From: an uncultured Alistipes sp.
GTDB taxonomy: Bacteria > Bacteroidota > Bacteroidia > Bacteroidales > Rikenellaceae
Direction of reading: 5' to 3'
Length of the DNA: 64,000 nt
Assembly (NCBI GenBank): GCA_947364365.1
Contig: CANASP010000007.1
Location: forward strand, 46,921 to 110,920
Positions 1 to 64,000 of the stretch are shown one piece after another (within the stretch, counting starts at the first letter, position 1; each line of letters starts with the position of its first letter). Position numbers and translations under genes: made by a program. The notes beneath the pieces were generated by a model. It had not been told where the DNA came from. It did no database searches and worked only from the letters and a program-made list of their open reading frames with translations.

Positions 1-440
1 ATTTGTTTGGCTACATCGTCAATTCTATTTTGGGTACTCATTATTCCAGTGTTGATATTATCAATATTATGGTTTAGATCCCTAACGGCATCTAATGCTT
101 TTTCCGACTTTTTCTTTGCTTGGTGATTTAATAAAATAGGAGTGGCAACGCCAAAAGCTCCCACAATTAAGGATATAATTCCAAGGGCCCAGTTGCGGGT
201 CTCGTGCGAATCTGTCAAAAAGATCATGTAATCTTCGCGGGTCTCTGCCATGCGAGCGGAGAGCATCTCCTGCGTCTCTGTAATTGTTTGGATATTACGA
301 GATAAGGCATCAATTACAGAGGCCAATGAATCCACTTCCTCAGAGAGTTTCGTAGTCTCACCGGGTCGAGTCTTTGTTGTAGCAGCTTCCGATACCATTG
401 TGATACACAGAGCCAATATAAGAATTAAAATGTTCTTCAT
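1..440 (-). CDS. Membrane-anchored coiled-coil protein downstream of hsdM (partial, C-terminus outside window)
   Basis: At least 146 codons, open at the window edge. Residues 1-19 form a signal peptide (MKN, hydrophobic ILILILALCITMV, then SEAA). Residues ~30-75 are a heptad-like helix rich in E, S, T and Q. A single membrane span lies at ~84-104 (WALGIISLIVGAFGVATPIL), and a second helical, Asn/Asp-rich segment follows to the edge. The start lies 10 bp after the hsdM stop, with a purine-rich spacer, so it is probably the third gene of the hsdS-hsdM transcript. No enzymatic motif is visible. It could be an unrelated passenger or an accessory to the restriction system. I do not recognise a named family. 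Confidence 0.75.
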   Translation of the reverse strand, partial: MKNILILILALCITMVSEAATTKTRPGETTKLSEEVDSLASVIDALSRNIQTITETQEMLSARMAETREDYMIFLTDSHETRNWALGIISLIVGAFGVATPILLNHQAKKKSEKALDAVRDLNHNIDNINTGIMSTQNRIDDVAKQ

Positions 441-450
441 TTTTACCTTT

Positions 451-1977
451 TTAATATCCCAACTCCTTCAGATAACCTTCCATTTTGACGTGCACCTCGG
501 CAAGCTCCTTTTCCAGTGCATCAATCTCCTGCTGCACGGCCGCGATGTCGATCTCGGGCTCCTCCTCGAAGGTGTCCACATAGCGAGGGATGTTAAGGTT
601 GTAGTCGTTGTCGGCAATTTCCTCGCGCCGGGCCACGTAGGCGTAGCGCTCCTCGACGACACCCTGTGCGAGTTCGCCCTTCGCAAAGCAGCGGTAGGTC
701 GTAACGATATGGTTGATATCCTCATCGCGCAGCCGGTTCTGGTTCTTGCCGTTCTCGAATTCGCGGCTGGCGTCAATGAAAAGCACGTTGGTCGTCGTCT
801 TGGCCTTATTGAAGATGGCGATGGCGGCCGGAATACCGGTTCCATAGAAGAGGTTGGCCGGAAGTCCGATGATGGCTTCGACGAGGTTCTCCTCGACGGT
901 CTGCTGACGAATTTTCCTCTCGCTGCCTCCGCGGAACAGCACGCCATGAGGAACGACGACGCCAACCTTGCCGTGTTCGTTGGCCACTTCGAGCATGTGG
1001 CAGATGAAGGCCCAGTCGCCCTTGCTCTTGGGCGGAATGCCGCGCCAGAAACGATTATAGGGGTCGTCGGCCGCCTCGTCGGCGCCCCACTTTTCGAGCG
1101 AGAAGGGCGGATTGGCCACGACGGTGTCGAACTTCATCAGTGCGTCACCCTCCTTAAACTTCGGATTGCGCAGCGTATCGCCCCAGCGGATGGTGGCACT
1201 GTCGAAGCTGTGGAGCAGCATGTTCATCATGGCCAGCGCCCAGGTGCTACCGTTGAGCTCCTGACCATAGAGCGAGAAGTTGTCGGAGCCTACTTCGCGG
1301 CCCGCCTTGATGAGCAGCGAACCCGAACCGCACGTCGGGTCGCAGATACGCGAACCGGGGGCGCTCTTGGTCAGCCGCGCCAACAGGGTAGAGACCTCCT
1401 TCGGCGTGAAGAACTCTCCGGCTTTCTTTCCGGCATCGCTGGCGAATTTCTCGATAAGGAACATGTAGGCATCGCCGATGACGTCGTTGTTCGCAAGGTG
1501 CGACTCGTCGAACTGCAGCCGCTCGTCCGAGAAGTCGATAAGCAGCTGTTTCAGTCGGGTGTTGCGCTCTTTTGTTTCGCCGAGGTTGCTGATATTGAAG
1601 CTGATGTTGCGGAAGATGCCACTGCCGTCCTCGCTGCTTAGCTTTTCGCGGTTGACAAATTCGAGGTCAGCCAGCGCAATATCAATCAGTTCGCCGATAT
1701 TAGACTCGTTGCGGTGCTCGAAGAGGTAGTCGAACGAACTCTTCTCGGGAACCTGGAACCGTTCGCGGCGCATGGCCCGCTGTGCACGCTCCGTGTCGCC
1801 ATCGTAGCGCTGGAGGTACTCCATGTATTTCGCCTTGCTGACGTCGCTGACGTACTTCAGAAACAGCATTGTAAGGATGTAGTCCTTGTACTGGTTGGGG
1901 TCGATAACACCCCGGAATGTATCGCAGGCTTGCCATACGACTTTGTTGATCTCTTCCTGTGTAACTTTACCATTCAT
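451..1977 (-). CDS. hsdM: Type I restriction-modification DNA methyltransferase subunit HsdM
   Basis: 508 aa, normal length for HsdM, the N6-adenine methylase subunit of type I restriction-modification complexes. An N-terminal helical domain (~8-150) is followed by the EFFTP signature (188-192), the SAM-binding motif DPTCGSGS (213-220) and the catalytic NPPF motif (289-292), all intact. The C-terminus is a long helix typical of contact with HsdS. It overlaps the end of hsdS by 11 bp, implying translational coupling. No hsdR is in the window; it may lie beyond the left edge or be absent, so whether this is a full restriction system or a methylase only cannot be decided here. Confidence 0.95.
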   Translation of the reverse strand: MNGKVTQEEINKVVWQACDTFRGVIDPNQYKDYILTMLFLKYVSDVSKAKYMEYLQRYDGDTERAQRAMRRERFQVPEKSSFDYLFEHRNESNIGELIDIALADLEFVNREKLSSEDGSGIFRNISFNISNLGETKERNTRLKQLLIDFSDERLQFDESHLANNDVIGDAYMFLIEKFASDAGKKAGEFFTPKEVSTLLARLTKSAPGSRICDPTCGSGSLLIKAGREVGSDNFSLYGQELNGSTWALAMMNMLLHSFDSATIRWGDTLRNPKFKEGDALMKFDTVVANPPFSLEKWGADEAADDPYNRFWRGIPPKSKGDWAFICHMLEVANEHGKVGVVVPHGVLFRGGSERKIRQQTVEENLVEAIIGLPANLFYGTGIPAAIAIFNKAKTTTNVLFIDASREFENGKNQNRLRDEDINHIVTTYRCFAKGELAQGVVEERYAYVARREEIADNDYNLNIPRYVDTFEEEPEIDIAAVQQEIDALEKELAEVHVKMEGYLKELGY

Positions 1978-2533
1978 TTTTATATGCTTTTTTTAGTTTA
2001 TAATCGATGAGTTGTCTGCGACGTTCGGCAATAGCCTTGTAGAGCGCCTGCTCCCGGTGTTGAAGACGGACAAGGGCAATGCAGGTTTGCTGTTGCCCCA
2101 GTGGGAGAAATGGGATCTCAAGTTCCCCGATATCCGTTTTGCTGAGCGATGCAATGGCCGAACCTTTAGCCTGTGCCGTAAGTAGTTGTCGTGTTGCCGG
2201 TATATTGAGGAATCCGCAAAGGTATTCGGGCAGGATGCGGGTCAAGTCGTTGATTCGGATAATCAGAAACGAGGGTGAGGCCACGCACGGCCCGAGTTGC
2301 GTCGGGGCGATGGCGCAGAAATTCTTGCCACCCTTGGCGGCGAGCAGCAGGTTACTTTCTGTCAACAGGTGGCGGGCAGCCTTGGAACTGACGGTGGTTG
2401 TTGGCCGGACGGTCGGACGAATGTTCCCTTCCTCGTCGAAATCGTTCACCTGAAGGTAGCAGGTGTCAGGCAAAGGGGCGCTTTTCAAGAATACTCCCGT
2501 CTGAATGGTGGCAATATCTTTCAGTTTTACCAT
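1967..2533 (-). CDS. hsdS: Single-TRD (half-length) type I specificity subunit HsdS
   Basis: 188 aa, about half the usual ~400 aa of HsdS, with one target-recognition domain (~1-150) and one conserved helix at the C-terminus (QREQALYKAIAERRRQLIDY-like region). It begins MVKLKDIATIQTGV, the classic start of a HsdS repeat. Such half subunits are known to dimerise and recognise palindromic bipartite sites, so it need not be a truncated relic. It is the first gene of the operon; its start is 23 bp from a good Bacteroidetes promoter, and its stop overlaps the hsdM start. Confidence 0.88.
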   Translation of the reverse strand: MVKLKDIATIQTGVFLKSAPLPDTCYLQVNDFDEEGNIRPTVRPTTTVSSKAARHLLTESNLLLAAKGGKNFCAIAPTQLGPCVASPSFLIIRINDLTRILPEYLCGFLNIPATRQLLTAQAKGSAIASLSKTDIGELEIPFLPLGQQQTCIALVRLQHREQALYKAIAERRRQLIDYKLKKAYKNEW

Positions 2534-2555
2534 TTTTCCTTCAATAGCTTCGCTA

Positions 2556-2586
2556 CAAAGGTATGTATTTTCACTGATTCGCCAAA
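2556..2586 (-). promoter_or_regulatory. Promoter of the hsdS-hsdM operon
   Basis: On the minus strand a perfect Bacteroidetes -7 element TACCTTTG (2563-2556) lies 19 bp downstream of a TTTG -33 element (2586-2583). The hsdS start codon follows at 2533. Confidence 0.7.
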
Positions 2587-2727
2587 TAATTCAAGAAAAT
2601 TTCACAATAGATTTTCTACAAAATTATCCTGTGGCCATTTTTTTCACATAGTGAAGAAGATTATTTACATCAGGTAAATTGAAACCGGCTCTTTACCTAT
2701 GTATTGACTTCTTGTGTGTTCTATTGA

Positions 2728-2967
2728 CTATTCGAATAGCATAAAGCAGACACCTTCTCCGATACGCCTCTTCCTCCTCATCTGGTCTTCGACCGTCCCA
2801 GCAAAGATCGGAGTCGGAGTTACCACCTCCGCCGCCGGATGACACTGCAACAGGATTTCCGCCAATTAGTTATCCGCGATAGAGAAGATCCGCTCCCGGA
2901 CAGACGGATCCGCCATCTGGTCGAGAAACTCCTGCATCAGTGCAGTCTGGTTCCCGCTGAAATCCAT
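2728..2967 (-). pseudogene. Small mobilization-operon gene remnant
   Basis: A 79-codon reading frame begins MDFSGNQTALMQEFLDQMAD and ends near 2728, interrupted by one in-frame TAA at 2866-2868. Its ATG overlaps the end of the relaxase frame. The helical N-terminus resembles short auxiliary genes at the end of Bacteroidales mobilization operons, but I do not recognise a family. Confidence 0.45.
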
Positions 2968-4231
2968 AACTGCACATTCTCCTGCTGCAGCCGTTTAAGT
3001 TCCTGATAATACACCAACGAATTTCGCTACACAGCCTGCTCCTGCTACTCGGTATCCTTTCGATACAATGCTTCAATCTGGCGGACAATCTTCACGAATC
3101 GGCTGGCGATAGACCGGCTCTGCTCGTCGAGCCATTTATCCACACTGAACATCAGAGGCTTGGTAATGATTCTCGCGGTTCGAAGTCTATCTGGTGGTTG
3201 CGGAACGGTTGAACAATCCGACCTGTCCGCTCCATATCCCGTGTCATTCTGTCTAGCGCCTGCTCTTTCGCTTGAAGTTTACCGGCCTTGTCTTCCAGCT
3301 TCGTCTGGTACTCGGAAATAAGTTTCAGAAGATCGGCTTTCCGAGCGTCGTATTTGTCGAGTGTTATTTTTCCGGATGCCAGTTTCTCTTCGACTTCATC
3401 GAGTTGCGATTTATAGTTTAAGATCTGTACTTCCAGCCTCCGTATCATAGACTGAAGCCCTTTGACTGCTTTCTCGGCCTGTCTTGCCTCGTGAGTCAAT
3501 CTGCGGATGTAGTCGCGTTTATTCAAATGGCTGACGTGCTGTCCCTCGATGCTGCCGCCGCGTTCCAGTCCGAATTTACTGCCGGCCTCCTCGTAGAGCG
3601 AGGTATGCATCTCCCGAAGGATCCAGCCGTACTCATCGCAGTTCGTCCCGAACTTCGCCGATCACATGACGCATTCGCGTCCGCTTTTTGCACGTTGTCC
3701 GACCGGAACGATCAAGGCATGAATATGCGGACTGCGCTCGTCGAGATGAACCTGAAAGCCGATGATATTCTCCTGCCCGTATCGTCGGATGCACCAGTCA
3801 TAGACGTCTTCCATTGTCCGATTTCCTGGCACTGCTGGAGGTGGCAGTTGTCCGCCCCTGTCCAGATTGACGGTCTGATCTCCGAATGCCATTTCGAGAG
3901 TGCAGTCTTGGTTGCCACCGAAGATAAATCTGGCACAACAGTTCGGCTGTATCTTGCTGTCGGCTTTGAACGGATGCCAACCCAGCTATGCGAGTCTGTC
4001 CATAAGCCGCACCTCAAGCGACTTTTGCTGATAGCCTAACAGATGAATCTTCCCGTCGGGCCCGATCTAGAAATTCAATCCCATCCGGCTCATGTCCTAA
4101 TGGTTGGTCGGGGCCTGATTCTTTCGCTCGGTCTTATCATCATCCCAGCGTCGTTCATTTTCATTGGCCTCCGCCGTGCCGAGTGACGTCCCGGCTTCGA
4201 CGTGCATAGCCTGCTTTATATCTGTATTCAT
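2937..4231 (-). pseudogene. MOBV-type relaxase/mobilization protein, inactivated
   Basis: One frame runs from MNTDIKQAMHVEAG (4231) to about 3152. It contains the MOBV metal-binding motif HLDERSPHIHALIVPV, followed by a long coiled coil (RQAEKAVKGLQSMIRRLEVQ and onward) typical of Pre/Mob relaxases. Four in-frame stops interrupt it: TAG at 4097, 4067 and 3986, and TGA at 3662. A frameshift near 3175-3185 moves the rest into another frame (MFSVDKWLDEQS), which holds two more TAGs (3045, 3027) before the likely natural stop at 2937. The motif order supports a mobilizable element; the gene cannot be functional under the standard code. The upstream ~45 codons could be a separate small gene. Confidence 0.75.
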
Positions 4232-4382
4232 AATCGTTGGTCTTTTGATAAATGGCTCTTGTTTGAGCTTGCTCACTACAGGTCGAAGTCTGCCGAATCC
4301 CGACGGGACTTTCTTGCCACCTGGCAAAAAGTCCATATTATGTTATGGACTTTCCCTGTAAACTCCCGAAACCTCCCTTAGA

Positions 4383-5407
4383 TTATTCAACCAGTTCCAG
4401 ATCCAGCTCGTCAATGAACAGTTGCAGAGCTGGATTGCGCCGTATCATCTGCTGGAGTACCTGACGTTGTGCCAGAACAGTCAAAAAAAGTCCGTTATGT
4501 CCAGACCGCAGCTGCGCCGTTCGTCGTTGACCAGACGCTCCAGCATATCGGATACAACCACCCGTTTGCTGATGTCGGCCAGCAGGGCAGATTTCTCCCG
4601 CCATCGCTCCGTTGCCCCAGATCGGGAATGAGAGTTACCTCTCTGTCCCGAAGAACAGACATCGCCTCCCGATTGAAGCTGCCATTCTTCCCGCCCATTG
4701 CTAGCCTAATGTAATCCGGCATGAAGTGGCACATGACGACGGCGGTCTTCTCGCTCTCAACCAGCATCACCGGTGCCGAGGTAGGGCGGTTCAGCAGGTG
4801 TTCGCCAAAGAGGCATTGCTGGAGACAGAAGTCCGGCAGATGCAATTCCGAATGTACCCAACCGACATATGCATGAGGCTCCTTTATCCGATGCCCGGCA
4901 ACGGGATCGTACAGCATGATTTTCCGGTCCGCACCTGTCCCTGCCGGTCCGTCTGCCAGAAGATGGACGCGCCGCCCCATTTGGACGAGGTGCCGATACG
5001 GTATAATCTGAACAGTCGCAGGTCTCCTCCTCGCCGAATGTCTGGCAGAGGTAATGATACAAAGGATTAAACTCAGAGTGCGACAAACTCTACCCGACCA
5101 TATCAGCCGAGATAAAAGAGAGACCGGGATGGGACGTTTTACGCTCGGCAGACCTTGGCAAGATGCGACGATCGGCTCTGCCGCTGTCCGGTTGAGATAG
5201 CACATCGGGATTGTCCCGGAAATACCCCCGCGGCGTATAATGATACCCGCTGGAGTTCTCGTGGTCGCATTTGCCCACCGTGTCCGGAAACCGGATGATG
5301 TCCTCTTCATCGACATAGCGGACGAAGCAGCGGTTTTTACTGCAATTGGGGCAACTGATCTTGCTCCCGTAACGGTATTTCTGGAGATGGAATCTGTACT
5401 CACTCAT
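4383..5407 (-). pseudogene. Toprim-like (DUF6371-type) mobile-element protein, frameshifted
   Basis: The start MSEYRFHLQKY at 5407 overlaps the end of the DUF3987 gene. An N-terminal zinc-ribbon follows (SCPNCSKNRCF and a later Cys/His pair). The product then changes frame at least twice. Pieces matching one protein include the KIMLYDPVAGHRIKEPHAYV region, the VMLVESEKTAVV toprim-like core, and a C-terminal helix ending DELDLELVE at 4383. In Bacteroidales mobile elements this gene sits between the DUF3987 gene and the relaxase, as here. A role in element replication is inference. Confidence 0.65.
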
Positions 5408-6473
5408 GGCCGCGCAGATTATCGTCGTTTGCACGCTGCACTTTTGCACTTTGACACATTGCCTCCCCTGTTTCTCCGTCCGAAAGTGCAATAGCGCAAT
5501 GTGCGGCCGGTTTGCCCGAACAGCGTTTGCGATACGTTCCGTGGTCGATCTTCTCCAAGAGGGGATTCGGCTGGCTGCACAACTACTTCAGCGCATAATA
5601 GGCCGAACACCTCGACAACTCGACCCGCTTCCCCGCGACGATCGCGTCGCCTGCCGTGAAGGTATCACCCAGCAGCGACAGCCTCGCCTCTTTGGACTCG
5701 CCGATATTGCTTGCGACAATCAGCTCCTGAATCCTTCGGTAGGTCTCCTCATAATAGCCGATCATCCGAATGGCCGCCTGTACGGATTCGATGTCTACGC
5801 ATTGCATACCGCCTCCGCGTCGGCCATATTCAGCACAGCACCCGCCGGATACAGGAGGTTCACTATCCTGTTCAACATCTCCCGCCACTGTCCGACCAGA
5901 TCCGGTTGCGCAATGGTGCCGTCGTTGCGTTTCCTGCCAGAAATCCTCCGGTCTTTCGGATAGACGAACAGAAAGCGGTCGAGCAGTCCGTTTGCCATGT
6001 ATTCGGCCCGGAAGATCTCCGGCAGCAGATTGGCCTACACCGAACCGATGACGTTGATGCACGGATTCTTGATAAGGATTAGCCGAGCTTCCGACTTGCA
6101 GATCACCTTCAACGGCTGGCCACACCTCGTTATACTTCTCGTACGTCCGGTCGTCGTGCTCGCGGATCGGTTTGTAAAGGAAACCCAGCAGCGGTGTCTT
6201 GCCGAGCCCCAGTCTGCCGACCAGCATCATGTAGATGGAGGGGCTGGTTTTCCATTCTCCCTTTATTCGAATCCTGCAGTAGTTTCCGATGGCCGTTGCC
6301 ACCGCCGACAGCAGGATCAAGGCTGTATATTCGACATTGAAGTTCTCGTAACGGGCTAAATTCAGAATGAGCACCCGAATCCTCGCCGGAAAGACCTCCA
6401 GCGGCAGGCCCGTTTCGGGAATACGCTCCACCTCCGAGCGAAGCATATTGGTCAGTTGCAGCCGGTCATACAT
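5400..6473 (-). pseudogene. DUF3987 primase/helicase-like mobile-element gene, disrupted
   Basis: It begins MYDRLQLTNMLRSEVERIP at 6473, overlapping the HTH gene by 8 bp. The N-terminal part has the DUF3987 features ARYENFNVEYTALILLSAVAT and a degenerate P-loop-like VGRLGLGKTPLLGFLY. A frameshift moves the middle (MANGLLDRFLFVYPKDRR) to another frame and back. An in-frame TAG (5583-5585) follows YYALK, with about 60 further codons to the natural stop at 5400. The family is found next to toprim genes in integrated Bacteroidales elements and is thought to help replication or mobilization. Confidence 0.7.
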
Positions 6474-6657
6474 GAGAACCTCCTTCCTGATCGGACAGCA
6501 TAATGCCGGAGGCAAATGCCTCGTAGTGGAAACGGCGCAGGAAGCGGTCGACACCCGCCTGCGTGTACCAGTATTTGTCGCCTTCGCGCGAGTAGCCGAG
6601 ATAGCCGTTGTCGCGCAGTTTTTTCAGATACTTCTCCTTGATATTTCGTTTTTTCAT
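6466..6657 (-). CDS. Small winged-helix/HTH-like protein of the mobile element
   Basis: 63 aa, intact. It starts MKKRNIKEKYLKKLRDNGYLG and continues with YSREGDKYWYTQAGVDRFLRRF, a helix-turn-helix-and-wing pattern as seen in small excisionase or regulatory proteins of such elements. Its ATG overlaps the stop of the 44-aa gene by 1 bp and its 3' end overlaps the DUF3987 start by 8 bp, so it belongs to one transcript. An upstream TTG is in frame, but ATG 6657 is preferred. The role as excisionase or regulator is inferred from position. Confidence 0.6.
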   Translation of the reverse strand: MKKRNIKEKYLKKLRDNGYLGYSREGDKYWYTQAGVDRFLRRFHYEAFASGIMLSDQEGGSHV

Positions 6658-6791
6658 CAAAGACTTGTTATCATAGAGACAGTGCCTTCCTGTGTCGGAG
6701 GCGACAGTTTCTCCTGTCTCTCTACTATGCTGAGGATCTTTTCAAGCAGTTTCCGGTCGCATAGTTTCTCTACATTCGTGTTCTTTGCCAT
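6657..6791 (-). CDS. Short helical protein, first gene of the element operon
   Basis: 44 aa, intact, starting MAKNTNVEKLCDRKLLEKIL. It is a charged helix followed by a Pro/Thr-rich tail. The stop overlaps the next ATG (TGATG), a strong coupling signal, which is the main reason to believe it. No known family recognised. Confidence 0.45.
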   Translation of the reverse strand: MAKNTNVEKLCDRKLLEKILSIVERQEKLSPPTQEGTVSMITSL

Positions 6792-7109
6792 ATATATCTC
6801 GGATTATGGCCGAACAGTCCTGATGCACACTCAGACTTTCAGCCTGGTTATGCGACATGGTGCGATTGTGCACATCGTATCAGAATCACAACACGAATGT
6901 ACAAAAAATTACAACTTATTTAGTTACAATATGTTATCCGATGCCATAAAGGGTGTCATGGAAAGTTATGATTCTGTCACAACTTCGTATGTAATCATCT
7001 GATTACTAACAATAAAAAGAGAAAATAAAATTGAAAAAAAACGAAGATTGCCAGATTGCACAGCAAAAATGCATGACAAGCCGGATGTAAAACTCGCCAA
7101 GCTCGAAGA
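6792..7109. other. AT-rich gene-free stretch inside the decayed element
   Basis: 318 bp with visibly higher AT content than the flanks and short A/T runs (for example around 6900-6930 and 7010-7045). I see no coding frame, hairpin terminator or clear promoter match. It probably holds the 5' regulatory region of the minus-strand element operon. Confidence 0.4.
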
Positions 7110-7580
7110 TCATACCCCTCGTTTTTTGTCAATCCTGAAATAACCTATCGATTTCTCCGGCATTGGTAGGTACTGGCATACCCCTTCTGTTCTGCCGGAA
7201 CTGTCCGATACCGGTCTATTCAACAGAGCTTTAAGCTCGGCATCTGGAAAGAGTCCGTTGCCGAACTCTCAGAAAGTCTTCTGTTCGTATTTGGAATATT
7301 CAGGAACATCGCCACAATATATTCGGCCACACATATAGGCAAGAAAAGCCTTTGTACCTTTCCAGCTATAATGGGAACCAACATCCTCCATATATCCGTC
7401 CTCAATGGCTTGGGCAAAGATCCTTCTTGCCAATTCCGTGTCAAGGCGAGGGGGGGGGTGAAGCTACTTTGTTGTGTTCAGAATTTGGAACTCCTTGTGC
7501 AAACTCAAACCCAATTGCCGCAATGTCTTGTCCCTTAATTCGCTTCTTTTTTTGATGCAAGTCCTCGGCTGCGTATATCA
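7110..7580 (-). pseudogene. Hypothetical mobile-element protein, broken
   Basis: A continuous frame reads LRDKTLRQLGLSLHKEF, then LARRIFAQAIEDGYMEDVG, SHYSWKGTKAFLAYMCGR and EFGNGLFPDAELKALLN, ending at 7110. It is interrupted by TAG (7464-7466) and TGA (7269-7271). A run of nine C on the coding strand (7450-7458) lies just after the TAG and is a likely slippage site. The GTKA...AYxCGRIYCGD pattern looks like a conserved uncharacterised Bacteroidales mobile-element family, but I cannot name it with confidence. Confidence 0.5.
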
Positions 7581-7583
7581 GCG

Positions 7584-7817
7584 TTATTGCAATCCTATGG
7601 CTGTACTGATTCCTACAATGACTGCCATACTGGTTTCTGTTCTCCAAGATGGACGGAGTATCCCTAAACCAAGAAGGATAAGGATACTTATAATGATGGT
7701 GAGCTCTACACCCCAGAACACTTTGCGATTATTGAGTTTGTATGTATAGGTTACGACCAACACTATGAAGAATCCTGCAATCAGGATGCATACGACTCTA
7801 AAAAGTAATAATATCAT
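7584..7817 (-). CDS. Short two-span membrane protein next to the integrase
   Basis: 77 aa with two hydrophobic segments (~1-23 and ~36-55) and a short C-terminal tail. It starts 24 bp after the integrase stop. It may be the N-terminal part of the broken hypothetical gene that follows, separated by a frameshift. No family recognised. Confidence 0.4.
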   Translation of the reverse strand: MILLLFRVVCILIAGFFIVLVVTYTYKLNNRKVFWGVELTIIISILILLGLGILRPSWRTETSMAVIVGISTAIGLQ

Positions 7818-7840
7818 ATTTCTTTATCTTTTCGTGGGGA

Positions 7841-9195
7841 TTATATAGTCAGGTTACTTAATTCTCCGCTCAGTTTTGCAATCTCCGCCGACAGCGTTTC
7901 AGGTAAGAACCTGTCATAGACCTTTTCAGTAACCTCCGTACTTCCATGACCGAGCAGACGGCTGACCACAGACATAGACAAGCCTTTATTCAACGCGAAG
8001 ACGGCAAATGTATGCCGCACCACATGCATTGACAGATTGAATGGCAATCCGACCTGTTCTCCTACAACCGCCAGCGACTGATTGATGCATTTTGTTGCAT
8101 TATTGCGGGACTTGTACAGTGCCTTTGCATCGTCAAGATCCAGATCATTCTTTACTAAGTTGAATACATATCAGGATCCTGCCCGTTCCTTCTGCCACCG
8201 GTGCAGAATATTCAAGGCAGGTTTTGTAAGAGGTATCACATGCCGCTTGTTCGTCTTAATCATGATCTTCCTCAGTTCCTTCTTCTCGAAATTGACATGG
8301 CCCCACTGCAATGTCATCACATCGACAACACGGAGTCCGCAGGCATGGAAGGCAAAGAAAAACATTTCCAAAAACTCCTTGCGGCGCGATTCGGTGCAGG
8401 CATGGTAATATTCCAGTAACGCAGACATTTGTCCCTTTGAAAGGTACTTGCCGTCAAATTCGTTGTCCTCGTCCGCAAAAGATATCTTTGAGGCTATACG
8501 CATATCCTGAATCCGCGCATTGACGGGCATGGTCTATCATTTTCATTTCGGAAGCATAAGCACATGCCTTCAAAATCGGAGTCAAAGCATGGTTAATTGT
8601 TGCATCGCTGTTCTGTTTTATCTCGCGGCGCCACTTGATGTATTCGTCAATCAGTTCAATCGATATTTCACCTACATAGATACTGTCCGGCTTGTATGTG
8701 CCGTTCTTCGTTGCACGGAGAAAAATACGGAAGATATTCATGCCGCTCTTTCCGTTCTCATAGCAGCTACGGCCAATCCTGTTTCGGGAATAGTCCGATT
8801 CGAGCCGATCTAAAACAAACTCAATAAAATCCTTCCCTTTGTCCTCCCGCGTAAGTGGTTTGTTGGCCAAAAAGTCAACGATTACCTATACTGTAATCTG
8901 ATCGGGATGCTTCTCCTGATATTCGGCCAGCAGGCCATCAATCTTGTCTGCACGGGCAATCAGCAGGCTGTTAATGCGGTTGACCTCCGAACCATAGCTC
9001 GCCCTCACGCCTCCGCGTCCCTTGTTGGCTTCTCGTTCCAGTCGCCCAGCCGGACAAAGATATCCAGCCCTTGCGTATCACCTGTCGGATCCAGGTATAT
9101 TCAAGTTGGACAAGATACTGTTTGGCAGGATCGATCTCACCCCGGATATGCAGGCGATAGCGTCCCAATGGATATAGTCGTTTAGGCCTTCCCAT
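7841..9195 (-). pseudogene. Tyrosine site-specific recombinase (integrase) of the decayed element
   Basis: It starts MGRPKRLYPLGRYRLHIRGE (9195), the arm-binding domain of Bacteroidales tyrosine recombinases. It then shows SAM-like core-binding (FVLDRLESDYSRNRIG region), the catalytic FFAFHACGLRVVDVMTLQW (first Arg box), RHTFAVFALNKG (HxxR box) and LLGHGSTEVTEKVY with the nucleophile Tyr. At least four frameshifts (near 9075, 9030, 8512 and 8172) and one in-frame TAG (8886-8888) separate these blocks. All catalytic blocks are still recognisable, so decay is fairly recent. The gene marks the right-hand end of the integrated element. Confidence 0.85.
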
Positions 9196-9362
9196 AGTGG
9201 AGGATATTTGAATTGGGAATACAGCTTGCGGCAATACTCACAAACCTCTGTAAAAGTAATAAATTGGGTCCAAACAGATCCCGATTTTTCCTCCAAAAAA
9301 CGTATTTTGTCCAAATAAACCGCGCCATTTGAAGCGGTCAAACGCCACTATCCAAACAAACT

Positions 9363-9398
9363 AAATCCCTGCTAATCTATATGATTAACAGGGATTTA
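9363..9398 (-). terminator. Hairpin after the DUF2795 gene / at the edge of the element
   Basis: An imperfect inverted repeat with arms AAATCCCTG and CAGGGATTT and extended AATC/GATT pairing lies 27 bp past the DUF2795 stop. The T-rich tail on the minus strand is weak. It may be a terminator; it also sits at the junction with the integrated element. Confidence 0.5.
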
Positions 9399-9424
9399 AT
9401 AATTATTTCGCGCTTAAAAACGCG

Positions 9425-9646
9425 TCAATACTCCTCCTCGTTGAAGAAGAAATCGTCCTTGGAGGGGTAGTCGGGCCAGATATCTTCGATCGACTCGTAG
9501 ATGTCGCCTTCGTCTTCGATCTCCTGCAGGTTTTCGAGCACTTCGAGCGGCGCACCCGAGCGTACCGCATAATCGATCAGCTCATCTTTGGTCGCAGGCC
9601 AGGGAGCGTCTTCGAGCTTCGAGGCCAATTCAAGTGTCCAGTACAT
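9425..9646 (-). CDS. DUF2795 domain-containing protein
   Basis: 73 aa, acidic, starting MYWTLELASKLEDAPWPATK. The DUF2795 core (TKDELIDYAVRSGAPLEVLE) covers residues ~19-45, and a very acidic tail ends FFFNEEEY. This short family is broadly conserved in Bacteroidales as a single-copy gene of unknown function. Length and sequence look normal. Confidence 0.85.
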   Translation of the reverse strand: MYWTLELASKLEDAPWPATKDELIDYAVRSGAPLEVLENLQEIEDEGDIYESIEDIWPDYPSKDDFFFNEEEY

Positions 9647-9817
9647 AACGTCAAAATATTAAGGTCCAAATTCTCAGCGGACAGGACGCATCGCCGATCG
9701 CCCCGTACCGAGTTGCAAATGTATAAAAAAAACGATAATTCCAAACAAAAACGGCTGAAACATCGCCTTTACCCGGCAAAGCGCACAACCCCGGCCGCCG
9801 CAACCCGCGCCTCGCCC

Positions 9818-9897
9818 GCACAAAGCCCCGCACAAAGCCCCGCATAGAGCCTCGCATAGAGCCTCGCATAGAGCCTCGCATAGAGCCTCGCAGCCTC
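9818..9897. repeat. 12-bp tandem repeat
   Basis: Two copies of gcacaaagcccc (9818-9841) are followed by four perfect copies of gcatagagcctc (9842-9889) and a partial copy (gcagcctc). It lies between the DUF2795 and adenosyltransferase genes, and reading through it gives artefactual MRGS/CEAL peptide repeats. Confidence 0.85.
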
Positions 9898-9949
9898 GTC
9901 CGCGCAACGCCCCGCGACAATCGCGCCGCACACCGACGCCCGGTCGCGG

Positions 9950-10501
9950 TCAGGGGATCCACAACGTCTCCTCGACCCCCAAACGGAAGGTCAGCAGCCG
10001 CCCGAGCAGATAGAAGTAGTCGGAGAGGCGGTTGAGATAGCGCAGCACCTCCGCGTCGACGCCGTGCGCCTGGTCGGCACGCAGCGCGGCACGCTCGGCA
10101 CGGCGGCACACCGTGCGGCAGACATGGCACAACGACACGGCCTCGTGCCCGCCCGGGAGGGTGAACTTGTCGATGGGGGGCACCTCGGCCTGCATCGCGT
10201 CGATCCGCTCCTCGAGCCATGCGACGGCATCGTCGGGCAGCGGGGCGACCTTGTCGGCGCCTCCCTCCCCCACGGCCAGCAGCGCCTCGACGGTCATCAG
10301 GCGCGAGAGGATCCGCCGGAGCGCCCCGACTTCGGCCTCGGCACCGCCTTCGGCGCAGAGCCTGTCGCAGAGCAGCGCCGCGAAAGCGGTCAGTTCGTCG
10401 ACCGAGCCGTAGGCCTCGACCCGTTCGTCGGTCTTGAAGACCCGTTCGCCCCCGATGAGCGAAGTCGTCCCCCGGTCGCCGGTTTTGGTGTAGACGTTCA
10501 T
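9950..10501 (-). CDS. PduO-type cob(I)alamin adenosyltransferase
   Basis: 183 aa. It transfers the adenosyl group of ATP to cob(I)alamin, making the B12 coenzyme. The N-terminus MNVYTKTGDRGTTSLIGG carries the TGDxGxT ATP-binding signature. A central VEAYGSVDELTAF (E/D helix) and the C-terminal RYLNRLSDYFYLLGRL with the conserved RLSD follow, all typical of the trimeric PduO family. It is coupled to the upstream gene by a 4-bp ATGA overlap. The window also has two cobalamin riboswitches but none directly before this gene. Confidence 0.92.
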   Translation of the reverse strand: MNVYTKTGDRGTTSLIGGERVFKTDERVEAYGSVDELTAFAALLCDRLCAEGGAEAEVGALRRILSRLMTVEALLAVGEGGADKVAPLPDDAVAWLEERIDAMQAEVPPIDKFTLPGGHEAVSLCHVCRTVCRRAERAALRADQAHGVDAEVLRYLNRLSDYFYLLGRLLTFRLGVEETLWIP

Positions 10502-10995
10502 AGGCGGAAATGTTGTTTAGGCAGATAGTTGTTGAACAGCAGCAGATACCCGCGGTTGTCGACCGACGTCGAGCGGTGCGCGGCCACGATCCTGCGGCAG
10601 AGCGCCTGCCGCTCGTCGTTGGCATAGGGGGCGAGCACCGCCACCGTGCTTCCCGACGCCGCGGCGTCGCGCACGAGCGCCGAGAGCCCCTCGCCCGACA
10701 GATCGCAGGTCGCAACGTACAGATCGCCCTCCGCACGATTCATGCCGAACGTCGCATAGCCGCAGCGGATCGCCGCGTTCTGCAACTGGACGGCCCTTCG
10801 CTGCGGCACGCCCGCCCGGAGCAGCGCCTCGTAGAGGCCTCTGTCGCCCGGCAGCAGCTCGCGGCGCATGAAGACCTCGCGCACCAGATCGTAGACGAAG
10901 GGCGAGTGGACCCCGTGGCCGCGGAAATAGCGGGCCCGCGCGAGCCGGTTGCGCAGCAGTTCGACGCCTCGGGGTATGCGACTGCGGAGGGGCAT
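10498..10995 (-). CDS. HGVHSPF-motif protein, short relative of Bacteroidetes methyltransferase-like proteins
   Basis: 165 aa. The N-terminal ARYFRGHGVHSPFVYDLVRE is the hallmark start of a Bacteroidetes family that normally continues into a SAM-dependent methyltransferase fold. Here the following part is short, lacks a visible GxGxG SAM motif, and ends in LLLFNNYLPKQHFRL. It may be a reduced or divergent member. The stop overlaps the adenosyltransferase start (ATGA) and its own start is 4 bp after the BaiN-like stop, so the three genes form one operon. No function assigned. Confidence 0.7.
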   Translation of the reverse strand: MPLRSRIPRGVELLRNRLARARYFRGHGVHSPFVYDLVREVFMRRELLPGDRGLYEALLRAGVPQRRAVQLQNAAIRCGYATFGMNRAEGDLYVATCDLSGEGLSALVRDAAASGSTVAVLAPYANDERQALCRRIVAAHRSTSVDNRGYLLLFNNYLPKQHFRL

Positions 10996-10999
10996 GGCG

Positions 11000-12286
11000 T
11001 TATTTCTTGAGCATTCCGGCCAGGCGCCCCGTCGAAAAGGCGATCTGGAGGTTGTAACCGCCCGTGTCGGCGTCGAGATCGAGCACCTCGCCCGCGAAGT
11101 AGAGCCCCGCGACCTTGCGCGACTCCATCGTATAGGGGTTGACCTCGTCGCAGCTTACGCCCCCGGCCGTCACCACGGCGTACTCGAACGGCGCGTAATC
11201 CGTAACGGGCAGCGTGAAGCCCTTGAGCGTGCGGATCAGCCGGTCGGTCTGCGCATCGGTCAGGCGCGAAATATAGTCCTTGGAGTGGATGTCCATCTCG
11301 CGGCACAGCGGCATGACCAGCGGCTTGGGCACGAGCTTGCGCAACAGCTCGGCGAAGAACTCCTTCGAATCCATCTCGGCCACCTCGCGGGCGATGCGCT
11401 CGCGCAGCACCTCCTCCGTGAGGGCCGGCTTGAGGTCGAGGACCAGCTTCACGCGCCGCTCGTCGATGAGCGCATCGACCGCCAGGCGGCTCAGGCGCAG
11501 CGCCACGGCCCCCTCGACGCCGCGCTCCGAGAAACCGATCTCGCCGAACTCCTCGCGAACGGGTTCGTTGTCGACGAAGAGCGTCGCCCGCACGTTGCGC
11601 AGCAGCAGCCCGTGGAGGAACTTCATCTGGGGATGCGACGTCACGAGCGGCGTGAGCGACGGGCGCAGCGGCTCGACCGAGTGGCCCAGGTCGGCGGCGA
11701 ACGCATAGCCGTCGCCCGTCGAGCCGGTCGCCGGATAGGAGACGCCGCCCGTGGCGACGATCACCTGCGCGCACTCCTCCTTGCGCTCGAAGCCGCGTTT
11801 GTTGATGTAGCGCACGCCGAAGACCTTCCCGCCCAGGGTCATGATCTCCGTCACGCGCGTCTCGTAGAGGATCTTCACGCCGTTCTCCACGCAGAAGTCG
11901 AGCAGCCCGTTGGCGATGTCCCACGCCTTGCCGCTCGCCGGGAAGACGCGCTCGCCGCGCTCTACGGAGAGCTTCACGCCCTGCCGCTCGAAGAACCGGA
12001 TCGTAGCGCGGTTGTTGAACTCGGCGAAGGCCTGCGTGAAAAACGCGGCATTGGCCCGCACGTGCTCGGCGAACTCCTCGGCCGGACGCGCGTTGGTGAC
12101 GTTGCAACGTCCCTTGCCCGTAATGCGGACCTTGCGGCCCGACTTCTCCATCTTTTCGAGCAACAGCACGCGCTTGCCGTTGCGGGCCGCGGTACCCGCA
12201 GCCATCATGCCCGCAGCGCCGGCGCCGACGACGACAACGTCGTAGGGCAGCCGCTCCACAGGACGGATCTCTTCAGTTTGTTCCAT
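11000..12286 (-). CDS. BaiN/HI0933-family NAD(P)/FAD-dependent oxidoreductase
   Basis: 428 aa. The N-terminal Rossmann motif VVVGAGAAGMMAAGTAA and the family signature GRKVRITGKGRCNVTN are intact. A mid-protein ATGGVSYPATGSTGDGYAFA and the C-terminal TAGGVSCDEVN...GLYFAGEVLDLDADTGGYNLQIAF FAD-binding region match the HI0933/YhiN/BaiN group. Some members reduce bile-acid intermediates, but most are uncharacterised, so a bile-acid role is only a possibility. Full length; first gene of the operon running into the HGVHSPF and adenosyltransferase genes. Confidence 0.9.
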   Translation of the reverse strand: MEQTEEIRPVERLPYDVVVVGAGAAGMMAAGTAARNGKRVLLLEKMEKSGRKVRITGKGRCNVTNARPAEEFAEHVRANAAFFTQAFAEFNNRATIRFFERQGVKLSVERGERVFPASGKAWDIANGLLDFCVENGVKILYETRVTEIMTLGGKVFGVRYINKRGFERKEECAQVIVATGGVSYPATGSTGDGYAFAADLGHSVEPLRPSLTPLVTSHPQMKFLHGLLLRNVRATLFVDNEPVREEFGEIGFSERGVEGAVALRLSRLAVDALIDERRVKLVLDLKPALTEEVLRERIAREVAEMDSKEFFAELLRKLVPKPLVMPLCREMDIHSKDYISRLTDAQTDRLIRTLKGFTLPVTDYAPFEYAVVTAGGVSCDEVNPYTMESRKVAGLYFAGEVLDLDADTGGYNLQIAFSTGRLAGMLKK

Positions 12287-12391
12287 AAGTGGGACAAAGG
12301 TAACATTTTAAATCCATAGCCGAGCGAAAACCCTCCATTTTTCGGCTCCGGCCGCGAAATGAAGCCCGGAGATCCGTCGCACGGGCCTCCC

Positions 12392-12432
12392 GGAAAAAGC
12401 CAACGCCGCACCCCCGTCCGGGGATGCGGCGC
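12392..12432 (-). terminator. Intrinsic terminator after yajC
   Basis: Stem arms cgccgcaccccc (12404-12415) and ggggatgcggcg (12420-12431), followed on the minus strand by TTGGCTTTTT. It closes the nusB-DUF1573-yajC unit. Confidence 0.75.
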
Positions 12433-12455
12433 CGAAAATCGACAGAAGCGGGCGA

Positions 12456-12773
12456 TCAGCGCTGCTGCAGGTCCGACGTGTCGGCCACGACCATGTTCTT
12501 GTCGATGCGCAGCGTCACGTTGCCGTCGACCTCGATCAGGAGCGTCGTCTCCTTGACCTCCTTCACCACGCCGTAGATACCGCCGGCGGTGATGATCTTG
12601 TCGCCCTTCTTGAGCCCTTCGCGGAAGGCCTGCATCTGCTTGCGGCGCTTGGCCTCGGGACGCCACATGAGCAGCCACATGGCCAGAACCATCAGCGCGA
12701 TCATGATAATGAAGCTGTACTGCTGCATGAAGCCCGGCTGGGGCTGCACGGGAGCCTGAAGAAATTGAATCAT
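12456..12773 (-). CDS. yajC: Preprotein translocase accessory subunit YajC
   Basis: 105 aa. An N-terminal segment (MIQFLQAPVQPQPGFMQQ) precedes a single membrane span (~21-38), then the conserved RPEAKRRKQMQAFREGLKKGD and the small beta domain ITAGGIYGVVKEVKETTLLIEV. YajC associates with SecDF and the Sec translocon. It follows nusB and a DUF1573 gene, a usual Bacteroidales arrangement. Confidence 0.95.
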   Translation of the reverse strand: MIQFLQAPVQPQPGFMQQYSFIIMIALMVLAMWLLMWRPEAKRRKQMQAFREGLKKGDKIITAGGIYGVVKEVKETTLLIEVDGNVTLRIDKNMVVADTSDLQQR

Positions 12774-12845
12774 CTCGTTATGCGTTTTAGAGTTTGTATT
12801 CGGTTCGAGCCGACAAGATACGAATTATTGCCGGAAAAGCAAGCG

Positions 12846-13292
12846 TCAGTCGACATCCGCTTCGACATACAGACGCAAATTCCGCGCCACGCCGGCCAGG
12901 CTGAGCTCCACCAGCTTGAGCTGCCACCCCCGCTCGCCGCGCGAGTCGAACGCGAGTTCGAGCCTCCGGGCGGCACCCGGAGCGATCGGCTCGGCCGAGT
13001 AGTCGAGCGTCGTGCAGCCGCAACTGCGCGTATAGGAGACGATGACGAGAGGCTGCGGCGTGCGGTTCTCGATCCACAGCCGCTTGACGGCGATTTCGCC
13101 CGGACGCATCCGGCCGAAACGCAACGTGTCGCACCCGCCCGCCGCGAGCAGCGAATCGGTGAGCGCCACCACACGGGCACCTGCGGGAGGCGTCGCATCG
13201 GCCCCGGCAGAGGTCTTCCGGCCGCCGCAGGCAACCCAGGCGAGACAGAGCGCGAGGCCCGCCGCCACGAAGAATCCCCTCCGCACGGACAT
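12846..13292 (-). CDS. DUF1573-family secreted or lipoprotein
   Basis: 148 aa. An N-terminal hydrophobic signal (residues 1-22) ends in a possible lipobox (AWVAC, Cys22). The mature part has the DUF1573 immunoglobulin-like fold pattern, including TRSCGCTTLDY and LELAFDSRGERGWQLK. The family is common in Bacteroidetes and of unknown function. It starts 5 bp after nusB and precedes yajC, so it is co-transcribed with both. Confidence 0.8.
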   Translation of the reverse strand: MSVRRGFFVAAGLALCLAWVACGGRKTSAGADATPPAGARVVALTDSLLAAGGCDTLRFGRMRPGEIAVKRLWIENRTPQPLVIVSYTRSCGCTTLDYSAEPIAPGAARRLELAFDSRGERGWQLKLVELSLAGVARNLRLYVEADVD

Positions 13293-13296
13293 CGCC

Positions 13297-14232
13297 TCAG
13301 ATCAGGCCGCGCCCGGCCTTCTTGATACGCCCCTCGGCCGTCAGCGCCTCGACGATCTTGTCGAGCACGCCGTTGATGAAGGTGCTGCTGCCGGGGGTGG
13401 AGTAATATTTCGAGATCTCGATGTATTCGTCCATCGTCACCTTGACGGGGATCGACGGGAAGGCCACCAGCTCGGTCATCGCCGTCGAGAGGATCAGGTT
13501 GTCCATGAAGACGATGCGCTCGACATCCCAGTTGGCCGTGAAGCGCTCGACATACTCCTGGTTGGCGTCGTAGTTGACGAGCGACTTCTCGAAGAGCGTC
13601 TTGAGGAACGCGGGGTCCTCCTCGCTCTTGAACTTGGGGGGCACGCGCAGCTCGGTGTGCGAGGGGCGCAGGTTGGAGAGCGTGCGCAGGATCATCACCA
13701 CGATGTAGGGCATATCGTCGGTCCACAGGAGCGACATCGCCTCCAGCTCGTCGTCCAACGCCTCGCACTGCTGCAACTGCGTGAAGAGGGTTTCGAGCAG
13801 CTTGCGGTCCTCGTCGAACGAGCGCCCGGGGTTCTGCATGTACTCCTTGTACCACGCGCTCTCGACCATCCAGCCGTAGAGCGTGCGGATGAGATCCGCC
13901 GACTGGGCCCACCCCAGCTTGCGGGCGGCCGTCTGGTCGTTCACCGCATCGCTCTGGGTGATGAGGCGGATGACGGCGTTGTCGACGAACTTGGTGTTGG
14001 GATTGAGGTCCTCGAACGTGGGCAGTTTCTTCCGACGGGCCAGCTCCTGGCGCTGTTCGGCATAGCGGGCCAATTCGACCGGGAGGGTCATCAACTGAAA
14101 ATAGAGATCGTAGGCCTTGTCCACCGAACTCAACAGCGTCTTTTCCGAGGCGATCATGTTGTCGGCACCCGACTTGATGTGGGCGAACAACGCCTTGACG
14201 ACCTTCACGCGGAGTAATCTTCTGCTCAACAT
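13297..14232 (-). CDS. nusB: Transcription antitermination factor NusB (long Bacteroidetes form)
   Basis: 311 aa; the NusB fold is at the C-terminus (~175-310: DWDVERIVFMDNLILSTAM and VFINGVLDKI-like FINGVLDKIVEAL). An N-terminal ~170-residue helical extension begins MLSRRLLRVKVVKALFAH, as in other Bacteroidetes. NusB binds boxA RNA with S10 and prevents premature termination in rRNA operons. First gene of the nusB-DUF1573-yajC operon. Confidence 0.93.
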   Translation of the reverse strand: MLSRRLLRVKVVKALFAHIKSGADNMIASEKTLLSSVDKAYDLYFQLMTLPVELARYAEQRQELARRKKLPTFEDLNPNTKFVDNAVIRLITQSDAVNDQTAARKLGWAQSADLIRTLYGWMVESAWYKEYMQNPGRSFDEDRKLLETLFTQLQQCEALDDELEAMSLLWTDDMPYIVVMILRTLSNLRPSHTELRVPPKFKSEEDPAFLKTLFEKSLVNYDANQEYVERFTANWDVERIVFMDNLILSTAMTELVAFPSIPVKVTMDEYIEISKYYSTPGSSTFINGVLDKIVEALTAEGRIKKAGRGLI

Positions 14233-14344
14233 ATCTTATAGAACCGTTTGAATCGAGGCGCAAAGATAGTGCAACGCACCGGCAAAAGCAAATTTTTCGT
14301 CCGCCGCCTCGCGACAAAAAAACAACGGACGGCGCCCGAACGAA

Positions 14345-14373
14345 GACGGGGAGGCCATCGCGGCCTCCCCGTC
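14345..14373 (-). terminator. Hairpin terminator after the small stress genes
   Basis: Perfect 12-bp stem (gacggggaggcc / ggcctccccgtc) with a 5-nt loop, just beyond the stop of the 103-aa helical protein. Confidence 0.7.
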
Positions 14374-14390
14374 CCCGGAACGGAATACCC

Positions 14391-14702
14391 CTATCGGGTC
14401 ATCTTTTCGCGGATCTTTCCGGCAGCGGTCGCGACCGCCTCCTCGACCTTGTCGGTCGCCTTGAGCACCCCCTCGCGGGTCGACTCCTTGATCCGGGCGC
14501 CCGTCTGGCGGAGCTTCTCGCCCGCCTTGCGCGCCTCGCAGCCCACCTTGTCGGCAGCCTCGTCGGCCTTCTCGCGGAGCTTGTCGCCCGTCTTTTCGGC
14601 ACGCTCTTTGGCGTTTTCCATCTTGTCGGCCAGTTTGTCCACGACCTGCTTGGTCTTGTCGGCCGCCTTGTCGATCGTCTTGTCGATTTTCTTCGTATCC
14701 AT
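14391..14702 (-). CDS. Small K/E/A-rich helical (LEA/apolipophorin-like) protein
   Basis: 103 aa, nearly all amphipathic helix with 11-residue-like repeats (TIDKAADKTKQVVDKLADKM, KLREKADEAADKVG, KIREKMTR). No signal peptide. Composition resembles late-embryogenesis-abundant and YtxH/CsbD-type stress proteins. It starts 2 bp after the stop of the GlsB/YeaQ gene, so both are likely induced together under stress. Assignment is by composition only. Confidence 0.65.
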   Translation of the reverse strand: MDTKKIDKTIDKAADKTKQVVDKLADKMENAKERAEKTGDKLREKADEAADKVGCEARKAGEKLRQTGARIKESTREGVLKATDKVEEAVATAAGKIREKMTR

Positions 14703-14703
14703 A

Positions 14704-14964
14704 CTACTTTCTGATTTTACGGTTACGCGACGAGACCAACGATACGACCCACAGCAGCACGATGGCGCCGATGACCGAGGTGAGCAGGCTGCCCACGGTG
14801 CCCACGGCGACGACGCCGAACAGCGAGAAGATCCAGCCGCCCAGCAGACCGCCGATCAATCCCACGATGAGATTGACGACCAGCCCCGAGCCGTTGCCCT
14901 TGACGATCAGGTTGGCGATCCATCCGGCCGCCAGACCGATAAGAAGATACCATAAGAAATACAT
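14704..14964 (-). CDS. GlsB/YeaQ/YmgE-family stress-response membrane protein
   Basis: 86 aa, three membrane segments, with the family signature LIGLAAGWIANLIVKGNGSGLV and NLIVGLIGGLLGGWIF. It is a transglycosylase-associated-protein family member of unknown biochemical role, often stress-induced. Operon leader for the helical protein. Confidence 0.88.
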   Translation of the reverse strand: MYFLWYLLIGLAAGWIANLIVKGNGSGLVVNLIVGLIGGLLGGWIFSLFGVVAVGTVGSLLTSVIGAIVLLWVVSLVSSRNRKIRK

Positions 14965-15067
14965 AGCTTTTCGTTTTTGAGGTTTGACGAAAAGCCCTGT
15001 GCAAGATTCGTTCCGAAGCGCCGCGCGGGGCCCGATACCGGCATCTTTACGTCCGAACGGAGCCGCG

Positions 15068-15319
15068 TCAGAGCGCCCCGCGGAGCGCCCGGGCCAGCTG
15101 GTCGGGGCACGAGGTGCCCTTGCCGCGGCAGTCGACCCCCTCCAGACGGTCGGCGGCCTCCTCGGCGCGCATGCCGCGCACGAGCGCCGCGATGCCCTGC
15201 GTGTTGCCGTGGCAGCCTCCGGTGAAACATACGTCGAGGATCACGCCGTCGGCGTCGAGCTCGATATCGATCTGCCGCGAGCAGGTGCCCTGGCAGGCGT
15301 GGGTGATGTGTCGTGTCAT
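15068..15319 (-). CDS. TSCPD domain protein (TIGR03905 type)
   Basis: 83 aa from the chosen ATG at 15319 (MTRHITHACQGTCSRQIDIE); a longer frame starts 12 codons upstream but the shorter start fits the family. Four or more conserved cysteines (HACQGTCS, VCFTGGCHGN, DCRGKGTSCPDQL) include the TSCPD signature. The domain also occurs at the C-terminus of B12-dependent ribonucleotide reductases, and this gene sits beside nrdDG, but its own function is unknown. Confidence 0.8.
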   Translation of the reverse strand: MTRHITHACQGTCSRQIDIELDADGVILDVCFTGGCHGNTQGIAALVRGMRAEEAADRLEGVDCRGKGTSCPDQLARALRGAL

Positions 15320-15449
15320 GGTGTGCGAAATTTCAACGGGACAAAGATACGACATTCACGGCGAAGCCGTTTCGCCGGGCGGTGATAAATTGTTGAAAAC
15401 TTCGTCCCCGCAGACTTGTTTTGTCGGCCGAAAAAGAGAATCTTTGCAA

Positions 15450-15635
15450 TCGCAAAGGTATCCGCGCTCCGTCCGGAGCCGCCGATAAAAGGGAATCGGG
15501 TGAGAATCCCGGACAGTTCCCGCTGCTGTAAGCACTTCCATGCCGCAGACCCTCCGCGCCACTGCCCCGCCGCCGGGGCGGGAAGGCCGTCCGCGGATCG
15601 GTGCGAGTCAGAAGACCTGCCTTTGCCGAAGCAAG
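15450..15635 (+). promoter_or_regulatory. Cobalamin (AdoCbl) riboswitch upstream of nrdDG
   Basis: Contains the canonical blocks in order: AAAAGGGAATCGGGTGAGAA, the B12-box side GACAGTTCCCGCTGCTGTAA, GCCACTGCCCCGCCGCCGGG, GGGAAGGCCG, and GAGTCAGAAGACCTGCCT. A hairpin (ggcccgcggggaaacgggcc, ~15637-15657) follows just before nrdD and could be the regulated expression platform. Expected logic is repression when B12 is plentiful. Confidence 0.93.
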
Positions 15636-15688
15636 GAAGGCCCGCGGGGAAACGGGCCGATTGTAGAACCTTTACATATAAATAATCC

Positions 15689-18076
15689 ATGGATTACGCA
15701 CGGATTTCAATCATCAAGCGCGACGGCAAACGCGAAGCCTTCTCGCTCGACAAGATCGTCGGCGCCATCACCAAGGCCTACCGGGCCGGCGGCATCGACA
15801 ACGAAGAGCGGACGATCGCCCGCATCGCCGAGGACGTGGCCGCCGCCATCACGACCGACGAGATCTCGGTCGAGCAGATACAGGACATGGTCGAGGAGCG
15901 GCTCATGCAGCACAACGCGTCGATCGCCAAGCGCTATATCATCTACCGCGAATGGCGCAACGTCGAGCGCGACCGCCGCTCGCAGATCAAGGGGGTGATG
16001 GACGGCATCGTCACCGTGGAGAAGAACGACATCAACCTCTCCAATGCCAACATGTCGTCGCACACGCCCGCCGGCCAGATGATGACCTTCGCCTCGGAGA
16101 TCACCAAAGACTACGCGCTGAAGTATCTGGTGGGCGTCCGCCACGGCCGGGCCCACCGCGACGGCACGATCCACATCCACGACCTGGACTACTACCCCAC
16201 CAAGACCACGACCTGCATCCAGTACGACCTGGAGGATATCTACGAGCGCGGCTTCACCACCAAGAACGGATCGGTGCGCACGCCCCAGTCGATCCAGAGC
16301 TACGCCACGCTGGCCACGATCGTCTTCCAGACCAACCAGAACGAGCAGCACGGTGGACAGTCGATCCCGGCCTTCGACCGCTTCATGGCCCCGGGCGTGC
16401 TGAAGACCTTCCGCAAGCACGTCGCCGACATGACGCTCTTCCTGTGCAGCCTGCGCGGCATCGCGGGTCCCGACCGCGCCGAGCTCAAGCGCCTGGTCGC
16501 CGAGCACGTGCCCTCGATCGAGCCGTGCGAGCGGGCCGTGGGCGCGCTGTTCGAGGCGCTGCGCGCCGCGGGCGTCGAGATCGCCGACAGCGACATCCGC
16601 GGCATCTGGCAGCAGGCCTACGACACCACGCGCCGCGAGACCCACCAGGCGATGGAGGGTTTCATCCACAACCTCAACACCATGCACTCGCGCGGCGGCA
16701 ACCAGGTGGTCTTCAGCTCGGTGAACTACGGCACCGACCACTCGCCCGAGGGGCGCATGGTCATCCGCGAGCTGCTCTCGGCCACGGTCGAGGGGCTGGG
16801 CCACGGCGAGGTGCCGGTCTTCCCCATCCAGATCTTCAAGATCAAGGAGGGCATCTCGTGGTCGGAGCGCGACTACGAGCTGGCCGTCAAGGATTTCGAC
16901 CGGGCCCTCGCCGGCGAGCTGGAGTTCGAGGCCCCCAACTTCGACCTGCTCGTCGAGGCGTGCCGCACCACCTCGGTGGCGCTCTTCCCCAACTTCATGT
17001 TCCTCGACGCCCCCTTCAACCGCAACGACAAGTGGCGGGCCGACGATCCCGACCGCTTCCGCTACGAGGTGGCGACGATGGGCTGCCGCACGCGCGTGTT
17101 CGAAGACCTTCACGGCGAGAAGTCGTCGTGGGGCCGCGGCAACCTCTCGTTCACGTCGATGAACCTCCCGCGTCTGGCCATCGAGGCGATGCGCGAGGCC
17201 TCGGAGATGATCCCCGACGGCGACAAGCACACGATCCGCAAGGAGGCCCGCGCCATCTTCCTCGAGTCGGTCCACCGCACCGCGTCGATGATCGCCGAGC
17301 AGCTCTACGAGCGCTACCGCTTCCAGCGCACGGCCCTCGCGCGGCAGTTCCCCTTCATGATGTCCAACGACGTGTGGAAGGGCGGCGGCGCGCTGCAACC
17401 CAACGACGAGGTGGGCGACGTCCTGAACCACGGCACGCTGGGCATCGGCTTCATCGGCGGCCACAACGCCATGGTGGCCATCTACGGCGAGGGCCACGCC
17501 CGCTCGAAGGAGGCCTGGCAGACGCTCTACGACGCCGTGATGACGATGAACCGCGTGGTCGACGAATACAAGGCCAAATACGGCCTCAACTACTCGGTGC
17601 TGGCCACCCCGGCCGAGGGGCTGAGCGGCCGCTTCACGCGCATGGACCGCAAGCGCTACGGCGAGATCCCGGGCGTCACCGACCGCGACTACTACGTCAA
17701 CTCGTTCCACGTCGACGTGCGCGAACCGGTGACCATCGCCGAGAAGATCCGCCTCGAGGCGCCGTTCCACGCCATCACGCGCGGCGGCCACATCACCTAC
17801 GTCGAGCTCGACGGCGAGGCGAAGAAGAACCCCGTGGCGATCCTGAAGATCGTCAAGCTGATGAACGACTCGGGCATCGGCTACGGCTCGATCAACCACC
17901 CGATCGACACCTGCCGCAAGTGCGGCTACCGGGGGGTGATCTACTCGAAGTGCCCGGTCTGCAACTCGGAGAACATCTCGCGCATGCGCCGCATCACGGG
18001 CTACCTCACGGGCAGCCTCGAATCGTGGAACTCGGCCAAGCAGGCCGAGGAGCGCGACCGCGTGAAGCACCGCTAA
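15689..18076 (+). CDS. nrdD: Anaerobic (class III) ribonucleoside-triphosphate reductase NrdD
   Basis: 795 aa glycyl-radical enzyme that makes deoxynucleotides without oxygen or B12. The N-terminal ATP-cone (~4-95: IKRDGKREAFSLDKIVGAI) is the allosteric site. The catalytic barrel follows with SFTSMNLPRLA and NVVF-like blocks. The C-terminal zinc site CRKCGYRG...CPVCNSEN and the glycyl-radical loop RRITGYLTGSLESWN are intact. The leader carries a cobalamin riboswitch, so the enzyme is probably induced when B12 is scarce and a B12-dependent reductase cannot serve. nrdG follows after 18 bp. Confidence 0.97.
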   Translation: MDYARISIIKRDGKREAFSLDKIVGAITKAYRAGGIDNEERTIARIAEDVAAAITTDEISVEQIQDMVEERLMQHNASIAKRYIIYREWRNVERDRRSQIKGVMDGIVTVEKNDINLSNANMSSHTPAGQMMTFASEITKDYALKYLVGVRHGRAHRDGTIHIHDLDYYPTKTTTCIQYDLEDIYERGFTTKNGSVRTPQSIQSYATLATIVFQTNQNEQHGGQSIPAFDRFMAPGVLKTFRKHVADMTLFLCSLRGIAGPDRAELKRLVAEHVPSIEPCERAVGALFEALRAAGVEIADSDIRGIWQQAYDTTRRETHQAMEGFIHNLNTMHSRGGNQVVFSSVNYGTDHSPEGRMVIRELLSATVEGLGHGEVPVFPIQIFKIKEGISWSERDYELAVKDFDRALAGELEFEAPNFDLLVEACRTTSVALFPNFMFLDAPFNRNDKWRADDPDRFRYEVATMGCRTRVFEDLHGEKSSWGRGNLSFTSMNLPRLAIEAMREASEMIPDGDKHTIRKEARAIFLESVHRTASMIAEQLYERYRFQRTALARQFPFMMSNDVWKGGGALQPNDEVGDVLNHGTLGIGFIGGHNAMVAIYGEGHARSKEAWQTLYDAVMTMNRVVDEYKAKYGLNYSVLATPAEGLSGRFTRMDRKRYGEIPGVTDRDYYVNSFHVDVREPVTIAEKIRLEAPFHAITRGGHITYVELDGEAKKNPVAILKIVKLMNDSGIGYGSINHPIDTCRKCGYRGVIYSKCPVCNSENISRMRRITGYLTGSLESWNSAKQAEERDRVKHR

Positions 18077-18094
18077 TCCCAACCCCGGCCGGTC

Positions 18095-18586
18095 ATGCAC
18101 TCGCTCCGCGTCCTGAACCTCTATCCCGAGACGATCTCCGACGGCTACGGGCTGCGCTACGCGATCTATTTCGCGGGGTGCGCCCACCGCTGCCCGGGGT
18201 GCCACAATCCGCAGAGCCACGACCCGCGGCAGGGCGAGCCGCTCACCGAGGCCCTCTTCGCGACGATCTGCCGCGCCGTCGCCGACAACCCGCTGCTCGA
18301 CGGCGTGACGCTCAGCGGCGGCGACCCGCTGCTGCGCCCCGCGCCGATGGCCGAGTTCCTGCGCCGGCTCAAGGAGCGCACGGGACAGAACGTCTGGTGC
18401 TACACGGGCTACACGCTCGAGGAGTGCCTGGCCGATCCCCTGCGGCGCGCGTGCCTGCGATGGATCGACACGCTGGTCGACGGGCCCTACGTCGAGGCGC
18501 TGCGCGACCTCTCGCTCCCGTTCCGCGGCAGCTCCAACCAGCGCCTCGTCGACATCGCGTCTCTGCACCTCTTCGACGGGGAGTAG
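18095..18586 (+). CDS. nrdG: Anaerobic RNR activating protein NrdG (radical SAM)
   Basis: 163 aa, normal size. The radical SAM cluster motif CAHRCPGC (C29, C33, C36) and the SAM-binding GVTLSGGDPLL are present, with a C-terminal FRGSSNQRLVD typical of NrdG. It generates the glycyl radical on NrdD. Co-transcribed with nrdD under the same cobalamin riboswitch. Confidence 0.96.
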   Translation: MHSLRVLNLYPETISDGYGLRYAIYFAGCAHRCPGCHNPQSHDPRQGEPLTEALFATICRAVADNPLLDGVTLSGGDPLLRPAPMAEFLRRLKERTGQNVWCYTGYTLEECLADPLRRACLRWIDTLVDGPYVEALRDLSLPFRGSSNQRLVDIASLHLFDGE

Positions 18587-18599
18587 CGAGCGAAAAGAG

Positions 18600-18705
18600 C
18601 CCGCAGCCTGCGAAGGGCGCAACGAGCCGCAGGCGAAAGTCGCGGGCCTTCGCCGCCGGAGGCTGCGGTCCGCCGGCTCCTCGAAGCCGCACGGCCCGCT
18701 TCAGT
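18600..18705 (+). repeat. Dispersed intergenic repeat, module A (copy 1)
   Basis: Contains ccgcagcctgcgaagggcgc followed by cgcgggccttcgccgccgga and ggctgcggtccgccggctcc, the same order of blocks as at ~32011, 33811, 58200 and 62149. Self-complementary GCAGCC/GGCTGC blocks suggest a folded RNA or DNA hairpin. No coding frame of note. Confidence 0.7.
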
Positions 18706-18799
18706 CGGCCGGTCGCCCCTCGGGTTGCCGGACTGCCATTCCGATAGCGGCAATGCGCGAAAACGACATCCCGACAACAAAGAAACCGCTCCGAAAACG

Positions 18800-18833
18800 A
18801 AAACCGGCTACCTTCGAAGAGGTAGCCGGTTTT
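18800..18833 (-). terminator. Terminator downstream of tRNA-Gln
   Basis: Inverted repeat aaaaccggctacctt / gaggtagccggtttt, 11 bp past the 3' end of the tRNA. A short T-run follows on the minus strand. Confidence 0.75.
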
Positions 18834-18844
18834 CTTGGTTGGTG

Positions 18845-18915
18845 TTGAACTGCCGGGATTCGAACCCAGAACGACAGAACCAAAATCTGCTGTGTTACCA
18901 TTACACCACAGTTCA
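18845..18915 (-). tRNA. tRNA-Gln (anticodon TTG)
   Basis: 71-nt cloverleaf: acceptor TGAACTG/CAGTTCA, D-arm GTGTAATGGTAACAC, anticodon stem GCAGA/TCTGT with loop TTTTGGT (anticodon TTG), T-loop GGTTCGAATCC. CCA is not encoded. Confidence 0.95.
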
Positions 18916-19052
18916 ATCCGTGCTCGTAAGCGGTGCAAAGGTAGTCAAAAAAAACGAAATCCCGCCTATCCGGCCCAAGAAAAGCATCCTGCGAAATGGC
19001 CCGCGGCGAAAATAGGACACCTTCCGATGCCTGATCTTCGCGCCGCCCGCCG

Positions 19053-19601
19053 TCAGAAAGTATATTGCAGACCCACCTGCAGGCGGTTCCAACCGGCGTC
19101 GAGCACGAAGCCCCCGTCGCCCCAGCAACCGTCGCTGCGGCGGTACGGCGACGAACCGCTGTAGCCGAGGTAGAGGTAGCGGGCCGTGAGACGCAATCCC
19201 TTCCAAAGCCGGTAGGAGGCCCCGAAGGTCACGCCCGCTTCGGCGTAGTTTTGATTGGCAGACAACGAACCAGGACCGTCCCACTTTCCCGGATTGATGA
19301 CATAGGAGACCTGCCCTTCGGCAAAAACGTCGAACCGACGCAGATCGATGAGCCGATATTGCCCGAACCAACTCAATGTGGTGTAATCGGACACTTCGGA
19401 TTCGAACATCACCCGAAATCCTGCCGACCAACGGTTAGCAAACCGATAACCGACCGACGGAGCAAACAGGGCATAACCGTCGTCAGTGGCACCATAGCCG
19501 AAATCCATCTCGACGAACACCCCCTTGTCCCGGTTTTGGGCGGAGGCTGCGGCGCTGCACAGCAGCATCGCCGCGGCAAAGAGAGAATAGAGCGCTTTCA
19601 T
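19053..19601 (-). CDS. Outer-membrane beta-barrel protein, paralogue 1
   Basis: 182 aa. Signal peptide MKALYSLFAAAMLLCSAAASA (cleavage before QN), then alternating beta-strands with aromatic girdle residues and a C-terminal strand ending in Phe (RLQVGLQYTF), as in small OmpA/OmpW-like barrels. The signal peptide and the last ~75 residues are almost identical to the neighbouring gene, while the middle differs. The two are 19 bp apart on the same strand, so a recent tandem duplication is likely. Ligand unknown. Confidence 0.85.
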   Translation of the reverse strand: MKALYSLFAAAMLLCSAAASAQNRDKGVFVEMDFGYGATDDGYALFAPSVGYRFANRWSAGFRVMFESEVSDYTTLSWFGQYRLIDLRRFDVFAEGQVSYVINPGKWDGPGSLSANQNYAEAGVTFGASYRLWKGLRLTARYLYLGYSGSSPYRRSDGCWGDGGFVLDAGWNRLQVGLQYTF

Positions 19602-19620
19602 CGAACGATTATTTTACGTA

Positions 19621-20166
19621 TCAGAAAGTATATTGCAACCCCACCTGCAGGCGGTTCCAACCGGCGTCGAGCACGAAATTCCCGTCGCCCCAGCAGCCGT
19701 CGCTGCGGCGGTACGACGACGAGCCGCTGTAGCCGAGGTAGAGGTAGCGGGCCGTGAGCCGCAATCCCTTCCAAAGCCGGCAGGAGGCCCCGAAGGTCAC
19801 GCCCGCCTCGGCGTAGTTGTCGTACATGGCCTTGGTACTCCCGTCAAGCATCACATCCGGATTGCGAACATAGGAGACCTGCCCTTCGGCAAAAACGTCG
19901 AACCGGCGCAGATCGACGAGCCGATATTGCCCGAAGAGACCGAATACGTTATAGTCGATCCCCGTGTCGAACTGCATACGGAAACCCGCCGACCAGCGGT
20001 TGGAGAACCGATAGCCGACCGCCGGCGCAATCAACGTGTAGCCCGAATCGCCCACGCCGTCGCCGACGCTCAATTCAACGAACGGACCTTTGTTCCAATT
20101 CTGGGCGGAGGCTGCGGCGCTGCACAGCAGCATCGCCGCGGCAAAGAGAGAATAGAGCGCTTTCAT
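19621..20166 (-). CDS. Outer-membrane beta-barrel protein, paralogue 2
   Basis: 181 aa; same architecture as the adjacent gene: identical 21-residue signal peptide, the shared SVGYRFSNRWSAGFR-type strand and a C-terminal RLQVGLQYTF. It differs mainly at ~25-45 and ~60-110, which would be surface loops. It starts 11 bp after the C10 peptidase stop, so all three genes may be co-transcribed. Confidence 0.85.
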   Translation of the reverse strand: MKALYSLFAAAMLLCSAAASAQNWNKGPFVELSVGDGVGDSGYTLIAPAVGYRFSNRWSAGFRMQFDTGIDYNVFGLFGQYRLVDLRRFDVFAEGQVSYVRNPDVMLDGSTKAMYDNYAEAGVTFGASCRLWKGLRLTARYLYLGYSGSSSYRRSDGCWGDGNFVLDAGWNRLQVGLQYTF

Positions 20167-20177
20167 CGGACGATATG

Positions 20178-21623
20178 TTAGTTGTTGGGATAAATGTTTA
20201 TAATGTCTTGTCGAGATGCCGTAAAATTGTAGTCGACCTTTTCCTGGGTTACAGTAATGATATCGTCAAGATAGTAACCGTCGTTTGTTCCACCCCACCC
20301 CCAATTCATATGAAATCGTGCAGGTGTATAACTTACTATCTCCGTATGATTATACGGATTGAGAAATTGCTGCGGCTCATAACTTGACGGGCAATCCTCC
20401 AATGTCATCAATTTCAGTTCATAACAATTATTTCCGCCATAGTATCCGTCGCATACCCAAGCATGTCCTGAATTATGCTTCGAGTCTTGGCCTCGCATAT
20501 AGACCAATCTATTATTGTCTAATTCGCTCATAACCTTTAGTTTATTATGATCGCATTTAATGGCGCCCGTATATCCATAAGACTTCAATGCAGAAAGAGC
20601 TTGATCTATATTAGCCCCGGAATCCCCAGAATTGTAGTTAATTCCTATTCTTTCTCCGACAGACTTCAAAAACTGGGAGGTAGCAGACGTAGCATACGTA
20701 TTGGGCATATCACCCCAGTTATAGGTAGTTGGATAACGATAATACCTCATGATCTGCCCGACAGCAACGGGAACGCATCCGACAAGAACGCCGGAGGGAA
20801 GGTATTGGTTATAGGTAAATATTTGTTCTTGCGCGTCGCGAGATCCTTGATGCCATTGCGTAGTTGTGAAAGGACCTTTGCTGGATATACTCACATCCTT
20901 CTTCAGCACGAAAGACACCGCATAGACACCGCCGTAATTGGGATTTGCATATCCGTAAGGGAGATTCAGCAGTTTCTCCCGCACCTCGGCAGGGAGCGCC
21001 TGAAACTCGAACGAATCCTTGTAGTCCGATAAGCGGTAGACGGTATAGCCCTCGGCCTGCCACCGGCTGACGCTGCTGCTCATCAGATCGATTACGTCGT
21101 CGAAGGTGCGCGTACCTTCGGCGACGAGCGGCTCCTGCCGGGCCCCGTAGTCGGCCCACAGGGCACGGTGGCGCAGGCGGATGCTGTCGGGAAGCTCGGC
21201 GGCATGCTCGATGGCCACCTGCTGCTCCGACAGCCACACCGAGACACCCGTGCGGTCGATGGCCTCGACGTCGAACGAGCCGCTCTCGCTGAAGGCCAGC
21301 ACGGGCATGTAGTCCTTCGTGGCGGAGACCACGACGAAGCCCCCGTCGTCGGCGTAGTTGACCACGTGGCACAACGGATCGCCCGCCTCGGAGCGGAGCG
21401 TGTGGACCGACGCGATCGCCCGCTCCCCGCCGCGGGTCATGCGGCCGGCCCCGAAGCGGGCGGCGACGTCGCGCACGACCGCCTCCGTTACGTCGTCCGA
21501 GAGGTCGGGCACGGTGACCGTGGCGATCGGAAGGTCGGGATCGGTCGTCGGCACCACCGCCTCGTCCTGCGACGTGCAGGCGGCAAGCACCGCGAATGCA
21601 AAAAAGAGACGGTGTTTTTTCAT
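20178..21623 (-). CDS. C10-family cysteine peptidase (streptopain/interpain-like) lipoprotein
   Basis: 481 aa. Lipobox LAAC (Cys16). Residues ~60-165 form the Spi_C10 inhibitory propeptide (CHVVNYADDGGFVVVSATKD). The peptidase domain (~230-460) has the oxyanion Gln in TTQWHQG (256), the catalytic Cys283 in LVGCVPVAVGQIMRYYRYP, His387 in NSGHAWVCDGYYG, and the HMNWGWGG block (438-445). The family includes SpeB, PrtT and Bacteroides Bfp proteases. Such genes often sit next to small Spi-like inhibitors; here two beta-barrel genes follow instead. Surface or secreted protease acting on peptides or host proteins is inference. Confidence 0.92.
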   Translation of the reverse strand: MKKHRLFFAFAVLAACTSQDEAVVPTTDPDLPIATVTVPDLSDDVTEAVVRDVAARFGAGRMTRGGERAIASVHTLRSEAGDPLCHVVNYADDGGFVVVSATKDYMPVLAFSESGSFDVEAIDRTGVSVWLSEQQVAIEHAAELPDSIRLRHRALWADYGARQEPLVAEGTRTFDDVIDLMSSSVSRWQAEGYTVYRLSDYKDSFEFQALPAEVREKLLNLPYGYANPNYGGVYAVSFVLKKDVSISSKGPFTTTQWHQGSRDAQEQIFTYNQYLPSGVLVGCVPVAVGQIMRYYRYPTTYNWGDMPNTYATSATSQFLKSVGERIGINYNSGDSGANIDQALSALKSYGYTGAIKCDHNKLKVMSELDNNRLVYMRGQDSKHNSGHAWVCDGYYGGNNCYELKLMTLEDCPSSYEPQQFLNPYNHTEIVSYTPARFHMNWGWGGTNDGYYLDDIITVTQEKVDYNFTASRQDIINIYPNN

Positions 21624-21744
21624 AAATTTAATATTGTTTTAGGCACACAATACAAATATAGCCAATTAAAACGAACGCGAAAACAAAACTAAAATTATTT
21701 CACCCTATACAATCAAAAAAAACACGCCTCGGGAGGTCCCGAAG

Positions 21745-21815
21745 CGTGGCGGCCCGCAGCCACCCGGCGCGGAGGGCCGCTCTTCTCGCATCCGCTCGAA
21801 AAGCAACCTCCGCCG
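21745..21815 (-). repeat. Dispersed intergenic repeat, module B in reverse orientation
   Basis: The plus strand reads ggcggcccgcagccacccgg, then cggagggccgctcttctcgcatccgctcgaaaag. This is the reverse complement, with few changes, of the module at 61817-61870. It lies between divergent genes (C10 peptidase and NhaD). Confidence 0.65.
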
Positions 21816-21894
21816 GCTGCGCTCCGAGTCCCCCCTTTTTTTGCACGATTGTTGCGCGGCTCACGGACGCAAACGCAATCAAACACTTCGCGAC

Positions 21895-23226
21895 ATGATT
21901 CCATCCATGATTCTCCTCTTCGCGACGGGCTATCTGTTCATCGCGCTGGAGCACAAGACGCGGGTCAACAAATCGGCCGTCGCACTGGTCATGTGCGGCG
22001 CGATCTGGAGCCTCTACGCACTCGCGGGACCGACCGCCGACACGACGTCGCAGCTGCTCGCCCGCCTGGGCGACACCTGCGAGATCCTCGTATACCTGAT
22101 CGGCGCCATGACCATCGTCGAACTGATCGACGTCCACGGGGGCTTCAACGCCATCACCGCCCGCATCGCGACGCGCGACAAGCGCCGGCTGCTGTGGCTG
22201 CTCGTCACGATAACCTTCTTCATGTCGGCCGTGCTCGACAACATGACCACGGCCATCGTCATGATCATGCTGCTGCGCCGCATCGTCGCCGACCGGCGCG
22301 AGCGGTGGACCTTCGCCAGTATGATCGTCATCGCGGCCAACAGCGGCGGCGCCTGGTCGCCCATCGGCGACGTGACGACGATCATGCTGTGGATGCGCGG
22401 CAACATCACGTCGCTGCCTCTCATGGAGAGCCTGCTGCTCCCCTGCCTCGTCTCGACGGCGATCCCCACGGCCATCGCGGCCCGCTACATCGGCCGCGGC
22501 GAGACGGCGCGCCCCGAAACGGGCACCGACAGCCTGCCCGAAGGCGTGACGCCGCGCATGAGCCGCACGATCCTCGTCGCCGGCGTCGCGGGGCTGCTCT
22601 TCGTACCGGTGTTCAAGGAGCTCACCTCACTGCCGCCCTACATGGGCATGATCCTCTCGCTGGGGGCGATCTGGCTGCTCACCGAGATCCTCTACGACCG
22701 CCGGCACGATCAGCGGGAGTCGGCGCAGAACCGCGTGGCGAAGGTCATCCGCCGCATCGACATGCCCACGATCCTCTTCTTCCTGGGTATCCTGATGGCC
22801 GTCGGGGCCTTGCAGAGCGCCGGGATTCTCGACCGCGCCGCCGGATGGCTCGACGCCGAGATCCACGAGGTCTTCACCATCGCCGGAGCGATCGGTCTAC
22901 TCTCGTCGGTAGTCGACAACGTGCCGCTCGTCGCCGCCTGCATAGGCATGTACCCCGTGGCCGACGCGGCGGCCGTGGCGGCGAGCGCCGACCCGGCTTT
23001 CCTCTCGTCGTTCGTGCGCGACGGACTCTTCTGGCACCTGATGGCCTACTGCGCCGGCGTGGGCGGCAGCCTGCTCATCATCGGCTCGGCGGCGGGCGTC
23101 GTGGCGATGGGGCTAGAAAAGATCGAGTTCGGATGGTACCTCCGGCGGATCTCGCTGCTCGCGCTGGTGGGGTATGCGGCCGGCATGCTCGTTATCCTGG
23201 CCGAACACCTCCTTGTGGGGTGGTAG
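21895..23226 (+). CDS. nhaD: NhaD-type Na+/H+ antiporter
   Basis: 443 aa from ATG 21895 (MIPSMILLFATGYLFIALEH); an in-frame ATG 18 codons upstream lies within repeat DNA and is less likely. It has about 12 membrane spans. The NhaD/IT-superfamily blocks SAVLDNMTTAIVMIMLLRR, ANSGGAWSPIGDVTTIMLWM and SSVVDNVPLVAACIGMY are intact, including the paired conserved Asp and Thr residues used in cation exchange. It exports sodium for protons at the inner membrane. Stand-alone gene ended by a strong hairpin. Confidence 0.93.
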   Translation: MIPSMILLFATGYLFIALEHKTRVNKSAVALVMCGAIWSLYALAGPTADTTSQLLARLGDTCEILVYLIGAMTIVELIDVHGGFNAITARIATRDKRRLLWLLVTITFFMSAVLDNMTTAIVMIMLLRRIVADRRERWTFASMIVIAANSGGAWSPIGDVTTIMLWMRGNITSLPLMESLLLPCLVSTAIPTAIAARYIGRGETARPETGTDSLPEGVTPRMSRTILVAGVAGLLFVPVFKELTSLPPYMGMILSLGAIWLLTEILYDRRHDQRESAQNRVAKVIRRIDMPTILFFLGILMAVGALQSAGILDRAAGWLDAEIHEVFTIAGAIGLLSSVVDNVPLVAACIGMYPVADAAAVAASADPAFLSSFVRDGLFWHLMAYCAGVGGSLLIIGSAAGVVAMGLEKIEFGWYLRRISLLALVGYAAGMLVILAEHLLVGW

Positions 23227-23248
23227 GCCCCGCACGGGAAACGACGAC

Positions 23249-23276
23249 GCGCCGCACGGAACGATCCGTGCGGCGC
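23249..23276. terminator. Bidirectional terminator between nhaD and the thioesterase gene
   Basis: Perfect 12-bp stem gcgccgcacgga / tccgtgcggcgc with a 4-nt loop between two convergent genes. Confidence 0.75.
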
Positions 23277-23302
23277 GCTGCGTCTCAAGACCGGCGGAAC
23301 GC

Positions 23303-23689
23303 CTACTCTACCCGGGACATGAAACGGGCGCGATCGACGACATAGCGCACGTGCGTCCCTTCGCCGATCATCCCCTCGCCGTCGACGGCACCGACGTTGA
23401 AGGTGAGCTTGCGCCCCTCGACGGCGGTCAGAACGGCCGTCGCCGTGACGACGGCACCCAGCCCCGAGGGCTTGAGGTGCGTGCAGGCGATCTCGGACCC
23501 GACGGTGGTCGCCCCGTCGGGCAGGGCGGCGGCCACGGCCTGCATCGCGGCATTCTCCATAAGCGCCACCATCGCGGGGGTGGCCAGTACGCGCATGTCG
23601 CCCGAGCCCATCGCGACGGCCGTATGCTCGGCCGTCACCGTGACGCAGCTGGAGGCGGAAAGTCCCGGAGTCAAACTGATTTTCTGCAT
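23303..23689 (-). CDS. Hot-dog thioesterase (fluoroacetyl-CoA-thioesterase-like)
   Basis: 128 aa from ATG 23689 (MQKISLTPGLSASSCVTV). Hot-dog fold pattern with VLATPAMVALMENAAMQAV (helix with conserved Glu) and VGSEIACTHLKPSGLG (conserved His), matching the FlK-like thioesterase family found in many anaerobes. Substrate unknown. Divergent from the DUF4294 gene, with a shared ~60-bp promoter region. Confidence 0.85.
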   Translation of the reverse strand: MQKISLTPGLSASSCVTVTAEHTAVAMGSGDMRVLATPAMVALMENAAMQAVAAALPDGATTVGSEIACTHLKPSGLGAVVTATAVLTAVEGRKLTFNVGAVDGEGMIGEGTHVRYVVDRARFMSRVE

Positions 23690-23749
23690 GACGATTCGAT
23701 AAAAAGCACTATCTTTACATCCCGTGCAAAGATAAAACAATTCGCGGAA

Positions 23750-24340
23750 ATGAAAAAACGGCTCGCACACCTCTCGCTCGCGCTGCTCCTGCTTCTCGCC
23801 GCACGGACTTCGGCTTCGGGACAGACGCCCCACGGCCGCGGCTACTCCCGCAGCGAGCTGACGGTAGTCGGCGGCGACACGATGACGATGATCCACATCA
23901 TGCCCGTGCCCGTTTTCCGCCGCCCGATCGACCTGCGCCGCTACCGGCGGCTGGTCGAGGCGGTGAAGTGCGTCTACCCCATCGCGCAGATCGCCAAGGC
24001 CAGGATGGCGGAGATGGAGGCCGAACTGCTGCGGCTGGGGAGCCGCAAGGAGCAGAAGGCCTACATCAAGGGGATCTACCACCAGATCAAGGAGGAGTAC
24101 ACCCCCGTGCTCAAGCACATGACCCGCACGCAGGGGCGCGTGTTGCTCAAGCTCATCGACCGCGAGACCGACCACACGGCCTACGAAGTGCTGCGCGAAT
24201 TCCGCGGCGGCTTCGTGGCGGGGTTCTGGCAGAGCGTCTCGCGCATCTTCGGACAAAATCTCAAATCGGAATACGACCGCGAGGGCGAAGACCGGCTCAT
24301 CGAGCAGATCGTCGTCTACTACGAGGCGGGGTGGCTGTAG
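23750..24340 (+). CDS. DUF4294 domain-containing protein
   Basis: 196 aa from ATG 23750. Signal peptide MKKRLAHLSLALLLLLAART, then a conserved basic helical region (FRRPIDLRRYRRLVEAVKCVYPIAQIAK) and AYIKGIYHQIKEEY, GRVLLKLIDRETDHTAYEVL, which are the DUF4294 hallmarks. It is a periplasmic protein of unknown function conserved across Bacteroidetes. Length normal. Confidence 0.85.
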   Translation: MKKRLAHLSLALLLLLAARTSASGQTPHGRGYSRSELTVVGGDTMTMIHIMPVPVFRRPIDLRRYRRLVEAVKCVYPIAQIAKARMAEMEAELLRLGSRKEQKAYIKGIYHQIKEEYTPVLKHMTRTQGRVLLKLIDRETDHTAYEVLREFRGGFVAGFWQSVSRIFGQNLKSEYDREGEDRLIEQIVVYYEAGWL

Positions 24341-24422
24341 GCGGCTGTACCGCACGCAGAGCGACGGCCCGGCATGCGCCGCCGCTGCCGGTTTGCGCTT
24401 CAGACCGCCGGCAGCCCGGGCC

Positions 24423-25187
24423 CTACTCTTCGTAGATCGGGCCGCGAACCAGCTCGTCGAGCAACACGGCATAGCGCTCGACCACCGCGGCGGCGAAGCG
24501 CGCCCCCTTCTCGGCCGTCGCACGGGCCGGGTTGCCGATGCCCGTATCGGTCGACACGCGCTGCCAGTCGCGGGGAATCCACGCCGTCTTCGCACGCAGC
24601 GACGAGGCGGCGAAGGGCTTCCAGGCGCCGTCGCCCGCCTCCGCCAGATCGACCAGCTCGGGACGGTAGTGCATCATCACCGAGGTCTCCAGCTCGTCGG
24701 CGTGGTCGCCCGGGTCGTCGAAGAAGTCGGCCGCCCGGCAGACGGTGAACCACTCGCTCGACGCGATGAGAAAATCGGGGAAGTCGACCGCCAGGTCGCG
24801 GATCATGTTCTTGAAGCAGTTGCCGCCGTGGCCGTTGACGATCACCAGCCGCCGCAAGCCCTGGCAGCGGAGCGAGGCGACGATATCCGTCAGGATCGCC
24901 TTCTGCGTCTCGTAGCGGGCGTGGATGCAGAAGGGCAGGTCGCGCTGGCCGGGGTTCTGCGACCCCATGGCGACCCACGGCAGCACCATCGCGCGCACGC
25001 CCGAGCGCTCGAAGGCCCGCGCGGCGGCATCCACGGCGACGGCGTGCGAGAGGATGCAGTCGGTCAGGTAAGGCAGGTGGAGGTTGTGGGGCTCGGTGGC
25101 ACCCCACGGGAGAATGGCGATGTCGTAGGCCGACTGGCGCGCCGCGCCGTAGCACGAGACCATCAGGTCGCAGTCTTTTCGGATCAT
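24423..25187 (-). CDS. Creatininase-family amidohydrolase
   Basis: 254 aa from ATG 25187 (MIRKDCDLMVSCYGAARQSA). Metal-ligand pattern WGATEPHNLHLPYLTD near residue 31-46, VIVNGHGGNCFKNMIRDL, and HADELETSVMMHYRP match the creatininase/MftE superfamily. Members hydrolyse creatinine, formamides in riboflavin or F420 pathways, or trim peptide cofactors, so the substrate cannot be named. Stand-alone gene. Confidence 0.88.
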   Translation of the reverse strand: MIRKDCDLMVSCYGAARQSAYDIAILPWGATEPHNLHLPYLTDCILSHAVAVDAAARAFERSGVRAMVLPWVAMGSQNPGQRDLPFCIHARYETQKAILTDIVASLRCQGLRRLVIVNGHGGNCFKNMIRDLAVDFPDFLIASSEWFTVCRAADFFDDPGDHADELETSVMMHYRPELVDLAEAGDGAWKPFAASSLRAKTAWIPRDWQRVSTDTGIGNPARATAEKGARFAAAVVERYAVLLDELVRGPIYEE

Positions 25188-25600
25188 AAGAGCGGGTATT
25201 TTTACAAAGATACGGAAAGTCGAGCGCAGAGCAAAATAAGCTCGCTTAAATTTTACTCTGCCGATACGGGCTGTCCCCTTTTCTCGTAAATGGCGGCTCG
25301 TCAGAGCCGGCGGGCCGCAGCCTCTTTCTTGTCCTTTCTTGAAGAAAGGACCAAAGACTTTGCGCACGCAGAAAATGGCGGGATGTCGCGCAGCGTCTCG
25401 CTGAGCAGGCACGAAAGACTACGCTGTTTCGAACACCTGCTCCTGTCGCTCGCCGCCGCGCGCCCTCTTTTTCCGCCATTTCCCGAAGTGCGCAGCCGAG
25501 GTGCCGCTGTGCGGCAGGCGTATATTGCGGCTCCTTGGGGAGCCGGCAGCCCGCAGCCGCCTCCCATTTTCAACTTTTCATTTTTAATTTTTAATTTTTT
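25188..25600. other. Gene-free stretch with repeat-like GC-rich DNA before the thiamine operon
   Basis: About 410 bp without a credible gene. It contains the inverted pair tcctttcttgaagaaagga (~25332-25350) and blocks related to the dispersed repeat, for example ggctccttggggagccggca and gcccgcagccgcctccc (~25520-25565). It ends in an A/T-rich tract (25562-25602) that feeds the promoter of the TPP operon. Confidence 0.5.
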
Positions 25601-25603
25601 TCC

Positions 25604-25611
25604 TACCTTTG
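25604..25611 (+). promoter_or_regulatory. -7 promoter element of the thiamine operon
   Basis: TACCTTTG, a perfect TAnnTTTG match, preceded by an A/T-rich tract and located ~10 bp before the TPP riboswitch. The -33 element is degenerate (T-rich). Confidence 0.6.
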
Positions 25612-25619
25612 CCCCCGAC

Positions 25620-25705
25620 ATTTCGAAGGGGTGCCTTACTATCAGGCTGAGATTATACCCATTGAACCGGAGACGGGTAATGCCGATACCGGGAACAACG
25701 CGTAA
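25620..25705 (+). promoter_or_regulatory. TPP (thiamine pyrophosphate) riboswitch
   Basis: Classic THI-box blocks: aaggggtgccttactatcag, gctgagattataccc, gaaccggagacgggtaatgc, and cgataccgggaac. Located 50 bp before the TonB receptor start on the same strand. Expected to switch the downstream receptor and transporter off when TPP is abundant. Confidence 0.95.
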
Positions 25706-25753
25706 TCAACAACGTATACCCCTTTTCAGTTTTTAACCTATTCAAACAGGTAA

Positions 25754-28030
25754 ATGAAAAGGATTTTTCTACCCACGGCGGTCGTCGCACTGTGCGCCAC
25801 CGCCGCAGTCCGGGCCCAGGAGGTCGCGGACGATTCGCTGCGCATGTACCGCATGCAGCAGGTCGAGGTGACGGCCACGCGCGCCGACGCCAAAACACCC
25901 GTGGCCTACGCCGACCTGGAGCGCGAGGCGATCGCACGCAGCAGCTACGGCACCGACCTGCCGTCGCTGCTGGCGCTGACCCCCTCGATGGTGGCGACCA
26001 ACGAGACGGGCATCGGCATCGGCGGCACGTCGATCCGCCTGCGCGGCACCGACGCCACGCGCATCAACGTCACGATCAACGGCGTGGCACTCAACAACCC
26101 CGACTCGCACGCCATGTACTGGTACGACACCCCCGACCTGGTCTCGTCGGTGGGTTCGATCCAGGTGCAGCGCGGCGCCGGTCTGTCGACCAACGGAACG
26201 GGGGCCTTCGGCGGCGCGGTCAACATGACCACCTCGGCCCTGCCCACCTCGTTCGGCGGCTCGGCCTCGCTCTCCTACGGATCGTACAACACCCAGAAGC
26301 AGGCCGTGCAGCTCTCGTCGGGTCTCATGGGCGGCCACTGGACCCTCGACGCGCGCCTCACGCACATCGCCTCCGACGGCTACGTCGAGCGCGGCGGCAC
26401 GGATCTCAAGTCGTATATGTTCCAGGCGGGCTACTACAGCGGCCGCACCATGCTCAAGCTCCTCTCGTTCGGCGGCAAGGCCACCACGGCGCTCACCTAC
26501 ACCGGCGCCACCAAGGAGGAGATGCGCCTGAACGGCCGCCGCTTCAACCCCGAGGGCATGTATATGGTCTCGGACGGCTGGTCGCAGCGCGTATGGCACG
26601 GCGATCCGCCCGAGTGGAAAGAGGTGGCCTACTACGACGATCAGACCGACAACTACCTCCAGATCAACAACCAGCTGATTTTCAGCCACGCCTTCGACGA
26701 CAAGTGGACCGTCAACGCCACGGCCTTCTACACCTACGGCTACGGCTACTACAAACAGTATAAGGACGACGCCAAACTCGTGGAGTACGGTTTCGACCCG
26801 TCTATCGCCTTCACGCCCGACGGCAGCAAGGTACGGCGCGACGTGATCCGCGAGAAGCTCATGCGCAACCACCTGGGCGGCGTGAACGCCTCGGCGCTCT
26901 ACTCCGTCGAGCGGTTCGACCTCTCGTTCGGCGGTTCGTGGAGCCGGTACAGCTGCCCCCACTGGGGCGAGCTGGACTGGGTCGAGGGGATCGCCCCCGA
27001 GGCGACGGCCCGCCGCTGGTACGACAACGACGTCGACAAGACCGACGCCAACCTCTTCGTCAAGGCCTCGTGGGAGGCTGCCCGCGGGCTGCGCCTCTTC
27101 GCCGACCTCCAGTACCGCTACGTCCACTACGAAGCGTGGGGCGTCAACGACAACTACGTCGACAGCTCGGTGGGCATGCAGCCCATCGACGTCGACGAAC
27201 GCTACGATTTCTTCAACCCGCGCGCGGGCGTCAACTACACCGCCGGCCGCCACCAGCTCTACGCCTCGTTCGCCGTCGCGCAGCGCGAACCGACGCGCAG
27301 CGACTTCACCGACCGCTACCGCTTCGCCGCTGACGACAGCTACCCCACCTCCGAGCGGCTCTACGACTACGAGATCGGCTACCGCTACGAGGCGCCGCGC
27401 TTCACGGCCGGGGTCAACCTCTACTACATGAAGTACAAGGACCAGCTGGTGCCGACGGGCATGGTCAACGACGGCTCGGACGTGCTCAACGTCAACGTGC
27501 CCGACAGCTACCGCCGCGGCGTGGAGCTCACGGCGTCGTGGCGCGCGGCGCGCTGGCTGACGGCGAGCGCCAACGCCACCTTCTCGCAGAACCGCATCGA
27601 GGACTACGTCGACCTGCTCTCGGCGAGCCCCTCCTACGGCGAGAACCTCGGCGACCGCACGATCGCCTACTCGCCCTCGGCGATGGGTTCGCTGCTCCTC
27701 GACTTCCACTGGGGCGGCTTCCAGGCGGTGTTCCACACCCAGGCCGTGGGCAAGCAGTACTTCACCAACAACGAGAACGAGGCCCTCTCGCTGGGGCGCT
27801 ACTGCGTGACGAACCTCGACCTGGCCTACACGCTGGGGATGAAGCGCGCGCGGTCGGTACGCTTCGGGGTGACGATCTACAACCTCTTCGACCAGGAGTA
27901 TTGCAGCAACGGCTACGGCTACTCCTACATGGACACCTGGAGCGAGGCGACCCCGCGCCGCATCGACATGGCCTACTACTTCGCCCAGGCGCCGCTGCAC
28001 GTGCTGGCCAACGTGACGGTAAAATTCTGA
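25754..28030 (+). CDS. TonB-dependent outer-membrane receptor, probably for thiamine
   Basis: 758 aa. Signal peptide (1-21), then a plug domain (~35-150: MQQVEVTATRADAKTPVAYA, IRLRGTDATRINVTINGVALN, IQVQRGAGLSTNGTGAFGGA) and a 22-strand barrel ending in LANVTVKF with terminal Phe. No SusC-type N-terminal carboxypeptidase-like domain. Control by a TPP riboswitch and direct linkage to a PnuC/PnuT-family permease mark it as the Bacteroidetes thiamine (or precursor) importer; the ligand is inferred from regulation. Confidence 0.92.
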   Translation: MKRIFLPTAVVALCATAAVRAQEVADDSLRMYRMQQVEVTATRADAKTPVAYADLEREAIARSSYGTDLPSLLALTPSMVATNETGIGIGGTSIRLRGTDATRINVTINGVALNNPDSHAMYWYDTPDLVSSVGSIQVQRGAGLSTNGTGAFGGAVNMTTSALPTSFGGSASLSYGSYNTQKQAVQLSSGLMGGHWTLDARLTHIASDGYVERGGTDLKSYMFQAGYYSGRTMLKLLSFGGKATTALTYTGATKEEMRLNGRRFNPEGMYMVSDGWSQRVWHGDPPEWKEVAYYDDQTDNYLQINNQLIFSHAFDDKWTVNATAFYTYGYGYYKQYKDDAKLVEYGFDPSIAFTPDGSKVRRDVIREKLMRNHLGGVNASALYSVERFDLSFGGSWSRYSCPHWGELDWVEGIAPEATARRWYDNDVDKTDANLFVKASWEAARGLRLFADLQYRYVHYEAWGVNDNYVDSSVGMQPIDVDERYDFFNPRAGVNYTAGRHQLYASFAVAQREPTRSDFTDRYRFAADDSYPTSERLYDYEIGYRYEAPRFTAGVNLYYMKYKDQLVPTGMVNDGSDVLNVNVPDSYRRGVELTASWRAARWLTASANATFSQNRIEDYVDLLSASPSYGENLGDRTIAYSPSAMGSLLLDFHWGGFQAVFHTQAVGKQYFTNNENEALSLGRYCVTNLDLAYTLGMKRARSVRFGVTIYNLFDQEYCSNGYGYSYMDTWSEATPRRIDMAYYFAQAPLHVLANVTVKF

Positions 28031-28034
28031 GGCG

Positions 28035-28655
28035 ATGGAGTGGAAGCTCATCCTGCAACTCACGGGCGTCGCGCTCGGACTGCTCTACCTCTGGCTCGAA
28101 TACCGGGCCGACATCCGGCTGTGGATCGTGGGGCTCGTGATGCCCGTCGTGCACGGCGCGCTCTACTTCAAGGCGGGGCTCTACGCCGACTGCTCGATGC
28201 AGCTCTACTACATCGCCGCGGGGCTCTACGGCTGGGCCGTGTGGCGCCGGGGCCGCGCCGGGAAGACGGCGGCAGCCGCTGCCGCGACGGGGGCCGACCG
28301 CGCGACGGCATCCGGCAGCCTGCCCATCCGCCGCACGCCATGGCGCTACGTGCCGGCCCTCACGGCGGCCTACGCGGCGCTGCACGGGGCGATCTACCTG
28401 CTGCTCACCCGCTTCACCGACAGCTCGGTCCCCTTCTGGGACAGCCTGACCACGGCGCTCTGCATCGTGGCCTACTGGATGCTCTCACGCAAGCTGGCCG
28501 AGCAGTGGCTCGTGTGGCTGGCGGTCGACCTTACGACCGTGGGACTCTATCTCTACAAGGGGATCCCGATCACGGCGGGGCTCTACGCCCTCTACTCGGC
28601 CCTCGCCGTCGCGGGCTATGTCCGCTGGCTGCGGCAGGCCGCGCCGGCACGGTAG
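28035..28655 (+). CDS. pnuT: PnuC/PnuT-family thiamine transporter
   Basis: 206 aa, about seven membrane spans, starting MEWKLILQLTGVALGLLYLW. The family blocks YYIAAGLYGWAVWRRG and VWLAVDLTTVGLYLYKGIP carry the aromatic and Asp residues lining the vitamin path. It begins 5 bp after the TonB receptor stop under the same TPP riboswitch, which distinguishes it from nicotinamide riboside PnuC. The thiamine pyrophosphokinase gene that often completes this operon is absent here; the next gene is on the other strand. Confidence 0.9.
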   Translation: MEWKLILQLTGVALGLLYLWLEYRADIRLWIVGLVMPVVHGALYFKAGLYADCSMQLYYIAAGLYGWAVWRRGRAGKTAAAAAATGADRATASGSLPIRRTPWRYVPALTAAYAALHGAIYLLLTRFTDSSVPFWDSLTTALCIVAYWMLSRKLAEQWLVWLAVDLTTVGLYLYKGIPITAGLYALYSALAVAGYVRWLRQAAPAR

Positions 28656-28678
28656 GCCGCCGCGAACCCTGCATAAAA

Positions 28679-28713
28679 ACGGAGGGGCGCCCTTTTCGGG
28701 CGTCCCTCCGTCG
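28679..28713. terminator. Bidirectional terminator after the thiamine operon
   Basis: Long GC stem acggaggggcgccc / gggcgtccctccgt with a TTTTC loop region, flanked by A-run and T-run, between convergent genes. Confidence 0.8.
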
Positions 28714-28731
28714 TTTTCCGTCAAGGGCGGA

Positions 28732-29613
28732 TCAATAGAGCTCCAGCGTGCGCAGCTGCTCCTCGACCTGCCGCTCGACGGCCGGGTCGGGCGCCGAAGC
28801 AAGGTAGGAGAAGTAGAGCGTCACGAGCGAGAAGTCGTGCGCCACGTCGTAGAAGACATAGACGTAATCGGGCGCCGAGGCCACGCGGCCGCGGTGCTTC
28901 ATCATCGCAATGCCGCCGATCTCCACCCGCTCGGGCTCGCCCAACAGGCCGCCGTCCAAGAACGCCTCGGCCTGCCCGCGCAGGTAATCGGTGATCTCGT
29001 CCACGACGACGACGCTGTCGGGACGCAGGATGCCCTCGATCCCCTCGACCGTGATGCCGCGCGAGGCGTTTGCGGCCGAAGCCCGGTGGATGGCGTAGGC
29101 CTCGTCGGTCTCGGGCGTCGACTCGTACTCGACGGCGGTATAGCCGGCCGGCACGGTCAGACGCAGGCGCAGCGCCGGAAGCTCAACGCGCTGCTCCTCG
29201 TCGAGCAGCACCGCCCGCTCCGGCGAGACCATCCGCACGGAGAACCAGAAAAGGCAGCCGATCGCCGTTGCCGCAACGATCGACAGAAGGGCCGTGCGGC
29301 GGAAAGCGGCGTGCTCGCCCCGCCGGCGGCGGAGCCGGAGCAGGGCGACCGCACCGCGCAGCGCCTGGATGGCTCCCCAGACGACGGCGCCCGTGGCGAC
29401 CCAGTATTTGCCGCCCTCCGAGGCCAGAAAATAGGAGGCCAGCGAGAAGGCCACGCCGCCGAGGCACCACACGAGCCCCAAGCGCACGTCGCGGCGGGCG
29501 GCCTGCAACGCCCCCTCATCGGGATCTCCGGCCGACGGAGCCTCCGTGCCGCCGATGGCAGCCGCCGGCTCCTCTGACAGCGGCTCGAATACGTTCTGTT
29601 CGTTATCCTTCAT
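28732..29613 (-). CDS. Hypothetical three-span membrane protein with periplasmic C-terminal domain
   Basis: 293 aa from ATG 29613 ([20 protein letters not shown]). Acidic cytosolic N-terminus (1-45), membrane spans at ~48-66, ~70-90 and ~110-128 separated by a basic [11 protein letters not shown] loop, then a ~160-residue alpha/beta domain that would be extracytoplasmic. No motif recognised. It lies 22 bp downstream of the radical SAM stop on the same strand, so it may be co-transcribed with it. Confidence 0.6.
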
Positions 29614-29635
29614 GATACACAAGTATTATCCGGCG

Positions 29636-30709
29636 TCAGAGCCGGTGGTAATGGCAGTAGAGCAGTTCGCCGTCGTCGCCGTGCAGGTGCATGCCGCCCC
29701 CCAGGCAGTAGCGGAACATCCGGCAGTCGGCGCACACCCCGCGCCGGGCCCACTCGCGGTTGCGGAAAGGCTCGAAGCGGTTCTCCCACACCTCCCAGAA
29801 CGAGTCGGTGTAGATGTTGCCCTGGTGGAAGTCGGCGCGCACCGACGTGCAGCCCGAGATGGCGCCGTCGACACGGATCGAGGCGATCGAGACCCCGGCG
29901 GCGCACTGGTAGAAGTGGTCGCGGACCTCGGCCTCGTAGCCGCCCAGAAACCCTTCGCAGGCATAGCTGACGTCGATGCGCCCTTCGCGGCGCGTGCGGC
30001 GGATGAAGTCGAGCATCTCGCGGAACTGGGCGTCGGTCATGCGCAGCGTGGGGTCGTCCTTGGCCCGCCCTACGGGAAAGATCGAGAAGAGCCGCCACGA
30101 GCGCACCCCCTCCGCGAGAAGCATGTCGCGGAAGGCCTCGAGCTGCGGCACCAGCGCCCCCGTGACGCAGGTCACTACGTCGTAGGTCAGCCCCGGCTCG
30201 CGGACGATGGCCCGAAGGGCGTCCAGCGCGCGGTCGTAGCTGCGCGGGTTGCGGCGGATGTAGTTGTGCTCGGCCTCGAAACCGTCGAGGCTGAGCGAGA
30301 TGGTCCGCAGCCCCGCGCGGCGCAGGCTGCGCAGCCGCTCGGCGGTGAGTGCCAGCCCGTTGGTCACCATGCCCCACGGGTAGCCGCGGCGCGTGACCTC
30401 GGCACCCGCCTCCTCCAGATCGTCGCGCACCAGCACCTCCCCGCCCGAGAAGATGACGAGCACCTCGGCGGGGTCGACGTGGGGCGTGACCTCCTCGTCG
30501 AGGACCTTCAGGAAGTCGGCCAGAGGCATGTCCGCGACACCCGGATCGACGCGGCAGTCGCTGCCGCAATGGCGGCAGGCGAGGTTGCAGCGCAGGGTGC
30601 ACTCCCAGAAAAGCGTGTCGAGCCGGTGCTCGGCGACCGTCGAGCGGTAGAGGTCGGAGAAGATATTGAGGGCCATGCGCTTGCGCAGCCCCAGGCGGCG
30701 GCCGTTCAT
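29636..30709 (-). CDS. Radical SAM/SPASM enzyme of the rSAM/lipoprotein system
   Basis: 357 aa from ATG 30709. The radical SAM motif is C41-x3-C45-x2-C48 (CNLACRHC), followed by a GGE-type SAM site ([13 protein letters not shown]). The C-terminal SPASM region includes [14 protein letters not shown] and [17 protein letters not shown], which bind auxiliary Fe-S clusters. Full length. It overlaps the small lipoprotein gene by 4 bp (ATGA). Together they resemble the rSAM/lipoprotein pair (TIGR04133/TIGR04134, from memory). SPASM enzymes usually modify peptides, so the lipoprotein is a possible substrate. Confidence 0.88.
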
Positions 30710-30954
30710 CGCGCGTCGGGCGTCTCGTCCGACTGCTGCCGCTGCGTCGTGTCGGACTTCATTTCGCGCTCGATGCGCTCGGGGCGCGGCGCAGGCACGC
30801 CGTACATGACCCGGATCCGCACGCTGTCGCGCACCTCCGTGCGCACTTCGTCCGTCCCGGCGTCGCTCGGCTTGCGCGGGGTGTTCCTGACCGTCGAGCA
30901 GGCGGCGGAGAATCCCAGCAGGGCCGCCAGGGCGAGTTTCCATTTCCTTTTCAT
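30706..30954 (-). CDS. Small lipoprotein paired with the radical SAM enzyme
   Basis: 82 aa from ATG 30954 ([19 protein letters not shown]). Lipobox FSAAC with Cys19. The mature part is charged, with [17 protein letters not shown] resembling the MYGxPxA block of rSAM-associated lipoproteins, then a Gln/Asp-rich tail ([14 protein letters not shown]). The stop overlaps the enzyme start. It is shorter than I would expect for the family and lacks the extended C-terminal domain, so it could be a reduced substrate or anchor. Confidence 0.75.
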
Positions 30955-31087
30955 AGGCTTCCATCGGGGGCTTCTTCCCCGAAACAAAAGTAACTATTTT
31001 TCGCCGAAGTCGAAAAAATTAAGACGGAAAGTTTTGCAGGTCACGTATTTTTGCGTTACTTTGCCGGACACTTTAATACTATTTACT

Positions 31088-31288
31088 ATGAAAGGTCAAG
31101 TCAAGTGGTTCGATAGCAAGAAAGGCTACGGATTCATCACGGGCGAGAACGGCAAGGAGATCTTCGTTCACTTCACGGGCATCGTCTCGGACGGTTTCAA
31201 GTCGCTCAACGAAGGACAGAAGGTCGAGTTCGAGGTAGGCAACGGTGCCAAGGGCGAACAGGCTGTGAACGTAACTGTAGTCGAATAA
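31088..31288 (+). CDS. Cold-shock-domain RNA/DNA-binding protein
   Basis: 66 aa. RNP-1 motif KGYGFITGE and RNP-2 motif EIFVHFTGI are intact, starting [13 protein letters not shown] CspA-type OB fold that melts RNA secondary structure. Monocistronic, between its own A/T-rich leader with a near-consensus TACTTTG element (~31056) and a strong terminator. Confidence 0.95.
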
Positions 31289-31309
31289 ACTATAATTACC
31301 AATTCACGC

Positions 31310-31342
31310 AGGCGGGCATCCCACTCGGGACGCCCGCCTTTT
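31310..31342. terminator. Terminator after the cold-shock gene
   Basis: 13-bp stem aggcgggcatccc / gggacgcccgcct with one bulge, followed by TTTTCG on the plus strand; it also faces the convergent membrane-protein gene. Confidence 0.8.
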
Positions 31343-31361
31343 CGTTCGTGCATTCCCCCGG

Positions 31362-31751
31362 CTATCTCAACGCCCGGAAACACCCGAGGAGGGCGTCGAG
31401 GCAGAAGACGAGCCCGAAGAGGAGGGCGAATCCCACGACCTGGCCGAGGCTCTTGCACCCTGCCGCCAAAGCGTCGGACCACGCCCAAAGATAGCCGGCG
31501 ACGACGACCCCTTCGATCACAAGGGTCTGCAGGACGACCTTTCCGATCGACCTTAGGCCGTCGCCCTCCTGCCGCCGGACGCGACGGGGGCGGAAATTCA
31601 GCACGCCGTAGGAGAGCATCATGGCCAGCGCAAGGCCCGCGGCGCAATACCACCTGAGGCCCCAGGCGACGAAGGCCGTCACCCAGGTCAGGGCCCCGAT
31701 CACGGCCAGGCCCAGCCACAGCCGTCGGTTCATACCGATCCTATTTTTCAT
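31362..31751 (-). CDS. Small hypothetical membrane protein
   Basis: 129 aa from ATG 31751 (MKNRIGMNRRLWLG); ATG 31733 is an alternative. Four hydrophobic segments (~11-27, 31-47, 72-90, 101-122) with a basic loop RPRRVRRQEGDGLRS. No family recognised. The leader overlaps a dispersed-repeat region. Confidence 0.65.
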   Translation of the reverse strand: MKNRIGMNRRLWLGLAVIGALTWVTAFVAWGLRWYCAAGLALAMMLSYGVLNFRPRRVRRQEGDGLRSIGKVVLQTLVIEGVVVAGYLWAWSDALAAGCKSLGQVVGFALLFGLVFCLDALLGCFRALR

Positions 31752-31940
31752 ATTATTCTCACTGCATACACGCCTCGGAATCTCCCGCAGCGCAGCGGCC
31801 CGCAGCCCCAAGGCACAATACGGGACGGCCGCTGTCGCAAGATAATAAAAAGAATTATTCCTTCACAATGTCGTTGCAAAAAAGCGCACTCGGCCCGCAG
31901 CCGGCTGCGGCGGCTTGTCGAGCACATGCGAAAAGAGCGG

Positions 31941-32110
31941 CCCTCCGCCCGGGGAGAGCTGCTCTCTGGCGACTCTCTTGGGACCGCTATTCGGAGACAC
32001 ACATTTCGGGGCGCAGCCTGCGAAGGGCGCACGAACGATAAGTGAGTTGCGGGCCTTCGCTGCCGGAGGCTGCGGCCCGCAGGCTCCGACGAGCCGCAAT
32101 TTACAAGAAA
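31941..32110 (+). repeat. Dispersed intergenic repeat, modules B and A (copy 2)
   Basis: Module B (ccctccgcccgggg, ~31941-31955) is followed ~70 bp later by module A (gcgcagcctgcgaagggcgc, then gttgcgggccttcgctgccg, then gaggctgcggcccgc). About 50 bp of module A, from gcgcacgaacgataagtgag onward, is identical to the copy at 33811. It lies in the ~530-bp gap before the phosphofructokinase gene, which otherwise shows no gene. Confidence 0.75.
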
Positions 32111-32284
32111 GAGGAGGGGGGGGGCAGCCTTCCGTCGGAGGTGACTACGGCCCGCTCTGCGGGTTCGGTCGACGCTTCTCCCGCGGACTACGGCCGGGCC
32201 CCGTTTGCACGTTTGAAAAATAAATCGTAATTTCGGGGCGGAAAAATTCGACCTTACGGAAATATTCACATAAAAGCCAAAACC

Positions 32285-33520
32285 ATGAAAGAAGCTATCG
32301 CAATTCTGACCGGCGGCGGACCGGCCCCCGGCATGAACACCGTGGTGGGCAGCGTCGCCAAGGCGTTCCTGCGCCAGGGTTACCGCGTCATCGGCCTGCA
32401 CGAGGGCTACACGGGCCTGTTCAACCCCTCGCCCCGCACCGTGGACATCGACTATCCGATGGCCGACGGCATCTTCAACCAGGGCGGTTCATTCCTCCAG
32501 ATGAGCCGTTTCAAGCCCACCGACGCCGATTTCGAGAACAACTTCAACCTCAAGCTCTTCACCGAGAACAACATCAAGCTGCTCGTGACGGTCGGCGGCG
32601 ACGACACCGCCTCGACGGCCAACCGCATCGCCAAGTTCCTCGAGAAGAAGCAGTACCCGATCGCCAACATCCACGTGCCGAAGACCATCGACAACGACCT
32701 GCCCCTCCCGAAGGGTACGCCGACGTTCGGCTACGAGTCGGCCAAGGACAAGGGTGCCGTGATCGCCCGCGCCGTCTACGTCGACGCACGCACGAGCGGC
32801 AACTGGTTCGTGCTGGCCGCCATGGGTCGCTCGGCCGGTCACCTCGCATTCGGTATCGGCGAGGCTTGCCACTACCCGATGATCGTCATCCCCGAGATGT
32901 TCGACAAGACGGAGATCACCGTCGAGAAGATCGTCAACCTGGTCATCTCGTCGATCATCAAGCGCAAGATCATGGGCATGGACTACGGTGCAGCCGTCAT
33001 CTCGGAGGGCGTGTTCCACTCGCTGTCCGACGAGGAGATCCGCAAGAGCGGCGTGCACTTCACCTACGACGACCACGGTCACCCCGAGCTGGGCAAGGTA
33101 TCGAAGGCCCACATCTTCAACGAGATGATCGAGAAGAAGCTCAAGGAGCTGGGCATCAAGGTCAAGAGCCGTCCCGTGGAGCTCGGCTACGAGATCCGCT
33201 GCCAGACCCCCATCGCCTACGACCTGACCTACTGCTCGGAGCTGGGTATCGGCGTGCTGAAGCTCTTCAAGGAGGGCAAGACGGGCTGCATGGTCTACGT
33301 GGATTCGGAGGGCAACGTCGCTCCGCTCTACCTCAAGGACCTTCAGGATCCCACGACGGGCAAGATTCCGCCCCGTCTGGTCGACATCTCGTCGGACAAG
33401 TTCTCGTCGGTGGTGGACAACATCCTCAACGCCGTGACGGAGGCCGACTACGAGGCTGCCAAGAAGTATGTGGCCGATCCCGCCGCCTTCGACTTCTACA
33501 AGATCCTCAACTGGAAGTAA
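32285..33520 (+). CDS. pfkA: 6-phosphofructokinase, predicted pyrophosphate-dependent
   Basis: 411 aa. Phosphorylates fructose 6-phosphate in glycolysis. GGDD at 104-107 (Asp in place of the Gly of ATP enzymes) and PKTIDND at 132-138 (Lys in place of Gly) are the residues associated with pyrophosphate use, so I predict a reversible PPi-PFK. MGRSAGHLA and the fructose-phosphate-binding blocks are present. Full length, monocistronic, ended by a strong terminator. Confidence 0.92.
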   Translation: MKEAIAILTGGGPAPGMNTVVGSVAKAFLRQGYRVIGLHEGYTGLFNPSPRTVDIDYPMADGIFNQGGSFLQMSRFKPTDADFENNFNLKLFTENNIKLLVTVGGDDTASTANRIAKFLEKKQYPIANIHVPKTIDNDLPLPKGTPTFGYESAKDKGAVIARAVYVDARTSGNWFVLAAMGRSAGHLAFGIGEACHYPMIVIPEMFDKTEITVEKIVNLVISSIIKRKIMGMDYGAAVISEGVFHSLSDEEIRKSGVHFTYDDHGHPELGKVSKAHIFNEMIEKKLKELGIKVKSRPVELGYEIRCQTPIAYDLTYCSELGIGVLKLFKEGKTGCMVYVDSEGNVAPLYLKDLQDPTTGKIPPRLVDISSDKFSSVVDNILNAVTEADYEAAKKYVADPAAFDFYKILNWK

Positions 33521-33541
33521 GCAGCCGCGCGCTTCCGCGAA

Positions 33542-33574
33542 AAAATCCCGCCCGGACTGCCCGGGCGGGATTTT
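33542..33574 (+). terminator. Terminator after the phosphofructokinase gene
   Basis: Perfect 14-bp stem aaaatcccgcccgg / ccgggcgggatttt with a short loop, 20 bp past the stop. Confidence 0.88.
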
Positions 33575-33726
33575 CGCTAAAGGAGGGAGCCGCCCGCTGC
33601 ACCGTCAGGCCGACCGCAATTTACTGTGCGATGCGCACCCTTTACCGGCCGAGGCGGTGATCTATTCGCTGCGCGGATTGTCCGAATTGCAGTCCGTAGC
33701 CGGCGGAGACGGTTTCGGAGCGACAG

Positions 33727-33910
33727 CCCTCCGCCCGGGGCGGCTACGGGCTGCTGCGGCTCAAAGAGCCGCTATTCCCTTCAAAAAATTCGATCGTTTG
33801 AATATTCGGGTCGCAGCCTGCGAAGAGCGCACGAACGATAAGTGAGTTGCGGGCCTTCGCTGCCGGAGGCTGCGGCCCTCACGGCTCCTCGGAGCCGCAA
33901 TTTACAAGAA
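33727..33910 (+). repeat. Dispersed intergenic repeat, modules B and A (copy 3)
   Basis: Module B (ccctccgcccggggcggcta, cgggctgctgcggctcaaag) at ~33727-33773, then module A at 33811-33910, the same order and spacing as copy 2. The remainder of the 33575-34021 gap holds no gene; a second, shorter GGCTCCTCGGAGCC block lies at ~33948-33965. Confidence 0.75.
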
Positions 33911-34021
33911 AAGAGTCATCCGCCGCCCAGGACGACTGCGGCCCGCACGGCTCCTCGGAGCCGCCGATCGCACGAAAACGCCGGATGGATGCAGGCCGCG
34001 ACAAATGCCTCCGACCCGCCC

Positions 34022-34405
34022 CTACTCGGGCAGGCCGTGCCGCCCGACATAGTCCAGAATCTCGTCGCGCAGGGCGCGGGGCGTGACGTTGCGATGCAGA
34101 ACCAGCAGATAGGAGCGGCGGATCTGCTCGCGCAGGAAGGCGTCGGGCAGGTCGCCGTCGGTCCGGATGCCGTTCCAGTGGCGCTTATTGAAGTGGTAGG
34201 CGGCCGTGACCTCGGGGTAGCGCTCGCGCAGGGCGATCGCCTCGTCGGGGTCGCACTTGACGGCCACGGTGGCGAAGTCGGTCATGTCGGCGCAGGCGTA
34301 CATGCGCCCGCCGACCTTGTAGACGAGCGTCGTCTCGTCGAAAGGGGTCGACTCCTCGGTCATCGGCAGCGACAGACAGTAGTCGCGAAACGAAAGAAGA
34401 TCCAT
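34022..34405 (-). CDS. MmcQ/YjbR-family protein
   Basis: 127 aa from ATG 34405 (MDLLSFRDYCLSLPMTEEST); an in-frame TTG two codons upstream is less likely. YjbR double-wing fold pattern with VYKVGGRMYACADM, VAVKCDPDEAIALRERYPEV and HWNGIRTDGDLPDAFL. Family members are DNA-binding-like proteins of unknown function. Stand-alone gene. Confidence 0.85.
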   Translation of the reverse strand: MDLLSFRDYCLSLPMTEESTPFDETTLVYKVGGRMYACADMTDFATVAVKCDPDEAIALRERYPEVTAAYHFNKRHWNGIRTDGDLPDAFLREQIRRSYLLVLHRNVTPRALRDEILDYVGRHGLPE

Positions 34406-34442
34406 ACCCAACCGCCAATTTTTAATTTTTAATTCTTAATTT

Positions 34443-35393
34443 TTAATCCCCCCTTTCGCCCACCACCACGCGGATCGCGCGGTGGAGCACCTCGAATTCG
34501 ACGGGCGATCCGCCCAGCATCTCGCCGTCGACCTCGAGCGGGATCTCGGGCGACGACTCGATGCGGATACGGCCGCCGCGCTGCTGGAGGATATGGCGGA
34601 TGCGGTAGATGCCGCCGTTGAACAGGTAGCGGAAGCGGAAAAGGACGTGCCAGAAGTGGATCGGCCTGACCAGCGAGACGTCGAACATCCCATCGTCGGC
34701 CACGGCGGCCGGCAGCTGCTGCATGCCTCCGCCGTTGAATTTGCAGATGCCGATGGCCACCGACAGCAGCAGGTCGTTGTAGACCAACCGGTCGTCGACC
34801 CACACCTTGACGCCCGTCGACTTGTAGCGGAAGAACGAACGCACGAGACACAGGGTCCGGCGCAGCCGGCCCGAACGCCGCTTGTTCTGAAGATGGGTGA
34901 AACGTCCCAGCACGCAGGCCTCGAACCCGATACCGGCCGCATTGACCATATAGCGGCTCTGCCGGTAGTGGGCCTCCTCGTAGCTCACCACGCCGACATC
35001 CTGGAGAAACGACCGCTCCTCCGCGATGGCACGCACCGCCTCGCCGTAGCGGCCCGAGAGGCCGAACGAGCGGACCCACCCGTTTCCCGAGCCCACGGCC
35101 ACGACGGCGAGCAACACCTCGTGGGGCTCGACCTCGCGCTGGATGAACAGCCCGTTGACCACCTCGTGCAGCGTGCCGTCGCCCCCCACGACGATGATCC
35201 GGCGGTAGCCCTGCCCCACGGCCCACACCGCGAGCTCCGTGGCGTGGCACTTGTGCTCGGTGAAGACCGGCTCATAGGCCACACCCGCCTCGCGCAGCAG
35301 GCGCGAGACGAGGGGGAAATCGTCGAGCCCGCGGCCCTCTCCGGCCGCGGGATTGACGATCATGAACCATTTGTTGTCGGCTGCTGTTTCCAA
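34443..35393 (-). CDS. Diacylglycerol/lipid kinase (YegS/DagK-like)
   Basis: 316 aa. The N-terminal NPAAGEGRG, GGDGTLHEVVNG and VAVGSGNGWVRSFGL motifs are those of the DAGK catalytic domain; the C-terminal domain has [18 protein letters not shown]. It phosphorylates diacylglycerol or related lipids at the membrane. The start is uncertain: TTG at 35393 (6 nt after the pepD stop) keeps the expected KWFMIVNP strand, while ATG 35363 would cut it. I prefer TTG. Probably co-transcribed with pepD. Confidence 0.88.
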   Translation of the reverse strand: METAADNKWFMIVNPAAGEGRGLDDFPLVSRLLREAGVAYEPVFTEHKCHATELAVWAVGQGYRRIIVVGGDGTLHEVVNGLFIQREVEPHEVLLAVVAVGSGNGWVRSFGLSGRYGEAVRAIAEERSFLQDVGVVSYEEAHYRQSRYMVNAAGIGFEACVLGRFTHLQNKRRSGRLRRTLCLVRSFFRYKSTGVKVWVDDRLVYNDLLLSVAIGICKFNGGGMQQLPAAVADDGMFDVSLVRPIHFWHVLFRFRYLFNGGIYRIRHILQQRGGRIRIESSPEIPLEVDGEMLGGSPVEFEVLHRAIRVVVGERGD

Positions 35394-35399
35394 CGCCGG

Positions 35400-36845
35400 C
35401 TACTTTTCGGGGACGTTGCGCAGCGTGTGGACCAGGAAGTCGTAGAACTTGGCCACCGAGGCGATCTCCACCTTCTCGTCGGGCGAGTGGGGGTAGCAGA
35501 TCGTGGGGCCGAACGAGATCATGTCGAGCCCCGGATAGTTGCTGCCGATGATGCCGCACTCCAGCCCGGCGTGGATGGCCGTGACGAGCGGCTTCTTTCC
35601 GTAGAGCGCCTCGTAGGAGGCGGTCATCGCCTTCAGAATCGGCGACGCCATGTCGGGATTCCAGCCGTTGTAGGCCCCCGAGAGCTCGGTGCGGGCGCCG
35701 GCCAGATCCATCACCGCCGTGATCGCCTCGCCCAGGGCCTCCTTGGCCGAGTTGACCGAGCTGCGCAGCAGGCACTGCATGCGCACCTGCGCCCCGTCAG
35801 ATACCACGCGCGCCAGGTTGGTCGAGGTCTCGACCAGTCCGGGCATCGCCTCCGACATGCGCACCACCCCGTCGGGGCACGCCACGACGGCCTTTATGAG
35901 CCGCGCGGCCGCCTCGCTGGCGATCACCTCGGCGGGCATGGCGCAAGGCTCGGCATAGATGCGGATCGCATCCTCCACCCCGGCATACTCGGCCTGCACG
36001 GTCTTCTCGTAGGCGGCTACGGCCTGCTCGAAGGCCCCGCCGTCGGCCACGACGACCGTGGCGACCGCCTCGCGCGGAATGGCGTTGCGCAGGCCTCCGC
36101 CGTCGACCGAAGCGAGGGCGAGCCCCCCGATGCGGTTCAGGAGGCGGAAGAGCAGCTTGTTGGCGTTGGCGCGCTGGGCCACGATCTGAATCCCCGAGTG
36201 GCCGCCCTTGAGCCCCTTGACGTGGAGCGCATAGGCCTTGCAGCCCGCCGGGGCGGGCTCGGTCGCGTAGTCGAGGGCGATGTTGGCGTCCAGACCGCCG
36301 GCGCAGCCCACGTAGAGCTCGCCCTCGGACTCCGAGTCGAGGTTGAGCAGGATCTCGCCCTGCAACACCCCGGCCTTCAGGCCGAAGGCGCCGTCCATGC
36401 CCGTCTCCTCGGTGGCGGTGAAGAGCGCCTCCAGCGGACCGTGGACCAGCGTCGTGTCCTCCAGCACGGCGAGGATCGCCGCGGCGCCGATACCGTTGTC
36501 GGCCCCCAGCGTCGTGCCGTCGGCCGTCACCCAGTCGCCGTCGACGTAGGCGTCGATCGGGTCGTTCTCGAAGTCGAAGGTCTTGTCGTTGTTTTTCTGC
36601 GGCACCATGTCGAGGTGGGCCTGCAACACCACGCCCTTGCGCCGCTCCATGCCCGGCGTGGCGGGCTTGCTCACGTAGACGTTGTGCGCCTCGTCCTCGC
36701 GGCATTCGAGCCCCAGCGAGCGGGCTACCTCCATGACGTAGGCGCGGATGCGCTCCTCGTGGCCCGAGGGGCGCGGGATGCGGGCGATGGCGGCGAAGTG
36801 CTTCCATACGAGCGTCGGCTTGAGAGCCGTCAGGTTTCTGTCCAT
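35400..36845 (-). CDS. pepD: Aminoacyl-histidine dipeptidase (PepD, M20 family)
   Basis: 481 aa, normal length. Metal-site blocks LQAHLDMVPQ, GADNGIGAAAILAVLED and TATEETGMDGAFGL, and a C-terminal HAGLECGIIGSNYPGLDMIS plus PHSPDEKVEIASV, match bacterial PepD/carnosinase-type dipeptidases. A cytosolic zinc enzyme hydrolysing Xaa-His and other dipeptides. Upstream of the lipid kinase on the same strand. Confidence 0.94.
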   Translation of the reverse strand: MDRNLTALKPTLVWKHFAAIARIPRPSGHEERIRAYVMEVARSLGLECREDEAHNVYVSKPATPGMERRKGVVLQAHLDMVPQKNNDKTFDFENDPIDAYVDGDWVTADGTTLGADNGIGAAAILAVLEDTTLVHGPLEALFTATEETGMDGAFGLKAGVLQGEILLNLDSESEGELYVGCAGGLDANIALDYATEPAPAGCKAYALHVKGLKGGHSGIQIVAQRANANKLLFRLLNRIGGLALASVDGGGLRNAIPREAVATVVVADGGAFEQAVAAYEKTVQAEYAGVEDAIRIYAEPCAMPAEVIASEAAARLIKAVVACPDGVVRMSEAMPGLVETSTNLARVVSDGAQVRMQCLLRSSVNSAKEALGEAITAVMDLAGARTELSGAYNGWNPDMASPILKAMTASYEALYGKKPLVTAIHAGLECGIIGSNYPGLDMISFGPTICYPHSPDEKVEIASVAKFYDFLVHTLRNVPEK

Positions 36846-36857
36846 AGTATTTGGGTT

Positions 36858-37829
36858 TTAAGGTTCCGTTTTTTCGGTTTCGTTTCGGCGGTCGAAGGCC
36901 TCGACGATGTATTTCACGAGCGGATGGCGCACGATGTCGCGCCGGTCGAACTCGACGATGCCGATCCCCTCCACTCCGCGCAGGTAGTCCATGGCGCGCA
37001 CCAGCCCGCTGTCGGCCTTGTGCGGCAGGTCGATCTGCGTGACGTCGCCCGTGACGATGAAGCGCGCGTTGCGCCCCATGCGCGTGAGGAACATCTTGAT
37101 CTGCGGGAGGGTCGTGTTCTGCGCCTCGTCGAGGATGACGAAGGCGTTGTCCAGCGTGCGGCCGCGCATGTAGGCCAGCGGCGCGATCTGCACGGTGCCC
37201 TCCTCGAGGAATTTCTGCAGCTTGGCGGGCGGGATCATGTCGTTGAGCGCGTCGTAGAGCGGCTGGAGATAGGGGTCGAGCTTCTCCTTCATGTCGCCGG
37301 GCAGGAAGCCCAGCTTCTCGCCCGCCTCGACGGCCGGGCGCGTGAGGATGATGCGCCGCACCTGCTTCTCCTTGAGCGCCCTGACGGCCAGGGCGATGGC
37401 CGTGTAGGTCTTGCCCGACCCGGCGGGCCCCACGGCGAAAAGCAGGTCGCAGGTGTCGTAGAGCCCGACCAGCCGCTGCTGGTTGACCGTGCGGGCGCGG
37501 ACGATATTGCCGCCGTTGCCGTAGACGATCACGTCCTTGTCGACCGGCGCCTCGGGTTGCAGGGCGCTCTCGCCGGCGAAGCACTGGTCGACGACCTGCG
37601 ACGAGATGTGTCCGTATTTGATATAGTAGGCTACCAGCCCCTCCAGCCGGCGGGCGAAACGCGCCACGTCGGCCTCGGCGCCCAGCACCTTGAGCGACGA
37701 ACCGCGCGCCACGATCTTCAGCGTCGGGTGGAGCTCCCGGATGCGGTCGAGGTAGGCGTTGCGCGGGCCGTAGAGTTCGCGGGGATCGACCCCTTCGATC
37801 TCGATCTGTTTTCCTTCTGCTGCGGTCAT
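36858..37829 (-). CDS. PhoH-family P-loop ATPase
   Basis: 323 aa. Walker A VGPAGSGKTYTAIA (~residues 133-146), Walker B FVILDEAQN, and TGDVTQIDLP are intact; N-terminal ~100 residues form the usual KH-like region. PhoH/PhoH2-type proteins act on RNA, but the physiological role is poorly defined. It lies 12 bp from pepD and 3 bp from the barrel gene. Confidence 0.93.
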   Translation of the reverse strand: MTAAEGKQIEIEGVDPRELYGPRNAYLDRIRELHPTLKIVARGSSLKVLGAEADVARFARRLEGLVAYYIKYGHISSQVVDQCFAGESALQPEAPVDKDVIVYGNGGNIVRARTVNQQRLVGLYDTCDLLFAVGPAGSGKTYTAIALAVRALKEKQVRRIILTRPAVEAGEKLGFLPGDMKEKLDPYLQPLYDALNDMIPPAKLQKFLEEGTVQIAPLAYMRGRTLDNAFVILDEAQNTTLPQIKMFLTRMGRNARFIVTGDVTQIDLPHKADSGLVRAMDYLRGVEGIGIVEFDRRDIVRHPLVKYIVEAFDRRNETEKTEP

Positions 37830-37832
37830 GGG

Positions 37833-38426
37833 CTAAAACAGGTATCCGACGCTGAGCGCGACGTTGTGCTGGCGGAGTTTGTCGAGCTCGTACCCCGTGG
37901 GCAGCACGACGTTCTCCTTGCCCTTGAACTGGCCGTTGTAGCGCAGGTCGACGAGCAGGTGGCGCATGATGACCACGCCCGCACCCACCGTGAACGAGAG
38001 CGACGGACGCACGCGCCCGAAGTCGAGCAGGTCGCGGCCCGACTTCTGCTTGCAGTCGTTCATCACCGTGAAGACCGGACCGGCGTAGATGCGCACCGGA
38101 TGGAGCAGGCGCAGCGAGACGAGCACCGGGATGTCGATCGAGCTCGACTTGAGGTTGATCTCGGGCGCATCGTCGGGACGAATGCGCAGCCCCTGGCGCA
38201 CGTAGAGGATCTGCGGCTCGACGGCGAAGGCGCCGAAATTGACCGCCGTGACGATACCGGCCTGCCAGCCCAGTTTGTTGCGGACGGAGGTGGCGTCGTC
38301 CGAGGTCGAGAAGTCCACGATGTTCAGACCGGCCAGACCGCCCCACTCCACCGTCGTGCGGTGACGTTGCGCCGAGGCGGTCGAAGCGGCCGCCAGGAGC
38401 AGCACGAGCACAAGCAATTTACGCAT
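37833..38426 (-). CDS. PorT-like outer-membrane beta-barrel protein
   Basis: 197 aa from ATG 38426 (MRKLLVLVLLLAAASTASAQ); a GTG two codons upstream is possible. Signal peptide 1-20, then alternating strands (WQAGIVTAVNFGAFAVEPQI, LSFTVGAGVVIMRHLLVDLRY) and a C-terminal strand ending VGYLF. The pattern matches the porin_family/PorT barrels common in Bacteroidetes. First gene of the group running into phoH. Confidence 0.85.
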   Translation of the reverse strand: MRKLLVLVLLLAAASTASAQRHRTTVEWGGLAGLNIVDFSTSDDATSVRNKLGWQAGIVTAVNFGAFAVEPQILYVRQGLRIRPDDAPEINLKSSSIDIPVLVSLRLLHPVRIYAGPVFTVMNDCKQKSGRDLLDFGRVRPSLSFTVGAGVVIMRHLLVDLRYNGQFKGKENVVLPTGYELDKLRQHNVALSVGYLF

Positions 38427-38640
38427 ATTCACATGTTTTTCAGTTTCTTACAATCACCGCCCGAAGCATCCCCGGCCGGTTCCTACAGCCGTCCGGCCGG
38501 CGCCACGGCGCATTTTCGCGCGGCCCGTCGGCGGCTTGTTCGTCCAAAGTTACGTCTTTTCCGGCAAATCCCCAAAAACGGAGCGCCGCATCGCAGGGGC
38601 ATACGACGAAAAAAGCGAGAACCTTCCGATTCTCGCTTCG

Positions 38641-38713
38641 TACCCCCCCAGGGGCTCGAACCCTGGACCCCAACATTAAGAGTGTCGTGCTCTACCAACT
38701 GAGCTAGAGAGGC
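38641..38713 (-). tRNA. tRNA-Lys (anticodon CTT), copy 1
   Basis: 73-nt cloverleaf: acceptor GCCTCTC/GGGGGGT (several G-T pairs), D-arm AGCTCAGTTGGTAGAGCA, anticodon stem CGACA/TGTTG with loop CTCTTAA (anticodon CTT), T-arm CAGGGTTCGAGCCCCTG. Identical to the copy 90 bp away. Confidence 0.93.
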
Positions 38714-38730
38714 AGCAATCGTTTTCTTCG

Positions 38731-38803
38731 TACCCCCCCAGGGGCTCGAACCCTGGACCCCAACATTAAGAGTGTCGTGCTCTACCAACTGAGCTAGAGA
38801 GGC
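38731..38803 (-). tRNA. tRNA-Lys (anticodon CTT), copy 2
   Basis: Same 73-nt sequence as the neighbouring tRNA; the pair plus spacer repeats with a 90-bp period, a recent tandem duplication. Confidence 0.93.
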
Positions 38804-39240
38804 ATCAATCATTTTCCGATTGCGAGTGCAAAGATAAGGCGGTTTTTTCGAATCTGCAAAATATTTTCGATTTTTTTCGCACCCCGCAGGAAACGACGCC
38901 GCGAAACGGCCGGTCCGCACCCGCCGCGCGCGCCGGAAAACGGCCGGACGGGAGCGGGGGAAACAACCCCGTGCGCATCGGGAAGGAGCGCGCCGGAGCA
39001 AGGCGCCGCATCCGGAACTTGGCCCCGCATCCGGAACTTGGCGGCGCGGCGGCGGCCGAAAAGTCCGCGCCCGCCGGCGTTCGGCCCTGTGCCGCGCACG
39101 GAGCCTCCGCCGGACACACGGGCCCGCACGGAGCCCTCTCGAAAAGATTTGCGCAAACCCTACCATATACCGTTATTTTTTCTTACCTTCGCGAAGATAA
39201 ATCCCGATCTATCGCCAAACCTGAAAAATTACCGATCGAT
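38804..39240. other. Gene-free stretch before the ROK kinase
   Basis: About 435 bp with no credible gene. It contains an 18-bp tandem repeat (ccgcatccggaacttggc, twice, ~39007-39043). An A/T-rich promoter region near 39170-39200 has ttaccttcgcg, a near match to TAnnTTTG. Confidence 0.5.
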
Positions 39241-40353
39241 ATGTACAGTTACGACAACCGGGTGGTCATCACCCTCGACGCCGGCGGCACGAACTTCGTC
39301 TTCGGAGCCATGCAGGCCAACAAATTCATCATCGACCCGATCACGATGCCCTCCAACGCCGCCGACCTGGACAAGTGCCTCCAGACGATGGTGACGGGCT
39401 TCCAGCAGGTCATCGACCGGCTCGAAGCGAAGCCCGTGGCGATTTCGTTCGCCTTCCCCGGCCCGGCCGACTACCCCAACGGCATCATCGGCGGATACCT
39501 TCCCAACTTCCCCTCGTTCCGCGACGGCGTGGCGCTGGGTCCCTACCTCGAGTACAAGTTCGGTCTGCCCGTGTTCATCAACAACGACGGCGACCTGTTC
39601 GCCTACGGCGAGGCGCTGGGCGGCGCGCTGCCCGAGGTCAACGCCCGGCTGGAGAAGCTGGGCAGCGCCAAGCGCTACCGCAACCTGCTGGGCTACACCT
39701 TCGGCACAGGCTTCGGCATCGGCATGGTCATCGACGGCCGCCTCAACCGCGGCGACAACTCGTGCGTGGAGACCTTCTGCCTGCGCCACAAGAAGATGCC
39801 CGAGGTGATCGTCGAGGAGGGCGTGGCCGTGCGCGCCGTCAAGCGCGTCTACGGCGAGCTGTCGGGCGACAAGAACCACACGCTCGAACCCAAGGATATC
39901 TGCGAGATCGCCGACGGCAAGCGCGAGGGCGACGCGGAGGCGGCCAAGCGGGCCTTCGCCGAGCTGGGCGAGATCGCCGGCGACGCCATGGCGACGGCCG
40001 TGACGCTGACCGACTCGCTGATCGTCATCGGCGGCGGCATCACCGCGGCCCGCAAGTACATCATGCCCGCGCTGCTCGGCGAGCTGCGCGCGAAGATGCA
40101 CACCGTCGGCGGCGAGGAGCTCGACCGCGTGCAGATGAAGGTCTACGACCTGGACGACGACGAGGAGTTCCGCCTCTTCGCCAAGGGCGACCAGCAGGCG
40201 CTGAAGGTCTACGGCACCGACCGCTACGTGGCCTACGACCCGCAGAAGCGCATCGGCGTCACGATCTCGAAGCTGGGGGCCAGCAAGGCCATCTCGGTGG
40301 GCGCCTACGCCTTCGCGCTGAGCCAGCTCGACGCGGCGGCGAACAAGGCCTGA
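39241..40353 (+). CDS. ROK-family sugar kinase
   Basis: 370 aa from ATG 39241 (MYSYDNRVVITLDAGGTNFV). The phosphate-binding LDAGGTNFVFG, the catalytic FINNDGDLFAYGEA (Asp) and GTGFGIGMVIDG match ROK kinases, and the IVIGGGITAARKYIMP block closes the second domain. The CXCGxxGC zinc loop of classic ROK repressors is replaced by CVETFCLRHKK, so the zinc site is atypical. Substrate is probably glucose or an N-acetylhexosamine. Followed by manA after 41 bp. Confidence 0.88.
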   Translation: MYSYDNRVVITLDAGGTNFVFGAMQANKFIIDPITMPSNAADLDKCLQTMVTGFQQVIDRLEAKPVAISFAFPGPADYPNGIIGGYLPNFPSFRDGVALGPYLEYKFGLPVFINNDGDLFAYGEALGGALPEVNARLEKLGSAKRYRNLLGYTFGTGFGIGMVIDGRLNRGDNSCVETFCLRHKKMPEVIVEEGVAVRAVKRVYGELSGDKNHTLEPKDICEIADGKREGDAEAAKRAFAELGEIAGDAMATAVTLTDSLIVIGGGITAARKYIMPALLGELRAKMHTVGGEELDRVQMKVYDLDDDEEFRLFAKGDQQALKVYGTDRYVAYDPQKRIGVTISKLGASKAISVGAYAFALSQLDAAANKA

Positions 40354-40394
40354 CCGTTTCCGACAACCGAACAACCAAACGCAACGAACAGACG

Positions 40395-41360
40395 ATGTAT
40401 AAGTTCCAACCCATTCTGAAATCGACGATCTGGGGCGGCGAGAAGATCGCCCCCTACAAGGGAATCCAAACCGACCAGCACGCGATCGGCGAGAGCTGGG
40501 AGCTCTCGGGCGTGCGGGGCAACGAATCGGTGGTGGCCGAGGGGCCCGACGCCGGGAAGACGCTCCCCGAGCTGATCGCCCGCGACGGCGCCGCGCTGCT
40601 GGGCAAGGCCAACGCCGAGCGTTTCGGCTCCGAATTCCCGCTGCTCATCAAGTTCATCGACGCCCGCCAGGACCTCTCGATCCAGGTGCACCCCGACGAC
40701 CGGCTGGCCGCCGAGCGCCACCAGTCGAAGGGCAAGACCGAGATGTGGTACGTCGTGGCGGCCGACGAGGGGGCCCACCTGCGCTCGGGCTTCGCCAAGC
40801 AGGTCACGCCGGCCGAGTACGCCGCCAGCGTCGAGGACAACACCATCACCGACCTTCTGGCCGACTACACGATCGCCCCGGGCGACGTCTTCTTCCTCCC
40901 CGCGGGCCGCATCCACGCCATCTGCACGGGGTGCTTCGTAGCCGAGATCCAGCAGACGTCGGACATCACCTACCGCATCTACGACTACGGCCGCAAGGGC
41001 GCCGACGGCAAGACGCGCGAGCTGCACACCGAGCTGGCCAAGGAGGCCATCGACTACACCGTGCTGCCCGACTACCGCACCCGCTACGAGGCGGCCAAGG
41101 ACAGCGAGGTCGAACTCGTCTCGTGCCCCTACTTCACCACCTCGCTGCTCGACCTCACGCAGCCCAAGACGATCGACCTGGCGTCGCTCGACTCGTTCGT
41201 CGTGGTGATCTGCATGGAGGGCCGCGGCACGATCGCCGACGACCGGGGCGGCGTGCTGCCGATCCACCAGGGCGAGACGGTGCTCGTGCCCGCCACGGCC
41301 GCCTCGCTGCGCTTCGAGCCCGACGGAGCGATGAAACTGCTCACGAGCTGCATCCGATAA
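40395..41360 (+). CDS. manA: Mannose-6-phosphate isomerase, class I
   Basis: 321 aa from ATG 40395 (MYKFQPILKSTIWGGEKIAP). Zinc-site blocks LSIQVHPDD, KTEMWYVV and PAGRIHAICTG are intact in a cupin fold; the short form typical of Bacteroidetes. It interconverts mannose 6-phosphate and fructose 6-phosphate. Probably co-transcribed with the ROK kinase and ended by a strong terminator. Confidence 0.95.
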   Translation: MYKFQPILKSTIWGGEKIAPYKGIQTDQHAIGESWELSGVRGNESVVAEGPDAGKTLPELIARDGAALLGKANAERFGSEFPLLIKFIDARQDLSIQVHPDDRLAAERHQSKGKTEMWYVVAADEGAHLRSGFAKQVTPAEYAASVEDNTITDLLADYTIAPGDVFFLPAGRIHAICTGCFVAEIQQTSDITYRIYDYGRKGADGKTRELHTELAKEAIDYTVLPDYRTRYEAAKDSEVELVSCPYFTTSLLDLTQPKTIDLASLDSFVVVICMEGRGTIADDRGGVLPIHQGETVLVPATAASLRFEPDGAMKLLTSCIR

Positions 41361-41391
41361 ACGGGAATCCGCGCCGGAAGGCCCACAGGAG

Positions 41392-41428
41392 CGTGTGTCG
41401 AGAATCGATTTCGACACACGTTTTTTTT
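41392..41428 (+). terminator. Terminator after manA
   Basis: 10-bp perfect stem cgtgtgtcga / tcgacacacg followed by eight T. Confidence 0.92.
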
Positions 41429-41497
41429 CGTGCGGGATGATTGCAGGTCTGCATTCTTTTATTTAATTTTGTGTAAACCTAAAACGTATTCCGATCC

Positions 41498-42595
41498 ATG
41501 AAAGAAGCTCTGATGCGGATCGCATCGCAATTCGCCCTCGAAGGCACCGTCCGCTCCATCGACCCGCTGGGCGGAGGATTCATCAACGACACCTTCATCG
41601 TCCGCACGTCGGACGGGGCGCCCGACTACATCCTCCAGCGCAAGAACAAGAACATCTTCCCCGACGTGCCGGCCATGATGGAGAACATCCGCAAGGTATC
41701 GGAACACATCGGCCGCCGCGTGGCGGCCGAAGGGGGCGACCCGCGGCGCGAGGCCATGACCGTCGTCCCCACCCGCGACGGAGCGCTCTGCCACTGCGAC
41801 GCCGCGGGCGAGTACTGGGCCGTGACGGAGTTCATCGCCGACACGGTGGCCTACGACAAGGCCGACTCGGAGGCGCTGGCCCGCAAGGGCGGCGAGGGCA
41901 TCGGCCGCTTCCAGGCGCTGCTCGCCGACTTCGACGAGCCCCTGGCCGAGACGATCAAGGGCTTCCACAACATCCGCCACCGCTTCGCGCAGTGGGACGA
42001 GGCCCTCGGGCGCGACGCCGCGGGCCGCGTGAAGGATCTTGCGGAGGAGATCGGCTGGATCGAGTCGCGCCGCGAGGAGATGATGCGCTTCTGGGAGCTC
42101 GTCGAGCAGGGCACGATCCCCACGCGCGTGACCCACAACGACACCAAGATCAGCAACATCCTCTTCGACTGCACGGGCCGCGTGCTGTGCGTGATCGACC
42201 TCGACACGGTGATGAACTCCACGTCGCTCAACGACTTCGGCGACGCCATCCGCTCCTACTGCAACACGGGGGCCGAGGACGACCCCGACCTCGACCGCGT
42301 GGAGCTGTCGCTGCCGATGTTCCGCGCCTACACCGAGGGCTACCTCTCCGAGCGGGCCCGGCAGCTGGTGCCGGCCGAAATCGACCGCCTGGCCTTCTCG
42401 GCCCGCTACATCACCTACGAGCAGGTGCTGCGCTTCCTGATGGACTACATCGACGGCGACACCTATTATAAAACGGCTTACGCCGACCACAACCTCGTGC
42501 GCACGCGCGCCCAGTACAAGCTCCTGCAGAGCATGGAGCGCCAGGCGGAGGCCATGTGCGCCGTCGTCGGGGAGCTCGCCGCAAAATACCGATAG
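41498..42595 (+). CDS. APH-fold sugar kinase, N-acetylhexosamine 1-kinase-like (NahK-type)
   Basis: 365 aa. It starts near PLGGGFINDTFIV and VILQRKN-like YILQRKNKNIF (nucleotide-binding lobe), with the catalytic loop RVTHNDTKISNILFD at ~209-223 and the metal-binding IDLDTVM. The pattern matches N-acetylhexosamine 1-kinases, which phosphorylate GlcNAc or GalNAc at C1 in mucin-sugar salvage. It heads an operon with a CBM9-like gene and two NagB-family genes, which supports amino-sugar use; the exact sugar is inferred. Confidence 0.85.
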   Translation: MKEALMRIASQFALEGTVRSIDPLGGGFINDTFIVRTSDGAPDYILQRKNKNIFPDVPAMMENIRKVSEHIGRRVAAEGGDPRREAMTVVPTRDGALCHCDAAGEYWAVTEFIADTVAYDKADSEALARKGGEGIGRFQALLADFDEPLAETIKGFHNIRHRFAQWDEALGRDAAGRVKDLAEEIGWIESRREEMMRFWELVEQGTIPTRVTHNDTKISNILFDCTGRVLCVIDLDTVMNSTSLNDFGDAIRSYCNTGAEDDPDLDRVELSLPMFRAYTEGYLSERARQLVPAEIDRLAFSARYITYEQVLRFLMDYIDGDTYYKTAYADHNLVRTRAQYKLLQSMERQAEAMCAVVGELAAKYR

Positions 42596-42601
42596 CCGAC
42601 G

Positions 42602-43249
42602 ATGAAGATCATCCCCAAATTCGCCCCCGTCGACCCGCGCGACGACGCGGTGCTGGACAGCGCCTTCGCCGCCGTCGAGGCGCAGCCGATCGCCTGCTGC
42701 AACTGGCCCGAGAGCTACCCCTACGCCCCGAAGGTCTCGTTCCGCATGTTCCACACGGGCGCGCTGCTCCTCCTGCGCTTCGATGTCGAGGAGCAGTGCA
42801 CGGCGGCCCGCGTCGCCGAGGACAACGGCCGCGTGTGGACCGATTCGTGCGTGGAGTTCTTCCTCGCCCCGGGCGACGAGGAGGGCTACTACAACTTCGA
42901 GACCACCTGCATCGGGCGCATGCTGCTGGGCTACCGCCGCACGCACGCCGACGCCGTGCACGCCCCCGCAGCGATCATGGAGCGCATCGCGCGTACGCCG
43001 ACGCTCGGTTCGGAACCCTTCGCCGAGCGCACGGGCGACAACCGCTGGCGCGTGACGCTGGCCATCCCGCCCGAGGCGCTCTTCCGCCACACGATCGCCG
43101 ACTGGAGCGGGCTGGAGGCGCGCATGAACCTCTACAAGTGCGGCGACGAACTCTCGCAGCCCCACTTCCTCTCGTGGCAGCCCATCGCGACGCCCCGCCC
43201 CAACTTCCACGTGCCGGAATTCTTCGCCCGCATGAAATTCGAAGCATAG
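42602..43249 (+). CDS. CBM9-like carbohydrate-binding family protein
   Basis: 215 aa, starting MKIIPKFAPVDPRDDAVLD, 6 bp after the kinase stop. Blocks VWTDSCVEFFLAPGDEEGYYNFE, RVTLAIPPEALF and MNLYKCGDELSQPHFLSWQPI are characteristic of the CBM9-like (family 9) carbohydrate-binding module found alone in Bacteroidetes. There is no signal peptide, so it would be cytosolic; possible sugar-binding or enzymatic role unknown. Confidence 0.82.
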   Translation: MKIIPKFAPVDPRDDAVLDSAFAAVEAQPIACCNWPESYPYAPKVSFRMFHTGALLLLRFDVEEQCTAARVAEDNGRVWTDSCVEFFLAPGDEEGYYNFETTCIGRMLLGYRRTHADAVHAPAAIMERIARTPTLGSEPFAERTGDNRWRVTLAIPPEALFRHTIADWSGLEARMNLYKCGDELSQPHFLSWQPIATPRPNFHVPEFFARMKFEA

Positions 43250-43254
43250 ACACA

Positions 43255-45201
43255 ATGCAACAACAGATAACCGATAAAACCATGAAAAGCAAGTACTCCT
43301 TACCCAAGGACGGCGGACTGATCGCCGAATCGACGCCGCGCGACATTCTTCATCGTTACGAGAAGATCATGACGACGGTCTACGAGACCGAGTCGGAGGG
43401 TGCACAGCACATCGCCGACAAGATCGTGGAGGCCATCAAGGCCCACCGGGGCTCCGAACCCTTCGCGCTGGGTCTGACGACGGGCCGCACGCCGCTGGGT
43501 CTCTACCGCGAGCTGGCCGAGCGCCACGCCGCCGGCAAAGTCTCGTTCCGCAACGTGGCCGTCTACAGCCTCGACGAGTTCTACCCCATCGCCTCGACCG
43601 AGCAGCAGAGCCGCAACTACCGCATCCACGAGGATTTCCTCAACAACATCGACATCCTGCCCGAGAACGTCCACATCCTCGACGGCACGCAGCCCAAGGA
43701 GCGTCTGGCCGAGTATTGCGACGCCTACGACCGCGCGGCCCGCAAGATCGACCTGATGATCATCGGCATCGGCGAGGACGGCCAGATCGGCTTCAACGAG
43801 CCGGGCTCCTACGCCAAGTCGCGCACGCGTCTGGTGCAGCTGTCGCACAACTCGCGCAAAACGCAGGCCGGAGCGTTCCACGGACTGGAGCAGACGCCCA
43901 AGATGGCCATCACGATGGGTATCGACACGGTGATGCACGCACAGCGCATCATCCTGATGGCCTGGGGCGAGAACAAGGCGCAGATCACGCGCGAGGTCGT
44001 CGAGGGCGAGATCTCGGCCCAGGTTCCCGCCTCGCACCTCCAGGCCCACGCCGACATCGAGGTGGTGATCGACGAGAACGCCGCCCAGCTGCTCACGCGC
44101 GAGGTCGCTCCCTGGCTCGTGGGTCCCTGCCGCTGGACACCCAAGTTCATCCGCAAGGCCGTCGTATGGCTCTGCGGCGTGGTCGACAAACCGATCCTCA
44201 AGCTCACCTACAAGGACTACATCGAGAATTCGCTGGGCGAGCTGCTCGAACAGGGCCGCACCTTCGACCAGATCAACATCGACGTCTTCAACGACCTCCA
44301 GCACACCATCTCGGGATGGCCCGGCGGCAAGCCCAACGCCGACGACACGACGCGTCCCGTGCCGTCGTCGCCCTTCCCCAAGCGCGTGGTGGTCTTCTCG
44401 CCCCACCCCGACGACGACGTGATCTCGATGGGCGGCACCTTCATCCGCCTCGTCCAGCAGGGCCACGACGTGCATGTGGCCTACGAGACGTCGGGCAACG
44501 TCGCCGTCCACGACGACGTCGTGCTCCAGCACATCGACGCGGCCCGCGAGCTGGGCTACGGCGACCGCTACGCCGAGGTCGAGAAGATCATCGCCGAGAA
44601 GAAGACGGGCGAGCCCGAGCCGCGCGCGCTGCTCGAACTCAAGGGTGCGATCCGCCGCTCGGAGGCACGCGCCGCCGTCCGCTCGTTCGGCCTCAACCCC
44701 GACACCAACGCCCACTTCCTCAACCTGCCCTTCTACGAGACGGGCGGCATCAAGAAGGGCCAGCTGTCGGATGCCGACACGGCGATCATCGTCGAGCTCC
44801 TGCGCAAGGTCAAGCCCCACCAGATCTACGCCGCCGGCGACCTGGCCGATCCCCACGGCACCCACCGCGTCTGCATGGAGGCCGTGCTCGAGGCGCTGGA
44901 GGTCGTCAAGAACGACGACTGGATGAAGGAGTGCCACCTGTGGCTCTACCGCGGCGCATGGATGGAGTGGGATCTGGGCATGGTCGACATGGCCGTACCC
45001 CTGTCGCCCGACGAGCTGATCATGAAGCGCCACGCCATCTACCGCCACCTCTCGCAGAAGGACATCATGCCCTTCCCGGGCGAGGACCCGCGCGAGTTCT
45101 GGCAGCGCGCCGAGGACCGCACGCAGAACACCGCGCGCCTCTACGACAAGCTCGGAATGGCCGAATACCAGGCCATCGAGGTCTTCGTCAGGATGTTCTG
45201 A
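43255..45201 (+). CDS. NagB-like isomerase/deaminase domain fused to a PIG-L/LmbE deacetylase domain
   Basis: 648 aa from ATG 43255 (an ATG at 43282 would give 639 aa). Residues ~35-300 are the glucosamine-6-phosphate deaminase fold (VYSLDEFYPI with Asp107; GIGEDGQIGFNEPGS at 171-185). Residues ~375-640 are a PIG-L/LmbE zinc deacetylase with HPDDDVISMGG (His384) and DPHGTHRVCMEA. In NagB the residue after DG is the catalytic His (H143); here it is Gln177, so deaminase activity may be altered. This fusion is widespread in Bacteroidetes, often annotated simply as NagB. It would couple N-deacetylation and handling of GlcNAc derivatives. Confidence 0.9.
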   Translation: MQQQITDKTMKSKYSLPKDGGLIAESTPRDILHRYEKIMTTVYETESEGAQHIADKIVEAIKAHRGSEPFALGLTTGRTPLGLYRELAERHAAGKVSFRNVAVYSLDEFYPIASTEQQSRNYRIHEDFLNNIDILPENVHILDGTQPKERLAEYCDAYDRAARKIDLMIIGIGEDGQIGFNEPGSYAKSRTRLVQLSHNSRKTQAGAFHGLEQTPKMAITMGIDTVMHAQRIILMAWGENKAQITREVVEGEISAQVPASHLQAHADIEVVIDENAAQLLTREVAPWLVGPCRWTPKFIRKAVVWLCGVVDKPILKLTYKDYIENSLGELLEQGRTFDQINIDVFNDLQHTISGWPGGKPNADDTTRPVPSSPFPKRVVVFSPHPDDDVISMGGTFIRLVQQGHDVHVAYETSGNVAVHDDVVLQHIDAARELGYGDRYAEVEKIIAEKKTGEPEPRALLELKGAIRRSEARAAVRSFGLNPDTNAHFLNLPFYETGGIKKGQLSDADTAIIVELLRKVKPHQIYAAGDLADPHGTHRVCMEAVLEALEVVKNDDWMKECHLWLYRGAWMEWDLGMVDMAVPLSPDELIMKRHAIYRHLSQKDIMPFPGEDPREFWQRAEDRTQNTARLYDKLGMAEYQAIEVFVRMF

Positions 45202-45435
45202 CGCACTCCCGAGCGTTCCGGCACGGAAGGCCCGGGGCCCTGTCGCCCCGGTGCCTGCCCCGGGCGGGAACAGCCGAGCCGGGAATAGCCGGGCCGGGAA
45301 TAGCCGGGCTGCTGGGGTTTGCTCCAGGCTGAAACGGCCAGGCCACCATAAAGCGGTACGGCCGGAGCGGAGACGCCCGGAAACGCCCGACCGCCCGTTT
45401 TCAACTTTCAACTTTCAATTTTCAACTTCACAGTT
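45202..45435. other. Short intergenic region with a GC repeat
   Basis: A repeated block built on cgggaatagccgggc (~45280-45320, about three units) lies between the two NagB genes, then a T-rich leader (aactttcaattttcaacttc, 45410-45429) before nagB. No gene seen. Confidence 0.6.
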
Positions 45436-46230
45436 ATGCGTTTAATTATCGAACAGACGTCGGCACAGGTAGCCCAGTGGGCCGCCGACCATATCATCCG
45501 CCAGATCAACGCCAAGGCACAGCACACGGCATCGCCCTTCGTGCTGGGTCTGCCCACCGGCTCGACGCCGCTGGAGACCTACAAGGAGCTCATCCGCCGC
45601 CACAAGGCCGGCGACGTATCGTTCAAGAACGTCATCACGTTCAACATGGACGAGTACGTAGGCCTTCCGCAGGAGCACCCCGAGAGCTACCACTCGTTCA
45701 TGTGGAACAACTTCTTCTCGCACATCGACATCAAGCCCGAGAACGTCAACATCCTCGACGGCAACGCCGAGGATCTGGCGAAGGAGTGCGCCGACTACGA
45801 GGCCCGCATCGTCGAGGCCGGCGGCATCGACCTCTTCATGGGCGGCGTCGGCGAGGACGGCCACATCGCCTTCAACGAGCCCTTCTCGTCGCTCAACTCG
45901 CGCACGCGCCAGAAGACCCTGACGCTCGACACGATCCAGGTCAATGCCCGCTTCTTCGGCGGCGACGTCGACCTGGTACCGAAGACCGCGCTCACGGTCG
46001 GCGTAGGCACGGTGCTCTCGTCGAAGCAGGTGCTGATCCTCGCCACGGGCCACAAGAAGGCCCGCGCCGTGCGTCACGGCGTCGAGGGATCGTACAACCA
46101 CCAGTGGACCATCTCGGCCTTGCAGGTACACCCCAGCGGCATCCTCGTCTGCGACGACGCGGCCGCCGAGGAGCTGCGCGTCTCGACCTACCGCTACTTC
46201 AAGGACATCGAGCGCAACAACCTGATCTAA
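45436..46230 (+). CDS. nagB: Glucosamine-6-phosphate deaminase
   Basis: 264 aa, canonical length. Catalytic residues align with E. coli numbering: Asp72 (FNMDEYVGL), Asp141, His143 and Glu148 ([13 protein letters not shown]). It converts GlcN-6-P to fructose 6-phosphate and ammonia, feeding amino sugars into glycolysis (the PPi-PFK is also in this window). It probably acts after the fusion protein and NahK-like kinase upstream. Confidence 0.97.
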
Positions 46231-46250
46231 AAGGCCCCGCGGCCGAACCG

Positions 46251-46289
46251 ATCCCCGCCCCCGCAACGGAGGCGGGGATCTTTCGTTTC
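46251..46289 (+). terminator. Terminator after nagB
   Basis: 9-bp stem atccccgcc / ggcggggat followed by ctttcgttt, 20 bp beyond the nagB stop. Confidence 0.75.
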
Positions 46290-46650
46290 AAGAACATCCG
46301 CCCGGCACGACCTCGCCTCCTCACCTCGCCACCCCGTCGCGCCCCTTCTCTCCCCCTCTCTCCCTTCCTCGCCCGCTCCTCTCCTCACTTCATCTCGCCC
46401 GCACCACTTCTCTCCTCACCGCCCCGTCACTCCTCGCCACCCCGTCACTCCTCGCACCTGCACTCTTCGCCTGCTCCTCGCGTCATCTCCCCCACCCCTT
46501 CTCTCCGCCCCTCGCCCACTCCGCCCTTCCGGCTTCCCGCCCGCTTCGCTCCTCGCGTCATCTCCCCCCACCACTTCTCTCCTCACCACCCCGTCGCTCC
46601 GCTCCTCGCCTACTCCTCGCCCGCTCCGCCCCTCCGGCTTCCCGGCTTTT
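46290..46650. repeat. Pyrimidine-rich low-complexity tract
   Basis: About 360 bp almost free of purine runs on the plus strand, made of overlapping variants of cctcgccaccccgtcactcc and ctcctcgcctgctcctcgcg. The extreme C/T strand bias is unlike any other part of the window. Any ORF read through it is compositional artefact. Confidence 0.85.
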
Positions 46651-47092
46651 TCCACATTTCATGGAAAAAAAACAACCGCCCTCTTGACTTCGCCTCTCCG
46701 GCGTCGTATCTTTGCATCGTCCTCCGGACCGCGTGTCGTCGAAAGCGCGCATCTCTTCATGAACGACGACCGCCGTGCACGGCAACGCGCCCGGACCGAC
46801 CCACTATCCTACCGATATCGGTCTTCCGAGATTTCCCATCTGAAATCGAAGTCGCCTCGCTGCTGTCGAACCCGATCCGACGCAACGAACGCCGAGGCCC
46901 CCTGGCGTTGCGCCTGACGAACGGAAGTCATGCGCACGGTGAAACGCCCCGGGACCGCGCCGCTTAAGAAACGACGCACCGGCCGACCGCGCCGACGAAA
47001 AGGTCCGCCCCCAACGAATAGTCCGAACAAGGCCCGCCGGGATGTGATGGCATCCCTGCGAGCCTTGTTGCATACATACCTGCCCCACGAAA
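46651..47092. other. Gene-free stretch with an orphan promoter-like element
   Basis: A good TATCTTTG (~46708-46715) with ttgac ~20 bp upstream faces rightward, but no credible gene follows; short frames from 46759 lack a family and end within ~160 bp. This may be the scar of a lost gene. Confidence 0.45.
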
Positions 47093-47123
47093 GCGGCCGC
47101 ACCCCTCATCGGAGTGCGGCCGC
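47093..47123 (-). terminator. Terminator after the DUF4465 gene
   Basis: Perfect 10-bp stem gcggccgcac / gtgcggccgc, 25 bp beyond the stop, followed on the minus strand by TTTCGTGG. Confidence 0.7.
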
Positions 47124-47147
47124 AACCGTAGACGGATCCCCGCGCGC

Positions 47148-47897
47148 CTACTTCTCGTAGACGAGATTGTCGATCGCCAGGTAGTTGGGAGCCATGTAGT
47201 CGGTGGTCTCGGTGGCGAAGGTAAGCTTCGTCACGGTGCCCAGCGACGAGAGGTCGACGGTTCCCCACCCCTCGTGGACGAGACCCGAAGCGGCTTCGGC
47301 CAGCTTCACGCGCACCTCGCCCGTCTTGATGCCGCTGTTCCAGCCCGTGATGACCGCCTCGAAATCGACGACGGGAGCCGGAACCGAACCCTTGAAATAG
47401 AGGTAGAGGTAGGTGGTGTTGGCCAGCGCGATCGACAGCGGACGGACGGCGCCCGTGAAATTGATCGTCGGGATGCCCTCGTCGTCGGCCGTGAAGTTCG
47501 AGTAGAAAGCCACGGCGAACTGCTTCGAGCCGCCGTCGCCGCTGGGGGCGTAGACGCTCTTGTCGTTGGTGTAGCCCTCGGTCTTCTGATCCGTGCACGA
47601 CGAGACGACGAAGCCGTTCCACGTATCGTACAGACCGCCGAAATCGTTGAAATAGGTCATCATCACGGCGTCGCCCTGGGCGTAGACGGGACCGTAGTAG
47701 TAGAGCGACTGGATGGGGTTGCCCTGCCAGTCGACGTCGTCGATCGCGTCGGCCAGGGGCTTGCCCCAGATGTAGCCCCCCTCGCCGAGGCGGGCCTCCT
47801 CGAAGTCGACGACATGGATCGTATCGATGTAGTAGTTGTCGTCGGAGCAGGCTGCGAACGCGGCGGCAGCCAACAAGGTGTAGAAGAGTTTTTTCAT
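47148..47897 (-). CDS. DUF4465 surface lipoprotein under cobalamin-riboswitch control
   Basis: 249 aa from ATG 47897 (MKKLFYTLLAAAAFAACSDD). Lipobox FAAC with Cys17, so it is membrane-anchored and probably surface-exposed. The DUF4465 beta-rich domain covers ~30-249 (VDFEEARLGEGGYIWGKPL, WNGFVVSSCTDQKTEGYTND, GLVHEGWGTVDLSSLGTVTK). A cobalamin riboswitch and promoter lie directly upstream. In Bacteroides, BtuH-type B12-binding lipoproteins occur in such loci; whether this protein is one is inference. No BtuB or BtuG gene is adjacent, so it is an orphan member of the regulon. Confidence 0.88.
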   Translation of the reverse strand: MKKLFYTLLAAAAFAACSDDNYYIDTIHVVDFEEARLGEGGYIWGKPLADAIDDVDWQGNPIQSLYYYGPVYAQGDAVMMTYFNDFGGLYDTWNGFVVSSCTDQKTEGYTNDKSVYAPSGDGGSKQFAVAFYSNFTADDEGIPTINFTGAVRPLSIALANTTYLYLYFKGSVPAPVVDFEAVITGWNSGIKTGEVRVKLAEAASGLVHEGWGTVDLSSLGTVTKLTFATETTDYMAPNYLAIDNLVYEK

Positions 47898-48045
47898 AGC
47901 GATTAGATTTATATAAAAAATAAAGTCCGTTTCCTTACCCGGAACCGGACCTCCCGCCGCCCGCACCACCGGACGACGCACGCCTCCGCCGACGCGCGCA
48001 GGCAATGTCATCGCTCCGTTCTCCGCAGAGGCGCAACAAGGATCC

Positions 48046-48225
48046 CGACCGGGAGTGCAAGGCAGGTCTTCTGGCTCGTTCCGGCCGCAGCGCCTTCCCG
48101 ACCCTTCGCGGATCAGTGGCTACGTGCTACGGCCTCAAGCGGAACTTACAGCAGCGGGAACTGCTGCCGACTTTCACGGCATTCCCTCTTGTCGCACGGG
48201 CCATCGGACCCGGCGAACCTTGCGC
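48046..48225 (-). promoter_or_regulatory. Cobalamin riboswitch upstream of the DUF4465 lipoprotein
   Basis: On the minus strand: AAGAGGGAATGCCGTGAAA, GCAGTTCCCGCTGCTGTAAG, GCCACTG, GGTCGGGAAGGCGC and GAGCCAGAAGACCTGCCT in the right order. It is followed by ~150 bp of leader to the start codon. Expected to repress when B12 is abundant. Confidence 0.93.
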
Positions 48226-48227
48226 TG

Positions 48228-48258
48228 CAAAGGTAGGAAATAAATCGAAGACTTCAAA
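48228..48258 (-). promoter_or_regulatory. Promoter of the cobalamin-riboswitch transcript
   Basis: Minus-strand TTTG (48258-48255), 19-bp spacer, TACCTTTG (48235-48228): a consensus Bacteroidetes promoter ending just where the riboswitch begins. Confidence 0.8.
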
Positions 48259-48543
48259 TACCGCGCCGCATTTCATACGCCGCAGTCCGGCGGATCCGGC
48301 TGCGCCGAAGACCCGGACCGGACAGCCGGCCGACGATCCCCGGAAAAGACGGCCGCCCGTATTCGGACTTCCGGACAAAGCGCATCCGGACTTTTGCGAA
48401 AACCCGCGACGGCAGGGGTTCCCCGTAACTTTGCGGTCTGTAAATCGAGGTATGCGGATGTCTTTCATAAAAGCGCAACGGCCGCCGGCCTCGTATCGGC
48501 GATTTCATGAGAGACCCGACCTGAACGAACAGATAACACAGCG

Positions 48544-48985
48544 ATGAAAGATTTCGATTTTACACACCCACACAAGTCGTGTTCGGAGCGGATTCCGAGG
48601 CACAGACGGGCAAACTGGTAAAACGGCATGGAGGCACGAAATGGCCTGGCCCACGACGGCGATGTGTGGGATTTTTTCGCCGGCAGAGCCGAGGCGCGGG
48701 CGTGCTATCCCGTCGGCGTGGTGCCGACCATACCGGCAGCCGGCAACGAGATGAGCAACGGCTGCGTCATCACCGACAAGGACGGCAATCTCAAACGGGC
48801 ATACGACAACGACCTCGCCCGCCCGAAGTTCGCGGTCATGAACCGCGAGCGGACCTTTTCGCTGCCGGCGTACCAGACGGCGTGCGGTGCCGTGGACATC
48901 ATGATGCACACGATGGAGCGTTACTTCTCGCAGGAGGACGACATGACGCTGACGGACGAACTGGCGGAGGTTTGCTCCGCACCGT
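48544..48985 (+). pseudogene. Iron-containing alcohol dehydrogenase remnant
   Basis: Pieces of a Fe-ADH: MKDFDFTHPHK (48544), then in a second frame FGADSEAQTGKLVKRHGGTK, then in a third LAHDGDVWDFFAGRA and VVPTIPAAGNEMSNGCVITD, with CGAVDIMMHTMERYFSQEDD. Two frame changes and an internal loss between HGGTK and DGDVW (the Rossmann part) inactivate it. The C-terminal half, including the second metal His ligands, is missing and is replaced by an AraC remnant. Confidence 0.78.
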
Positions 48986-48989
48986 CAAG

Positions 48990-49292
48990 CAGAGCGCCCC
49001 GTTCTTGGAGCGGAACTACGCACAAGATCTGACGCTCGGACAACCCGCCCACTACACGGGCCGGAGCCTGTCGGCATTCAAACGCGATTTCGCGGCAGCG
49101 TTCGACGGCGAAACGCCGAGCCGCCGGATGGTAAAACGGCGTTTGGACGCAGCCTACGACCTGCTGAAACGCGGGGAGAGCACTCCCGCCGAGATTTATC
49201 TGAAGGTCGGCTTCAAGAACCTATCGCACTTCTCCACGACATTCAAGCGGCGGTTCGGGATCGTACCGTCGGCGCTCCGCCGCGATGCGTAA
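48990..49292 (+). pseudogene. AraC-family regulator C-terminal remnant
   Basis: Only the DNA-binding part survives: TGRSLSAFKRDFAAAFDGET, KRRLDAAYDLLKRGESTPAE and VGFKNLSHFSTTFKRRFGIV, a double HTH of the AraC/XylS family. No N-terminal sensor domain or start; it is fused in frame to the ADH remnant by a deletion. The last 70 bp overlap the convergent invertase gene. Confidence 0.75.
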
Positions 49293-49973
49293 CGGAGCCG
49301 TATCGGTCGGCGCGGGGCGGAAACACCCGGCATCCCAATGCTTGCGGCCGCTTATCCTCTGCATATAGAGCTCGTTGATCCCCGCGTCGGTCCGGCGTAC
49401 CCGATGAAAGGTCTTCAGCGAGACGTCCATCGTCCGGCATATCGCTGTCAGCGTGTATCCTTCGCGCAACATCGCCATCACGTCATCGCGCCGCTTCAGC
49501 AGCGCCTGCTGCTTGACGCACGAGCCTTTCCGGCGCCCCAGCACCACGCCGTCGGCACGCCGTCCGGCCAAAGCTTCGCGCGTACGCACGGATATGAGGT
49601 TGCGCTCGATCTCCGCTACCAGTCCGAACGCGAAACAGAGCACCTTGCTGTTGATCGAGTCATCGAAGGCATAACCGTCTTTGGTGCTGTAGAGCACGAT
49701 GCCTCGTTCGAGGCAACGACCCATAATGGACATGATCTCGGTGAGCGTGCGGCTCAGGCGCGACAGTTCGGTGACGATCAGGGTATCGCCCCGCTTCATG
49801 CGCCGGAGCAACGCCCCGAGTTTACGTTCCCGGCCGCTCTTACGGCCGCTGACGATCTCCGTGAGCCAGCGGTCGATCCTCAGATCGCGCCGGGCCGCAA
49901 AACGGAGGATCTCCTCTCGCTGGTTTTCCAGATGCTGCTTTTCGGTGCTGATGCGCAAATAAGCTACGGTCAT
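49221..49973 (-). CDS. Mpi-family serine site-specific invertase
   Basis: 250 aa from ATG 49973 (MTVAYLRISTEKQHLENQRE). The catalytic Ser9 in YLRIST, the TLIVTELSRLSRTLTEIM block and LVAEIERNLISVRTREALA (helix E) are intact, followed by a C-terminal HTH (MLREGYTLTAICRTMDVSLK). It matches the master DNA invertase Mpi family of Bacteroidales, which flips promoters between inverted repeats. About 50 extra C-terminal residues read into the AraC remnant, probably because the native stop was lost. A promoter within the adjacent invertible segment currently points toward this gene. Confidence 0.9.
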   Translation of the reverse strand: MTVAYLRISTEKQHLENQREEILRFAARRDLRIDRWLTEIVSGRKSGRERKLGALLRRMKRGDTLIVTELSRLSRTLTEIMSIMGRCLERGIVLYSTKDGYAFDDSINSKVLCFAFGLVAEIERNLISVRTREALAGRRADGVVLGRRKGSCVKQQALLKRRDDVMAMLREGYTLTAICRTMDVSLKTFHRVRRTDAGINELYMQRISGRKHWDAGCFRPAPTDTAPLRIAAERRRYDPEPPLECRGEVR

Positions 49974-50047
49974 AATCGGAGTCTTAATCGGAATTATGAC
50001 GCGAAAGAAAGTAAAAAAGCGGAGTCGGAAGGCCCGTCCGGGCAGAA

Positions 50048-50180
50048 AAACGTTCGTTTGATATCCTGTGCTGCAGGCATTCGTCTTGTAAAACAAAAAT
50101 AGACATTTTCCATCTGTTATCCAAGAAAAACTTGTAAAAAAGTACCGATCGGACCGATCGCGGGAAATAAACGAACCTTT
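50048..50180. promoter_or_regulatory. Predicted invertible promoter segment flanked by Mpi-like inverted repeats
   Basis: Left arm aaacgttcgttt (50048-50059) and right arm aaacgaaccttt (50169-50180; reverse complement aaaggttcgttt) match at 11 of 12 positions in inverted orientation. The left arm fits the Mpi half-site consensus ARACGTWCGT as I remember it; the right arm differs by one base. Between them, on the minus strand, is TATTTTTG (50101-50094) with CTTG about 20 bp upstream (50125-50122): a Bacteroidetes promoter pointing left, toward the invertase. No such promoter points right. Inversion would place it ~60 bp before the 50195 start codon. Confidence 0.72.
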
Positions 50181-50194
50181 CTTGACCGACCAGA

Positions 50195-50926
50195 ATGAAC
50201 GCCAATACGTTTAACGACTACTACGGCCAACACATTGCCCGCGTACAGCAAAACGCGCTGCGGAGAACGCTTCCCGCATGGCCCTATATCATCCCGAGAT
50301 TGCCCGATGCCGGCATCGCGATCCAGGACTCCGGAATCAAAAGGCATTTCGTTCCGTGCGGAATCCACTACGACTGGTATCTCTCCGGCGTGATATACCG
50401 CGCGGGAATGATCACCTACGTGCCGTTGCCCTACTGGCCCTATGCAGCGATCAGCTTCGAGTTTTCGGGCTGTTACATGGCCAAGCTGTGTTTCCGAGGC
50501 GACTGGTACGCCTTCCACATCGCGACCAGCACGACGCCGGCCGACGATTGCAAACAGGTGTGGAAAGATTTTCTCGCCCTCCACAAGCAGGACATCACCA
50601 CGTTCGTCATGTGCCGGCCGACCTCTGTCAAGGACCTTTTCGACAAGTATGCCGAACTGCATTACAAACGCTCGCGTTCCGTCATGCTGGCCGGCCTGAT
50701 CGCCGAGGACAACCAATGCTACACGCTGGTCTACGATTACGATTCAGCGCAGGTCGCGAAGATGCAGCCGGACAACGTCCGTACGGATCTTATCCGGACG
50801 TGTTCTCCGGAATTGCTGTGCCACGAGGCCGACCGGAACTATTTCACGCAACTTATGAACAAAAACAAACTATGGGTGGATTCTGGAGCAGAGAAAAAAA
50901 CAGCACGCAGACCCTGTCGGATCTGA
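50195..50926 (+). CDS. Unknown protein, first gene of the DUF2589 cassette
   Basis: 243 aa, no signal peptide or membrane span. Tryptophan- and tyrosine-rich centre: YGD-like HYDWYLSGVIYRAG, LPYWPYAAISFEFSGCYMAK, LCFRGDWYAFHIATS, then DDCKQVWKDFLALHKQDI. I recognise no family. The pattern GCxMAxxxxxGxxYAxHI suggests a compact globular enzyme-like or effector-like fold with conserved Cys and His, but no activity can be assigned. The last 55 bp overlap the next gene. Base composition is less GC-rich than the core genes around it, consistent with transfer. Confidence 0.75.
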   Translation: MNANTFNDYYGQHIARVQQNALRRTLPAWPYIIPRLPDAGIAIQDSGIKRHFVPCGIHYDWYLSGVIYRAGMITYVPLPYWPYAAISFEFSGCYMAKLCFRGDWYAFHIATSTTPADDCKQVWKDFLALHKQDITTFVMCRPTSVKDLFDKYAELHYKRSRSVMLAGLIAEDNQCYTLVYDYDSAQVAKMQPDNVRTDLIRTCSPELLCHEADRNYFTQLMNKNKLWVDSGAEKKTARRPCRI

Positions 50927-51381
50927 TCCGCGGACTGCAACACTCGGTCAATGCGGCCATGGAGATGGTCGAGACCCGCAATGTGGAGCTTCTGGGGCGC
51001 TATTTCTCGCCCGAAGGCGATGCGCTGACCAAACGGCTCAAAATCGATGAGCAGACGACCGTCGAGGTGCCGCTGATTTCGATCGTCAACCCCTCGACGA
51101 TCAACATCAAGGAGGTAGAGATGGATTTTTCGGTACAGATCAATTCGTCGGACCTGCGCTGCAAACAGCCTCAAAAAGGGTTTCTGGCCGGGGAGGAAAG
51201 CGCCGATTTCGACAACCGGCTGAAACGGACGAGCCTCGAAATAGGCTTCGACGGACAGAAGGATCTCTCGCGCATGCAGGTACATATCAAGTTCGAGGCG
51301 AAAGCGATTCCCGAGGGGCTGTCGCGCGTGATCGACGAATACGACAAGACGATCGTGCCTTTCACGCACCGAAAAGAGTAG
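50872..51381 (+). CDS. DUF2589 domain-containing protein 1
   Basis: 169 aa from ATG 50872 (MGGFWSREKNSTQTLSDLIR). An N-terminal helix (LIRGLQHSVNAAMEMVETRN) is followed by beta-rich sequence VEVPLISIVNPSTINIKEVEMDFSVQI, then QVHIKFEAKAIPEGLSRVID. This matches DUF2589 proteins (helix plus sheet; function unknown), which commonly occur as neighbouring paralogues. It overlaps the upstream gene by 55 bp and precedes a second DUF2589 gene by 28 bp. Confidence 0.85.
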   Translation: MGGFWSREKNSTQTLSDLIRGLQHSVNAAMEMVETRNVELLGRYFSPEGDALTKRLKIDEQTTVEVPLISIVNPSTINIKEVEMDFSVQINSSDLRCKQPQKGFLAGEESADFDNRLKRTSLEIGFDGQKDLSRMQVHIKFEAKAIPEGLSRVIDEYDKTIVPFTHRKE

Positions 51382-51409
51382 CGACTTCACTGATTCAATA
51401 TTTACGACT

Positions 51410-51994
51410 ATGGCAAACAACAACGACCCCGCGAGCAAATTCGCGGGACTTCCCATCGCGGAACTCATCGCCGCACCGCTCACAGCCGCCTGCGATTCGC
51501 AGAAGAAACTGGCGCAGTCGGCTTTCGAATTCATGACCGAAATCGGTTACAGCGACGCCGAAAAACAGACGCCTCGGCTGCTGAGCTTCAAGCTGGAACG
51601 CCCCATAGAGGGGGCTACCGAGACGCAGCGGATACAGGTCAACGCACCGTTTCTGGGTCTGGCACCGCTGCCGTCGCTGTTGATCGACGATGTGCAGATC
51701 GACTTCCAGATGGAGGTGACCACCACCGAAACCTCGAAGGAGACCGCCGACAGCGAGGCCTCGACGAACGTCAATTCGAGTTTCAAGTTCGGGTGCTTCG
51801 CCAAGGGGACGGTAAGCGTCAACGGCAAGGTCTCCTCCTCGCGCGAAAATACCCGTTCGACGAACCAGACGGCGAAATATCAGGTTCGTGTTTCGGCGCG
51901 CCAGCAGCCGCCCACCGAGGGGTTGAGCAAACTCATGGACATCATGGCCTCGTGCGTCGAACCGGTGAAACTGCAAGACAGCGCCGGCAACTGA
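51410..51994 (+). CDS. DUF2589 domain-containing protein 2
   Basis: 194 aa, MANNNDPASKFAGLPIAELI. The N-terminal GLPIAELIAAPLTAACDSQKKLA helix and the beta region FLGLAPLPSLLIDDVQIDFQ and QYQVRVSARQ-like KYQVRVSARQQPPTEGLSKL are typical DUF2589 features. A Ser/Thr/Glu-rich insert at ~100-125 looks flexible. Paralogous to the upstream gene but divergent. Last gene of the cassette; a strong terminator follows 20 bp later. Confidence 0.87.
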   Translation: MANNNDPASKFAGLPIAELIAAPLTAACDSQKKLAQSAFEFMTEIGYSDAEKQTPRLLSFKLERPIEGATETQRIQVNAPFLGLAPLPSLLIDDVQIDFQMEVTTTETSKETADSEASTNVNSSFKFGCFAKGTVSVNGKVSSSRENTRSTNQTAKYQVRVSARQQPPTEGLSKLMDIMASCVEPVKLQDSAGN

Positions 51995-52013
51995 ATCGGA
52001 CCCGACCGCCCCG

Positions 52014-52052
52014 CGAGGACCGCCCTGCACACAGGCGGTCCTCGTCTTTTTC
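52014..52052 (+). terminator. Terminator after the DUF2589 cassette
   Basis: Perfect 11-bp stem cgaggaccgcc / ggcggtcctcg followed by tcttttt. Confidence 0.9.
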
Positions 52053-52089
52053 GAAAGCGCAGCGCCCCGCACGGAGGAAACGGCGGAGG

Positions 52090-52258
52090 ATGCGGCTGCG
52101 CCTTAGATACTCTCGCTCGGCAAACTGCAAACAAGTTTGCGCTTGCCCTCACTTATTCGTATCTTTGACTTCGGCTGCGCCTCGTCTTAGATACTCCGTC
52201 TCGGCATAATCAAGCGTTCCGCTTGCTTCTGCGCTCGACTTTTCGTATCTTTGCATCA
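52090..52258 (+). promoter_or_regulatory. Duplicated promoter region upstream of cdaA
   Basis: Two degenerate ~80-bp repeats each start ggctgcgcctyagatactc-like and end ttcgtatctttg (TATCTTTG near 52154-52161 and 52248-52255). Each is a usable Bacteroidetes -7 element; TTGC lies ~20 bp upstream of the second. The downstream copy is 16 bp from the cdaA ATG. Confidence 0.6.
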
Positions 52259-52273
52259 ATAAAGCAGCAAGCC

Positions 52274-53074
52274 ATGGGTTTCGTACCTTTCTCCTTCATC
52301 GACGTAGTCGACATCTTCCTGGTCGCCGTCATCATGTACCTGATCTACCGCACGACCAAGGGAACCAACGCCCCCTACATCCTCTCGGGCATCATCGCCG
52401 TCTACCTGCTGTGGGTCGTGGTGCGCACGCTCAACATGGAGCTGCTGTCGACGATCCTCGGACAGCTGATCTCGGTGGGAACCATCGCGCTGATTATCGT
52501 CTTCCAGCCCGAGCTGCGGCGCTTCCTCCAGATGATCGGCATGCGGCAGAAGCAGTTCAACTTCATCACGCGCATCTTCTCGGCGGGCGAGGACCCCATC
52601 CAGACCAACGTGGCGCCGATCGTCACCGCCTGCCGCGAAATGGCCGAGACGAAGACCGGCGCCCTGATCATCATCGGCCAGCAGAGCGACCTGCGGCTCA
52701 TCACCGAGGGGGGCATCGCCCTCGACGCCCGCGTCTCGACGTCGCTGCTCAAGAACATCTTCTTCAAGAACGCCCCGCTCCACGACGGCGCCGTGGTGAT
52801 CGAGGGCGACCGCATCGTGGCGGCCAAGTGCATCCTGCCCGTCACGCAGAGCGACGTGCCGAAAGACTACGGCACGCGCCACCGCGCCGCCATCGGCATG
52901 AGCGAGATCTCGGACGCCATCATCGTCGTCGTCTCGGAGGAGACGGGCGGCATCTCGGTGGCCAAGGGGGGCGAGCTGCGCCGCAACCTCGATCCTGCGC
53001 GGCTGCAACAGACACTCCAGCGCTACCTGGCCATCGGCCACCGCAAGCGCACCAAACAGGAGATTGCCGAATAG
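52274..53074 (+). CDS. cdaA: Diadenylate cyclase CdaA
   Basis: 266 aa from ATG 52274 (MGFVPFSFIDVVDIFLVAVI). Three N-terminal membrane spans (~10-75), then the DAC domain with DGA (171-173) and RHR (202-204) intact. It makes c-di-AMP from two ATP at the membrane, controlling potassium and wall homeostasis. The upstream promoter region is duplicated. The next gene starts 4 bp after its stop. Confidence 0.95.
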   Translation: MGFVPFSFIDVVDIFLVAVIMYLIYRTTKGTNAPYILSGIIAVYLLWVVVRTLNMELLSTILGQLISVGTIALIIVFQPELRRFLQMIGMRQKQFNFITRIFSAGEDPIQTNVAPIVTACREMAETKTGALIIIGQQSDLRLITEGGIALDARVSTSLLKNIFFKNAPLHDGAVVIEGDRIVAAKCILPVTQSDVPKDYGTRHRAAIGMSEISDAIIVVVSEETGGISVAKGGELRRNLDPARLQQTLQRYLAIGHRKRTKQEIAE

Positions 53075-53078
53075 CGCG

Positions 53079-53864
53079 ATGCGACTCACTTTTCTGGGAA
53101 CCGGAACCTCGCAGGGCGTGCCCGTCATCGGGTGCCGCTGCCCCGTGTGCACCTCGCCCGATGCGCGCGACCGACGGCTGCGCACGGCGGCGATGGTCGA
53201 GCGGGGCGACGTGCGCCTCATCATCGACGCCGGGCCCGACTTCCGCTACCAGATGCTCCGCACGGGCGTCCGCCGCATCGACGCCATCCTCCTGACCCAC
53301 GAACACAAGGACCACACGGGCGGCATCGACGACGTGCGCGCCTTCAACTTCGTCGACTACCCGCCGACGATCCGCCGCGTCGACCTCTACGCCGCACCCG
53401 CGGCGGCCGCGGTCGTCCGCAAGGATTTCGACTACGCCTTCGCGCCGGACAAGTACCGCGGCGTCCCGGAGATCGCGCTCCACGAGATCGACACCGCCCG
53501 TACGTTCACGGTCCGGGGCGTGGAGATCGTCCCCATCCGGGGGCACCACTCCGACCGCTTCGCCGTCACGGGCTACCGCATCGGCCGCCTGGCCTACCTC
53601 ACCGACTTCAAGACCATCGAGGAGGAGCAGATCGCCAAGCTCGACGGCGTGGACACCCTGGTGGTCAACGCCCTGCGCTACGCACCCCACCCCTCGCACT
53701 TCAACGTCGAGGAGGCCCTCGCGCTCATCCGCCGCGTCGCGCCGCGCCGCGCCTACCTCACCCACATGTCGCACGAGATCGGGCTCCACGCCCAAATCCC
53801 GGCCCGGCTGCCCGAAGGGGTGCTGCCGGCCTACGACACCCTGCGAATAGAAATCGAAGATTGA
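53079..53864 (+). CDS. Metallo-beta-lactamase-fold hydrolase (PhnP-like)
   Basis: 261 aa from ATG 53079 (MRLTFLGTGTSQGVPVIGC). Zinc site THEHKDHTGG, an early CRCPVC pair, IRGHHSDRFAVTGYRIG and a C-terminal THMSHEIG are those of PhnP-type phosphodiesterases. It may hydrolyse cyclic phosphate esters; the substrate is unknown. Coupled between cdaA and the SDR gene. Confidence 0.88.
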   Translation: MRLTFLGTGTSQGVPVIGCRCPVCTSPDARDRRLRTAAMVERGDVRLIIDAGPDFRYQMLRTGVRRIDAILLTHEHKDHTGGIDDVRAFNFVDYPPTIRRVDLYAAPAAAAVVRKDFDYAFAPDKYRGVPEIALHEIDTARTFTVRGVEIVPIRGHHSDRFAVTGYRIGRLAYLTDFKTIEEEQIAKLDGVDTLVVNALRYAPHPSHFNVEEALALIRRVAPRRAYLTHMSHEIGLHAQIPARLPEGVLPAYDTLRIEIED

Positions 53865-53874
53865 AACATACGTT

Positions 53875-54690
53875 ATGAAATCGCTCAAGAACAAAACCGT
53901 CGTCATCACGGGCGCCTCGTCGGGCATCGGCGAGGCAATGGCCCGCGAATACGCCGCGGCCGGCGCCCGCGTGGTGCTCGGCGCGCGCAACGGCGCGAAA
54001 CTCGAACAGATCGCCGCCGAAATCCGCGCGCAGGGCGGCCGGGCCGCCTGGTGCGCCGTCGACGTCACCCAGCCCGAGGAGTGCGCGGCGCTCGTCCGGA
54101 CGGCCGTCGACACGTTCGGCTCGATCGACGTGCTGGTCTGCAACGCCGGCATCTCCATGCGCGCCTTATTCGACGACGTGGAGCTCGACGTGCTGCACCG
54201 CCTGATGGACGTCAACTTCTGGGGCACGGTCAACTGCTGCAAATACGCCCTGCCCCACCTCCAGGCCTCGAAGGGCTCGATCGTCGGCATCTCGTCGGTC
54301 GCAGGGCTCCACGGCCTGCCGGGCCGCACGGGCTACTCGGCCTCGAAATATGCCATGACGGGCTTCCTGGAGACGCTGCGCATCGAGAATCTCAAGAAGG
54401 GATTGCACGTGATGGTCGCCTGCCCGGGATTCACCGCCTCGAACGTCCGCTTCGCGGCCCTCACGGCCGACGGATCGCAGCAGGGCGAGACCCCGCGCGA
54501 CGAGTCGAAGATGATGACGCCCGAAGAGGTCGCCCGCATCGTCGCCCGCGGCATCCGCCGCCGCAAGCGGCTCTGCCTGATGGAGGCCGAGGGGCGCGCC
54601 ACGCACTTCGTCAAGAAGTTCGCCCCGGCGCTGCTCGACCGCCTTTTCTACTGGTTCATGGCCAAGGAGCCCGACAGCCCGTTCAAGTAG
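53875..54690 (+). CDS. Short-chain dehydrogenase/reductase
   Basis: 271 aa. NAD(P) motif TGASSGIGEAMA, NNAG-type CNAGISM, and catalytic YSASKYAMTG with upstream Ser in GISSVAG are intact (classical SDR). C-terminal ~25 residues (FVKKFAPALLDRLFYWFMAK) are hydrophobic, possibly membrane-associated. Substrate not predictable. Last gene of the cdaA-MBL-SDR group. Confidence 0.9.
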   Translation: MKSLKNKTVVITGASSGIGEAMAREYAAAGARVVLGARNGAKLEQIAAEIRAQGGRAAWCAVDVTQPEECAALVRTAVDTFGSIDVLVCNAGISMRALFDDVELDVLHRLMDVNFWGTVNCCKYALPHLQASKGSIVGISSVAGLHGLPGRTGYSASKYAMTGFLETLRIENLKKGLHVMVACPGFTASNVRFAALTADGSQQGETPRDESKMMTPEEVARIVARGIRRRKRLCLMEAEGRATHFVKKFAPALLDRLFYWFMAKEPDSPFK

Positions 54691-54733
54691 GCGCCCGGCC
54701 GCCCGCTCCTCCGGGATCGCTCCCGGCGCATGA

Positions 54734-54765
54734 AAAAGCCTGCACCCGAGAAGGTGCAGGCTTTT
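54734..54765. terminator. Bidirectional terminator between the SDR gene and prs
   Basis: 13-bp stem aaaagcctgcacc / ggtgcaggctttt with a 6-nt loop between convergent genes. Confidence 0.9.
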
Positions 54766-54785
54766 CCTTATCCGGCGAGAAGCCT

Positions 54786-55727
54786 CTACTTGAAGAAGAT
54801 CGACGAGATCTCGCGGTAGTTGTAGACGCGCTCGATCACATCGGCGAAGATGTCGGCCACCGACAGCACCGTGAACTTGCGCAGGTCCTTGTCGGGGTTG
54901 AGCGGAATGGTGTCCGTCACGATCACCTCCTCCAGCGCGCTGTCGTTGATGCGCTCGTAGGCCGGGCCCGAGAGCACCGGGTGGGTGATGGCGGCACGCA
55001 CGCTCTTCGCACCGCGCGACATGAGCATGTCGGCGGCCATGCAGATCGTGCCGGCCGTGTCGATCATGTCGTCGACGATGAGGATGTTACGCCCCTCGAC
55101 GTCGCCGATGGCGGTCATCTTGCCCACGACGTTGGCCTTCGCGCGCTCCTTGTGCGAGATGATGATCGGCGTCCCGAGGTGCTTGGCATAGGAGTTGGCA
55201 CGCTTGGCGCCGCCCATGTCGGGCGCGGCGATCGAGAGGTCCTCGATGGCGAGGCTCTTGATATAGGGGACGAAGATGCCGCTGGCGTAGAGCGCATCGA
55301 CGGGAATGTCGAAGAAGCCCTGGATCTGGTCGGCGTGCAGGTCCATGGTCATCACGCGGTCGACACCCGCGGCGACCAGCATGTTGGCTACCAGCTTGGC
55401 GCCGATCGGCACGCGGGGACGGTCCTTGCGGTCCTGGCGCGCCCAGCCGAAGTAGGGCATCACGGCCACGACCTTGTAGGCCGACGCGCGGCGCGCGGCG
55501 TCGATCATCATCAGCAGCTCCATCAGATTGTCCGAGGGCGGGAAGGTCGACTGGACGATGAAGACCGTACAACCGCGGATCGACTCGTTGAAGCAGGGCT
55601 GGAACTCGCCGTCGCTGAAACGCAGCACCTCGACCTGCCCGAGGGTCGTGCCGAAGCTGGCGGCGATCTTCTCGGCCAGATACTCCGAGCCGCGGCCCGA
55701 GAAGATTTTGATTTTGTGGATAGCCAT
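54786..55727 (-). CDS. prs: Ribose-phosphate pyrophosphokinase
   Basis: 313 aa from ATG 55727 (MAIHKIKIFSGRGSEYLAEK). FGWARQDRKDRPRVPIGAKL (ATP and Mg site) and the PRPP loop LIVDDMIDTAGT are intact. It makes PRPP for nucleotide, His and Trp synthesis. Normal class I length, stand-alone. Confidence 0.96.
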   Translation of the reverse strand: MAIHKIKIFSGRGSEYLAEKIAASFGTTLGQVEVLRFSDGEFQPCFNESIRGCTVFIVQSTFPPSDNLMELLMMIDAARRASAYKVVAVMPYFGWARQDRKDRPRVPIGAKLVANMLVAAGVDRVMTMDLHADQIQGFFDIPVDALYASGIFVPYIKSLAIEDLSIAAPDMGGAKRANSYAKHLGTPIIISHKERAKANVVGKMTAIGDVEGRNILIVDDMIDTAGTICMAADMLMSRGAKSVRAAITHPVLSGPAYERINDSALEEVIVTDTIPLNPDKDLRKFTVLSVADIFADVIERVYNYREISSIFFK

Positions 55728-55856
55728 AATAGTAAGAGGGTTTTCGTTCGTGGCGCAAAGATAGAACAATACAAGAAAAAAAGCGGTCTTACCCAAGCTC
55801 TTTTTTCAACATTTCGTCAACGGGCGCCATGCCGCCGCGCGGAACACCGCACGGCC

Positions 55857-56450
55857 CTACGCTTCGAGCGCGGCCTCGATCAGCGCGAGCACCTCGTCGC
55901 GTCCCATCCCCCGCTCCGACGAGGTGACGGCCATGGGCGGCAGCTCCTCCCACTGCTCCGAGAGCACGGCGCAGTAGCGCTCGACGCTCTTCTGCCGCTG
56001 CGTCTTGGAGAGCTTGTCGGCCTTGGTGAAGAGGATGCCGAACGGCACGCCGTGCTCGCCCAGCATCTCGATGAAGCGCAGGTCGATCTTCTGCGGTTCG
56101 AGCCGGATGTCGACCAGTACGAACAGGTAGTGCATCTTCTCGCACCGCAGCACGTAATCGGTGATGATCTTCGAGAAATCCGACCGCATCGACTTCGACG
56201 TGCGGGCGTAGCCGTAACCCGGCAGGTCGACCAGGTACCAACGATCGTCGATACGGAAATGGTTGATAAGCCGCGTCTTGCCGGGCGTACCCGACACCTT
56301 GGCCAGCCCCTGGCGGCCGGTGAGCATGTTGATGAGCGACGACTTGCCGACGTTGCTCCGCCCGATGAAGGCGATGTCGCGCAGGTCGTCCTTGGGGACC
56401 TGCGAAATGCGCTCGGACGAACATTTGAATTCGGCGCGGGTGATCTGCAT
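55857..56450 (-). CDS. engB: Ribosome-biogenesis GTPase EngB/YsxC/YihA
   Basis: 197 aa from ATG 56450 (MQITRAEFKCSSERISQVPK). P-loop GRSNVGKS, G3 VDLPGYGYA and G4 FTKADKL are intact; also the KVSGTPGKTRLIN switch I. Required for 50S assembly. Upstream frames could extend the start by 19 codons, but this ATG fits the family. Confidence 0.95.
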   Translation of the reverse strand: MQITRAEFKCSSERISQVPKDDLRDIAFIGRSNVGKSSLINMLTGRQGLAKVSGTPGKTRLINHFRIDDRWYLVDLPGYGYARTSKSMRSDFSKIITDYVLRCEKMHYLFVLVDIRLEPQKIDLRFIEMLGEHGVPFGILFTKADKLSKTQRQKSVERYCAVLSEQWEELPPMAVTSSERGMGRDEVLALIEAALEA

Positions 56451-56587
56451 GGGTAGGTTGTTACGGAGTTCGGGCGTAAAGGTACGAATAAGCCGAGAGG
56501 AAACCAAAACTTGTTTTGATTTGCGCTCGCTTATTCGTATATTTGCACCCCCGGGCTCGGCCCGGACATTAACGCAAAAGCAAATCT

Positions 56588-57892
<1,305 letters not shown>

Positions 57893-58199
57893 AGGCGGAC
57901 GGCTCCCGGACTGCCGACCGATGAACGCCGGCCGGCGAAATCCCGGGCGGACAACCTCCCCAAACCCCTCCTTGATAGGAGGGGCTTTTTTTGCCGGCGT
58001 CCCGATGCAGATCTACTTCCGGCAGAAGTAGAGGCGAGCGGCTCCCGGGCTGCCGACCGATGGAAGCCGGCCGGCGAAATCCCGGGCCGACAACCTCCCC
58101 AAACCCCTCCTTGATAGGAGGGGATTTTTTTGCCGGCGTACCGACGCGGATCTGTTGCAGGCAAAAGTAGTGTGAGGAGCTATCGAGCGGAAGAAGATG

Positions 58200-58289
58200 C
58201 GGGCCGCAGTCTGCGGAGCTCGCGAGCGAAACGAGCGGGCCTCCGCCGCCGGAGGCTGCGGCCCGCGCGGCTCGAAGAGCCGCCACAAT
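58200..58289 (+). repeat. Dispersed intergenic repeat, module A (copy 4)
   Basis: Reads gggccgcagtctgcggagct, gcgggcctccgccgccggag, gctgcggcccgcgcggctcg, aligning with module A at 18600, 32011, 33811 and 62149. It lies between der and the exonuclease-fold gene. Confidence 0.65.
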
Positions 58290-58564
58290 CGCCCTCCAAA
58301 AGCGATCGACCGGAACGACGTAAACGCATCATAATCACAGCAAAGTAACGGGTGGACACCCCGACCAGCCCGTCCGACAGCGAAGTATCGGGGAGTGTCG
58401 GGAAGCACCGGAAAGCGTCAAGAAAGTCGGGAAGCACCTCCGAAGCGTGGGAGGGAAGTGTTTTTCGGGAAAAAACCCGCGCGTTTGCGACAAAGGCGCT
58501 ATCTTTGCATGCCGACGGAAAAAGCCTCGCCCGACGATGCGCCGCGCGAAGGCGCCCCCGATCC

Positions 58565-59656
58565 ATGAAACCGAAACGCAAATTCATACCGCTCGTTCTG
58601 CTGCTGCTCACGGCGCTGCTCTACATCCTCGCGCTGCTCTGCCGCTTCTCGGTCTATGTCTCGCCCGAGCAGGGTGCGGCGTGGACGCTCCTCGGCCTGG
58701 CCACACCCGTCGTACTGGCGGCGAACCTCGCCGCGCTGGCGCTCTGGCTCGCGGCCCGGCGCTGGCTGACGGCGCTGCTTCCGCTGGCGGCGCTCGTCAC
58801 CCACACCGGATACATCGCCTCGATGGTCCGCCTGCCCCACGCTCCGGCGGCGCCGCATGCGGGAGACATCCGGATCGCCACGCTCAACTGCTGCGGGCTG
58901 AAATACCGCGACGAAGTCGCGACGACAGCGCGCCGCGTGGCGGAGATCGTCCGCGACGAGCGGATCGACATCCTCTGTCTCCAGGAGTTCGGCACCTCGC
59001 CCGCCTTCCCGGCAGACAGCATCGCGAAGCTCCTCGCCCGCAGCGGACTGCGCTACATGGTTCACCGGGACGAGGGGGCCGTGGCGAGCCGCTATCCGAT
59101 CCTCGGCCACCGCTACGACCGTTTCCCCGACTCGGATAACGACTGCCTGCAGGCCGACATCCGGGTGGGCGACGACACGCTGCGTCTCTTCTCGATACAC
59201 CTCCAAACCTCGGGACTGCATCAGTTACAGGCCGCCTGTCACGACGTCAGCGACCGCACGCCGCCCCTACGCGAGGCGATCGACCGGCTGGCGCAAAACG
59301 GCGCGATCCGCGCCGGACAGGCCCGCACGCTCCGCGACCGGATCGAGGCCTCGCCCTATCCCGTCGTTCTGGCGGGCGACTTCAACGAGACACCGGCGTC
59401 GTATGTCTACCGCCTGCTGCGCCAGGGGCTCGTCGACGGATTCCGCCAGGCGGGCAGCGGCTACGGCGGCACGTTCCGCTACCTGGGCGTGTCGCTCCGC
59501 ATCGATTTCATCCTCCACGACCCGCGGCTGCGCAGCATCGACTGCCGCCCGCTCCCCGACCCGGTCAGCGACCACCGCATGGTCGTATCGACGATACGCG
59601 GACCGATCGGGACGGGAGGCGTAGGAACGGCGTCGGGCGATCCGATCGAAAATTAG
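58565..59656 (+). CDS. Endonuclease/exonuclease/phosphatase-family protein with N-terminal membrane spans
   Basis: 363 aa from ATG 58565 (MKPKRKFIPLVLLLLTALLY). Three hydrophobic segments (~8-27, ~37-60, ~64-82) precede the EEP fold: IATLNCCGL, ILCLQEFG (Glu), SIHLQTSG, LAGDFNETP (Asp and Asn) and SDHRMVVS (Asp-His). The catalytic set is complete. Substrate (nucleic acid, phosphoinositide or sphingolipid) cannot be told; membrane anchoring places the domain outside or at the membrane. Confidence 0.9.
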   Translation: MKPKRKFIPLVLLLLTALLYILALLCRFSVYVSPEQGAAWTLLGLATPVVLAANLAALALWLAARRWLTALLPLAALVTHTGYIASMVRLPHAPAAPHAGDIRIATLNCCGLKYRDEVATTARRVAEIVRDERIDILCLQEFGTSPAFPADSIAKLLARSGLRYMVHRDEGAVASRYPILGHRYDRFPDSDNDCLQADIRVGDDTLRLFSIHLQTSGLHQLQAACHDVSDRTPPLREAIDRLAQNGAIRAGQARTLRDRIEASPYPVVLAGDFNETPASYVYRLLRQGLVDGFRQAGSGYGGTFRYLGVSLRIDFILHDPRLRSIDCRPLPDPVSDHRMVVSTIRGPIGTGGVGTASGDPIEN

Positions 59657-59760
59657 CGGAAATACAAACTTCGATTTGAAATTTATTGTATCTTTGTTCA
59701 TGCAGCGGTCCTGCATGGATCGACCGCGCAATCGAATCGCAAGTCATTGATATCTCTGCC

Positions 59761-61722
<1,962 letters not shown>

Positions 61723-61829
61723 CATCCATCCGCCGACGCGCGGCCAGCGAAGGGCGTGTGCGAGCCTACGCGAACAAAGCAGCAGGCCGCAGCCAGCGGA
61801 GGGAGCTTTCGAGCAGATGCGAGAAGAGC

Positions 61830-62240
61830 AGCCCTCCGCCCGGGGTGGCTGCGGGCTGCCGCTCTTCGAAAACGAAGAGCGCCTTCTCAACAAAAATTCA
61901 TACACGGGCCAGCCGGCGAAGGCTGCGGGTGAACTTAGGCGAACAATCAGCAGTCCTCCGCCCGGGGTGGCTACGGGCTGCCGCTCTTCGAAAACGAAGA
62001 GCGCCTTCTCAACAAAGGTTCATACACGGGCCAGCCGGCGAAGGGTGCAACGAGCCACAGGTAAAATTGCGGGTCTTCGCCAAAAAGAGGCTGCGGGCTG
62101 TGCGGCCCATAGAGCCCCAACTGCTTCCCGATTGGCTTCGTACTCGGAGCGCAGCCTGCGAAGGACGCAACACAGTTGCGGGCCTTCGCTGCCGGAGGCT
62201 GCGGCCCGCCGGCTCCGACGAGCCGCACGATACACAGAAA
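61830..62240 (+). repeat. Dispersed repeat cluster (B, B, A; copy 5)
   Basis: Two near-identical units contain ccctccgcccggggtggctg, cgggctgccgctcttcgaaa and acgaagagcgccttctcaac (61830-61922 and 61945-62044), each followed by ttcatacacgggccagccgg. A module A copy follows (62149-62240). The gap 61723-62780 has no credible gene apart from these repeats. Confidence 0.8.
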
Positions 62241-62289
62241 AATACGAATAAACAGCTGCTGCGCAGCGGTACTCCGACTGCGCACTCCT

Positions 62290-62705
62290 GAAAATAGCGG
62301 GACGCCGCTCGCGACCGCGAGCCCTGCCCCGGGAACCGCCCCTACCCCGCTTCCGCTCCGGAACCGCACGAACATCACGTCAACTCTGCCCCGGGACCGC
62401 ACTAACTCCGCACCGGAATCGCTCCAACTCCGCTCCGGAACCGCTCCAACTCCGCTGCCGCCCCGGAACCGCACGAACACCACCCCAACTCCGCGCCGAA
62501 ATCGCGTCAACTCCGCGCCGGAATAGCCCCAACTCCACGCCGGAATCGCTCCAACTCCGCTCCGGGACTGCTCCAACCTCGCTGCCGCCCTCGGAACCGC
62601 ACGAACACCACACCGACTCCGCGCCGAAATCGCGTCAACTCCGCCCCGGGAACCGCCCCTACCTCGCTTCCGCCCCGAACCGCACCCTGGAACCGCCCCG
62701 AACCG
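62290..62705. repeat. Degenerate short-period tandem repeat
   Basis: About 415 bp of overlapping variants of aatcgctccaactccgctccgg and ggaaccgcacgaacacc, period roughly 20 bp. A minus-strand frame through it gives repetitive GAELxRFRRGVG peptides and is probably not a gene. Confidence 0.8.
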
Positions 62706-62707
62706 AC

Positions 62708-62739
62708 AAAAAAAGGGGCGAACAACGATTGTTCGCCCC
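62708..62739 (-). terminator. Terminator after tsf
   Basis: Perfect 11-bp stem ggggcgaacaa / ttgttcgcccc, followed on the minus strand by seven T, 42 bp beyond the tsf stop. Confidence 0.92.
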
Positions 62740-62780
62740 GAAAGGTTCGCGCGGAAACTCCGCACGGAGTGATCGAAAAT

Positions 62781-63611
62781 TTACTCGCCCAGCGCGAAAC
62801 GCTTGTAGGCGATCACCGTGGCCTCCTTGTCGGCCTTGTGGATGAACTCGGCGATGGTCTCCTTCTCGCCTACAACCACCTGGTTGAGCAGCGTGTTCTC
62901 CTCGAAGAACTTGCGCATCTTACCCTCGGCGATCTTCTCCAAAATGGCCTCGGGCTTGTTGGCGTTCTTGGGATCCTGCTTCATGGCCTCGACGGCGATC
63001 TTGCGCTCGTGCTCGACGACCTCGGCGGGGCAGTCGGCCTCCGAGATCGAGACGGGTGCCATGGCCGTGGCCTGCATGGCGACGGCGTGGGCTACCTCGG
63101 CGGGAACCTCCTTGTTGAAGCCCAGGATCGTACCCAACTTCTTGTTGAAGTGGACGTAGCCGGCGCAGTAGGGAGCCTCGATGCGGGCGTAGTAGGCCAG
63201 CTCGATCTTCTCGCCGGTCTGACCCGACTTCTCGGTCACCATCTCCTCGACGGTGCGGCCCTCGGCGTTCTTCGTAGCCATCAGCGCGTCGCGGTCGGCG
63301 GCGTCGGCGGCGACGGCGATCTCCAGCATGGCGTTGGCCGAAGCGGTGTACTCGGCGTTCTGGGCCACGAAGTCGGTCTCGCAGGCCAGGCAGAGAATGT
63401 AGGCCTTGCCGCCCTCGATCTTCGTCACGACGACACCCTCGGTGGCGGTGCGGTCGGCACGCTTGGCGACGACCAGCTTACCCTTCTCGCGGATGATGTC
63501 CTGCGCGCGGGCATAGTCGCCCTCGGCCTCGATGAGCGCCTTCTTGCAGTCCATCATGCCGGCTCCGGTCATCTTGCGGAGCTTCATTACATCGGCTGCT
63601 TTGATTTCCAT
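62781..63611 (-). CDS. tsf: Translation elongation factor Ts
   Basis: 276 aa, full length. N-terminal UBA-like part KLRKMTGAGMMDCKKALIEAEGDYARA, then core IGYVHFNKKLGTILGFNKEV-type and the TDFVAQN EF-Tu contact (ETDFVAQNAEY). It is the guanine-exchange factor of EF-Tu. Follows rpsB after ~30 bp in the usual rpsB-tsf operon. Confidence 0.97.
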   Translation of the reverse strand: MEIKAADVMKLRKMTGAGMMDCKKALIEAEGDYARAQDIIREKGKLVVAKRADRTATEGVVVTKIEGGKAYILCLACETDFVAQNAEYTASANAMLEIAVAADAADRDALMATKNAEGRTVEEMVTEKSGQTGEKIELAYYARIEAPYCAGYVHFNKKLGTILGFNKEVPAEVAHAVAMQATAMAPVSISEADCPAEVVEHERKIAVEAMKQDPKNANKPEAILEKIAEGKMRKFFEENTLLNQVVVGEKETIAEFIHKADKEATVIAYKRFALGE

Positions 63612-63641
63612 ATCTTTCAGTGTTTTATTCGTTCAACAACT

Positions 63642-64000
63642 TTACTCGGCCTGGGCTGCGGGAGCCTCGGCTACGGGAGCCTCGACAGCGGCCACGACCT
63701 CCTTGACGGTCTCCTCCTCGGCATCCACCGAAGCCTTCACGGCCTTCTTGATGCGGGGCTTGGCCTCGCGCTTGGGTGCCTCGGTCTCGGCCTCCTGGGC
63801 CTCCTTCTCCTTCTCGAGCTTGCGCTCCTCCGAACCCTCGGCGATAGCGGCGCAAACGGCCTCTACGACCACGGCAATCGACTTGGCAGCATCGTCATTT
63901 GCAGGGATAACGTAATCAATGTCGGTCGGATCACAACAAGTGTCTACCATTGCAAATACGGGGATGCTCAGTCGCTTGGCCTCCTTGACGGCGTTGGCCT
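63642..64000 (-). CDS. rpsB: 30S ribosomal protein S2 (partial, N-terminus outside window)
   Basis: The final ~119 codons are visible: [21 protein letters not shown] and [16 protein letters not shown] are the conserved S2 C-terminal region. A ~70-residue Ala/Glu/Lys-rich extension ([20 protein letters not shown] to AQAE) follows, as in other Bacteroidales S2 proteins. Upstream partner of tsf. Confidence 0.96.

Follow-up and report, generated by a model that had tools for sequence, protein, structure and literature searches.

Promoter-inversion switches of this kind are already known. The locus described here resembles the Mpi system of Bacteroides fragilis in its Mpi-like serine recombinase, in having a TANNTTTG promoter flanked by short inverted repeats, and in ON/OFF control by inversion, which in our case is predicted. 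Unlike Mpi, which is a global master, the recombinase studied here lies beside one site pair in its genome, would share its promoter with the cargo, and scores below the cut-off for Mpi equivalogs. Its cargo is neither a capsule nor a recognizable surface protein. In the fim switch of Escherichia coli, the orientation of the segment governs expression of a recombinase, as predicted for our locus; the fim recombinases are tyrosine recombinases, the cargo is fimbrial, and control of fimE operates via the transcript and not through sole ownership of a promoter. A recombinase gene also adjoins the invertible promoter IVp-I of B. fragilis, as it does the promoter that we predict to invert. Unlike in our locus, BF2766/Tsr19 of the IVp-I system is a tyrosine recombinase with an exopolysaccharide cargo, and a distant promoter is also inverted, according to the published account (PMC4747536). 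That account describes IVp-I, a comparable local switch, as lying in the OFF orientation in cultured cells and in the majority of the faecal samples that were tested (PMC4747536). In the open-licence literature, we found neither a single promoter that is owned by either recombinase or cargo nor an invertible promoter with a deamidase-like or DUF2589 cargo.

We analyzed a stretch of 64,000 nucleotides from an uncultured Alistipes sp. (contig CANASP010000007.1), hereafter the window. We propose that positions 50048–50180 are an invertible promoter of the adjacent Mpi-like invertase that is OFF as assembled and would act as an exclusive toggle over an effector-like cargo, a reading to which we assign a probability of roughly 70%.

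Recombinase gene and predicted invertible segment

The recombinase gene (P0001; 49221–49973, minus strand) is an intact open reading frame encoding 250 aa. A Pfam profile search identified residues 3–143 as a complete resolvase catalytic domain (PF00239, E 3.3e-31). The initial annotation had assigned this gene to the Mpi family of serine invertases. The intact frame and the resolvase domain agree with that assignment, but the match to the Mpi model NF009949 (250.8 bits) falls below the curated equivalog cut-off of 272, and we refer to the protein as Mpi-like. It is the sole NF009949 match in its own genome (2.15 Mb in 38 contigs, 87% complete).

Among 180 genomes of the genus, we found 21 P0001-related places. 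Identity to P0001 is at least 79% at three of these, the window included, and all three adjoin the DUF2589 cassette described below or a remnant of it. The nearest relatives, in genomes G137 (81% identical) and G204 (79%), both adjoin DUF2589 genes. The remaining 18 places are 56–66% identical, and cassette proteins were not found around the six of them that we examined. Judged from gene neighborhoods, these counts show that the P0001 lineage is tied to the DUF2589 cassette type.

The C-terminus of P0001 is approximately 43 residues longer than that of its G137 counterpart. Frames at 48579–49292, which run into the 3′ end of this gene, resemble gene remnants by eye; they look like an iron-type alcohol dehydrogenase that has been truncated and the C-terminal part of an AraC-type regulator. 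At the other end of the gene, an inverted repeat, GTCATAAT / ATTATGAC (49969–49976 and 49993–50000), spans the start codon. Its arms are kept in G137 with a changed loop between them, and the repeat as RNA can form a hairpin (z −1.4 and −2.7); it was not seen in G204. A possible role would be translational control or that of an operator.

The predicted invertible segment (50048–50180, with 121 bases between the crossover points) is bounded by the 12-bp inverted repeats with one mismatch that had been noted previously. The left recombination site (50048–50059, plus strand) is the perfect dyad AAACG-TT-CGTTT, and the right site (50169–50180, minus strand) reads AAAGG-TT-CGTTT on its own strand. 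The single mismatch affects the outer half of this right site, which inversion would not move, and G137 has the same mismatch. Between the sites, a Bacteroidota-type promoter, TTGG-N19-TATTTTTG (50094–50124, minus strand), faces the invertase, with its −7 box 120 bases from that gene. From 49201 to 52100, the sole TANNTTTG on either strand is that at 50094–50101 on the minus strand, with TTGG 19 bases upstream. The earlier description of one consensus promoter directed leftward within the repeats, with none facing the cassette, is therefore accurate except that the −33 element is TTGG and not TTTG. Inverted repeats thus enclose a promoter beside a recombinase gene, the arrangement by which an invertible promoter is recognized.

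We compared these elements with chance expectation, using 1500 dinucleotide shuffles of the intergenic stretch (221 bases). Of these, 43 contained a comparable inverted repeat, 84 contained a perfect 5+TT/AA+5 dyad, and 22 contained a promoter match. The loose site pattern ARACGTWCGT, with one mismatch allowed, is not enriched in the window (11 matches versus a shuffle mean of 11.09), and site matches with up to two mismatches number 87 in the window's genome versus 85 for a reversed control pattern. Among these 87 matches in an 87% complete genome, one inward-facing pair lies no more than 600 bases apart with no more than three mismatches in total, and it is the pair at this segment. For sites of this sequence in the assembled portion, a single pair argues against action of the invertase on many promoters. 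In G137, where up to one mismatch was allowed, the only inward-facing pair among the 34 matches listed (21 for the control) is again that of the segment.

Because none of the parts, taken singly, is more than mildly unusual relative to the shuffles, it is conservation between species, not rarity, that makes the case firm. Aligned to G137, the left block (15/15 columns), the right block (18/18), and the −7 block (14/14) are unchanged, compared with 42 of 90 matching columns in the rest of the segment, the three blocks having been picked after the alignment was seen. The left block contains the first 11 bases of the left site, which in G137 ends in CGTTA. Both sites and the −7 box are thus kept in G137, while G204, which has a truncated cassette, retains only the left site in intact form. 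The exact module is present in two of the 180 genus genomes.

Cassette genes and related loci

Three genes on the plus strand follow the segment, and all four genes, including the invertase, are open in the window. The first encodes P0002 (50195–50926), a fast-evolving protein. The second and third encode the first (P0003, 50872–51381) and second (P0004, 51410–51994) members of a DUF2589 pair, which match PF11655 with 70.5 bits (E 2.7e-19) and 125.5 bits (E 3.1e-36), respectively, both above the gathering cut-off of 23. The initial annotation had named a three-gene DUF2589 cassette, which holds for genes 2 and 3; the Pfam search returned no match for the product of gene 1. P0004 is 86% identical to its G137 counterpart. 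The proposed cassette terminator is present as a terminator-like hairpin read from the sequence (52015–52050, plus strand), with a perfect 10-bp stem, a 9-nt loop, and a T tract; an automated hairpin scan limited to loops of up to 8 had missed it.

Gly92, Cys93, and His108 of P0002, within an FSGC-x14-H motif, are invariant in all 11 P0002-type sequences. On the basis of these residues and a structure model, P0002 is predicted to be a CNF1/BLF1/CheD-type cysteine hydrolase, deamidase-like in character. The solved folds nearest to the model are those of BLF1, CNF1, CNFy, and CheD, and P0002 shares with CNF1, BLF1, and CheD a conserved Cys and His, in its own case 15 residues apart. Unlike these proteins, P0002 has no sequence match among PDB chains, none of the 11 P0002-type members has a convincing Pfam match, and the Z scores of the fold comparison are weak. 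In G137, a second P0002-type protein is encoded downstream of the DUF2589 pair (locus L020, 5858–6604).

Other loci preserve parts of this arrangement. G204 keeps the left site together with the invertase and a promoter directed at it; within 12 kb, cassette genes 1 and 2 have no match, and gene 3 is matched from residue 15 onwards only. At this locus (L064, 6600–7348), the cassette is cut into its last gene, and an apparent degenerate right site precedes the remaining coding part. In G138, the DUF2589 genes are broken, and no invertase is adjacent. In the more distantly related G142, an invertase 64% identical to P0001 is accompanied by sites AAACGTTCGTT / AACGAACGTTT, between which a promoter faces the invertase. 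The G142 module (L070, 5970–7770) adjoins a different operon, fimbria-like by eye, indicating that modules of this type can also work with a different cargo. G142 also has an extra −7 box between the segment and the invertase, and we therefore restrict the claim that one promoter is shared exclusively to the cassette loci.

Orientation of the promoter and competing explanations

As assembled, the single promoter would drive the invertase and leave the cassette without a consensus promoter, corresponding to the OFF state. Crossover at the central TT of both dyads would turn the promoter round and place its −7 box 60 bases ahead of the first cassette gene, corresponding to the ON state; the initial annotation had given approximately 60 bp, and the corresponding prediction for G137 is 64 bases. 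In the closest invertase-free copy (L075), the cassette is faced by a fixed promoter whose −7 box lies 65 bases from the ATG. The gene order of this copy is that of the window, its first gene is 53% identical, and there is no invertase match within the 12.6 kb examined. Inversion would also deprive the invertase of its only consensus promoter. Since it would move this promoter from the invertase to the cassette, the promoter could serve only one of the two, recombinase or cargo, at any one time. The cargo would comprise the predicted cysteine hydrolase and two DUF2589 partners, and the cassette is plausibly costly, effector-like, and silent in most cells.

The promoter faces the invertase in all four copies (the window, G137, G204, and G142). 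The earlier call of an Mpi-type invertible promoter that is OFF in the window has good support from the conservation of the sites and −7 box, from the promoter distance in L075, and from the linkage of the two closest invertase relatives to the cassette; inversion itself was not seen, as the opposite orientation was not found in the genomes examined, which provide four copies in single assemblies. Because these assemblies come from different species, the shared orientation neither shows nor excludes inversion. Were the invertase produced in the present orientation alone, cells should drift to the other one. A real four-of-four bias would then suggest either selection against the ON state or an invertase with very little activity.

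The uniform orientation also fits a fixed, autoregulated promoter, at which the dyads are operators, the invertase represses its own transcription, and no inversion takes place; the start-codon repeat kept in G137 suggests a further layer of control in keeping with this account. We nevertheless consider it rather unlikely. Each site is a full dyad of the crossover type, centered on TT, and the two are inverted with respect to each other and flank the promoter on both sides; moreover, the cassette would be left without any consensus promoter, yet its closest invertase-free copy has one.

Alternatively, the locus could be a decaying relic of a once-working switch, frozen in its arrangement while the cassette is being lost. 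The retention of invertase, left site, and promoter in G204 where the cassette is mostly gone, the broken DUF2589 genes without an adjacent invertase in G138, and the remnant-like frames to the left of the window's invertase would all be expected of such a relic. However, the four window genes are open, and the sites and −7 box have been kept between species in a segment that has otherwise diverged, which makes this explanation quite improbable in our view.

We sampled nine upstream regions from the 12 loci without an adjacent invertase; three have a full promoter facing the genes, two have only a −7 box, and four have neither. The last four would be compatible with independent transcription of the cassette from a weak non-consensus promoter, with inversion regulating the invertase alone, but the predicted post-inversion distances in the window and G137 fit that of the closest invertase-free copy, and there is little chance that this account is correct.

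DUF2589 partners and implications

Within the open-licence literature, one paper names DUF2589, for up-regulated genes of unknown role, none carries the accession PF11655, and we found no function for the family. The family occurs in 28 of 395 genomes drawn from the phylum and in seven of 200 relatives. We picked ten DUF2589-neighboring proteins by eye and scanned them against protein families. Four match an enzyme- or toxin-type family above the cut-off: an OTT_1508 deaminase (L080), a patatin (L114), a peptidoglycan-binding domain protein (L092), and, on the opposite strand, an eCIS_core + AHH nuclease protein (L084). Two others match below the cut-off (Exo_endo_phos in L092, cut by the locus end, and Peptidase_C58 in L099), and four have no meaningful family match. 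As the ten proteins are not a random sample, this trend is a pattern to test and not a statistic. In L080 (6577–7071), the OTT_1508-like deaminase occupies the place of the P0002-type gene, after the DUF2589 pair. On a Vibrio tubiashii plasmid, genes for a peptidoglycan-binding protein, an alpha/beta hydrolase, and an endonuclease/exonuclease/phosphatase lie within 6 kb of a DUF2589 match, all on the opposite strand.

We tentatively extend the model in a form that we regard as doubtful, in which a shared-promoter toggle controls a phase-variable effector cassette, so that a switch to ON takes away the very enzyme required for the return, and diverse toxin-like enzymes in several phyla have DUF2589 pairs as their general partners (carriers, chaperones, or neutralizers). 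The recurrence of DUF2589 genes beside variable enzymes, several of them toxin-type, would provide a functional lead for this family, and the idea is directly testable. If our reading of the locus is true, its circuit would make recombinase and cargo mutually exclusive, and promoter inversion in gut Bacteroidota would extend beyond capsules and surface proteins to a toxin-like enzyme that has no obvious export signal.
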